This document shows, one piece after another, positions 1 to 40,136 of a stretch of DNA of 40,136 nt (positions are counted from its first letter, which is position 1; every line of letters begins with the position of its first letter). The notes under the pieces were generated by a model. The model did no database searches. It was not told the origin of the DNA and saw only the letters and a program-made list of their open reading frames with translations. Source of the stretch: Acidobacteriota bacterium. GTDB taxonomy: Bacteria; Acidobacteriota; Terriglobia; Acidiferrales; UBA7541. The position numbers and the translations under genes were made by a program. The stretch lies in assembly GCA_003223215.1 (NCBI GenBank), contig QHYH01000128.1, positions 1 through 40,136 of the forward strand. Reading direction: 5' to 3'.

Positions 1-120
1 TACTTGATCCTGGCGAAAGACCTGGGATACGGCGACACCGGCAGTCTGACAACTTTACTGGAAGAAGTCAGCCGCTTGCTCAACGCTTATGCGTCTGCCA
101 TTCTGGCTTCTGAATCCTGA
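1..120 (+). CDS. Four-helix-bundle protein, C-terminal fragment (5' end outside window)
   Basis: Frame 1 is open from the first base to the TGA at 118-120 and gives 39 residues. The stretch LILAKDLGYGD followed by LLEEVSRLLNAY resembles the end of the small four-helix-bundle family (23S rRNA intervening-sequence / TIGR02436 type), where an ARDLGY-like motif precedes the last helix. Those proteins are about 120 residues, so roughly two thirds lies upstream of the window. The biochemical role of the family is not established. The gene converges on the alpha-galactosidase gene, with a double hairpin in between. The family call rests on a short segment and is moderate. Confidence 0.6.
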   Translation, partial: YLILAKDLGYGDTGSLTTLLEEVSRLLNAYASAILASES

Positions 121-132
121 CTGCTGACTTCC

Positions 133-166
133 ATATCCCGCAGGGATATCAAGGGCGAAGCCCTTG
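133..166. terminator. Two abutting perfect hairpins between convergent genes
   Basis: Positions 133-149 form ATATCCC-GCA-GGGATAT and 150-166 form CAAGGGC-GAA-GCCCTTG. Each has a perfect 7-bp stem with a 3-nt loop, and they touch with no spacer. They lie between the stop of the left-edge gene (120) and the stop of the convergent gene (264), so a bidirectional transcription end is the simplest reading. There is no long T-run on either side. A REP-type repeat is the alternative. Confidence 0.5.
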
Positions 167-263
167 CCTAGTTAGAATAAGGAGTGATTCTGGCGTGGAA
201 GTCTTCCAGGATTCCATTGGCAACAGGCATTCGAGGTGTTCGCTCGCGTTTGTTACAAAACAC

Positions 264-2477
264 TTAGGGCAGCTTTGTCGCTTCGACCAGAAGGTGTCCC
301 GTGAACGAGGTGATGAGCCGCGGATTCGAGCTGTCGATCGTTCCCAGGTCTTTCGCGTCTACATAATCCGTCACGCGGTATTTCCCGGATTCGAGGCCGC
401 GTAATTCGATGGCTCCTTGATACGGCGCGCTTGGATTTTCCGTGAAGAAGGCATAGTACATGGTTCCGTCCTTCTCAATCGCATACGCCTCGGGATAATC
501 GTAGCCGTAGACATACAGGTCGCGAAATTCGCCGCGCGAAAGCATTTTCTCGTTGTAAAGAGAGATCCATTTCTTCCACTGCGCCTCCTTCGAGGCCGTC
601 AGCGCCACGTCTTTGTACTTCGGGCTCGGGTCTCCCCAGGTGAACTTCGTCCCTAGGACGCCGCCGGTGCCAAGTGTTGAAGCGAAATCGCGGCCGTGCT
701 CTTTCCAGTCGCCGTTGCCGGTGCGGGTCATTTCCGAGAGTTCGACGTGATCGCCGTAAACTGCGGCTTGCGGCCCGAGTAAAGCCTTGTACCACTTGAT
801 TCGGCGACGCACCTGCACTCCGCCGACTGGATCGGCCGTCACCGCCTGGTCCATATATTGCAGCCAGGTAAAATTGGGCGTCGTTCCGCAGGGACATATT
901 TGCGTCACGCTGTCCGGTTTCAACGCCCGCGTCGTCTGGAAGATCACCTTGTAAACCTCGGCCATCGCCTGAATCGACTCTTGCGGCGATTGGTGATGGT
1001 GTTTGGGGTTATAACAGGCGGGCACGGTATAGATATTGTCCAGCTTGTGGCCGTCGAAATCCCAATCGCGGATAAACTTTTGCGCCAAGCGCTTCGTGTA
1101 TTCCTGCACTTCCGGCATGGCGGGGCAAAGGGTTGCGAGTCCACGCGTGCTCGGTGCCGGCTTACCGTCTTTGTCCAGAATGAGCCAGTCCGGATGTTGC
1201 TTCACCACTTCCGCAACAACGTATTTGTGCGATTCATACCCACCGGTCCCGTTTTCCGCCACCAGCGGATACCACCAGATCTGCGCTCGCAGTCCCTCTC
1301 TGTGGAATTCATCCACCATTTTTCTGATCGAATCACCGGGAAACGTGTCCTGGCGTGGATTCCAATCGCCGTAGGTATCAAACCAGCGGTCGTCGAGAGT
1401 GGCCCACCTGATCCCTAGCTCCTTTAGTTTTGGGATGGTCCCGAGCATCTGCTTCGGCGTCACATTGGATTCGTAGCCCCAGCCACACCACGCTATTCGA
1501 TAGTCCTCATTGTTCGGTTTCGGAAGCGTCCAGCCTTCTTTTTGCAAGGCCAGCGAATACATGCGCAGCGGCTCGTAAAAATCGCCGGAGTACACCGCGA
1601 GAAATGTCCGGGGAGCCGCAAAACTCTCACCCGGTTTGAGCGTGGCCGCATCGTTCAGCTCGATAGCCGCTTCGACACGCTGGTCGCTGCCCACACGAAC
1701 GGGCATGGTGAGCACGAGGGGGAGAGTCTCAATATGCCCGATCGCGACTCCTACGTTTCGCGTCCAGAATGCGTTGACGGGAATCCCGCCGCCCTGTCCG
1801 TGATTGACCGGTGCCGCCATCACGTTTTCTTGCGCGAATTTCGCCGGGATCCCCAAAATTTCATCATTGCCCCAGTTCACGCTGGCGCCCTGGAAGGACC
1901 ACATCTCGTACGGCTTGGCTTTAGCGTCGGCCAGGGAGGCATCCAACTCGTGCCGCTCGGCAATGACTTGGTCGAGCTTGAGATCCGAAAGGGAAACGTT
2001 CTTGTACGCCGTTGAGAGGATCGCCAGATTTGGGAAGTCGTCATAGACCTCGATCGTGTCCCTTCTCTCAAGCTTCGTCGAAGCGCTGGTGCTTACGAAT
2101 TCCAGTCGTCTGCCCTGAGCCCCCAGCCGGCCGCTCGCGTCGCTGATCTTTGGCGCCGACTGCGCGACGAAGTCGTCCACCGGCTTTCCATTGACGATCG
2201 CTGTTTCCGATTGATCCTCACTTCGATCCGCCTCAATCGTCAGCTTGTTCGCATTGGCTAGCAGGAATGCCTTTGCCGAGTGCCCGCCAAGCACGTGAAA
2301 CTCTGCGGTCTTGGTCCGCACGACCCAGCGATTTTCTTGTCCTGAGGGCGGAACGATTTCGACAGATGACGGCCGTGTCCCTCTGGGCGCCTCGCCTTTT
2401 TCTTTCGCGCAGCCCGCAGCCCACAGCAGAAGAACCGGCAGTGCCCGTGCGAGCCGGAGCAACGTCGTTGTTTTCAC
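264..2477 (-). CDS. Secreted GH36-type alpha-galactosidase (melibiase-like), probable lipoprotein
   Basis: The 737-residue product is predicted to hydrolyse terminal alpha-galactosyl groups from plant oligo- or polysaccharides outside the cytoplasm. It starts with a GTG at 2475-2477. The basic-hydrophobic leader ends in AAGC, a loose lipobox with Cys23 as the likely lipidated residue. Residues about 30-310 look like the N-terminal beta-sandwich domain. A (beta/alpha)8 barrel follows, with LGIRWATLDDRWFD, GLRAQIWWYP and DFDGHKLDN. The Asp of KLDN (about residue 480) fits the GH36 nucleophile position. The acid/base is less clear: the usual Gly-rich loop is replaced by CPCGTTPNFTW, followed by Asp near 542 and 548. 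The gene is divergent from the FAD-enzyme/receptor operon. GH27 or another clan GH-D family remains possible. Confidence 0.75.
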   Translation of the reverse strand: MKTTTLLRLARALPVLLLWAAGCAKEKGEAPRGTRPSSVEIVPPSGQENRWVVRTKTAEFHVLGGHSAKAFLLANANKLTIEADRSEDQSETAIVNGKPVDDFVAQSAPKISDASGRLGAQGRRLEFVSTSASTKLERRDTIEVYDDFPNLAILSTAYKNVSLSDLKLDQVIAERHELDASLADAKAKPYEMWSFQGASVNWGNDEILGIPAKFAQENVMAAPVNHGQGGGIPVNAFWTRNVGVAIGHIETLPLVLTMPVRVGSDQRVEAAIELNDAATLKPGESFAAPRTFLAVYSGDFYEPLRMYSLALQKEGWTLPKPNNEDYRIAWCGWGYESNVTPKQMLGTIPKLKELGIRWATLDDRWFDTYGDWNPRQDTFPGDSIRKMVDEFHREGLRAQIWWYPLVAENGTGGYESHKYVVAEVVKQHPDWLILDKDGKPAPSTRGLATLCPAMPEVQEYTKRLAQKFIRDWDFDGHKLDNIYTVPACYNPKHHHQSPQESIQAMAEVYKVIFQTTRALKPDSVTQICPCGTTPNFTWLQYMDQAVTADPVGGVQVRRRIKWYKALLGPQAAVYGDHVELSEMTRTGNGDWKEHGRDFASTLGTGGVLGTKFTWGDPSPKYKDVALTASKEAQWKKWISLYNEKMLSRGEFRDLYVYGYDYPEAYAIEKDGTMYYAFFTENPSAPYQGAIELRGLESGKYRVTDYVDAKDLGTIDSSNPRLITSFTGHLLVEATKLP

Positions 2478-2505
2478 AACCCTCGATTTCCGCCGCAGGT
2501 GCGCC

Positions 2506-2534
2506 TTGACTTACGTCCCGCTTTGATTCATATT
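2506..2534 (+). promoter_or_regulatory. Predicted sigma70 promoter for the FAD-enzyme/receptor 1 operon
   Basis: TTGACT (2506-2511) and CATATT (2529-2534) are separated by exactly 17 bp. This matches the -35 box at 5 of 6 and the -10 box at 4 of 6. It lies in the 212-bp gap between the divergent alpha-galactosidase (start 2477) and FAD-enzyme (start 2690) genes and would give a leader of about 150 nt. No convincing LacI-type palindrome is seen next to it. Confidence 0.45.
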
Positions 2535-2689
2535 CCGCAGCACATCGAAAGCAATCGAAACCTTGCAACGCGCCTTAGCGTGCCATAAAGGAGCGATGCG
2601 AAGCAATATGAACCGAGCGGCTTCCCTGATCGCGGTTTCTCTCTTGCCCGTTGTGGAAGAAAGACGGACAAGGTGAAAGGAACCTCGCG

Positions 2690-4630
2690 GTGGGTCAATG
2701 CCCTGATCACGATAAGCTCCTCGGTCTCCTCGAGCCGATTTCGCGTCGTGATTTCCTGGATGGAATGCTGCTTGCCTCCGCGGATATGTTTCTGGCCGGG
2801 TTCTGCCCGTTTCCTCTCGGTGCCCAAGGAACCGGTGAAATCAGTCCTGGTTGGACCGGATATACCGGAGAGGGCGACTACCAAGCCGCTGCTGGCAATA
2901 CCGAACGAGTGATCCAAGACGCGCATGCGGTGCGCGATGGCCGGTATGACCAATCTTCGTCGGAATCGACGGAAACTGGCGAGGTCTACGACTGTGTCGT
3001 GGTCGGAGCCGGGTTCGCCGGTTTGTCGGCCGGATTATTCTTCTCCCGACAAGCCAGTCCGACGCGCAACTGCCTCATTCTCGACAACGCGCGAATCTTT
3101 GGCGGGGTCGCCAAACGAAATGAGTTCGTCGTTGATGGCCATCGCTTCTTTGCTCCGCAGGCGTCGGTTCATTTTCAACCGCCCTATCCGAACAGCTTTC
3201 TCGAAAGCGTCTATGACGCCATGGGCTTGGACTGGGACGCGTTCAAGTCCTATCAGAAATGGCAAGGTCCCAGGCCTGAAATTTCCCTGCCGCGAAGCGC
3301 CTACGGTCATGGGACGATCGACGGCAAGCCCGCGACTGGCTTCTTTTTCGGCGCGAAGTACGGGCACCAACCCGGAATCTGGATCACTGACCCGTGGGGC
3401 AAGAAACTCGAAGGAACTCCCTTCTCGGAGACCACCCGCCGCGAAATGTTGGCGCTGCACGGCGAACAGGCGGTTCGGGCGCCGCTGGTCTACGACTATC
3501 CGGGCGACGCCGTCTCACGGCAGCTTGACAGTATGACTCTCGAGGACTACCTCATACGCACCTACGGCGTCAGTCGCGAAACGATTCGCCTGCTGGTCGC
3601 GGGTGAATCGAGCGGGGGATTCGGCCTGGGCCCCGATGCGCTATCCGCATTCCTCCACTACGAATGGTCCAAGGTCATTCCGACGGTCGACGACAGCATG
3701 GCGACAGGGATTCAAATGTTCCCTGGCGGCAACTCCGGCATGATTCGATTGCTCGTCAAAACCCTCATCCCGGAATCGATCGAAGGACCGCGCACCATGG
3801 AGGCGGTCTGGAAAAACCCCGTTAACTTCTCGGCCTTGGACCGATCCGGTCAGCGGGTTCGCCTGCGGCTCGATTCCACTGCGGTTCGGGTCGAACACCT
3901 CGGCGAACCCGAGAAATCGGATTTCGTTTCCCTCACCTACACCAATGGCGGTCGCCTCTTTCGAGTCAAAGCGAAGACCGTGGTTATGGCCGGAGGCGGG
4001 TGGATGAGCAAGCACGTCGTGCGCGATTTGGATGAGACGCGGCGCAAAAGCTACGAACAATTCAACTACTCGCCCTATATGACGGCGAACGTCGCCGTTC
4101 GCAACTGGCGCTTCCTCTACAACCTGGGCATCTCCAGCGCCGAGTGGTTCGAGGGCTTCGGCCGTTATGTCAACGTGCGGAAAAGCGCGACGTTTGGTGT
4201 CGATTCGCCAACGATGGGCCCGGATCTGCCTACCGTGCTCACCTTCTTCGTCGATTTCGCCAAGCCGGGCCTTCCGGCTCGCACGCAGGGTCAGTTGGGT
4301 CGAGCGGAATTGCTTTCCACCTCGTTCGCCGATTACGAACGGCAGATACGCCAACAAATGACCGACATGTTTCGAGCCTCCGGCTTCGATGCCAAGCGCG
4401 ACATCGCCGGGATCGTGCTCAACCGTTTTGGTCACGCTTTCATTAATCCGCAACCCGGTTTCTTCTTCGGACTGGATGGCCAACCCGCTGCCCGCGATGC
4501 GCTTCGCAATGGTCCTTTCGGCAGAATCGCCTTCTCTCATTCCGATTTGGCCGGAGCGATGGATCATCGCAACGCGTTCTTGGAGTCCAAACGTGCAGTG
4601 AATCAACTTCTGGATCAGGTCCTAACTTAG
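2690..4630 (+). CDS. Tat-exported FAD-dependent oxidoreductase, spermidine-dehydrogenase (SpdH)-like
   Basis: The 646-residue flavoprotein resembles the SpdH-like NAD(P)/FAD-binding group, which oxidises amines or other small substrates and passes electrons to the respiratory chain. A twin-arginine motif SRRDFLDG (residues 18-25) indicates folded export. The family signature follows: a YTGEGDY region, AVRDGRYD, TGEVYDCVVVGAGFAGLSAG (dinucleotide fold, GxGxxG near residue 106), LILDN and a GG-AKRNEF segment. I chose GTG 2690 because AAAGGAA lies 7 nt upstream. A TTG at 2651 would add 13 residues without a Shine-Dalgarno site. The stop is 21 nt before receptor 1, so co-transcription is likely. 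The substrate is unknown, and the context suggests a sugar- or plant-derived compound rather than spermidine. The C-terminal ASHSD/MDHRNAF-type region looks intact. Confidence 0.75.
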   Translation: MGQCPDHDKLLGLLEPISRRDFLDGMLLASADMFLAGFCPFPLGAQGTGEISPGWTGYTGEGDYQAAAGNTERVIQDAHAVRDGRYDQSSSESTETGEVYDCVVVGAGFAGLSAGLFFSRQASPTRNCLILDNARIFGGVAKRNEFVVDGHRFFAPQASVHFQPPYPNSFLESVYDAMGLDWDAFKSYQKWQGPRPEISLPRSAYGHGTIDGKPATGFFFGAKYGHQPGIWITDPWGKKLEGTPFSETTRREMLALHGEQAVRAPLVYDYPGDAVSRQLDSMTLEDYLIRTYGVSRETIRLLVAGESSGGFGLGPDALSAFLHYEWSKVIPTVDDSMATGIQMFPGGNSGMIRLLVKTLIPESIEGPRTMEAVWKNPVNFSALDRSGQRVRLRLDSTAVRVEHLGEPEKSDFVSLTYTNGGRLFRVKAKTVVMAGGGWMSKHVVRDLDETRRKSYEQFNYSPYMTANVAVRNWRFLYNLGISSAEWFEGFGRYVNVRKSATFGVDSPTMGPDLPTVLTFFVDFAKPGLPARTQGQLGRAELLSTSFADYERQIRQQMTDMFRASGFDAKRDIAGIVLNRFGHAFINPQPGFFFGLDGQPAARDALRNGPFGRIAFSHSDLAGAMDHRNAFLESKRAVNQLLDQVLT

Positions 4631-4651
4631 GGAAAGGATGGCGAAGTCACA

Positions 4652-7600
4652 ATGCTAAGCCCAATTCTGGTTCGCAGACTAACCGAAATCTTTGGGTTCA
4701 TCGCGCTCGGGCTGGTGCTTGCTGTAACGGCCTTCGCACAGGTCGATACGGGAGCAATTTCGGGCACCGTCAAAGACACCAGCGGCGGGGTCATTCCCGG
4801 CGTCAAAGTGACCATTGCCAATGAAGATACGGGACTCTCCGTGTCGACCACTAGCGGCTCCGCTGGCGAATATGTTTTTTCGCCGGTCAAGATTGGACGT
4901 TACTCGGTATCCGCAGAAATGAAGGGCTTCCAAAAGGTCCAGCAGAAGAACGTTACGGTCGATGTGCAGCAGAGAGTAGTGGTCGATTTCACGCTGGCGC
5001 CGGGCCAGACGATGGAGACCGTAGTCGTGAACGCAGCGCCTGCGGTGCTCCAGACACAAGACGCCTCCGTCGGACAGGTCATCGGTGAACGCACGGTAGA
5101 CGCTCTTCCACTGAATGGACGCAACTACATCTTTCTTGCTCAGCTCTCTGCCGGCGTCACTCAGGGTCAGCAGGACACGCGTGGGCTCGGAGGCAGCGGA
5201 AGCTTTGCCGCGAATGGCCTGCGGCCCGCACAAAACAACTACTTGCTTGACGGCATTGACAATAACGTTGAGCTCGTCGACTTCCTCAACGGCACGCATT
5301 TTGTGGTCCGCCCTCCGGTCGACGCCATCCAGGAATTCAAGATTCAAACCAATAGCTTTAGCGCCGAGTTCGGACGGTCCGCCGGAGCCATTCTGAATGC
5401 CACCATTAAGTCCGGCACCAACCATTTCCACGGGACGCTCTGGGAATTCCTTCGCAATGACAAGTTCGACGCCGCAAATTTCTTTGAGAATGCCGGAGGA
5501 ATTCCCAAAGGAGAATTCCGGCAAAACCAATTCGGCGGATCGATCGGTGGTCCGGTAGTCATTCCGCATCTCTATCACGGCACGGATAAGACATTTTTCT
5601 TTTTCGATTATGAGGGTACGCGCACCCGCCAAGCCGTTCCCTATACTTCAACAGTTCCGACGGCTCTCGAACGATCGAGCGGCTATACCAATCTTTCCGA
5701 ACTGCTCACGCAGGGCGGCACGCAAACCGACGTACTCGGGCGAAGCACGCCGCTCGGCCAGGTTTTTGAGCCCTCCACCACACGCGCCGTTTTCTGTGGT
5801 ACCGCCGATCCAGTCACGGGACTCACGCCGACGAGCGGGCCGGATAGTGCTTGTCCCACCGGAACTCCGCCTGGAACGCAAGCGGGGTTTGTCCGCGAAC
5901 CCTTCTCAGGAAATATCATTCCGGCAGCCCGCCTTGATCCCAACGCCATCGCCTTGCTCAATCTGTTTCCCGCGCCGAACAACCCCAGCTTGTTCTCCAA
6001 TTTCGCGAGTAATCCCGTCTTGCGAGTCAACGCCAACCAGTTTGATGCGCGCGGCGATCAGGCCATCGGTGCCAAGGACCAGATGTTTGTACGTGTCAGT
6101 TACTCCGATTCGCCCGAATTCATCCCGGGACCGTTCACCGGAATCGCCGACGGCGGCTCTTTTTCCTCGGGCGACCAAACCGCGAAATCGTGGAACATCG
6201 CCCTGAGCGAAACACACACGTTCTCTCCGCGTCTCGTAAATGAAGCCCGCATCGGCGTCAATCGCATCGAAACCACACGCGTTCAGCCATTCAGCAACGA
6301 CCTGAGCAACATTCCCGGTCAATTTGGCATTCAGGGTGTTCCGCAGGTGCCCTCGAATGGCGGCCTCGGGACCATTTTCATCACCGGGCTGAACACTCTG
6401 GGCAGCAACCAATTCCTGCCATCCATCGAGACGAGCCTGACGTCGCAATACATGGACAACCTCACGAAGGTGTGGGGAAAACAAACCATGAAGTTTGGCT
6501 TCGAGCACCAGCACTTGCGCTTCACCATCCTGCAGCCGCCCTCCGGCCGCGGAGCGTGGTCCTTTAGCGGCGCCTACACGGAAGTTCCCTCGCAAGGCGG
6601 AGGCAACACGGGATTGGCACAGATGCTGTTGATCCCCATCAAGGGTACGGTTCCCGGCGCGTCTGACTTTGTCGGTGGCGCGGATAACATTCAAGCTTCC
6701 AATTACGCCAATACGGACATGGGGCGCAACTATAACGCCGCCTACGTGCAGGACGACTGGAAAGTGACCCCCAAGCTGACGCTGAATTTAGGATTGCGCT
6801 GGGAATATTTCGGTCAAATCGTGGAGCGCTACGGCGCACAAACCAATTTTCAACCTGCCGCGACCCCGGGGGGCACTTCGGTATTTCTGCTCACGAAGCG
6901 GCGATGCAGCGTGCCTTTCTCCGCTGATTTCATGGCCGCCGCTGCCGCAGACAATATCAGCATCGTGTGCTCGAACGTGGGCGGGCTCGGTCATTCGCAG
7001 AAGACCAACTTCGGCCCGCGTATCGGTTTGGCCTATCGCGCGACGCCCAAGTTCGCTGTGCGGGCCGGCGCCGGTATGTTCTATGGCGGCTTTGAGAACT
7101 CCGTTATCGAAACCTATGTTGATTTTCCGTTCCAGTTCAATTTGTCCTATCCCTCGCTTGCGCCGAATCTGCCAATCACGTTCGCGAATGGAGCGATCGG
7201 GACACTCGAAACCGGGCTCTCGGCGCTTGTTCCCATTACTTCTGCCGCGGCGGAGCCCGCTGGCTCCAGCTTGATTGGCGAAGACTACCATATGAAAACG
7301 CCTTACACACTGAGCTACAACCTCACCCTGCAGTACGAGCTTTCCGCGGGTCAGACCGTACAGGCGGCCTACGTAGGCAACGGTGTGAGGCACTTAGGTG
7401 TGTACATCAATCCGAATTCACCGAACCAGATTCTTCCTCCGGGACTAAACTCCTTCCAGTATGCTCCGTATCCCGATTTTCCGACGGGCTTTACCTATTC
7501 GACTTTTGCCGGCAACAGCTACTACAATTCTCTCCAACTCAACTACGAGCGGCGGTTCAGCGCGGGCTTGCAGGCGCTCGCTAATTTCACCTGGTCCAAG

Positions 7601-8317
7601 TGCCGCACCGATGCCGCCGACGTCCTCAACGAAACGGCTATCTTTTATCGTGCCCCGCGGCTCCCGGGGTTCGGTATCCAGGGAGACTACGGCCTGTGCG
7701 ATTTCGACATCACCAAGGTCTTCCATTTCAGCGGCGCCTACGAGTTGCCCATCGGCAAAGGAAAGCGCTTCCTCGCAAATGGTGGAGCGGTCGTCAACGG
7801 TGTGCTTGGCGGCTGGAAAACCAACTGGATTCTCACGCTCCAGGATGGCCAGCCCCTTACCGTTCCGTGTGTTATTTCCACGACTTCCGGGTTTGGCTGT
7901 TATGCTCTGCTCGTTCCCGGACAGAACAAATACGCTGGTCCGCACAACGTGGACCAGTGGCTGAACCCCGCGGCCTTTACGAGCCCGCCCGTCGCGACCA
8001 CCATAGGCCAGTCGGATCGCTCGCCCTTGGGCGGCGCCCCGACGCAGTTCTATGGCCCCGGTTTTCACCGACTGGACTTCTCCCTGTTCAAAGATTTCCG
8101 CACCTCCGAAAGCACGCACTTGGAGTTCCGATCCGAGTTTTTCAACCTCACCAACCATCCCAACTTCTCGCCTCCCGGATTTAGCGGCAATGGTGTCCTG
8201 GCCGCGCCCGGTTCGCTCAATTACGCTTCGCCGACTACTTTCGGAAAGATCGCGTCAACGCGCGACGGCCAGAACGACCAGCGCGAAATTCAGTTTGCCC
8301 TGAAATTCTATTTTTGA
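4652..8317 (+). CDS. TonB-dependent receptor 1, Oar-like with carboxypeptidase-regulatory-like N-terminus
   Basis: The 1221-residue outer-membrane protein probably imports a glycan fragment or metal complex. The leader ends in AFAQ, a good signal-peptidase I site near residue 30. Residues about 32-115 form a carboxypeptidase-regulatory-like beta-sandwich (GAISGTVKDTSGGVIPGVKVTI, then GEYVFSPVKIGRYSVSAEMKGF). A plug follows, with LPLNGRNYIFLAQLSAGV, NNYLLDGIDNN and AIQEFKIQTNSFSAEFGRSAGA. The long beta-barrel ends in FALKFYF, the aromatic C-terminus used for BAM insertion. It lies 21 nt behind the FAD-enzyme gene. An AAAGGA is 13 nt from the ATG, rather distant, so coupling from the upstream gene may matter. 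No SusD-like gene follows. Confidence 0.92.
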   Translation: MLSPILVRRLTEIFGFIALGLVLAVTAFAQVDTGAISGTVKDTSGGVIPGVKVTIANEDTGLSVSTTSGSAGEYVFSPVKIGRYSVSAEMKGFQKVQQKNVTVDVQQRVVVDFTLAPGQTMETVVVNAAPAVLQTQDASVGQVIGERTVDALPLNGRNYIFLAQLSAGVTQGQQDTRGLGGSGSFAANGLRPAQNNYLLDGIDNNVELVDFLNGTHFVVRPPVDAIQEFKIQTNSFSAEFGRSAGAILNATIKSGTNHFHGTLWEFLRNDKFDAANFFENAGGIPKGEFRQNQFGGSIGGPVVIPHLYHGTDKTFFFFDYEGTRTRQAVPYTSTVPTALERSSGYTNLSELLTQGGTQTDVLGRSTPLGQVFEPSTTRAVFCGTADPVTGLTPTSGPDSACPTGTPPGTQAGFVREPFSGNIIPAARLDPNAIALLNLFPAPNNPSLFSNFASNPVLRVNANQFDARGDQAIGAKDQMFVRVSYSDSPEFIPGPFTGIADGGSFSSGDQTAKSWNIALSETHTFSPRLVNEARIGVNRIETTRVQPFSNDLSNIPGQFGIQGVPQVPSNGGLGTIFITGLNTLGSNQFLPSIETSLTSQYMDNLTKVWGKQTMKFGFEHQHLRFTILQPPSGRGAWSFSGAYTEVPSQGGGNTGLAQMLLIPIKGTVPGASDFVGGADNIQASNYANTDMGRNYNAAYVQDDWKVTPKLTLNLGLRWEYFGQIVERYGAQTNFQPAATPGGTSVFLLTKRRCSVPFSADFMAAAAADNISIVCSNVGGLGHSQKTNFGPRIGLAYRATPKFAVRAGAGMFYGGFENSVIETYVDFPFQFNLSYPSLAPNLPITFANGAIGTLETGLSALVPITSAAAEPAGSSLIGEDYHMKTPYTLSYNLTLQYELSAGQTVQAAYVGNGVRHLGVYINPNSPNQILPPGLNSFQYAPYPDFPTGFTYSTFAGNSYYNSLQLNYERRFSAGLQALANFTWSKCRTDAADVLNETAIFYRAPRLPGFGIQGDYGLCDFDITKVFHFSGAYELPIGKGKRFLANGGAVVNGVLGGWKTNWILTLQDGQPLTVPCVISTTSGFGCYALLVPGQNKYAGPHNVDQWLNPAAFTSPPVATTIGQSDRSPLGGAPTQFYGPGFHRLDFSLFKDFRTSESTHLEFRSEFFNLTNHPNFSPPGFSGNGVLAAPGSLNYASPTTFGKIASTRDGQNDQREIQFALKFYF

Positions 8318-8484
8318 AGTGAAAGTCCGTTCACGAGGCTTTCGTGGCGGTGAGTCGGTTTGGCGCTTGACGCGCTTAACGCGTTGGACGGATATTGCAC
8401 GGCGCTGCATTCTCAGATTGAGCGTGAGGCTTGATAAGGATCATCCTCCTTGACGTCAGGCGCGGTGGCCAATGATGAGAGATA

Positions 8485-8751
8485 CTATTTAAAAGAGATC
8501 TGTTTCAGCTTCGCATATTCCGACTTGGCCAGTTTGAGGATGGGAACGTCGGGGTCAGCGTCTTTCCAGAGAGTTAGAAAGTCCTGGTATTTAGTCTTCG
8601 CTTTCGCGGAATCACCCGAGAGCTGGTAGGCGCGGGCAAGCCCAAGGTGGGCCAATGCGCCGAAAGGGTGGTGGGTAACGATGCCGCGATGATCGAGGAG
8701 AATGGCAACGTAGCCGTTGGCGGCAAGGCTGTCATCAATTCTAGTGGACAA
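8485..8751 (-). pseudogene. Remnant: TPR-containing C-terminus of an acidobacterial Ser/Thr kinase
   Basis: About 70 residues (LLDHRGIV through [13 protein letters not shown]) match the conserved tail that ends many acidobacterial serine/threonine kinases and TPR regulators ([18 protein letters not shown], then [23 protein letters not shown]). No kinase domain exists upstream. The match begins abruptly near LLDHRGIV and the preceding residues do not fit the family. The only start is a TTG without a Shine-Dalgarno site, and the open frame runs back into the DUF2059 gene in another frame. I read it as a broken gene end left by a rearrangement. Confidence 0.65.
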
Positions 8752-8786
8752 AGTGCGCTGAGCGAGACAGGTCAGGTTGCGGTTCT

Positions 8787-9320
8787 TCAGTCCTGATTGG
8801 TGGTCGGCTTGGAGTCTTTGGTTCGTTGTGCAATCTCCTGTTGCATGTGTTCGATCATGGCGTTCATTCTTTTTTTCATGATGGGATAAGCTGCTTGCAT
8901 AGATTCGGCCACTATGGCTGGCATTTCCGTAATAAGCTTCTGCCCTGTGGGACTCGAATAAAATGCGATCAACGCATCCACATCCGCTTTTGTCAGATGC
9001 TTCTGATAAACGGGCACCACAGCCTGCTCCAGCTCTTCGAACGGCATTGCCTTTATCATTTCATCCAGCTTCCTGTTTTCTTGGACTTCAAAATCAGACG
9101 GTAACTTGTCCTTGTGCTTCAAGTATTCTTCGTGCGTCATCTGACGTATTTGTTTGCTCATAGCCTCCCACATCTTTGTCATTGTGTCCCGCGAATGCAT
9201 TAAATCCAGATATTTTTGGACATCTTCTTTTGAAGCGGGAAGGTTATCGCTAGTCTGCTGGCCGACGCTGGCGCTGGCAAATGCCAGGCACGCAGCCACA
9301 ACCATTGCTAGATGTTTCAT
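8787..9320 (-). CDS. Secreted DUF2059-domain protein
   Basis: The 177-residue product has an N-terminal signal peptide ([20 protein letters not shown], cleavage near ASVGQ) and an all-helical remainder. The segment [28 protein letters not shown] is the recognisable DUF2059 signature. The family has no settled function. GGGAGAG lies 6 nt before the ATG at 9318-9320, a good ribosome site. The C-terminus is hydrophilic and Lys/Gln-rich. It appears monocistronic, with 351 bp to the GH127 gene upstream and only the kinase remnant downstream. Its link to the sugar genes is probably positional only. Confidence 0.85.
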
Positions 9321-9671
9321 CGGACTCTCCCACGGTGCAAAGCAAGCCTAAAGCAAGAATCGCTGGAATATGTACAAAGCTTGCCAGCACACTCGTAGGT
9401 TGGTCGAGGTCGCTGGCATTTTCCACCGCATCTTTCGACGAAGGGACGAAAGGAGCACGGGGTCCGTTCTGGCATCCGACCCGGGATACCACGTAAGCAG
9501 TCCGGAGGCCAGAGCGGCACCCGACAAGAACAGTACACGTCGGTCGACAGTCTTCCCTGCGCCAAAATCAAGTTCGGTGGTGAGCCCCGTTTTGGAAAAG
9601 CACCGGCCACGCCCTTTGGGTGGCAACTCCGTATCGCTACAGACAGCGGAGGCCAGGGGCATCGCCCTTCG
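9321..9671. other. Intergenic region, no supported gene
   Basis: This 351-bp gap lies between the end of the GH127 gene and the start of the DUF2059 gene. Short frames exist on both strands (for example 9348-9662 on minus) but have no ribosome site and no recognisable family. The DUF2059 Shine-Dalgarno (GGGAGAG) is at its left edge. I see no clear terminator hairpin. Confidence 0.5.
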
Positions 9672-11741
9672 TCACGCGCTTACAGCCGGCGTCCAAACCT
9701 GCATCGGTGTAGCGGCGCGGTTGGCCCACCCGTAGTAGGGAATGAACGTAAGAGTGGTCGCGTGCTTCTCGGAAGTTTCCGGCCGGTAGCGGAAGTATAG
9801 CCCGGCGGTTGAACTGGATCTGTCGTAGAGCGCCCCCATGCACTTCAGTACGAGGACGCCTCCCAACAGGTCATCGCGGAACTCTTCCTGAAATGGCGCT
9901 GAGGACTTTTGATTGACATCAAGGCGGACGTCTCGGAGTGCAACTCCTTCAGGTTGGTCGAGTTGTTCCAGGCAGTAAACGAGCGGGCCGCGCTGTATGG
10001 CCACGCGGCCGTAGTCGTCAACAACGCGTGGATTCGCCGCAACCAGATGTGTTGTCAGATCGAATTTCACGCTAATGACATCGCCCGGCTCCCACCGCCG
10101 TCGCAGCGCAAGGTACTGGCCAGGGGTGGCTCCCGAAACCGCTTTTCCGTTGACCTTCACCTGCGTATGGTCAGACCATCCGGGAATCCGCAAGTAAAGC
10201 GTGAATTCCACTGGTTTCTCCGGTGTGATCGTGATGTCCCCCACACCATTCCACGGGTACTTTGTTTTTTGTTGTACCTTCAACGCGGTCCCATTCTCAA
10301 GGTGCCAATCGAGCACGGAATCGTCGTAAAGGTGAAGATAAAGGCCTTCGGAGCTGGTGCTATAGAAATAGCCTGGCAGCGAAGCAAACGTGCGCTCGAG
10401 GTTCGGCGGGCAGCAGGTGACGTCATACCAGGGATTGCGGATATGGTCGCCGCTTGAAGGATCGAACCCCAGCGGATTGCGGTAGCAGTAAAGCGTTCCA
10501 TCCAGAGACATGCCGGAGTTGATCCCGTTGTACAGGGCGCGCTCAATGACGTCGGCATATTTAGCGTCACCGGTTGCAGCGAGCATGCGCCAATTCCACA
10601 TCATGTTGCCGATGGCGGCGCAGCTCTCGCCGTAAGCGGTGAAGTTCGGAAGCTCGTACGGATCGCCAAAGGCTTCGCCGTCGCTGCGTGCTCCAACTCC
10701 GCCCGTCACGTACATCTGGTGATTGACCAGGTCGTCCCAAAGAGTGTTTAGCGTTTTCCAGTAGGCTTGGTCACCGGTTTCCAGATAGTAGTCCGTCGCG
10801 CCACAGCACGCGTACATGGCGCGCACTGCGTGTCCCTCAAGATGCGTGCGTGAGGTGAAGGGGATTCCACAAAAGTGGTAGACGTATCCGCGGTGCGGCA
10901 CTTTGATGCGATCATCGCCCTGAAGAATATAGCCAGCCAGTTCGAGGTGACGTTTATCTCCCGTGGTTCGATACAGTTCAATAAGGGCAAGCTCAATTTC
11001 CGGATGACCGGAGAAGATCGGCTTTTTGTCCGGCCCGGGACCGAAATTCGGAAGCAAAAAGCCATCGACAAAATGGATTCCGGCTTCCAATAGAGTGCTA
11101 TCGCCCGTTGCGCGGTAGTAGGCAATCGCACCCTGAAGAAGGTGGCCGATGTTGTACAACTCATGGCCCCATCGTTGAACTTCGGGGGTCATGCGATCCT
11201 TAGCGCGGTCACCAACGTAATAGGTGTTCAGGTATCCGCTGGGCTCCTGAACCGCGACAACCTCTTTGATGATTTTATCTGCCATAGTGCGCAGTTCGGG
11301 AAGATCAGCGGACTCGAGCGCGAAGCCCGCCGCTTCGGTCCATTTGTAGACATCTGAATCGGAAAATACCGGCCCACGCTGAGAAGCGTCGCTCTGGCCC
11401 GCCAAGCGCAGGAAATTGTCCATCCTGCCGTTAGCCTGGAGCAGCTTTTCCATGGACGGGATGCTCTTCTCCACGTTTGTCTGGCGTCGAGCTGCCCAGA
11501 AGCCAGACGTGACGGTTACCGCGTGGACGGGCACGTTCCGCAACTTGGCGTAGGGAGATTTGACCAGGTTCAGCACGCCTTGATTCTTCCATTCGGAACC
11601 CGTTGAGGAACCGGCAGCAGCGGTAGACGATGCCAGTTTGCGTTCACTCGAGAGCGAAAGGTCTCCCAGCGAAGCTACTGTCGCCGCCGAAATGGCGGAG
11701 CTGACGAATTGGCGACGTGAAATCTCAGATCCTTTTGTCAT
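9672..11741 (-). CDS. GH127 beta-L-arabinofuranosidase, Tat-exported
   Basis: The 689-residue enzyme is predicted to release beta-L-arabinofuranose from extensin-like glycoproteins or pectic side chains in the periplasm. A twin-arginine motif SRRQFVSS (residues 9-16) precedes a hydrophobic stretch. The DUF1680 (alpha/alpha)6 domain follows, with GHELYNIGHLLQGAIAYYRATGD and HPEIELALIELYRTTGD. The catalytic zinc-cysteine set of the HypBA1 family is present: Glu372-x-Cys374 in YGESCA and Cys443-Cys444 in TCCPPN, where the first Cys of the pair is the known nucleophile. A beta-sandwich C-terminus contains LRIPGW. GGAGG sits 5 nt before the ATG. It lies downstream of receptor 2 and a broken araA on the same strand and may share their transcript. 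Confidence 0.93.
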   Translation of the reverse strand: MTKGSEISRRQFVSSAISAATVASLGDLSLSSERKLASSTAAAGSSTGSEWKNQGVLNLVKSPYAKLRNVPVHAVTVTSGFWAARRQTNVEKSIPSMEKLLQANGRMDNFLRLAGQSDASQRGPVFSDSDVYKWTEAAGFALESADLPELRTMADKIIKEVVAVQEPSGYLNTYYVGDRAKDRMTPEVQRWGHELYNIGHLLQGAIAYYRATGDSTLLEAGIHFVDGFLLPNFGPGPDKKPIFSGHPEIELALIELYRTTGDKRHLELAGYILQGDDRIKVPHRGYVYHFCGIPFTSRTHLEGHAVRAMYACCGATDYYLETGDQAYWKTLNTLWDDLVNHQMYVTGGVGARSDGEAFGDPYELPNFTAYGESCAAIGNMMWNWRMLAATGDAKYADVIERALYNGINSGMSLDGTLYCYRNPLGFDPSSGDHIRNPWYDVTCCPPNLERTFASLPGYFYSTSSEGLYLHLYDDSVLDWHLENGTALKVQQKTKYPWNGVGDITITPEKPVEFTLYLRIPGWSDHTQVKVNGKAVSGATPGQYLALRRRWEPGDVISVKFDLTTHLVAANPRVVDDYGRVAIQRGPLVYCLEQLDQPEGVALRDVRLDVNQKSSAPFQEEFRDDLLGGVLVLKCMGALYDRSSSTAGLYFRYRPETSEKHATTLTFIPYYGWANRAATPMQVWTPAVSA

Positions 11742-11818
11742 ATCGACCTCCGGGCCGCACTGTTCACTTGAAGGGTTGCGCAGAAGTCATGCCACCCTTC
11801 TTCGGAGCGAATCAGCGC

Positions 11819-12226
11819 CTAATGCCATCCCCCCGCCAAATGATAATAAGCATCGTTCCATTTCAGCGCATTCATAAAATCAGGAATCTTCGTGTCCCGA
11901 TCGATCACCAGGCACTTCATTCCCGCAATTTCCGCAAAATGCCGGGGATGTGCCGTCGTCAAAGTTTGGCTAAGCCCCGTATGATGCGAGGCTCCCGCGA
12001 AGATCCAGGCAGTAGCCGCCATCTTGAGGTTGGGTTCGCGTACCCAGGGCGGAATAGCGCAGTTGATTTGCGCGGCAACTTTGTCGCCTTCCGTGACGGC
12101 GACATTCCGCATGTTGTTGCCGAGCCGGGCAATTCGCAACTGCTGGGCGTCGTGCCGCGCAAGCAGCGCATGTCCAGGTGGCAAGCTCTGAGTGAATGTT
12201 TGGATCGCGCCAAGAACCGACGATGT
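11819..12226 (-). pseudogene. araA: Broken L-arabinose isomerase gene, C-terminal part only
   Basis: The frame encodes AATAWIFAGASHHTGLSQ, HFAEIAGMKCLVIDRDTKIPDF and ALKWNDAYYHLAGG, which align by eye with the end of bacterial AraA (AWILAGGAHHT, FAEM..I...VID.DT...FK..LRWNEVYY). About 75 residues are clear. The 50 before that are weakly alike, and the roughly 370 upstream residues of a normal AraA are missing. There is no start codon with a ribosome site; the frame opens directly against the stop codon of receptor 2. It ends with TAG at 11819-11821, 78 bp before the GH127 start. AraA normally converts L-arabinose to L-ribulose, so its relic here supports an arabinose-related history for the locus. 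Confidence 0.8.
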
Positions 12227-12227
12227 T

Positions 12228-15200
12228 CTAGAAGCTCAGCTTGCCTCCAATCTGCCACCAGCGTGGAAGCGTCTGGGCGGTCACGCGGCCAAAGTTCCCC
12301 GCACTTAGATCGCCCTGGATGTTCTGGAAATTCGGATGATTGAAAAGGTTGAAGAGCTCAAAGCGAAACTGGAAATTAAGCCTTTCCGTGATGTGCGTAT
12401 TCTTATAAACCGTCGTGTCGGTCTGGATGAACGCGGGGTTGCGGAATGGGTTAAACTTCTCGTTCCCTTGGGTGCCTTGGGCAGGCGCGGTGAACTGCCC
12501 GGACGCAAAAACTCCGCTTAGGTAAGCGCTCCGCGAGGTGCCCTGCTGATAGCTGCTCACGTTCGGATAGTCGTAGTTATCGCCGTCAGCGTTGTAGTCT
12601 CCACCCGCCGAAAACGACGCACCGGTAAATACCGTAAAAGGATAACCCGTCTGGTAAATGCTGGTCCCGCTGAGTCCCCAACCCCCACTGGCGTGCCCGA
12701 CAAATCCTTGACCGTTTTGTAGACCTGGGAGTTCATAGTTGAAACTAACCGAGAAGCGGTTGGGGACGTCCCACGGTGAAGGCCCGTAGTACTGGTGAGG
12801 ATTGATCGCCGTAGGAAACCTGCTGGCATCATCTTGGGAAGAAGAGCGGGTATACGAGGCATCGACGAAACCACGCCCTACTCTCGCTCGCAGGTCAAAG
12901 GTCACGCCATTATAGTTGCCCACGCGATCATTCTGAGTATAAGCGATAGCACCAAAGCTTGGATTCAGCCGTGTGGGAGCCGAATTGGGTGGCTTGCCGA
13001 TCAAGTCTCCGGGCACAGCATTGATGTCGACGCCGTAGGAAACCAAGCCTCCAGCGTTGCCATGGCCCACGAGATTCGACGTATGAGATCCGCTGTAAAG
13101 TACGCTGGCAACCAGATGACTGGTCAACTTATGTTCGAGCGTCGCTGCAAAAATATATGCGGTTGGGGACACTATGTTCGGATCAATTCCTCCAATCGAT
13201 AGACCCGCACCGACAATTCCCCCGGCCGTGTCTAGACAGGGGGCCGTGGGGCAGAGAGCTGTTCCTGCCAACGCCGGGAATGTAAATCCAAACGGCGGTT
13301 TGCTACTGGTACCCGGAACAAAAACGGGCCGGTTCCCCGGTGCATTTGCGGCGAAGAACGTCGGCAGAATCAAGCCCGGCGGATTGCCTCGGAATTCCTC
13401 CTGGATGTTCGCGGGCGTGAGCCAATTGGAATACATTCCAAACCCTCCTCGCAAGAGCCAATCACCCTTTCCGTTAATGTCCCAAGCGGCAGCAAGACGG
13501 GGAGTGTAGGCCTTGGGAGAACCGTTGACGGCATTATGCGTGGGTTTTGCGAAGCCGGTGGCCACTCTCTGGTCGAAAGTCGCACCGGTGCCAAGATAGA
13601 AATTGCCAAACACCGTCGATGTGGAACGGGAATAAGGGTTTCCTTGATCGTCGAATCGGAAGCCCAGGGTCAAGGTGAGATTGCGACGCGCCTTCCAAGT
13701 GTCTTCGACGAACAGGCCCCAGGTCTTGGAGGCAGCATTCCAATCCCAAAGTTGCTGCTGGCCGGCTATCGGGTCGTACATGACGCCCCCTTCAGTGGCG
13801 GGAGCATCCTGCGCCAGAGCTAACAAGTTGTTAAAGCTGAATGCCGGGTGCGACCAGGGCCCTTGGAACGGTTCCACGTCATCTCCAAACCAGCCCTCAT
13901 ACCCCACTTTCAATACGTGGGCGCCACGAATTTTGGTCAGAACATCCCGCCAATGATAGTTATGCTGGATAAAATTCCCCTGAGCGAAGCCGAGACCGTA
14001 TCCGAGATTCTGCCCCGTCACGCTGATGCCTGGAATAGTAAAGTCGCCGGTCTCGTCAAGCTTTCCCTCGATGCGATTCTGAGCGAAGACGGCTTCATTC
14101 AGCAGCGTTGGGCTGAATGTATGAGTCCAATTGACTTGGAAAGCGCGCTCCCAGGTACTGTTCGTCGTCGAGAACTGCGGGATCGCCGCGGGCCCGCCGT
14201 AGTTAAGCAACGTGCGAAAGAAACTGCCGTAGATGCGGTCATTTTTGAAGTACTTGTCCACACGGACGAAATATTGCGTACCATTGCGGAAATTGGTGGC
14301 GTTGAAAGCTCCCGAATCGATCATCGGCGTCGAGCATGGCAAATTGTTCGTTGCGGCGGTTCCGCACGTACCAGGGAAGATATCGTTTGCGGTTTTCAAA
14401 ACCGTTGTCCCTACTATGTGGGTGGGAACGTAGGTATTCAGAATCTTAGTTCCAAACGTATTGGGATAGTTGGTTTGCGCCCACGAAGCAAACGCGCCAT
14501 CTGCAAAGGTCAGTCCTACACCGCCCGTGGAATAGGAAGAACGCAAAGGCTCGACGCCAAAGAAGAAGAAAAATTGGTGGTGCGGGATGATGGGACCGCC
14601 AATCGTCGCGGAGATGTTATTGCTGTGAAAAGGGGCGTAACTCCCAGACGACCCCCGCAGAGAATACTTGGCATACATAGGCTGGTAGTTGAAATAGTCG
14701 CTAGCCAGCCCATGGAAAGTATCTGTGCCGGACTTCGTTGTGAGTGCCGTTTGTAGGCCACTACCACGACCGTATTCGGAGGCGAAGGTATTGACCTGAA
14801 TGTTCGTTTCCTGAATGACGTCGGGGTTGGGTACCAGATTCAAAACTCCTTGCCGAATGTTGCTGGTGACGTCGAGCGAATCAATGGTCCACATGTTGGC
14901 CACGGTGCCCTGCCCGTTGGCGCTAACATCGGCGGCGGTTTCTGTGGAGAAAATGTCCACGCCCGTTCCTGGCGTGCCAGAAGCCACGCCTGGTCCCCCG
15001 GCGAGTCCCAGGCCGGAAACACCAGGGGCTACGCTTATGAGCGACAGCAGGTTGCGGCCTGCGAGCGGCAAGGTAGACAGCTCCTGGGCCTGTAGCGTCT
15101 GTTGATTCCGTGTCTCGGCAGTATTCAGAAGCGGCGGCTCGGTGGTTACCACCACCGATTCAGTAGCCGCGCCAACCTTGAGGGAAATTGGCAAGTTCAA

Positions 15201-15509
15201 ATTCTGATTGGTTTCCAGCGTGAAACTCGTTTCAGACTTGGAGAATCCTTTGGCCTCGACGGTGATTTTGTAAGAGCCGGGAGCAAGGCTCAGGAAACGA
15301 TAGTTCCCAGAGCCGTCGGTCGTGCTCGTAGCAGGAACCCGCGTCACGGTGTTGAGGAGGTCCACTTTGGCCTGCGCCACCACGGCCCCGCTCTGGTCTA
15401 CGACCGTGCCCTGAATACTGGCGGTAAACTGCCCCCAAGCGGGCCCTCCCATAAACAGCATGACCACCAAGAGCCGGGCAACCCGTGACGTATGGCCATT
15501 CATTCGCAT
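12228..15509 (-). CDS. TonB-dependent receptor 2, Oar-like with carboxypeptidase-regulatory-like N-terminus
   Basis: The 1093-residue outer-membrane receptor starts at ATG 15507-15509 or 15501-15503. Both sit behind GGGGGAGGAGG, an excellent ribosome site. The frame is open further up to 15653, but that extension is Arg/Gly-rich and lies over operator DNA. The signal peptide RVARLLVVMLFMGGPAWG is followed by a carboxypeptidase-regulatory-like domain (ASIQGTVVDQSGAVVAQAKVDL..SGNYRFLSLAPGSYKITVEAKGF). The plug contains TLPLAGRNLLSLISVAPGVSG and a ...NTFASEYGRGSG segment. The barrel ends in GGKLSF. It follows a TPR gene and a CRTAC1 gene on the same strand but has its own promoter-operator region. 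An araA relic and GH127 follow, pointing to an arabinose-containing ligand. Confidence 0.92.
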   Translation of the reverse strand: MRMNGHTSRVARLLVVMLFMGGPAWGQFTASIQGTVVDQSGAVVAQAKVDLLNTVTRVPATSTTDGSGNYRFLSLAPGSYKITVEAKGFSKSETSFTLETNQNLNLPISLKVGAATESVVVTTEPPLLNTAETRNQQTLQAQELSTLPLAGRNLLSLISVAPGVSGLGLAGGPGVASGTPGTGVDIFSTETAADVSANGQGTVANMWTIDSLDVTSNIRQGVLNLVPNPDVIQETNIQVNTFASEYGRGSGLQTALTTKSGTDTFHGLASDYFNYQPMYAKYSLRGSSGSYAPFHSNNISATIGGPIIPHHQFFFFFGVEPLRSSYSTGGVGLTFADGAFASWAQTNYPNTFGTKILNTYVPTHIVGTTVLKTANDIFPGTCGTAATNNLPCSTPMIDSGAFNATNFRNGTQYFVRVDKYFKNDRIYGSFFRTLLNYGGPAAIPQFSTTNSTWERAFQVNWTHTFSPTLLNEAVFAQNRIEGKLDETGDFTIPGISVTGQNLGYGLGFAQGNFIQHNYHWRDVLTKIRGAHVLKVGYEGWFGDDVEPFQGPWSHPAFSFNNLLALAQDAPATEGGVMYDPIAGQQQLWDWNAASKTWGLFVEDTWKARRNLTLTLGFRFDDQGNPYSRSTSTVFGNFYLGTGATFDQRVATGFAKPTHNAVNGSPKAYTPRLAAAWDINGKGDWLLRGGFGMYSNWLTPANIQEEFRGNPPGLILPTFFAANAPGNRPVFVPGTSSKPPFGFTFPALAGTALCPTAPCLDTAGGIVGAGLSIGGIDPNIVSPTAYIFAATLEHKLTSHLVASVLYSGSHTSNLVGHGNAGGLVSYGVDINAVPGDLIGKPPNSAPTRLNPSFGAIAYTQNDRVGNYNGVTFDLRARVGRGFVDASYTRSSSQDDASRFPTAINPHQYYGPSPWDVPNRFSVSFNYELPGLQNGQGFVGHASGGWGLSGTSIYQTGYPFTVFTGASFSAGGDYNADGDNYDYPNVSSYQQGTSRSAYLSGVFASGQFTAPAQGTQGNEKFNPFRNPAFIQTDTTVYKNTHITERLNFQFRFELFNLFNHPNFQNIQGDLSAGNFGRVTAQTLPRWWQIGGKLSF

Positions 15510-15613
15510 GCGCCTCCTCCCCCGATTAGGTGCAGCGTTCCCACCGAGAAGGGGGTCGCGTTTGCTCCTCCCCACGTCCCGGCAGCCCGTCTCGGGACCA
15601 ATCCATGCACTGG

Positions 15614-15627
15614 TGCAAACGCTTGCA
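15614..15627. promoter_or_regulatory. LacI-type operator, downstream site of receptor 2
   Basis: TGCAAACGCTTGCA matches the general LacI/GalR palindrome TGNAANCGNTTNCA at all ten fixed positions. A full match is expected about 0.04 times by chance in 40 kb of equal-composition DNA. It lies in the leader of receptor 2, with a CATAAT hexamer just upstream on the minus strand. The likely ligand is the LacI-family protein at 36010-37086. Confidence 0.65.
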
Positions 15628-15713
15628 TTATGATGCCGAAATGCTTGCCGCAACCCGGCTTCAACACACAGAAATCCTAATATTTCCGCTGGTATACTGC
15701 CGGCACCTCAAAA

Positions 15714-15727
15714 AGAAACCGCTTGCA
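15714..15727. promoter_or_regulatory. LacI-type operator at the predicted start site of receptor 2
   Basis: AGAAACCGCTTGCA matches TGNAANCGNTTNCA at 9 of 10 fixed positions. It begins 7 nt after the predicted -10 box on the minus strand, so it would cover about +1 to +14, a classic repressor position. Its start is exactly 100 bp from that of the second operator, which would allow DNA looping. Confidence 0.6.
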
Positions 15728-15734
15728 AGTACTG

Positions 15735-15763
15735 CCGATATCACGAACCATTGGGGATGTCAA
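15735..15763 (-). promoter_or_regulatory. Predicted sigma70 promoter of receptor 2
   Basis: On the minus strand a perfect TTGACA (plus-strand 15758-15763) is followed after 17 bp by TATCGG (plus-strand 15735-15740). The -10 box is weak (3 of 6), but the perfect -35 and the A/T-rich repeats directly upstream could compensate. An operator sits immediately downstream. Confidence 0.55.
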
Positions 15764-15764
15764 C

Positions 15765-15797
15765 AAAAATTCATCGCAAAAATTCATCGAAAAATTC
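15765..15797. repeat. Three short direct repeats, UP-element-like
   Basis: AAAAATTCATCGC, AAAAATTCATCG and AAAAATTC follow each other without gaps (periods 13 and 12 bp). On the minus strand they end just before the TTGACA box of receptor 2, in the region where RNA polymerase alpha subunits or an activator would bind. A/T tracts repeating near the helical turn also suggest intrinsic bending. Confidence 0.5.
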
Positions 15798-15852
15798 TGC
15801 GAGCAAGTGCGTGGGAGCGGGAAGATGCCCTTCAAGCGTCTCCGCGTTCCGG

Positions 15853-17619
15853 TTAGCTCTTGGACCATCCGCGATTCGGGATGCGTCCAACCCCTTCTTT
15901 AAGCGTGATCAACTGATTTGCGGACACTTGCCTGAATTTCTCATGCAGTCCGCTCGGCCAGAACACCTCCACCTCCACAGTCGGGGAATTGCCCAGGCCA
16001 AAATGAAGCCGGGGATCGTTGCAGGAGTAAAAACTGGCCTGGCTCACGACCGCCTGCGCCTGCACTCCCGCACTGTAATGGACCAGCACGCGGGCACCGA
16101 TGGCGCTCCGGTTGGACTTTACGCCTTCCAGCTTCACCTTGAGCCAGTTGGCTTTCCCCGCGACGTCATTCCGCAGCAGCGAAGGCGGCTCGTTAAGATT
16201 GACAATCAACACATCCACGTCACCATCGTTGTCGAAATCTCCGAAGGCGCATCCACGGCTGCAATGGGCCGCCGCGACCCCCGGGCCCGCCGCTTCGATT
16301 AGCTCTTCGAAAACACCTTTGCCGAGATTGCGAAAGATGGCCCGCGGCGTTTTGTTGGCATACTGCGGCAGTTTCTTTTCCACCTCAGGATAAACGTTGC
16401 CGGTAACCATAAAAACATCCGGGCAGCCGTCGTTATCGAGGTCGTTTATTCCGGCACCCCAACAGACATAGCGGGTTTCCACGCCCACGCGGGAGGGCCG
16501 TGTTTCGTCATCAAAGTAGCCCTTGCCGTCGTTGCGATACAGACCATTGGCGTCATCTGCAAAATGGGTCTTGAAGAGATCCAAATGCCCATCCAGATTG
16601 TAGTCTCCGATTCCTACGCCCATGCCTGCCTGCTCCATGCCATCGTCGCTCAGGGCCACGCCGCGCAAGACGCCTTCTTCGCGAAACGTTCCATCGTGGT
16701 TGTTCATGAAGAGCAAGCTGGGCGTGGAATCGCAGGCAACGTAGATGTCGGGCCAACCGTCCTCGTCAAAATCCGCAGCAACCACCGTCATGCCATACGT
16801 CTGCGTCGCCTTGCTGATTCCCGCTTGCTCTGACACCTCGGTGAATGTCCCGTCTCCATTGTTGCGAAAAAGCGAGTGCCTCCCCGTCGGCAGTCCTCTG
16901 GGACCGCACTCGACGGGGATGCCTTTCCAATTGCAATTCGTGTTGGCCCCGGGCACCGGTGCGTGTTCGATGGAGAATCGCACGTAGTTCGAAACAAACA
17001 GGTCCAAGTGCCCGTCACGGTTATAGTCCAGGAATGCGCATCCAGCGCCCCAGCGCGGCTGCTCATTCCACAGCCCGGCAGCCTTCGTCACGTCGGTAAA
17101 GGTTCCATCCCCATTGTTGTGATAGAGCCGGTTTTGTCCGAAATAAGTACAGAAAATATCGTCGAATCCGTCGTTGTCGTAGTCTCCTATGCAAACACCG
17201 CAAGCCCAGCCAACAGCCTGCAAGCCAGATTTTTCAGTTACGTCCGTGAAGGTGCCATCGCGATTATTTCTATAGAGGCGGTTCGTGGCGTCAGCGGGAT
17301 GGCCATCGAGGCGCGTCCCCGAAAGCAAAAAGATATCCATCCAGCCGTCATTGTCGTAATCGAGAAACGCACATCCGCAGCCGGTAGCCTCTAAGATATA
17401 CTTCTTGCTCTCCACTCCACCATAAACTACCGGGGCGCCGAGCCCCGCGGCGGAGGCCACATCCACAAAATGAGCGTGGAAAGGACGCCCGGAAGGGGCT
17501 GGTCTCGGCACAGGTTTTGCTATGTGCGTGGCTACGCCTTGCGCGAGCAGGCGCATGGCATTCGTTGCAAACGCCGATCCCAGGGAGAGCTGCACAAACG
17601 CGCGCCGCGTGAAAATCAT
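15853..17619 (-). CDS. CRTAC1-family protein 1: FG-GAP propeller with ASPIC/UnbV domain
   Basis: The 588-residue protein is predicted to be exported by Tat (TRRAFVQLSLG at the N-terminus) and to fold as a seven-bladed propeller. Seven calcium-loop motifs of the type DYDNDGWxDIF are visible (for example [41 protein letters not shown]). Most are coupled to a [11 protein letters not shown]-like strand. The last 90 residues (NWLKVKLEGVKSNRSAIGARV ... DPRLHFGLG ... VFWPSG) are the ASPIC/UnbV domain. The enzymatic or binding role of bacterial CRTAC1 proteins is not established; glycan or protein binding is inferred from context. It lies 121 nt behind a secreted TPR gene and ahead of receptor 2. Confidence 0.88.
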   Translation of the reverse strand: MIFTRRAFVQLSLGSAFATNAMRLLAQGVATHIAKPVPRPAPSGRPFHAHFVDVASAAGLGAPVVYGGVESKKYILEATGCGCAFLDYDNDGWMDIFLLSGTRLDGHPADATNRLYRNNRDGTFTDVTEKSGLQAVGWACGVCIGDYDNDGFDDIFCTYFGQNRLYHNNGDGTFTDVTKAAGLWNEQPRWGAGCAFLDYNRDGHLDLFVSNYVRFSIEHAPVPGANTNCNWKGIPVECGPRGLPTGRHSLFRNNGDGTFTEVSEQAGISKATQTYGMTVVAADFDEDGWPDIYVACDSTPSLLFMNNHDGTFREEGVLRGVALSDDGMEQAGMGVGIGDYNLDGHLDLFKTHFADDANGLYRNDGKGYFDDETRPSRVGVETRYVCWGAGINDLDNDGCPDVFMVTGNVYPEVEKKLPQYANKTPRAIFRNLGKGVFEELIEAAGPGVAAAHCSRGCAFGDFDNDGDVDVLIVNLNEPPSLLRNDVAGKANWLKVKLEGVKSNRSAIGARVLVHYSAGVQAQAVVSQASFYSCNDPRLHFGLGNSPTVEVEVFWPSGLHEKFRQVSANQLITLKEGVGRIPNRGWSKS

Positions 17620-17740
17620 TCCAAAAGATGCTCCCCTGGCTTTTTGAGCGTCGAGTCCAGGCCGCTATCCGTTTACCAACAAGAAAGACACCATCTTATC
17701 CTTCCCGTTGGCTGGAATCGGCACCACATTCGTTCGCATC

Positions 17741-19231
17741 CTACGGTTCGGCGGGCTGTTTCGCCACAGGATCCTCTTCGACCAATTTATAGCGATAGCG
17801 TTCTCTCTCTGCTTTTGTCTCCTGTTCACGGAGCGACGCGAGGCGTTTCAGCAAGTCAGGGAGTTCCGCCGTGTTCCCGGTTTTCCGCAATGCTTGGATG
17901 AGCCGGTACAGCGCGGTCTGGTCCTTCGGATCGGACTCGAGAGCCTTCCGGCACTGGTCAGCCGCTTGTTGGTACTGGCCCGTTTCCATATAGAGCTTGG
18001 CCAGCACGCCTCTAGCCGCCGCCATGGAGGGCTGCAAGAGTACCGCTTTCCTCGCGGAACGCATCGCCATTTGAAATTCCGGCGTACCTGGCTCCGCCCC
18101 TTTCTGCGCAAGCACGTCCGCCTGCAGATAGAGCAACAGAGGATCGTTCGGTTTTCGCGCGAGCTTGGACTGTACCTTAGCCAGGGCGTGGTCGAGGTCG
18201 TTCGCCTGCAGTGCGGCCAGTCCCTGCGCCGCTGTGCCCAAGGACTCGTTAGGATCTAGTTGCTGTGCTGTTTCGAAATCCTCCTCGGCTTTGTCGTATT
18301 GAGCTAATTGCACGTAGAGCACGCCGCGCGCCAGATAAAGCTGTGGCGCCTGCGGTTGCAAGGTCAACCCTTCACTGATCACATCAATGCCCACCTGAAA
18401 AGACTCGTGCGCGAAGGCGATGTTTGCGAAATCCAGATAAAGGCTCACGTTGCGCGGGTCCAGCAAAATCGCCTGGCGAAGCGCGCTCACGGCCTTTGGC
18501 GTGTCGCCAGCGTCTTCGTAGGCTGTGGAAGCAAGGCTGAGAGTGTCCGCGCTCGGATCGCGCGTCTCAATAACTGGCTCGAGAGTGTCCAGAGCATCTT
18601 TTGGCCGGTGTAACATGAGTTGCAAGGAAGCGAGCACCCGCCGCTCGTGCGGATCCTCTGGATTAAGGGCAACCGCTCGCACAAAGACCTGTTGGGCCTG
18701 CTCGATCTTCTTGCCCCTGACTAAGCAAGTAGCGTAGGCATGCAGCGCGTCGCGTTCGGAGTTGATCAGTTCGCCGGCCTTTTCGAAATGAGATGCCGCG
18801 CCGGCGCAATTCCCCTGGCGATACTCCAGGACTGCCAGCATGGCGTGCGCGACCTGGTTCTCTGGATTTAGTCGGAGCAAGCGTTCGAGCAGCGGAACCG
18901 CCGCTCGATTTCCAGCTTGATATTCGATTTGCGCTGCCCCTTCGAGGGCCGCCATGTTATCGGGAGAGAATTTGAGCGCCTGGGTGAAGGCTGCTAGCGC
19001 CCCCTTGCTGTCACCTTTGCTCGCCAAGGCGATCCCCTCAAGTGTCCACAACTGTGTGTCGTTGGGCGAATCTCGCAGGGCCGCTCGGCTCAATTCGACG
19101 GCCTTATCGAAGTCCTTGGCACGGAGAGCGGAACGGATGGATTCGAGAGGGCTCTCGCTCATCTGTGCAAGAACGGACGAGACACAAAACAAAAGCGCGA
19201 CGGAGAAAACTAGTTTTCGCAGAGCAGACAT
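17741..19231 (-). CDS. Secreted TPR protein (paired with CRTAC1 protein 1)
   Basis: The 496-residue protein starts at ATG 19229-19231 with the signal peptide ALRKLVFSVALLFCVSSVLAQ (cleavage after VLA). The frame is open to 19312, but the extra residues are not signal-like and run over the divergent promoter. The rest is a run of about a dozen 34-residue TPR units (for example PNDTQLWTLEGIALASKGDSKGAL), ending in a charged tail with EREQETKAERERYRYK character. TPR arrays scaffold protein-protein contacts, and here they would act in the periplasm or at the cell surface. It leads a same-strand set TPR, CRTAC1, receptor 2. It is divergent from GH39 with only 74 bp between starts, so both share one small control region. 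Confidence 0.85.
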   Translation of the reverse strand: MSALRKLVFSVALLFCVSSVLAQMSESPLESIRSALRAKDFDKAVELSRAALRDSPNDTQLWTLEGIALASKGDSKGALAAFTQALKFSPDNMAALEGAAQIEYQAGNRAAVPLLERLLRLNPENQVAHAMLAVLEYRQGNCAGAASHFEKAGELINSERDALHAYATCLVRGKKIEQAQQVFVRAVALNPEDPHERRVLASLQLMLHRPKDALDTLEPVIETRDPSADTLSLASTAYEDAGDTPKAVSALRQAILLDPRNVSLYLDFANIAFAHESFQVGIDVISEGLTLQPQAPQLYLARGVLYVQLAQYDKAEEDFETAQQLDPNESLGTAAQGLAALQANDLDHALAKVQSKLARKPNDPLLLYLQADVLAQKGAEPGTPEFQMAMRSARKAVLLQPSMAAARGVLAKLYMETGQYQQAADQCRKALESDPKDQTALYRLIQALRKTGNTAELPDLLKRLASLREQETKAERERYRYKLVEEDPVAKQPAEP

Positions 19232-19305
19232 GGACCTCTGGCGCGAACAGCAAAGTTCATTCAAAAAGGGACTACAGCTTATCATCGGGACTTCCGGAGA
19301 GTAAG

Positions 19306-21057
19306 ATGCCAAAAATCAGGATAGGAGATGATCAAGTGCGCCTCGGACGGCGAACACTTTTGGCGGCAGCGATCGTTTCGAGGCTCATGCTTCCAAGCCC
19401 GAGCGGCCATCAGGACGTACCCGTACCAGCAAAAAAGGCGCGGTCCGCCCTGACGATCGACGTGGATGCGTCCAGAACTTCCGGGATGTTGCCGCGAATG
19501 TGGGCTTATTTTGGTTACGACGAGCCGAATTTCACCTACAGCGCGAATGGCAAGAAACTGCTGAAAGAATTGGCTGGCCTGAGCCCGGTACCCGTGTATC
19601 TTCGCACACACAATCTTTTGACAAGTGGCGACGGCACGGGTTCGCTGAAATGGGGCTCCACAAATTTCTACACCGAAGACACCGAGGGCCGGCCGGTTTA
19701 CGATTCGACAATCGTAGATCGCATTTTCGATGCTTATCAGGAAGCCGGCACGCGCCCCCTCGTGGAGCTTGGTTTTATGCCGGAGGCGCTGACGACCGGG
19801 CCGCCTCCGTACCGGCATAACTTTCCCAAGAACTTCGCTACCGCGTGGAGCTATCCTCCGAAAGATTACGCAAAATGGGCAGAACTTGTGTTTCAGTTCG
19901 CAAAGCACTTGAGGGAAAGGTATGGCGACCGAGCCGTGAAAACGTGGAGATGGGAGGTTTGGAACGAACCGGATATTTTCTACTGGCATGGAACACCTGA
20001 GGAATACTTCAAGCTGTATGATCTTTCTGCTGAAGCGGTGCGCCGCGCTATCCCTGAAGCAACCATCGGTGGGCCCGACAGCACCGGCCCAGGAAATGAT
20101 CGTGCGGCAAATTTCCTGCGGGCGTTTCTCGATCATTGCGCCCACGGAAGAAACTACGCGACCGGCAAGACGGGAGCGCCGCTGGATTTCATAAGTTTTC
20201 ATCCAAAAGGCTCGCCCGAATGGGTGGATGGGCATGTGCGGATGGGGATGGCCCAACAATTGAAAGCCATCAACGCGGGTTTCAAGATCGTGGCGAGCTT
20301 TCCAGAATGGCGCAATACTCCCATCATTCTCGGAGAGAATGATCCCGAGGGATGCGCGGCATGCTCCGCCAAAGAACATCCGCAAAACGCATACCGCAAT
20401 GGGTCACTTTACGGAGCCTATACAATGGTCGTCTTGCAGGCCGCCATGGACCTGGCCAGACAGGACGGTGTGGACCTTCGCGGCTCTGTCACCTGGGCCT
20501 TTCAGTTTGATGGGCAGCCGTATTTTGAAGGATTGCGAGAGCTCGCGACGAACGGAATCGACAAGCCCGTGTTGAACGCCTTTCGCATGTTGGGCCTGCT
20601 GGGAGAAAAGCGGCTGCCTGTTACAAGCAGCGCCGCGATCCCTGCAATACAGATCGAACAAGAAGGCGTGCGCGGGCAGCCCGACGTGGACGCCATCGCG
20701 GCGCAAAAAGAAAACGAAGTGGAAGTCCTCGTCGTGAACTATCACGATGATGACGTGTCAGCTCAAGACGTCCTTGTGGACCTCAACGTGAGGGGTCTTC
20801 CCGCAAACGCCGAGAAAATCGAAGCGGAACTGTATCGCGTGGACGCAACGCACAGCAACTCTTACACCTTGTGGAAGCAGATGGGCGAGCCCCAACAGCC
20901 GGCGAGCGACTCCTACGAGTGGCTTGTGCTCGCGGGACAGTTAGAAAGGGAAGGATCGCCCGAATCCGTGAACGCCGTTGACGGCGCGGTTCATCGAACG
21001 TTTTCGCAGCCGCGTGAAGGGTTGTCACTCTGGCGATTCCATTGGGAAAGGAGGTAG
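19306..21057 (+). CDS. GH39-type glycoside hydrolase, exported
   Basis: The 583-residue enzyme has a (beta/alpha)8 fold of clan GH-A. VYLRTHN appears early, then PLVELGFMPEAL, WRWEVWNEPDIFYWHGTPEEYF with Glu221 as acid/base, and IILGENDPEG with Glu344 as the candidate nucleophile. GH39 members include beta-xylosidases and enzymes acting on arabinose-containing side chains, so the exact substrate is open. The nucleophile context (GENDP) differs from the usual EW or EFN, so this is a divergent branch. I chose ATG 19306 because GGAGAG lies upstream. A GTG at 19336 behind GGAG is also good. RLGRRTLLAAAIVS looks like a Tat or Sec leader. It converges on the second GH127-like gene 40 nt downstream. 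Confidence 0.78.
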   Translation: MPKIRIGDDQVRLGRRTLLAAAIVSRLMLPSPSGHQDVPVPAKKARSALTIDVDASRTSGMLPRMWAYFGYDEPNFTYSANGKKLLKELAGLSPVPVYLRTHNLLTSGDGTGSLKWGSTNFYTEDTEGRPVYDSTIVDRIFDAYQEAGTRPLVELGFMPEALTTGPPPYRHNFPKNFATAWSYPPKDYAKWAELVFQFAKHLRERYGDRAVKTWRWEVWNEPDIFYWHGTPEEYFKLYDLSAEAVRRAIPEATIGGPDSTGPGNDRAANFLRAFLDHCAHGRNYATGKTGAPLDFISFHPKGSPEWVDGHVRMGMAQQLKAINAGFKIVASFPEWRNTPIILGENDPEGCAACSAKEHPQNAYRNGSLYGAYTMVVLQAAMDLARQDGVDLRGSVTWAFQFDGQPYFEGLRELATNGIDKPVLNAFRMLGLLGEKRLPVTSSAAIPAIQIEQEGVRGQPDVDAIAAQKENEVEVLVVNYHDDDVSAQDVLVDLNVRGLPANAEKIEAELYRVDATHSNSYTLWKQMGEPQQPASDSYEWLVLAGQLEREGSPESVNAVDGAVHRTFSQPREGLSLWRFHWERR

Positions 21058-21097
21058 CGCCTGCGATCGCGATGCGCGGGAAGAGTGGCCTTGTGGA

Positions 21098-22951
21098 CTA
21101 GGTACTTACCTTCTGATAGAGGCGGTAGTCTTCGTCTTTGATTGCAGCAAATGGACGCATCGTCATCGTTCCGCCTTTGCTGCGAATGTCCCAGTCGTCC
21201 GAAGACTGGGTGGAGACTGCTGCCGCCAACAATTCATCACGCGTCACGTCGGGAAAGGTATTGCCGATGGCAAACAGGGCGAGAGGGCCTCGCACGAGCG
21301 CCACGGTGTTGGGAGTCGCATCGTCTACGGCCTCGAGCCGCAAAGGCATTGCGACCTCAAATTCGACTCGATCGCCGTCCTTCCATGTTCGCGCCAGAGC
21401 CAGAAAATTTCCGGGAGTAAGTTCGCCTTCGGTGCGTTTGCCGTTCACCGCCAGCAACGTCTTAGGACCGGCCCAGGCCGGGATGCGCACATAGATCGTG
21501 AAAGTCTCCGGTTTCGTGACCGCCAATTCCAGCTGAATTGTGTTTGACTTTGGGTATGCGGTCTTTTGTGTCAGCGTGCATTGCGTCCCGCCGCGGGTCC
21601 AAGTGAGCCGCGAAGGAAGAAACAAATTAACGTAAATGCCGTCCTCGCTCTGGTAATACGAACTGATTCCGTAATCCGCGGATAGTTGAGGGAAGGTACC
21701 CGAGCAGCAAGGCCATTTGTCCTTGTACCATTCTTTCTTGGCCTCATGGCGGTTGTAATCGGAATAGTAAAAGCTCGTGCCGTCCGGCTCGATGAGTCGC
21801 GCGCCGCCAATGGTGTTATAAAGAACGCGCTCCATGCTATCGCCGTAACGCGAGTCGCGCGTCACGCGCAGCAGATAGCGCGTAATCTTAAAGTGGCCAT
21901 AGGCTCCGCACGGCGTCTCGAAACTGGAATGCGTGCCCTCGAGGCTCGCCGCGAGGGCCCCTCTTCCCGGCTCCACAAACGCTTCATCTGGTCCCCACCC
22001 TCCGGTCGAGTAGCTCTGCTCCTCGACCATCCGAAAACCATTTTGCGCCGCACGCAAGTACTTTTCCTGGCCTAGAACGAGATACGCCTGCATCGCGGAA
22101 CTCAGCGCATTGACGTGGCTGTAGGCGTGCTCGCCGGGAAGAACGTTATTGTCCTCCGCCAGTGGATCGAAGTAATCCTGCTCGAGAAAACGAACCGCCA
22201 AATCTCGATAACGCCGGTCTCCTCCGCTGCGCTGATAAGCAAGGAAGAGGTTTTCCGGTAGCGTATAGGTTTCGTCCCAGGTGTAGGAAACATCTTTATG
22301 CTTCCGGGCGCGCTGTTCTGCGCGACTCAGCGCCTTTTCCGGCAAATGCGGCACCACGGCCTCGATGCTTCGCCAAAGCACATCGAGCGCAATGGGATCC
22401 TTGGCAAACTTGTGCGCATCGATCAAACCACAGCAGGTCTTGTCGAAAGTGTAGGCCGGAAGGCGATAGTCGACATAAAACTTGCCGGTGGGATCGACAG
22501 TCTGGGCGTAACCGCGAACCAGCCGTTGCACTTTCTCCTGGGTCGCCTTGGAGTCGGTCACTGCGTAAGCGCGGGACAGCGAGGAAAGATATTGGCCAAA
22601 ACTATGTCCGGCGATGAAGCCATGAAAATTATTCGCGGGATGGAAGTCGCTGGCGTTGTCATACCAACCGCCCATATCCGGGCCCGGAGCGGGCAAGCCC
22701 GCACGCTGTCGAAATGGTTTCAGCAGCGCGTCCTCATCCAGGCCGAGAAACAATTTGTGGTTGTGTTCAAGTTGTGTCCGGAAGAGTCCCTCGAGCAGTT
22801 GAATCTGCGAATATTCGAATAGAGAAAGCGCAGGCACGACGGCTGCGGATGCCGGCTGACGAGTCCACGCGGGCACCGAGCGAAACGCGATGGCGCCTCC
22901 AGCGGCGGCTGCGCCTAACTTCAGAAAGTTGCGTCGCGAAGAATTCTTCAT
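21098..22951 (-). CDS. Divergent GH127-like (DUF1680) enzyme, Tat-exported
   Basis: The 617-residue protein has SRRNFLKLGAAAAGG at its start (Tat) and a DUF1680-type (alpha/alpha)6 domain: GLIDAHKFAKD, a YTLPENLFLAYQRSGG repeat, ITRYLLRVTRDSRYGDSMERVLYNTIGG, then a beta domain with IYVRIPAWAG and a GPLALF segment. The double cysteine is kept (Cys415-Cys416 in PCCSGTFPQ). The usual E-x-C is E-T-P-C (Glu345, Cys348), one residue longer than in the first GH127 enzyme. It is therefore probably a separate subfamily; beta-L-arabinofuranosidase activity is an inference. GGGAGAAC lies before the ATG. The giant TPR gene ends 17 nt upstream, so the two are one transcription unit. Confidence 0.8.
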   Translation of the reverse strand: MKNSSRRNFLKLGAAAAGGAIAFRSVPAWTRQPASAAVVPALSLFEYSQIQLLEGLFRTQLEHNHKLFLGLDEDALLKPFRQRAGLPAPGPDMGGWYDNASDFHPANNFHGFIAGHSFGQYLSSLSRAYAVTDSKATQEKVQRLVRGYAQTVDPTGKFYVDYRLPAYTFDKTCCGLIDAHKFAKDPIALDVLWRSIEAVVPHLPEKALSRAEQRARKHKDVSYTWDETYTLPENLFLAYQRSGGDRRYRDLAVRFLEQDYFDPLAEDNNVLPGEHAYSHVNALSSAMQAYLVLGQEKYLRAAQNGFRMVEEQSYSTGGWGPDEAFVEPGRGALAASLEGTHSSFETPCGAYGHFKITRYLLRVTRDSRYGDSMERVLYNTIGGARLIEPDGTSFYYSDYNRHEAKKEWYKDKWPCCSGTFPQLSADYGISSYYQSEDGIYVNLFLPSRLTWTRGGTQCTLTQKTAYPKSNTIQLELAVTKPETFTIYVRIPAWAGPKTLLAVNGKRTEGELTPGNFLALARTWKDGDRVEFEVAMPLRLEAVDDATPNTVALVRGPLALFAIGNTFPDVTRDELLAAAVSTQSSDDWDIRSKGGTMTMRPFAAIKDEDYRLYQKVST

Positions 22952-22968
22952 GACCGGTTCTCCCTCTG

Positions 22969-25900
22969 CTAATCAGGTTGGCTTTTTGGTTGAGGCGAGG
23001 AAGCCGATCGATCGACGAGGCTTCGTCTCTTCTCTTCCATCTCGTTCGATTCCTTTTGGAGGCGCATAAACGAGTCCAGCGCTATGCGGCTCTGCTCTGT
23101 TTTCCCAAGCCGCCGGTAGACGTTCGCTAAGACGTAATAATAGGAAGACGCCCTGGGATTGAGAGAAACCGCCTTGTCCAAAGCTTCGGCCGCATCGTCG
23201 AGCCGGCCTTGCGCCTCGTTTGCTTTTGCCTGCTGGAACCAGGCGCCATCACACTTAGGATCGAGTTCGAGTGCTGCTCGGGCATACGCGAGCGCCTTCT
23301 CGGTATCGCCCTTGCGGTTGTAATACGCGCTTAGGTTCACATGCGCCGAGACGAACTTGCCTTTCCTGGCTTCATTGAGTGCAATCGCTTTCTCATAGCT
23401 TTCAACCGCTCCGACCCCGTCACCCAAGGATTCCTTGGCAAACCCCAGAGCATCCCAGGCTTCCATGTAGGAAGAGTCTATCCCGAGCGCAGCTTCAAAT
23501 TCCTTTCGCGCGGCGACCCAGCTATCTTGGATGGAGAAGAGTTTGCCCAGGTTGAAATGCATCTCGGAGGATTGCGGGTTGTAGTGGATTCCTTGTTCGA
23601 ACTCCGTGCGAGCCGCATCGAGCCTTCCCACAATCATTAGGTCGCGGCCAAGGATTTTGTGGGCCTCCGCGTTTCGAACGTCGAACTCGAGCGACTTCGC
23701 GAGCACCTGGATGGACTCCCCGATTTTCCTCTGCGCGAACTGGCTGTACCCCAAAGCGTACCAACCCCAGGACGATTTGGGGTGCTCTTTGACATAAGCT
23801 TCAAGGAGCGGCTCGACATCCTCGAAACGTCCCTCACGGATATATTCTTCGAATTGCCGGACGCTTTCGGGATCGTCTCGAGCGCCATTTTCGTTCGAAA
23901 GCGTAGAGATTTTCTCTCTTGCCTCGAGGTCACCGGGGTTGAGCTCCAATGCTTTTCGATAGGCGGAGGCTGCACCCTCGGCATCGCCTTGCTTCTCAAG
24001 AACAGTTCCCAGGAGATGCTGGGCATCCGAAGAGTCTGGTTCTAACTGAAGGGCGTGCTTGAACTTTGCCATAGCTTCCTCGAACTGCCCTTTGCCGAGC
24101 GCAACACGGCCTTCGGCAACGTCCAAATCAGCATTCTGTTTCCGGTCGTCCGCGGAAACCAATGCGCGGCCCTTCTGCAACTCAGCAACGGCCTCGTCCT
24201 TGCGCCCCGCCCGCCCGAGGGCCAGTCCCAGCTGATAGATTGCCTGGGCATTCTGAGGCTCGAGGCGCACGGCCTCCCGGAGTTCTCCGATGGACTCCTC
24301 GACTTTCCCGACGCTGAGAAGTGCCCTGCCTAGAGCAAGGCGTGCACGCGCAAAATTTGGCTCGGCGGCAATCACTTTGCGCAATTGCTCGATTTCTTTT
24401 GCGGGACCGTAGTTCGCATCTGCGCCGTAGGCCACCGCTAGATTGAATTGCGCCTTCAAGGATCCGGGCGCGATGGCTACGGCCTTCTCAAGCTCGTGGA
24501 TAGCCTCCTCACTGTTAGTGGTCGTGAGCACGGCGCCCAGATTGGCGTGGGCATCCGCGTAACCTGGACTTAGGCGCAAAGCCTCGCGAAACTCCGCGAT
24601 CGCCTCTTTTTCGTTGTTCTCCTGGGCCAATACAAGCCCTATATTGTTATGGGCTTCGGCAAAATCCGGCCGCAGACGAGTGGCCGCACGGAATTCTGCC
24701 AATACTTCTTTGCCATCGGCTCCTTTTCGGCCAAGCAGTAGCCCCAGCACATTGTGCGCTTCGGCTGAGTCCGGTCTTGCAGCCAACGCCTTCTTAAGAT
24801 CTGCGGTCGCTCGGTCCCAATCGGGCGCTGGGCCGGAGGGAACGGGGATGTTTAGGCCGGCCTCGAACTGCCCGATGGCTTTATCCATGTCCCCGCCGCG
24901 AAGATAAACTACCCCAAGATCAATGTAGGTGCCGGAAAACGACGGTTGGAGCGCAATCGCGCGCTGCAGGTTTCGCCGCGCATCTTCCAGTTCTCCGGTT
25001 TCGCGCAGCGCGGTTCCTAGAAAGGCATAGCTCGGCCCTCCAGCCGGATCAAGTCGGACGGCCTCCCGGAGTTCGGATAGGCTTCTGGTCTTCGAGCCGC
25101 TGTACCATAACGCGACGCCGAAATTGTAGTGTGCATCGCTTAAGGCGGGACGGAGCTCGACCGCGCGCTCCAAGTGGATCAATGCGGAAGTCAAGTCGCC
25201 CTGTTGGCCCAATAGGAAACCCAGCAGATTCTGCGCTTCGGCGTGGCTACTATCTTTACTACCAGCCTCGGCGAGGAGGTGTTCGGCCTCTTTCAGGTCG
25301 CCGCGCGCAGCGGCTTGTTGCCCGAGTTTGTACAAATCGTCGGCCGGGCTCGCGGACGGCTGCTGCGGTTTGCGAAGGGATGCGGCGCGCTGCTTCAAGG
25401 CCACGCCAAGAGCATAGTAACCCTCGCGGAACTCCGGGTCGGCGCGCAGCAAGGATTCGAAGGTCTCGATGGCTGCGGCAAGGTCTCCGCTCTGCTCGAA
25501 GGTCTGGGCGAGCAGATACTGCGCATTGATGTTATTGGGCTCCCGCTTCACCGCGAGTCGGAGATGCACGAGGGCAGCCTGGGCATCACCCCTCTCCCGA
25601 AGAGCAATGCCTAGGTTGAGGTGTGCCGCCACATTGTCGGGCTCAAGCAACAAGGCCTTTCGAAAAGCACCGATGGCGCCGGACAAGTCGCCATTCTTGG
25701 CCAATGCCGATCCCAGGTTGTTGTATCCGCGTGCATATTTGGGGTTATGGGAAATGGCCTTTCTGAATTCCGCAACCGCATCCGGAAAATCGCCCTTCTG
25801 CATGAACGCTGCGCCCAGCCAGTTGTGGGCCTCCGCGGAAGAGGGGCCGAGCTTCACCGCGCGCTCGAAGGCTTCGAAAGCATGTGCGTAGTCGTTGCGA

Positions 25901-26130
25901 TCCCAAAACGCGAGCCCCAGTTTCACATAAAGCTCGGAATTGTCAGGATGTCGGCTGATCTCTTCCTGAATCTGGCTGACCGAACCGCGCGACTTCTCAA
26001 TTATTTGTGCCGGTGCAGGCAGCAGGGATAACTCTACAAAGAATATGAAGAACCTTGCGGCCCGCGACATCTTTAGACAACGGTTCATAGCTCCAGGTCC
26101 CACGTAGAAGCTGCGAATCAGACCCCGCAT
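22969..26130 (-). CDS. Giant secreted TPR protein (1053 residues)
   Basis: After a short leader (AARFFIFFVELSLLPAPAQ, cleavage near PAPAQ) the protein is made almost entirely of TPR units, more than twenty by eye (for example NPKYARGYNNLGSALAKNGDLSGAIGAFRKALLLEPD). It would form a long superhelix suited to binding several partners in the periplasm or at the cell surface. ATG 26130 has AGGA 6 nt upstream; ATG 26088 is a weaker alternative. The tail is polar and Gln/Ser-rich. It is followed 17 nt later by the GH127-like gene, and its start overlaps the end of a short upstream frame (26118-26327), suggesting translational coupling. No catalytic domain is seen. Confidence 0.88.
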   Translation of the reverse strand: MRGLIRSFYVGPGAMNRCLKMSRAARFFIFFVELSLLPAPAQIIEKSRGSVSQIQEEISRHPDNSELYVKLGLAFWDRNDYAHAFEAFERAVKLGPSSAEAHNWLGAAFMQKGDFPDAVAEFRKAISHNPKYARGYNNLGSALAKNGDLSGAIGAFRKALLLEPDNVAAHLNLGIALRERGDAQAALVHLRLAVKREPNNINAQYLLAQTFEQSGDLAAAIETFESLLRADPEFREGYYALGVALKQRAASLRKPQQPSASPADDLYKLGQQAAARGDLKEAEHLLAEAGSKDSSHAEAQNLLGFLLGQQGDLTSALIHLERAVELRPALSDAHYNFGVALWYSGSKTRSLSELREAVRLDPAGGPSYAFLGTALRETGELEDARRNLQRAIALQPSFSGTYIDLGVVYLRGGDMDKAIGQFEAGLNIPVPSGPAPDWDRATADLKKALAARPDSAEAHNVLGLLLGRKGADGKEVLAEFRAATRLRPDFAEAHNNIGLVLAQENNEKEAIAEFREALRLSPGYADAHANLGAVLTTTNSEEAIHELEKAVAIAPGSLKAQFNLAVAYGADANYGPAKEIEQLRKVIAAEPNFARARLALGRALLSVGKVEESIGELREAVRLEPQNAQAIYQLGLALGRAGRKDEAVAELQKGRALVSADDRKQNADLDVAEGRVALGKGQFEEAMAKFKHALQLEPDSSDAQHLLGTVLEKQGDAEGAASAYRKALELNPGDLEAREKISTLSNENGARDDPESVRQFEEYIREGRFEDVEPLLEAYVKEHPKSSWGWYALGYSQFAQRKIGESIQVLAKSLEFDVRNAEAHKILGRDLMIVGRLDAARTEFEQGIHYNPQSSEMHFNLGKLFSIQDSWVAARKEFEAALGIDSSYMEAWDALGFAKESLGDGVGAVESYEKAIALNEARKGKFVSAHVNLSAYYNRKGDTEKALAYARAALELDPKCDGAWFQQAKANEAQGRLDDAAEALDKAVSLNPRASSYYYVLANVYRRLGKTEQSRIALDSFMRLQKESNEMEEKRRSLVDRSASSPQPKSQPD

Positions 26131-26327
26131 TCATTTTCCTGAAGGCACTGACGCGAGACAGGATAGCGCCAAGGCGATTTCCTGTAAACGCATACTGTAA
26201 CTCTTCGCATGCCGCGCCCCAGCTTTGCGAAGACTGAAAGCAACTTGCCGGCCTGGCCAATTGTGTTTTGGAGCTTTTCCAACAGTTCAAGAGTTTTCCT
26301 TACGGATTTAAAATAACTTCTTGACAT
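26118..26327 (-). CDS. Possible small basic protein or leader peptide ahead of the giant TPR gene
   Basis: This 69-residue frame begins with ATG preceded by CGGGAGAACCAA, a good Shine-Dalgarno of the same GGGAGAAC form seen before GH51 and the second GH127 gene. The product starts MSRSYFKSVRKTLELLEKLQN, an amphipathic basic helix, and is Arg- and Lys-rich throughout with no signal peptide. Its stop lies 10 nt inside the TPR gene, so ribosomes ending here could restart at ATG 26130. I recognise no family. A chance frame is the alternative. Confidence 0.35.
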   Translation of the reverse strand: MSRSYFKSVRKTLELLEKLQNTIGQAGKLLSVFAKLGRGMRRVTVCVYRKSPWRYPVSRQCLQENECGV

Positions 26328-26348
26328 TTGGTTCTCCCGAGGTGTAAA
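26321..26348 (+). promoter_or_regulatory. Predicted sigma70 promoter of receptor 3
   Basis: A perfect TTGACA (26321-26326) and TGTAAA (26343-26348) are 16 bp apart. The predicted start near 26355 is followed by the operator cluster at 26363-26421. The leader to the receptor start would be about 300 nt. Confidence 0.5.
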
Positions 26349-26362
26349 AGCGCCGGGACATG

Positions 26363-26421
26363 GGAAAACGTTTACTGGACACCCGGCAAAACGGTTTCCT
26401 GGATTCTTGCAATCGTTTGGG
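26363..26421. promoter_or_regulatory. Cluster of three LacI-like operators before receptor 3
   Basis: GGAAAACGTTTACT (26363-26376), GCAAAACGGTTTCC (26386-26399) and TGCAATCGTTTGGG (26408-26421) match TGNAANCGNTTNCA at 8, 7 and 8 of 10 fixed positions. Their centres are 23 and 22 bp apart, about two helical turns, so bound dimers would face the same side. The first contains the decamer AACGTTTACT shared with the GH51 and third TPR promoters. The second and third alone would not be significant. Confidence 0.5.
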
Positions 26422-26657
26422 GCGCTCGAAGCAAGGTCGTTATCGTGAAACGAGTGCTGCGTGAAAAGGAAAGAAGGGGTGGGGAACCGGCCAATTTGAG
26501 ATTTTCGAGACTGTAGCTACCGAGGCAAGCCCGGTATCGCGGGCGGCCAGTCGTGTTTGATTTACAGCCACGAAAACAGGACCGAGGCCGCCTTCATGCC
26601 ACCCCGGTAAGTTTCACAGCCGACTAAGCCTCAGCGCGTATGTGGGGGGGCACGAAG

Positions 26658-29600
26658 ATGAGACGCGCATTTTCTCTCGGCGTGTTGCTGTTAGGTGCTA
26701 TGGTTGTGTTCGTCGGGCAAAGCGCCTATGCCCAGTTCGCTGACCGGGCGGTGATCACGGGAATCGTGACGGATTCCAGCGGGTCGGCCATTCCCGATGC
26801 CAAAGTCACGATTATTGACGAGAACACTGGCGCAAAGATCGTCGTGGGCACGACCACCGCCGGCAACTACAGCACCCCGCCGCTCATTTTAGGCATCTAC
26901 ACAGTCCAAGTGGAGAAGGACGGCTTTAAGACCTCCACCACCAAGGGAATTATTGTCACCGGCGGGCAAACGTACCGGCAGGATGTGAAGCTGGAGGTGG
27001 GCGCGGTGACCCAGAGCGTCACTGTTGAGGGCGGCGCCTTGCAGATCAACACGGACAACGCGACCGTCTCACATACGATCGGCGAGACGTATTACCGCGA
27101 CCTTCCCGCCGCGATGGGTGCTGACATCCGGCTGGCCGAATCGCTCTTGCAGCTCCAGCCCGGCTTTGTGCCCATGCAGCCCAACGGAGACGCCATCTTC
27201 CGCGGCAGTCAATTTACATCCCGAATCAATGGCGGCCAGACACTGGCAACGGAGAATTGGTTCGACGGTGCGGCTTTCGGCTACGCGGAAGGCCACCAAG
27301 GAACACAGGAGAGCTCGGTCCCCTTTACCTCGGTGCAGGAAATGACAGTGGTGGAGAACACCTTCTCGGCACAGTACGGCCACACCAGCGGCGGCTTCAT
27401 CACCTACACCACGAAGTCCGGTACCGACAAATTCCACGGCAACCTGTACAATTTTTACAGCAGTGATTCACTGGACGCAGGAAACTTCTTCTTTGCTGGC
27501 TTGGTGAAGAACAAGAAGCTCCCTCTCACTCAGGATAACTGGGGGGCCGCCGTAGGGGGCCCTGTTCCGAAGATTACCAAGTTGGCGAAGACGTTCTGGT
27601 TCTTCAATGTTGACGGGCTGGACTATCACAGCACGGTCAACACCGGCTTTGTAAACACGCTTCCGACTCCGCTGCAAAGGCAAGGGAACTTCAGCGAGTT
27701 TCTGGGTAGCCAAGTGATGCAGACGTGTCCCACTGGCACAGCTAATGCAGGGAAAACGTACGGGTTGACCGATCTTCTGGGCAATCCTATGCTTCAAGGC
27801 CAGATATATAATCCGGCTCCCACTTCCTTCGTTCCTGTCGCCGCACACACTGTCACTGATCCCTGCACAAACAATACCGTTAATGTACCAGCTGGCTTTG
27901 CGCGGCAGCCCTATGGGGGAAACATCATTCCGGCAACTGATCCGCTGCTGAGTTCGCTCGGAGCGTTCATGGCTCCCCTGATCCCCAATCCGGATCGGAA
28001 TACTCTGGCCGTGAACGGTTTTGGCGGGACTTCTGACGACAACAACAAGATCCATGTGAGGACGTGGCTCTTCCGAATCGATCATACGTTCAATAGCAAA
28101 TTCTCGATCAGCAACACCTACTATCAAAACAACCGCCCACGTGTTGCCCACTGCGGCGGACCGCAGGGCTGCAACACGGTTCATGACGGAGAAACCGACT
28201 CCGCGGCGAACGACACCTACATTGGCCAGGGCTTCTTCCAGCGCATCACCAACCATTTCGAGCACTTGCAGATGAACTGGATCATCAGCCCCAACCTCTT
28301 TAATCACACCACGCTGGCATACGACCGCTGGCATATGCAGGGGAACCAATTGGCGGGAGGCGTCGGGTGGAATCAGAAGCTGGGACTTGGGTTGCCCAAC
28401 CAGCCCGTATTTGACAAAGCGGGCTTTCCCTCGATCAACTTCAGCGGGCCTCAGGGCTACACCGCTTATGGCACGCCATGGGCGAGCGGCGGGAGCGACA
28501 TCAACAACCGCTACCAGTTCTTGGATGATGTTAGCTGGACTACTGGCAAACACACTTTGAAAGCCGGGATCGAATACCGCTACATGACCTTCCCGCAGAC
28601 CGGATGGGCTGTCAACACTGGCGGGAGCTTCAATTTCAGCTCCAATGAAACTGCGCAATACGACTTGACGGGGGCCATCAGACCCGACGTGACCGGGAAC
28701 GGGTTTGCTTCCCTCTTACTGGGGCAAGTGAATAACGCCGGTTTCTCGGCGCCATTCAATTATATGCCCAAGATGAAATATAGCGCCCCTTGGATCAACG
28801 ACGACTTCAAGGTGACACCCAAGCTCACTCTGAGTTTCGGGTTGCGGTTTGACTGGCAGTCCGGACTCTATGAGCAGCACGGAAGGTTCTCCACTTTCGA
28901 TCCCGCAGCGCAAAACCCTGTGGGCCATCTCGGAGCGACCATATTTCACAGCTCCAAAGCCAATGGCAACGGCAACTGGAACGTCGGTCCGCGCTTCGGG
29001 TTTGCCTACAATCTGAAAGAGAAGACTGTTATCCGTGGCGGCTACGGGATCTATTACGCTGGTGCACAGGCCGACTCCTGGGATCCTTACCCCGTTGATG
29101 GTTATCAGACTAACCCTACTGCACCCAACCTCACGAACGGGTTATTGCCAGCCTTCTACTTCCAAGGAACTGGTAATTGTCCAACTCAGGAGACAACCAA
29201 CAGTGTTGGCACAGTTTCCTGTGGCTGGCCGGCCGGCTCAATCGTGCTTCCACCCCAATTGCGAGCCGACGTGGCAAACGGCGGCAATCCCGTCGGGGTT
29301 GCTTCCAATACCTACACCATGCCGCGCTATCAGAACTGGTCAGTCTCGTTCCAGCGCCAGTTGACCGCCAACATGGCCATCGATATTGCCTATGTGGGGA
29401 ATCATGGAACGCGATTAATCGACGGCCGCAGCTCTGCGGGCGTTTATGACAATATGAACCCCGGAAGCGTGCTGGCCTTGGGAACAGCTCTTACGGCGGG
29501 CCAATTCGTTAACGGCGTCCCCAACGCTGCGGCGATCGCGGCGGGATACTCGACACCGCCTTACGCCACGTTTACTGGAGATTTGGCGCAAGCTTTGCGG

Positions 29601-30398
29601 ATGTGGCCGCAATATCAGCAGATCAACTGGAGATATTTCCCCAACGGCAAGAGCCACTACAACGCGCTCCAAGCCAGTTTTGACCGGAGAATGAGCCAAG
29701 GGCTGCAATTTAGGGTCGCCTACACTTATTCCCGGCTGATGAACAACGGCTCTGAGACTGGATTAGGGTCGGGCGGTCCTCCCGTACAGAATCCGAGCGA
29801 CATGAGCAATCTCTATACGGTCAGCTCGGACGATGTGCCGCACATCTTTACATTTGGCTGGGTCTACCAATTACCTTTCGGAAAGGGCAAATGGGTCGGA
29901 GGGAACGCGAACGGTGCTTTGGACAAAGTCATCGGCAACTGGCAGATCTCGGCCATTCAGACCTACCAATCGGGAAGACCGCTATCGATTACGATGGCGA
30001 ACAATAACCTCGGCGGGTACCTCTTTAACTATGCCGAGTATCCCAACAAAGTCAGCGGCGCCAACCCTCTGACGGGAAGCTTCAGCGACCCGAACAAGGA
30101 CACTTATCTGAATGCAGCGGCATGGGCCGACCCGGGACAGTTTGCCTTCGGCAATGCGCCGCGACAGGATGAGAACGTCCGCTGGTTTGGATATCACAAC
30201 GAAGATTTCTCGATCTACAAGGACACGTACTTCACTGAGGGCAGGTATGTTCGATTCCAAGCTGACGCCGGCAACGTCCTGAATCGCGTCTTCTTCTGCC
30301 CTCCCGGCACGGGCCTGGGTAATGGCAACTTCGGGAAAACCGGGAGCCAATGCAACATCCCGAGGCGCGTCCAACTGGCATTGCAAATCTTCTTCTAG
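26658..30398 (+). CDS. TonB-dependent receptor 3, Oar-like with carboxypeptidase-regulatory-like N-terminus
   Basis: The 1246-residue outer-membrane receptor has the signal peptide MRRAFSLGVLLLGAMVVFVG..AYAQ and a carboxypeptidase-regulatory-like domain (AVITGIVTDSSGSAIPDAKVTI, then YSTPPLILGIYTVQVEKDGF). The plug contains a VPFTSVQEMTVVENTFSAQYG element and TTKSGTDKFHGNLYNF, and the large barrel ends in ALQIFF. I chose ATG 26658 because MRRAF is a normal signal start with a G-rich stretch upstream; ATG 26640 would add six residues. It differs clearly from the other two receptors in length and plug sequence, so it is not a recent duplicate. It converges on CRTAC1 protein 2, and a hairpin lies between them. 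Confidence 0.92.
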   Translation: MRRAFSLGVLLLGAMVVFVGQSAYAQFADRAVITGIVTDSSGSAIPDAKVTIIDENTGAKIVVGTTTAGNYSTPPLILGIYTVQVEKDGFKTSTTKGIIVTGGQTYRQDVKLEVGAVTQSVTVEGGALQINTDNATVSHTIGETYYRDLPAAMGADIRLAESLLQLQPGFVPMQPNGDAIFRGSQFTSRINGGQTLATENWFDGAAFGYAEGHQGTQESSVPFTSVQEMTVVENTFSAQYGHTSGGFITYTTKSGTDKFHGNLYNFYSSDSLDAGNFFFAGLVKNKKLPLTQDNWGAAVGGPVPKITKLAKTFWFFNVDGLDYHSTVNTGFVNTLPTPLQRQGNFSEFLGSQVMQTCPTGTANAGKTYGLTDLLGNPMLQGQIYNPAPTSFVPVAAHTVTDPCTNNTVNVPAGFARQPYGGNIIPATDPLLSSLGAFMAPLIPNPDRNTLAVNGFGGTSDDNNKIHVRTWLFRIDHTFNSKFSISNTYYQNNRPRVAHCGGPQGCNTVHDGETDSAANDTYIGQGFFQRITNHFEHLQMNWIISPNLFNHTTLAYDRWHMQGNQLAGGVGWNQKLGLGLPNQPVFDKAGFPSINFSGPQGYTAYGTPWASGGSDINNRYQFLDDVSWTTGKHTLKAGIEYRYMTFPQTGWAVNTGGSFNFSSNETAQYDLTGAIRPDVTGNGFASLLLGQVNNAGFSAPFNYMPKMKYSAPWINDDFKVTPKLTLSFGLRFDWQSGLYEQHGRFSTFDPAAQNPVGHLGATIFHSSKANGNGNWNVGPRFGFAYNLKEKTVIRGGYGIYYAGAQADSWDPYPVDGYQTNPTAPNLTNGLLPAFYFQGTGNCPTQETTNSVGTVSCGWPAGSIVLPPQLRADVANGGNPVGVASNTYTMPRYQNWSVSFQRQLTANMAIDIAYVGNHGTRLIDGRSSAGVYDNMNPGSVLALGTALTAGQFVNGVPNAAAIAAGYSTPPYATFTGDLAQALRMWPQYQQINWRYFPNGKSHYNALQASFDRRMSQGLQFRVAYTYSRLMNNGSETGLGSGGPPVQNPSDMSNLYTVSSDDVPHIFTFGWVYQLPFGKGKWVGGNANGALDKVIGNWQISAIQTYQSGRPLSITMANNNLGGYLFNYAEYPNKVSGANPLTGSFSDPNKDTYLNAAAWADPGQFAFGNAPRQDENVRWFGYHNEDFSIYKDTYFTEGRYVRFQADAGNVLNRVFFCPPGTGLGNGNFGKTGSQCNIPRRVQLALQIFF

Positions 30399-30426
30399 GC
30401 TCACCCCGGGAAGATACTTTCTGTGG

Positions 30427-30449
30427 ATGGTCCGCCAAGCGCGGACCGT
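30427..30449. terminator. Hairpin between receptor 3 and CRTAC1 protein 2
   Basis: ATGGTCCGC (30427-30435) pairs with GCGGACCGT (30441-30449): a 9-bp stem with one G-T wobble and a 5-nt loop. It sits centrally in the 82-bp gap between two convergent genes and could end transcription from both sides. There is no T-run, so it may act with Rho or simply as a 3'-end stabiliser. Confidence 0.5.
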
Positions 30450-30480
30450 CGACGGATAGGTGGGTCGAATGGCGCTTCGG

Positions 30481-32385
30481 CTACACCTCCTTGGTGAATT
30501 TCTCGCGGCGAACGATGCCGTGACCCTCTTGCACAACCAACAGTTGATCCGGGCCTATGTTTTTGAACGATTCTACCAGACCGAGTGGCCACTGGACTTC
30601 CACTAAGTCCGCTTGCTTGGCATGACCGAGACCAAAATGCAGCCGTAAGTCATTTTGGGAAAGATAGCTCGAGCCGCTCATCACCTCATTCATTTGAGAA
30701 TGCCGGCCGGTAACAACTCGCACACGCGCGCCAATGGCGCTGCGATTGGACTTGGTGCCGATGCATTTGATCTTAAGCCAGTTGTTTTTCGAACCGGAGT
30801 CATTGCGGAGAAGCGAAGGAGGCTCGTTCATGTTTATTATCGCAACGTCGACGTCTCCGTCATTGTCGAAATCGCCGAAGGCAGTACCGCGGCTCGGCCG
30901 CGGTTCTGTTACCGCTGGTCCAGCGCTCGAACTAACATCGACAAAGCGCCCGTTGCCGAGGTTCTTGTATAAGAGCTTTCTCTGCTTGAAGGTTACGTGC
31001 AGCTTCTTGGTGTCCACTTCGGGGAACACGTGGCCGTTCGACATAAAAATATCCGCCCAGCCGTCGTTGTCGAAATCGAAAAGCCCGACTCCCCATCCCA
31101 GATACTTGGTGTTGGCTCCCAATCCCGCCTGAAAGACCGCGTCGTAGAACGTTCCGTCGCCGTTGTTATGGTATAGGTTCGCGGTTTGGTCGGAGTAGTT
31201 GGTCTTGACAATATCGAGCCAGCCGTCGCAGTCGTAGTCGCCCACCCCAACCCCCATTCCTCCTTGTGGCACGCCATTTTCATTCAAGGCGCAGCCAGCC
31301 TCGGAGCCGATTTCCTCGAATGTCCCATCATGATTGTTGCGGTAGAAGCGGCTTGGCACAGAGTCACACGCAACATAGATATCGGGCCAACCGTCGTTGT
31401 CAAAATCCGCTGCGCACACGCCAAGGCCGTAAGAGCCCGCGGGAATCCACTGTTCACTCGCGAAAGTGGGCGTCGCAGGGCCGCGCGGAACCGTAATACC
31501 GGATCGCTCGGAAACATCCTCAAACGTTCCATCGCCGTGATTGTGGTACAAAACGTTTGTTCCACCACTGAGTCCTTGCGGTCCACAGCCGATGAACAGG
31601 CCAAAATACTTGCAGTATTGATTGTCGCCGGGTAGAGGGGCCGCTTGCGGATCGAAATTCACGTAGTTGGCAACAAATAGATCAAGGTAGCCGTCACGGT
31701 CATAGTCCACAAAACAACAGCCGGTATTCCAACGAGTCATGGGGCCCTTTTGCATGAGGCCGGCCTTCTCCGTAACGTCCGTGAAGGTGCCGTCTCCATT
31801 GTTGTGATAGAGGACGATTCCACCCCAATAAGTCACGACCAGATCGTCAAACCCGTCGTTGTCGTAATCTCCGACGCAGCAGCCCTGCCCCCATCCCGAT
31901 CGAATCAGTCCGGCTTTCTCGGTTACATCGGTAAAGGACCCATCACGATTATTGCGAAACAACAAATTCGTCGGCGGATGGTCCGGTGAGATGCCTTCAA
32001 ATCTCATTCCGTTGACCAGGAAAAGATCCAGCCAGCCATCGTTGTCGTAGTCAAATAGAGCGAGGCCACAGCCGATTTCCTCGAGGAGGTAACGCTTGCG
32101 GGTGACACCGCCGAAAACGTTGTTTGCCCGGCTTAACCCGGCTCGCGCAGTGACATCGGTGAAATGAAAACTCGCACCAGGAGGGGGACTGCTGCCAGGT
32201 TTTCGCGTGGCAGGTGACGCGGGCGATCCTTCTAGCGCCAGCATTTCAGCGAGCCCGAGCAACCATCGAGAAGCAGGGACGAGCGAACCCAACCGCCCGA
32301 TTTGGCAAAGAAAGTCGCGCCGCGATACTCCCTTTGGCACTATCAAATTGCGCCTAATTCCGTTCGTCGAGGAGTCATCCGGCAT
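30481..32385 (-). CDS. CRTAC1-family protein 2: FG-GAP propeller with ASPIC/UnbV domain
   Basis: The 634-residue protein starts at ATG 32383-32385, 7 nt after the stop of the TPR gene before it; the longer open frame back to 32592 runs inside that gene. Tat motif GVSRRDFLCQ lies near residue 28. Seven calcium-loop blades are visible (FDYDNDGWLDLFLV, VGDYDNDGFDDLVV, FVDYDRDGYLDLFV, ADFDNDGWPDIYV, GDYDCDGWLDIV, FDFDNDGWADIFM, FGDFDNDGDVDVAI). The C-terminal ASPIC/UnbV domain has NWLKIKCIGTKSNRSAIGARV and LHFGLGHA. The close coupling implies that the TPR and propeller proteins are made in step and may form a complex. The function of the family is not known; surface binding is inferred. Confidence 0.88.
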   Translation of the reverse strand: MPDDSSTNGIRRNLIVPKGVSRRDFLCQIGRLGSLVPASRWLLGLAEMLALEGSPASPATRKPGSSPPPGASFHFTDVTARAGLSRANNVFGGVTRKRYLLEEIGCGLALFDYDNDGWLDLFLVNGMRFEGISPDHPPTNLLFRNNRDGSFTDVTEKAGLIRSGWGQGCCVGDYDNDGFDDLVVTYWGGIVLYHNNGDGTFTDVTEKAGLMQKGPMTRWNTGCCFVDYDRDGYLDLFVANYVNFDPQAAPLPGDNQYCKYFGLFIGCGPQGLSGGTNVLYHNHGDGTFEDVSERSGITVPRGPATPTFASEQWIPAGSYGLGVCAADFDNDGWPDIYVACDSVPSRFYRNNHDGTFEEIGSEAGCALNENGVPQGGMGVGVGDYDCDGWLDIVKTNYSDQTANLYHNNGDGTFYDAVFQAGLGANTKYLGWGVGLFDFDNDGWADIFMSNGHVFPEVDTKKLHVTFKQRKLLYKNLGNGRFVDVSSSAGPAVTEPRPSRGTAFGDFDNDGDVDVAIINMNEPPSLLRNDSGSKNNWLKIKCIGTKSNRSAIGARVRVVTGRHSQMNEVMSGSSYLSQNDLRLHFGLGHAKQADLVEVQWPLGLVESFKNIGPDQLLVVQEGHGIVRREKFTKEV

Positions 32386-32392
32386 GTTTTCA

Positions 32393-33994
32393 TCATTCCG
32401 GCAGCAGCAATCGGAGTCGCACGTCGCTCTGCGAACTGCGCTCCGCTTCCAGTTTGCGGGATTCTCGAAGCTCGTTCTCCGACTCGTTGATTTTGCCGAG
32501 GCGTCGCAGCAACAAGCCCAGCTGATAATGGGCTTCCACGGACTGCGGATCGAGCGAAACCGCTCGCGTAAGATTCTTCTGGGCTTCCTCATACTGGTGC
32601 TGTCTCAAGAGAATGCCTCCCAGTTTGGTGTAGGAAGGGGCGTGTTCCGGATGGCTTTTGAGCACCTCGCGAAAAACAGCGGCCGCCTGATCCTCCCGGC
32701 CGATGGAATCATACGTAAGAGCCAGGTAATAGGAAGCGGCCACTTGATCGGGTTGCGTTTTGAGGCTTTGTTTGAGCGAGGATTCCGCTTCGCTGTAATT
32801 TCCTTCGAGGTAATAGACCGCGCCAATCGCATAGTTTAGGACGCTATCCTGCGGGTGCTTTCGCAAGAGCCCGGAGAGCAGCGAGGCAGCCTTGGGCAGA
32901 TTGCCTTTGGCGACCTGGGCAGAGGCCAGAACGTAGACGTACGGATCGTGATCAGGTTCGAGGGAGGCGGCCTTCTCGAGTGCAGGCAAAGCGTCCTCGA
33001 GCAGATTCCGCTCGAGACATGCCTTCCCGAACTCGAAGAGGATTTGTGGATTTTCGGGTTCCTGCTGTTTTGCCTTGAGCAAATAGGCAAGAGCCATCTC
33101 GCCATTCCCGAGTCTCTCCGCAATATCGGCAAGCTTCTGGTTACAAATCGCGCAGGCAGGTTCGAAGGTGAGCGCAAGTTCGAAGCTTTGCTCGGCGCGG
33201 CCGAGCAGTCCGAGCGACAGGTAACCCTCTCCGAGCTTCAGGGCCGTAGCCGCGGACGGATGCCGAGCGATATTTGCTTCTTCGTCCTCGAGAACCTCTC
33301 TGGCCTCAGAGTTCATCCCGTAGGCGATCAAGACCTTGGCAAATTCGAGGGATAAGTCATCGGAGGGCGGCGCCGGCAAGTCATGCCAGCTACGAACAAG
33401 AGCCTTCAGCTCTTCCTTTTTTCCAAGCGCACCATAGTCGGTTGCCAGCAGGAGTACGCCGTCATCGGATTCGCATAGTTGGCTAACAATGGGATCGGCT
33501 ATTCGCAAAGACTCCTGGTAGTTGCGAACAGATGCCTCGACCTTGGCCAGCCCAAGACGGGCATTGACATTTCCGGGATCCCGGGTAAGGACTTCCCGGA
33601 AGCTTTTTCTCGCCAAGACCGGCTTGTTCTCCAGCAAGTAAGCGTTTCCCAGGTTTGTCCTTGCCCCTAGCAATTGAGGATTCAGTGCCACGGCTTCGGT
33701 CAGAAAACTCTCGCTTTCCCCGTACTGGCCCTCGCGCAGGCGAATGGTTCCAAGCATCGCTAGCGCCAGGGGTCGTGTGGACGGATTTTTTAGCGCCTGC
33801 CGAGCTTCTGTTTCTGCTTGGTCCATTTGTCCCTGATTTAGCAGGTTTGCAGCCTTTTCGATGTGATTAAGCTGGGCAAGACAGACGTTTGCAAGAATCG
33901 GGAGTGCAAGACAAAATACAGAGAACCAAAGGGCGCGTCCGAGGCGACGAGCAGGATGGCGGAGGAATTCGGCAGTTTCGCTACCGTGGCCCAT
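32393..33994 (-). CDS. Secreted TPR protein coupled to CRTAC1 protein 2
   Basis: The 533-residue protein starts at ATG 33992-33994 and has an N-terminal hydrophobic helix (LGRALWFSVFCLALPILANVCLAQ, cleavage near LAQ). No strong ribosome site is seen; the frame is open to 34162, but the added residues are not signal-like and cross an operator. About a dozen TPR units follow (for example PQLLGARTNLGNAYLLENKPVLARKSF). The acidic linker before the stop ends in LRLLLPE. The stop is 7 nt ahead of CRTAC1 protein 2, a tight pair like TPR-CRTAC1 at 15.9-19.2 kb. It is divergent from CRTAC1 protein 3. An AACGTTTACT operator lies 33 bp upstream of the start. Confidence 0.85.
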   Translation of the reverse strand: MGHGSETAEFLRHPARRLGRALWFSVFCLALPILANVCLAQLNHIEKAANLLNQGQMDQAETEARQALKNPSTRPLALAMLGTIRLREGQYGESESFLTEAVALNPQLLGARTNLGNAYLLENKPVLARKSFREVLTRDPGNVNARLGLAKVEASVRNYQESLRIADPIVSQLCESDDGVLLLATDYGALGKKEELKALVRSWHDLPAPPSDDLSLEFAKVLIAYGMNSEAREVLEDEEANIARHPSAATALKLGEGYLSLGLLGRAEQSFELALTFEPACAICNQKLADIAERLGNGEMALAYLLKAKQQEPENPQILFEFGKACLERNLLEDALPALEKAASLEPDHDPYVYVLASAQVAKGNLPKAASLLSGLLRKHPQDSVLNYAIGAVYYLEGNYSEAESSLKQSLKTQPDQVAASYYLALTYDSIGREDQAAAVFREVLKSHPEHAPSYTKLGGILLRQHQYEEAQKNLTRAVSLDPQSVEAHYQLGLLLRRLGKINESENELRESRKLEAERSSQSDVRLRLLLPE

Positions 33995-34026
33995 GTTCGT
34001 ACATGCTAGCAAGGCCCGCAGAATCG

Positions 34027-34040
34027 TGGCAACGTTTACT
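34027..34040. promoter_or_regulatory. LacI-like operator before the TPR-CRTAC1 pair 2 (divergent with CRTAC1 protein 3)
   Basis: TGGCAACGTTTACT matches TGNAANCGNTTNCA at 8 of 10 fixed positions and contains AACGTTTACT, identical to the sites before receptor 3 and GH51. It lies in the 157-bp gap between divergent starts (33994 and 34152), so it could control both directions. Confidence 0.5.
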
Positions 34041-34151
34041 CTAAAAGCAGAAAGGATGGCACGTGCAAAGTGCAGTGGGAAAATCCTTTTGTCGAACAGA
34101 CAGGTCGTACTCCGCTGAAGGCCTTTTCTGCTGATCGGGGAGTCCGATAGC

Positions 34152-35891
34152 TTGGTCATCAAGAAAACAGGACCGCATATTGGCTCGCGCCGCAGCTTTT
34201 TGAAGCGTCTGCTCGCCGGCCTCGCCGGCAGCGAGCTCGCGCCCTCTACTTTGCCATGCTGCTTCGCAATGCCTCAGAGCACCAGCAAATTTCCCTTTGA
34301 GCTTGTTCCGCCGGCGGTCAGCGGGATTACCTGGGTGCACCGCAACGGGCGCTCACCGGAAATGTACCTGCCCGAAACCGTGGGTGCCGGGTGTGCGTTC
34401 ATCGATTATGACAACGACGGCTGGATGGACATTTACCTGGTCAACAGCGGGAAGTGTGATTTTCTTGACCCAAATCCCGCGCTGCGCAACGCGCTTTACA
34501 AGAACAACCGGGACGGAACCTTCACAGACGTCACCGCAAAGGCCGGCGTCGCGGGCGGTGGGTACGGGATGGGTGCGGCCGTTGGAGATTACAATGGCGA
34601 CGGCTGGCCCGATCTCCTGGTGACGCAATACAACGGCCTGATTCTCTACCGTAACAACGGTGACGGCACGTTTAGCGACGTCACCGGGAAAGCCGGATTG
34701 CCTACGGAGGGCTGGGCTTCGAGCGCCGTGTGGTTTGACTACGATAACGACGGGAAGCTCGACCTTTTTGTCTGCCGGTTTGTGGACTTCAATAAATCCA
34801 AGAACAAGTTCTGCGGCGACCGTGAAACCGGCCAGCGCTACTATTGCATCCCGCGCGTTTACGATCCAACGCCGAGCTGGCTATTTCACAACAACGGCGA
34901 CGGTACCTTTACAGACGTCAGCCGCGGATCGGGCATCGCCAAGTCCTTGGGCAAGGCTTGGGGCGTTGTCGCCTGCGACATCAATAACGATGGCGGGATG
35001 GATTTGTTCGTGGCCAATGATACGGTGGCGAACTTCTTGTTCGTCAACCGTGGCAACGGGAAGTTTGAAGAGGTGGGTCTCGGGGCCAACGTTGGTTATA
35101 GCGCCGAGGGGCGCGCGCGATCTGGGATGGGAGTGGATTCTGCTGATTACGACCAGGACGGCTGGATGGATTTGTTCGTTACCAACGTGGATCAGGAGAT
35201 GTACTCGCTCTATCACAACAATCGTGACGAAACCTTCGATGACATGGCCGTTCGGTATGGCATCGGCAAGGTCACGCGGCTGATGAGCGGGTGGGGAGTG
35301 AAATTCTTCGATTATGACAATGACGGCACGCTTGATCTGTTCCTGGCCAACGGTCATCCGGACGACAAAATCGAAGAGCATACGAGCGGAGTGAAATACC
35401 GCGAGCCATTGTTGCTCTTTCACGGCACGGGCCGGAGCTTCGAAAACGTGACTGCCGACAGCGGCCCGCTCTTCTCAAGGCCCTATGCGGCGCGCGGCAT
35501 GGCGATTGGGGATTTCAACAACGACGGCGCCCTCGATGTTCTCATCGCCATTAACGACGGAGCGCCGTTGCTGCTCAAGAATCAGACAGGCCACCTCAAT
35601 CATTGGCTTGGCGCGAGGTTGGTGGCGAAGCGAGCCAATCCCGACGCCGTTGGTGCACTGGTTAGCTGGCAGGCGGGGGACTTGAAGCGGTCCCTGTTCA
35701 AAGCGGGAGGAGGAAGTTACCTGGCGTCGCACGACCCCCGCATAGTCATGGGCATAGGCAAGCGCAACCGGATGGACTGGGTCGAGGTGAGGTGGCCGCA
35801 GCCGAGCGGGCGCGTGGAACGCTTCAGCAACCTCCCCGTGGACCGCTACATCGATCTCGTCGAGGGCCAAGGCGAAGTGCGAAAACCCTGA
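34152..35891 (+). CDS. CRTAC1-family protein 3: FG-GAP propeller with ASPIC/UnbV domain
   Basis: The 579-residue protein starts with TTG 34152, 9 nt after GGGGAG. The Tat motif [16 protein letters not shown] follows at residues 12-27. Seven calcium-loop blades are visible, among them [54 protein letters not shown] and [14 protein letters not shown]. The C-terminal ASPIC/UnbV-type region has [24 protein letters not shown] and [12 protein letters not shown]. It is less like the other two CRTAC1 proteins than they are like each other, and it is transcribed away from the TPR-CRTAC1 pair. It lies 118 bp before the repressor gene on the same strand, so it may share a message with it. Its biochemical function is unknown. 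Confidence 0.87.
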
Positions 35892-35907
35892 CCAGGGAAC
35901 GACAGAT

Positions 35908-35921
35908 TGTAACCGCTTTGG
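35908..35921. promoter_or_regulatory. Weak LacI-like site before the repressor gene
   Basis: TGTAACCGCTTTGG matches TGNAANCGNTTNCA at 8 of 10 fixed positions. It lies in the short gap before the repressor gene, where self-regulation is common. Roughly 15 such 8-of-10 matches are expected by chance in 40 kb, so only the location supports it. Confidence 0.3.
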
Positions 35922-36009
35922 GCTGCGGGAACCTGTGAGAAAGGAGGTGGCACCTAGTCGGGGCCGGCCAAACCGTGTTAGATTGCTCGCTCTGCGGGTA
36001 TGCAAATCC

Positions 36010-37082
36010 GTGAGGGCAAAAGAGCAAGCCTTGAATATTCATGAAGTTGCCAGACGCGCGCGGGTGTCTACGGCGACGGTGTCCCGCGCAATCAACTGTA
36101 TCCCCACGGTTAATCCCAAGCTTTCACAACGAGTTTGGAAAGTCATTAAAGAACTGGGCTACTACCCCAATACGCAGGCGCGCGCCTTGGTCTCGGGCCG
36201 CAGCAGAATATTCGGGCTGATTGTCTCCGAACTGACCAATCCATTCTTTCCGGAAATCGTGCAGGTCTTCGAGACCATCGCCGTTCGACACCATTACGAG
36301 ATTCTGCTGACCTCGACGATGAACGATCCGGAGCAGATGGAGAGTTCCGTCCGCCGGATGATTGAACGCCAGGTCGAAGGCGTGGCGGTCATGACCTTCG
36401 GTATGGAAGAAGCCCTGCTGGAAAACTTGAAATTACGCCAGGTTCCGCTGGTTTTCGTTGATGTTGGACCCCGCCGCCCGCGGGTGAGCAACCTGCGCAT
36501 CGACTACCTGGCCGGCATTCGACAGGCCGTGCAGCATGTCGCAGCGCTGAGGCATGAGCGAATCGCTTTCATCACCGGGCCTCATACTCTCAAGTCCGCC
36601 CTGGCCAGGAAGCAGGCCTTTCTAAAGGCAATGCACGAGATTGGGCGAGAGCCGGATATGAATTTAGTCGTGGAAGGGAACCACACGATGGAAGGCGGCC
36701 GACTCGCATGCGGCCACTTGCTGGCCCTAGCCAAAGAGCCCACAGCCATTCTCTGCTCCAATGACATGACGGCCATCGGGGTCATGAGGAAGTGTTACGA
36801 AGACGGAATATCCATACCCAGGGACCTTTCCGTGGTCGGCTTTGACGACATCCGCTTGGCACAGTTTATGCTCCCGCCACTTACGACCGTGCAAATGTCT
36901 CAAGCGGAGTTAGCAAGACTTGCTTTCGATGCGCTGCTTGCCGAAGTGGAACGCGAGGAGCCCCTTCCGGAAGGCTCTGAATATGTGCTCAAGACAGCAT
37001 TGATCGAGCGCGAATCGACAGCCATTTGCCGCGAAAGCGCTACCTTAAAAACGAATCATCCGGCACCAATACGAACGGTTGG

Positions 37083-37086
<4 letters not shown>
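36010..37086 (+). CDS. LacI-family transcriptional repressor
   Basis: The 358-residue protein has the LacI DNA-binding head at residues 9-58 (NIHEVARRARVSTATVSRAIN, then GYYPNTQARALVSGRS with the hinge helix) and a periplasmic-binding-protein-like sugar sensor (GLIVSELTNPFFPEIVQ, IERQVEGVAV, RIAFITGP, AILCSNDMTAIGVM, SVVGFDDIRLAQFMLPPLTTV). It most likely represses the glycan genes here until a sugar is bound. I chose GTG 36010, which places the head normally. A GTG at 35935 would add 25 Arg-rich residues. A perfect AAAGGAGGT at 35940-35948 has no start codon at a usual distance. Candidate operators lie before receptors 2 and 3, the third TPR gene and GH51. Its stop shares CTAG with the GH51 stop. 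Confidence 0.9.
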
Positions 37087-38714
<1,628 letters not shown>

Positions 38715-38858
38715 TGATCGTTCTCCCGGTCATTTGATCACAATCTAATTTCACCTGAAAAGGGTTGCTTCCTTAACCTGTGCGAGGTTCTAGAACCAGG
38801 GTGACGAACCTTTATCCCAGGGCTGCAATCATCGGGTGCCGATCTGTCGACTCTGGGG

Positions 38859-38872
38859 AGTAAACGTTTACC
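38859..38872. promoter_or_regulatory. LacI-type operator of GH51
   Basis: The plus strand reads AGTAAACGTTTACC, so the minus strand is GGTAAACGTTTACT with GTAAACGTTTAC as a perfect 12-bp palindrome (38860-38871). It contains AACGTTTACT, shared with two other promoters. A -10-like TATCAT (5 of 6, minus strand, 38878-38883) ends 5 nt upstream of it, placing the operator at the expected start of GH51 transcription. No good -35 box is seen. Confidence 0.6.
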
Positions 38873-39017
38873 ACATCATGATACAGACCTGCAAGCGCGA
38901 TCCTGGTTTAGAACTGGCTTAGAGAATCCCTGATGGATCAGTCTGCCCAAAGGCATATACTCGCGCGACGATTGGTCCAAACCAACTTGGCAACGATGAA
39001 GTTTGAAGTCGCTCATC

Positions 39018-39109
39018 CGCGATCACCCTTCCGGCAATTGCCGATCGCTTTCGCCCAGGAATACTGATCGGAATCAGCCCGGAATGTTGATCGGCTTCGC
39101 CCGGAATCG
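39018..39109. repeat. Three to four tandem 23-bp repeats, possible IS21-type end remnant
   Basis: Units at 39041-39063, 39064-39086 and 39087-39109 share the core GATCG..TC.GCCC.GGAAT, with a degenerate fourth unit at 39018-39040. Multiple short repeats of this kind at element ends are known from IS21-family transposons, where they bind the transposase. No istA/istB is present nearby, so a solo end or a scar is inferred. A chance local duplication is the alternative. Confidence 0.35.
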
Positions 39110-39192
39110 GCAGTCTATAGCCATCCTAATCCTGCTTGCGGACTTGCGGAGGCGCAACGCAGCGCAGGAGTTGCGGCGTTCAGAATAGGTGT

Positions 39193-39582
39193 ATGGCATG
39201 CAGAAAACAACGGAAGCCAAAAATCTGCATCGAATGCGGCGCGAGTCTCGGCACTAAGCCGACCAAGTTCTTTATACCAGCGGCCAGCAACGCTCGACGT
39301 GCCGAATCATTTTACGAATCAATTAAGAAGCTCGCTAAAGAAACCACTGGAGGTGATGTAACTCCGCGACGAATCTTTGCAATCGCCTACGAGCATGACG
39401 GCAGGCAGTATCATGCGGAGGTAGGTAAGCCTGAGCCGCGAGAAGGTGAATTAGTGATAGCTATTCTAGAGACAAATGCAATGCCGTATCTCATCTGCAC
39501 TCCAAACAGAGGAGTCCTACGAGGCATGCCATATTTCGTGCGCAAGGACGAAGTTTTGTCCATCGTTGATTTCGTGACCTAA
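39193..39582 (+). CDS. Uncharacterised small protein with possible N-terminal zinc ribbon
   Basis: The 129-residue protein starts at ATG 39193 with AGGTG just upstream. The N-terminus has CRKQ..KICIECG, with too few cysteines visible for a full four-Cys ribbon (Cys3, Cys11, Cys14). A helical segment follows (AESFYESIKKLAKET), then a compact alpha/beta part with RRIFAIAYEHDGRQYHAEVG, GELVIAILETNAMPYLICTPNRG and a VRKDEVLSIVDFV end. The balanced residue use and strong C-terminal patterning suggest a real protein. I do not recognise its family or function. It stands apart from the sugar genes, next to the repeats, and may be recently acquired. An upstream in-frame extension to 39136 lacks a ribosome site. 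Confidence 0.6.
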   Translation: MACRKQRKPKICIECGASLGTKPTKFFIPAASNARRAESFYESIKKLAKETTGGDVTPRRIFAIAYEHDGRQYHAEVGKPEPREGELVIAILETNAMPYLICTPNRGVLRGMPYFVRKDEVLSIVDFVT

Positions 39583-40136
39583 TCCAGCCATCCACGCTTC
39601 TTCCGGTGTATCGCCATGCGCAGCCTTCTAGTCTTGCTTAGCTGCTAGGTTCGGAGGAACGTTCGGGCCAGGCGACAGAATTTCCATGATCTCGCCCCAC
39701 TGGTATTTCGTCCGCTCGCAATTGTGAATCAGCGTGTACGCGAGTATCGCAACCTCCACTATGTTTCCGCGGCCGGGGCAACGAACACGGACGCGCGAAC
39801 CGCAGGTGAGCTATGTCGATTCACGGGTAGTCGAAAGCGAACTCATCAATACAGCGAAGGCCGTCGAAGAGCGCAATGCTCGATGTCATCCTCTTCGGTG
39901 TAAGCAAGTTTCGATGAATAAAATGAATCACAAAGAGCAAATCTTTTGGGTGTGGCTACTTTTTGGCAACGAGAAAACCGCGAAAAATCAGGTGATTTTG
40001 GGCGTTGCCGCCGCGGAGATGGCCGGAAACTCCCGGGTTATCGAGGTGAGGGAGGAATATCCCCTGGTTTAGCACTGCCTTTTTTGGTTTTTTCAGCCGG
40101 CAGCAGGTGGCGGTGGGCCTTTTGTGAAACTCCGTG
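39583..40136. other. Right-edge region without a convincing gene
   Basis: A minus-strand frame at 39628-39759 (GTG start, 43 residues, VEVAILAYTLIHNCERTKYQW at its start) reads protein-like but has no ribosome site and is stopped upstream near 39811; it may be a relic. A plus-strand frame at 39734-40072 (GTG start) has no known motif. The two overlap, so at most one is real. The window ends in unassigned sequence. Confidence 0.35.

Follow-up and report, generated by a model that had tools for sequence, protein, structure and literature searches.

A candidate subfamily of exported flavo-heme amine dehydrogenases beside an Oar-type receptor in a putative amino-sugar uptake module of Acidobacteriota

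What does a flavoenzyme of the spermidine dehydrogenase (SpdH) family do beside a TonB-dependent receptor in a sugar locus? The question is raised by contig QHYH01000128.1 of a soil Acidobacteriota bacterium, of which the whole stretch analysed here (40,136 nucleotides) is called the window. Our best reading, with a presumed substrate, is of an exported flavo-heme amine dehydrogenase that represents a new subfamily and belongs to an amino-sugar uptake module. If true, the SpdH family, a small group of flavoenzymes with a surface heme and of interest for direct-electron-transfer sensors (PMC12564564), would extend beyond polyamines, and the receptor–enzyme pair would have a substrate testable from both sides. 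It would also suggest a way in which Acidobacteria in soil exploit amino sugars derived from the walls and polysaccharides of other cells.

Layout of the locus

The features discussed below are the following.

264..2477, minus strand: GH36 hydrolase related to FpGalNase; GTG start, divergent to the dehydrogenase gene, lipoprotein-like N-terminus
2506..2534, plus strand: possible sigma-70-like promoter, weak (9/12 match)
2690..4630, plus strand: SpdH-like FAD/heme-b dehydrogenase, clade B1; 646 aa from GTG 2690, motif SRRDFLDG, putative heme ligands H79 and H582
4652..8317, plus strand: Oar1, Oar-type TonB-dependent receptor; PF25183 (732 bits), PF13620 (75.5 bits); recurring pairing

The open frame of the dehydrogenase spans 2651–4630. 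GTG 2690 is its likelier start, because AAAGGA lies upstream and a GTG is aligned in genomes G018 and G017. As the initial annotation stated, the gene ends 21 nt before that of the receptor. This gap contains no terminator-like site; it measures 21 nt in G018 and G030 as well, and 7 nt in G017 (first ATG taken). The layout is operon-like and suggests co-transcription. The single promoter claimed for the pair is not confirmed: the scan found 4 promoter-like sites against 2.0 ± 1.1 expected, and the one candidate upstream of the dehydrogenase is present only in the window and G018 among the six upstream sequences aligned. Both genes look to be under purifying selection, with dN/dS of 0.06–0.22 for the dehydrogenase in four comparisons (synonymous sites being almost saturated in two) and of 0.13 for Oar1 against G018 (not computable against G735). 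The window has no tRNA and no Rfam match at gathering score. Its remaining genes are of arabinose type (GH127 twice, one GH51-type).

The dehydrogenase and its clade

The description of the protein as an SpdH-like flavoprotein with a Tat motif stands. Its nearest solved relative, Pseudomonas aeruginosa SpdH (PaSpdH; PDB 7d9f–7d9j), is 29% identical and matches residues 30–652 of the 659-aa frame that begins at 2651 (E about 1e-46). SpdH is also the best solved fold among the matches listed (Z 32–33 over 531–540 residues, rmsd 3.6–3.8), followed by the next solved fold at Z 24.7; the 50 matches listed are flavin amine oxidases and their relatives, including protoporphyrinogen oxidases. Like PaSpdH, the protein has a Tat-like N-terminus, in which SRRDFLDG is followed by the hydrophobic stretch MLLASADMFLAGF. 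The motif is mostly conserved, and Pfam TAT_signal gave no match at E 0.001; the enzyme is probably exported.

In the available part of PMC12564564, His54 and His562 are given as the ligands of the surface heme b of PaSpdH. Both are kept in the window protein, as H79 and H582. In a 90-protein alignment, which omits SpdH-like pieces no longer than 585 aa, the duplicate loci L107, L108, L112 and L143, the split gene of G030 and the broken gene of G021, clade B keeps the first in 42/42 and the second in 41/42 proteins (the single miss being a gap). The heme ligands are kept in 43/44 proteins of group A, the classical SpdH-type proteins, a count that includes PaSpdH itself. Because both histidines are kept, heme b is the probable exit for electrons from FAD. 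Thus, the acceptor called unknown in the initial annotation gives way to a likely heme-mediated route.

The putative active site differs from that of PaSpdH. Asp282 and Tyr443 are, by the PDB titles, the residues mutated in structures 7d9i and 7d9j, and they may take part in substrate binding. Their aligned partners in the window protein are Gly309 and Thr465 (numbered from the GTG start), and further clade-specific substitutions accompany them. Tyr443 is kept in none of the 42 clade B proteins versus 44/44 of group A (PaSpdH included). Asp282 is likewise absent from all 42; since just 20 of the 44 group A proteins have it, it is on these counts not diagnostic by itself. Group A proteins of Acidobacteria belong to the same family, and some of them also lie beside Oar receptors; they differ in being 43–52% identical to PaSpdH and 26–31% to the window protein. 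SpdH-like proteins in Acidobacteria have already been published, as the available part of PMC7576179 indicates. With groups A, B1 and B2 defined through identity thresholds, the dehydrogenase falls into clade B1, a separate acidobacterial branch of the SpdH family, and the comparison supports an enzyme other than a plain polyamine dehydrogenase.

The hydrolase neighbour and its possible amino-sugar context

The divergent neighbour, initially annotated as an alpha-galactosidase, is closest to a galactosaminidase instead. It matches Melibiase (56.7 bits), and its top solved chains are 8x1b, 9awt and 9ayu (E 3e-76 to 6e-73), the next GH36 following at E 7e-11. We take 8x1b, titled alpha-galactosidase, to be the same enzyme as Flavonifractor plautii FpGalNase, since the two are near-identical in the aligned part. 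The neighbour is 34% identical to FpGalNase and keeps eight of the nine active-site residues given in the available part of PMC11762096: all six catalytic ones (W317, D346, D347, W387, K461 and D463) and, in the specificity patch, C513 and D532, with Y464 replaced by Asn. It is likely a galactosamine-releasing enzyme; the comparison concerns the neighbour, not the dehydrogenase. The N-terminus is lipobox-like by eye, and the gene is the single match in its own genome at E 1e-50.

An obligatory link between GH36 and the dehydrogenase is rejected, the two being adjacent only in the window and G018. In G017 they lie about 41 kb apart on one contig, in G030 the dehydrogenase locus begins at a contig end, and a search at E 1e-40 found no GH36 relative in 5 of the 14 genomes with B1.

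Related loci point to amino sugars. Of 14 GH36 loci that other members of the genus carry, 10 include PfkB, 9 an AgaS-like SIS gene and 6 AgaR, and 11 have one or more of the three; in one locus examined further, an aldolase of the DeoC/LacD family and another PfkB are present as well. The Oar1 ortholog of G035 lies beside AgaR, an AgaZ-like protein, PfkB, GH36 and an exo-beta-glucosaminidase-like GH2, and that of G060 beside DeoR, SIS, PfkB and GH2. In G003 (clade B2) the adjacent gene codes for a carbohydrate-deacetylase-like YdjC that scores under the NCBIfam cut-off and shows, by eye, a signal peptide. Other observations count against the amino-sugar reading. Hexosamine-type markers, a set chosen post hoc, are found in 6/42 clade B loci versus 0/36 group A loci (Fisher p 0.02, the window and G018 being near-identical). 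The remaining window genes are of arabinose type, as noted above, and NCBIfam links the G035 GH36, very weakly, to beta-L-arabinopyranosidase (18.5 bits against a cut-off of 1100).

We also considered that B1 replaces a cytoplasmic SIS sugar-phosphate deaminase. In the first genome set, G000, G017 and G018 have B1 and GH36 without an SIS deaminase-like gene, and eight other GH36 genomes have SIS. In a wider set the idea failed: G030 (partial SIS match), G469, G481, G532 and G535 carry both, and GH36 occurs in G024, G025 and G029 without SIS or B1.

Taken together, we tentatively favor periplasmic oxidation of an amino-sugar-type amine by the B1 flavo-heme dehydrogenase, working with Oar1 and GH36. 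Oar1 would import a compound containing an amino sugar through the outer membrane, and the GH36 lipoprotein would cleave terminal alpha-galactosamine-type residues. The Tat-exported dehydrogenase, if loaded with FAD and heme b as predicted, would oxidise the C–N bond of the free-amine sugar or of a related amine in the periplasm, with electrons travelling by way of FAD and then the surface heme b to cytochrome c or quinone. A bolder version, of which we are doubtful, makes B1 a new enzyme, a hexosamine (galactosamine-type) dehydrogenase with flavin and heme b that would strip off the amine by oxidation in the periplasm rather than the cytoplasm and deliver electrons straight to respiration, its gene sharing an operon with that of a dedicated outer-membrane receptor. 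A literature search found no report of amino-sugar flavin deamination.

The same sugar-locus setting, which the initial annotation had recognised correctly, would also suit a flavo-heme dehydrogenase whose target is the hydroxyl of a sugar or cyclitol, or some other non-amine group, and whose keto product serves the neighbouring hydrolases. The loss of the SpdH tyrosine agrees with this, as does a creatininase-family hydrolase that precedes the B2 gene in G016, G031, G025 (cut at a contig end) and G033 (fragments), two of them having a signal peptide as judged by eye; the family includes a keto-inositol hydrolase (the NCBIfam match is weak, with E 6e-9, and falls well short of the cut-off). 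We nevertheless consider this explanation unlikely: the leading fold matches are mostly C–N oxidising enzymes, and the 18 window proteins scanned include no obvious keto-sugar gene set.

The receptor and its pairing with the dehydrogenase

Oar1 has both domains of Oar-like receptors, OMP_b-brl_4 and CarboxypepD_reg, and differs in having no solved relative in a PDB sequence search at E 0.001. The plug domain PF07715 is unreported at E 0.001 and below cut-off in orthologs L109 and L148. Whereas PaSpdH is not known to us as part of such a pair, the window enzyme is coupled with a TonB receptor, and the pairing reaches beyond its own genome, which the initial annotation had left to be checked. 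A receptor of one clade (65–92% identical) is adjacent in 6 of 15 orthologous B1 loci, in three branches and once in another family; the 15 include G479, which is 64% identical over a partial length and failed B1 assignment in the alignment and trees, and exclude B1-like fragments on G481:C47 and G011:C479. The other nine loci (gp13, GL140, Bryobacterales, G469, G481, G532, G495, G563 and G479) have no adjacent Oar1, and the sister clade B2 has Oar in 0/55 neighbour slots. The pairing is thus frequent, not universal, and an obligatory one is rejected. Literature searches found no report linking TonB-dependent receptors with spermidine dehydrogenase and none on Oar in Acidobacteria.

These nine loci, whose examined neighbours are mixed, would suit an exported dehydrogenase of another small amine (e.g., a plant or cell-wall amine) with unrelated sugar genes as neighbours, as would the enzyme's amine-dehydrogenase fold and heme ligands. 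The persistence of a one-clade receptor across such divergence and three branches argues against it, and we regard this explanation, too, as improbable. PDB searches gave no match for the two genes before the dehydrogenase in G735 or for one uncharacterised gene before it in G017.

Co-location without shared function is less probable still. Oar genes are abundant (about 65 in the own genome, from 65 of 141 candidates scored), and chance neighbours could arise at the background rate of 14/652 ORFs. Against this, Oar occupies 5/23 B1 neighbour slots (p 1e-4 for all five, window and G030 left out; four are real, the fifth being a 258-aa CarboxypepD_reg domain in G495) and 8/84 group A slots (p 5e-4; six distinct receptors, two being scored for two flanking SpdH genes each). 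These p values are rough, since loci and genomes are related and the background comes from the same loci. Furthermore, the four real cases, the window and G030 share one receptor clade, to which the 218-aa piece of G017 is assigned by an 83% match; the two trees cover five Oar-linked SpdH proteins (not that of G030) and five linked receptors (not the G017 piece).

Least probable of all, in our opinion, is a plain polyamine (spermidine) dehydrogenase acting on an imported polyamine, the outcome that the initial annotation had set against its own proposal: overall PaSpdH homology, the kept heme ligands and classical SpdH-type genes of the same genus that also adjoin TonB receptors (one in a cluster with arginase and aminotransferase genes) speak for it, but Gly and Thr in place of Asp282 and Tyr443, the latter absent from all 42 aligned clade B proteins, the lack of polyamine genes among the 18 window proteins scanned, and the two separate classical SpdH-type copies that the genome has on contig C110 speak against it.

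Recurrence of the enzyme-receptor pair

As the initial annotation had it, the gene for the spermidine dehydrogenase (SpdH)-like protein directly precedes, on the same strand, that for Oar1, an Oar-type TonB-dependent receptor:

264-2477, divergent to the SpdH-like gene, start at 2477: GH36 gene
2651-4630, + strand: SpdH-like open frame
4652-8317, + strand: Oar1, 21 nt past the end of the SpdH-like frame

GTG at 2690 is a likelier start of the SpdH-like gene than 2651, given the upstream AAAGGA and the aligned GTG in relatives G018 and G017. The single promoter ascribed to the pair was not upheld: it amounts to one 9/12 match at 2506-2534, present only in the window and G018 among six upstream sequences compared, and the region holds four promoter-like sites against 2.0 ± 1.1 expected. 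The dN/dS is 0.06-0.22 for the SpdH-like gene (four comparisons) and 0.13 for Oar1 (one comparison). The closest contigs bearing names are gp2 Acidobacteria MAGs.

Because the window's genome carries about 65 Oar genes (among 65 scored of 141 candidates), a pairing found in a single genome would prove little. The pair is real and recurring. Fifteen loci of clade B1, the acidobacterial SpdH-like clade that includes the window protein, have genomic context (window, G018, G017, G030, palsa_350, gp13, GL140, Bryobacterales, G469, G481, G532, G495, G735, G563 and G479, the last alignable in part only), and in six of them a receptor of the Oar1 clade is the immediate same-strand neighbour. SpdH precedes Oar1 in the window, G018, G030, G017 (where the contig end truncates the receptor) and G735, which belongs to another family and in which the two frames overlap; palsa_350 shows the opposite order, receptor before SpdH, the two lying ~560 nt apart. 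Oar genes make up 14 of 652 background ORFs in the same loci and occupy 5 of 23 B1 neighbour slots, the window and G030 left out (4 if a regulatory-domain fragment in G495 is dropped), as compared with 8/84 in group A, the classical SpdH type, and 0/55 in B2, the sister clade of B1.

The five linked SpdH proteins included in the SpdH tree do not group together as a separate clade; the linked receptors do form one clade in the receptor tree, which also has members without an adjacent SpdH. Thus, these trees suggest either that the pair is ancestral and was repeatedly lost or that it formed more than once. SpdH-like proteins in Acidobacteria are already described in PMC7576179; no paper on such a receptor-dehydrogenase pair was found in the open-licence PMC literature searched.

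Identity of the flavoenzyme

On sequence grounds, the window enzyme belongs to a known family of flavo-heme proteins, within which it represents a new subfamily. At E 0.01, the only solved relatives found by sequence search are the entries of Pseudomonas aeruginosa SpdH (PaSpdH; E about 1e-46). A structure model built from 22 sequences (mean pLDDT 82) matches SpdH at Z 32-33, followed by monoamine oxidases and their relatives at Z 24.7 or lower.

The possibility that the protein is a plain polyamine dehydrogenase, raised by the initial annotation, is unlikely. Asp282 and Tyr443 of PaSpdH, the positions of the mutants deposited in the PDB (D282A, Y443A), are replaced by Gly and Thr, and the genome has separate classical copies: its four SpdH-like genes are the window B1 copy, a B2 copy on contig C116 and two classical genes on C110. 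In a 90-protein alignment, Tyr443 is present in 44/44 group A proteins, PaSpdH counted in, and in 0/42 of clade B (B1 plus B2); Asp282, found in just 20/44 of group A, is not diagnostic alone. A polyamine is therefore probably not the substrate.

According to PMC12564564, PaSpdH contains FAD and a surface heme b, ligated by His54 and His562, which is the primary acceptor of the FAD electrons. These ligands align with H79 and H582 of the window protein, the sole invariant histidines in the 22-sequence alignment; in clade B, the first is conserved in 42/42 proteins and the second in 41/42, the miss being a gap. Since both histidines are kept, the electron acceptor, earlier considered unknown, is probably heme b, at least for the first step from FAD.

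The GH36 neighbour and a possible amino-sugar substrate

The neighbour had been annotated as an alpha-galactosidase, a label at odds with its nearest solved chains, 8x1b, 9awt and 9ayu (E 3e-76 to 6e-73; the next GH36 reaches only 7e-11). By PDB title, 9awt and 9ayu are galactosaminidases and 8x1b an alpha-galactosidase; 8x1b is near-identical to the other two in the displayed alignment and is taken as the Flavonifractor plautii galactosaminidase. All six catalytic and two of the three specificity residues named in PMC11762096 are kept. The gene is the only match in its genome at E 1e-50, and relatives occur in 18 of 35 other genus genomes examined. Among 14 GH36 loci of other genomes, 10 have PfkB, 9 an AgaS/GlmD-like SIS protein and 6 AgaR, with at least one of these in 11; in the one locus tested further, another PfkB and a DeoC/LacD-family aldolase are also present.

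Orthologs of Oar1 have similar surroundings. Besides a GH36 matching the window's at 55%, that of G035 has as neighbours PfkB, an exo-beta-glucosaminidase-like GH2, AgaR, which scores above its curated cut-off, and an AgaZ-like protein, whose score stays below. G034, compared at the level of frames, has the same frame sizes and the GH36, the AgaR frame not being seen as such. DeoR, SIS, PfkB and GH2 neighbour the G060 ortholog, and one in G053 adjoins a protein ambiguously labelled as glucosamine-6-phosphate isomerase/6-phosphogluconolactonase family; GH59-type galactosidases adjoin two more distant receptors (55%, 52%). Receptor and GH36 alike thus point to sugars of the galactose or galactosamine type.

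An amino sugar is a plausible substrate. Oar1 would import a compound bearing it, GH36 would trim this compound, and the dehydrogenase would oxidise a C-N bond (the substrate step is the one we infer), its electrons leaving via heme b. Against this mechanism, GH36 adjoins SpdH in two close genomes only, and 5/14 B1 genomes have no GH36 at the thresholds used. Hexosamine markers are few (6/42 clade B loci vs 0/36 in group A, p 0.02, with markers picked after the fact). The idea that the dehydrogenase replaces a cytoplasmic SIS-type sugar-phosphate deaminase failed when tested, which also counts against the mechanism. Finally, NCBIfam matches the G035 GH36, though very weakly, to a beta-L-arabinopyranosidase; this speaks against the galactosamine reading and would fit the arabinose-type remainder of the window:

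9672-38714: arabinose-type locus encoding two GH127 proteins and one of GH51 type, LacI, a further two Oar receptors, and UnbV/ASPIC as well as TPR proteins

The corresponding place in G018 is without the GH127 stretch and has just three frames from Oar1 to Oar3/UnbV2.

Other SpdH-like loci

Two to four classical SpdH-type genes cluster near one Oar receptor in L048 (G017:C40), L051 (G029:C661) and L047 (C110 of the window's genome), where L048 and L051 also have a class-III aminotransferase and L048 an arginase-family gene besides; the arrangement resembles a locus for polyamine utilisation that has a receptor of its own. Another kind of Oar-type receptor, ~1000 aa long and split into two frames in L074, immediately precedes a classical SpdH-type gene in four genomes (L074, L076, L078, L093); the preceding gene (~400-440 aa) encodes a DUF5666 domain in both cases tested (L074, L093). 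Directly after a classical SpdH-type gene, three genomes have a cytochrome c-like protein of ~650 aa:

L053:10652-12604
L072:8711-10672
L081:8293-10257

The L081 protein belongs to multiheme families by Pfam, and the other two are its homologs; all three are likely electron acceptors. A creatininase-family hydrolase precedes the B2 gene in L039, L040, L042 and L045 (the B2 gene being a fragment in L045; the hydrolase has a signal peptide by eye in two), its place being taken in the B2 locus L041 by a YdjC-like deacetylase, also with a signal peptide by eye. The classical SpdH-type protein at L067:2363-4321, with a long Oar-like frame nearby, has both heme histidines replaced (Glu, Tyr); a third, more distant SpdH-like group (L085, L089, L091, L092), matching PaSpdH at 23%, keeps both.
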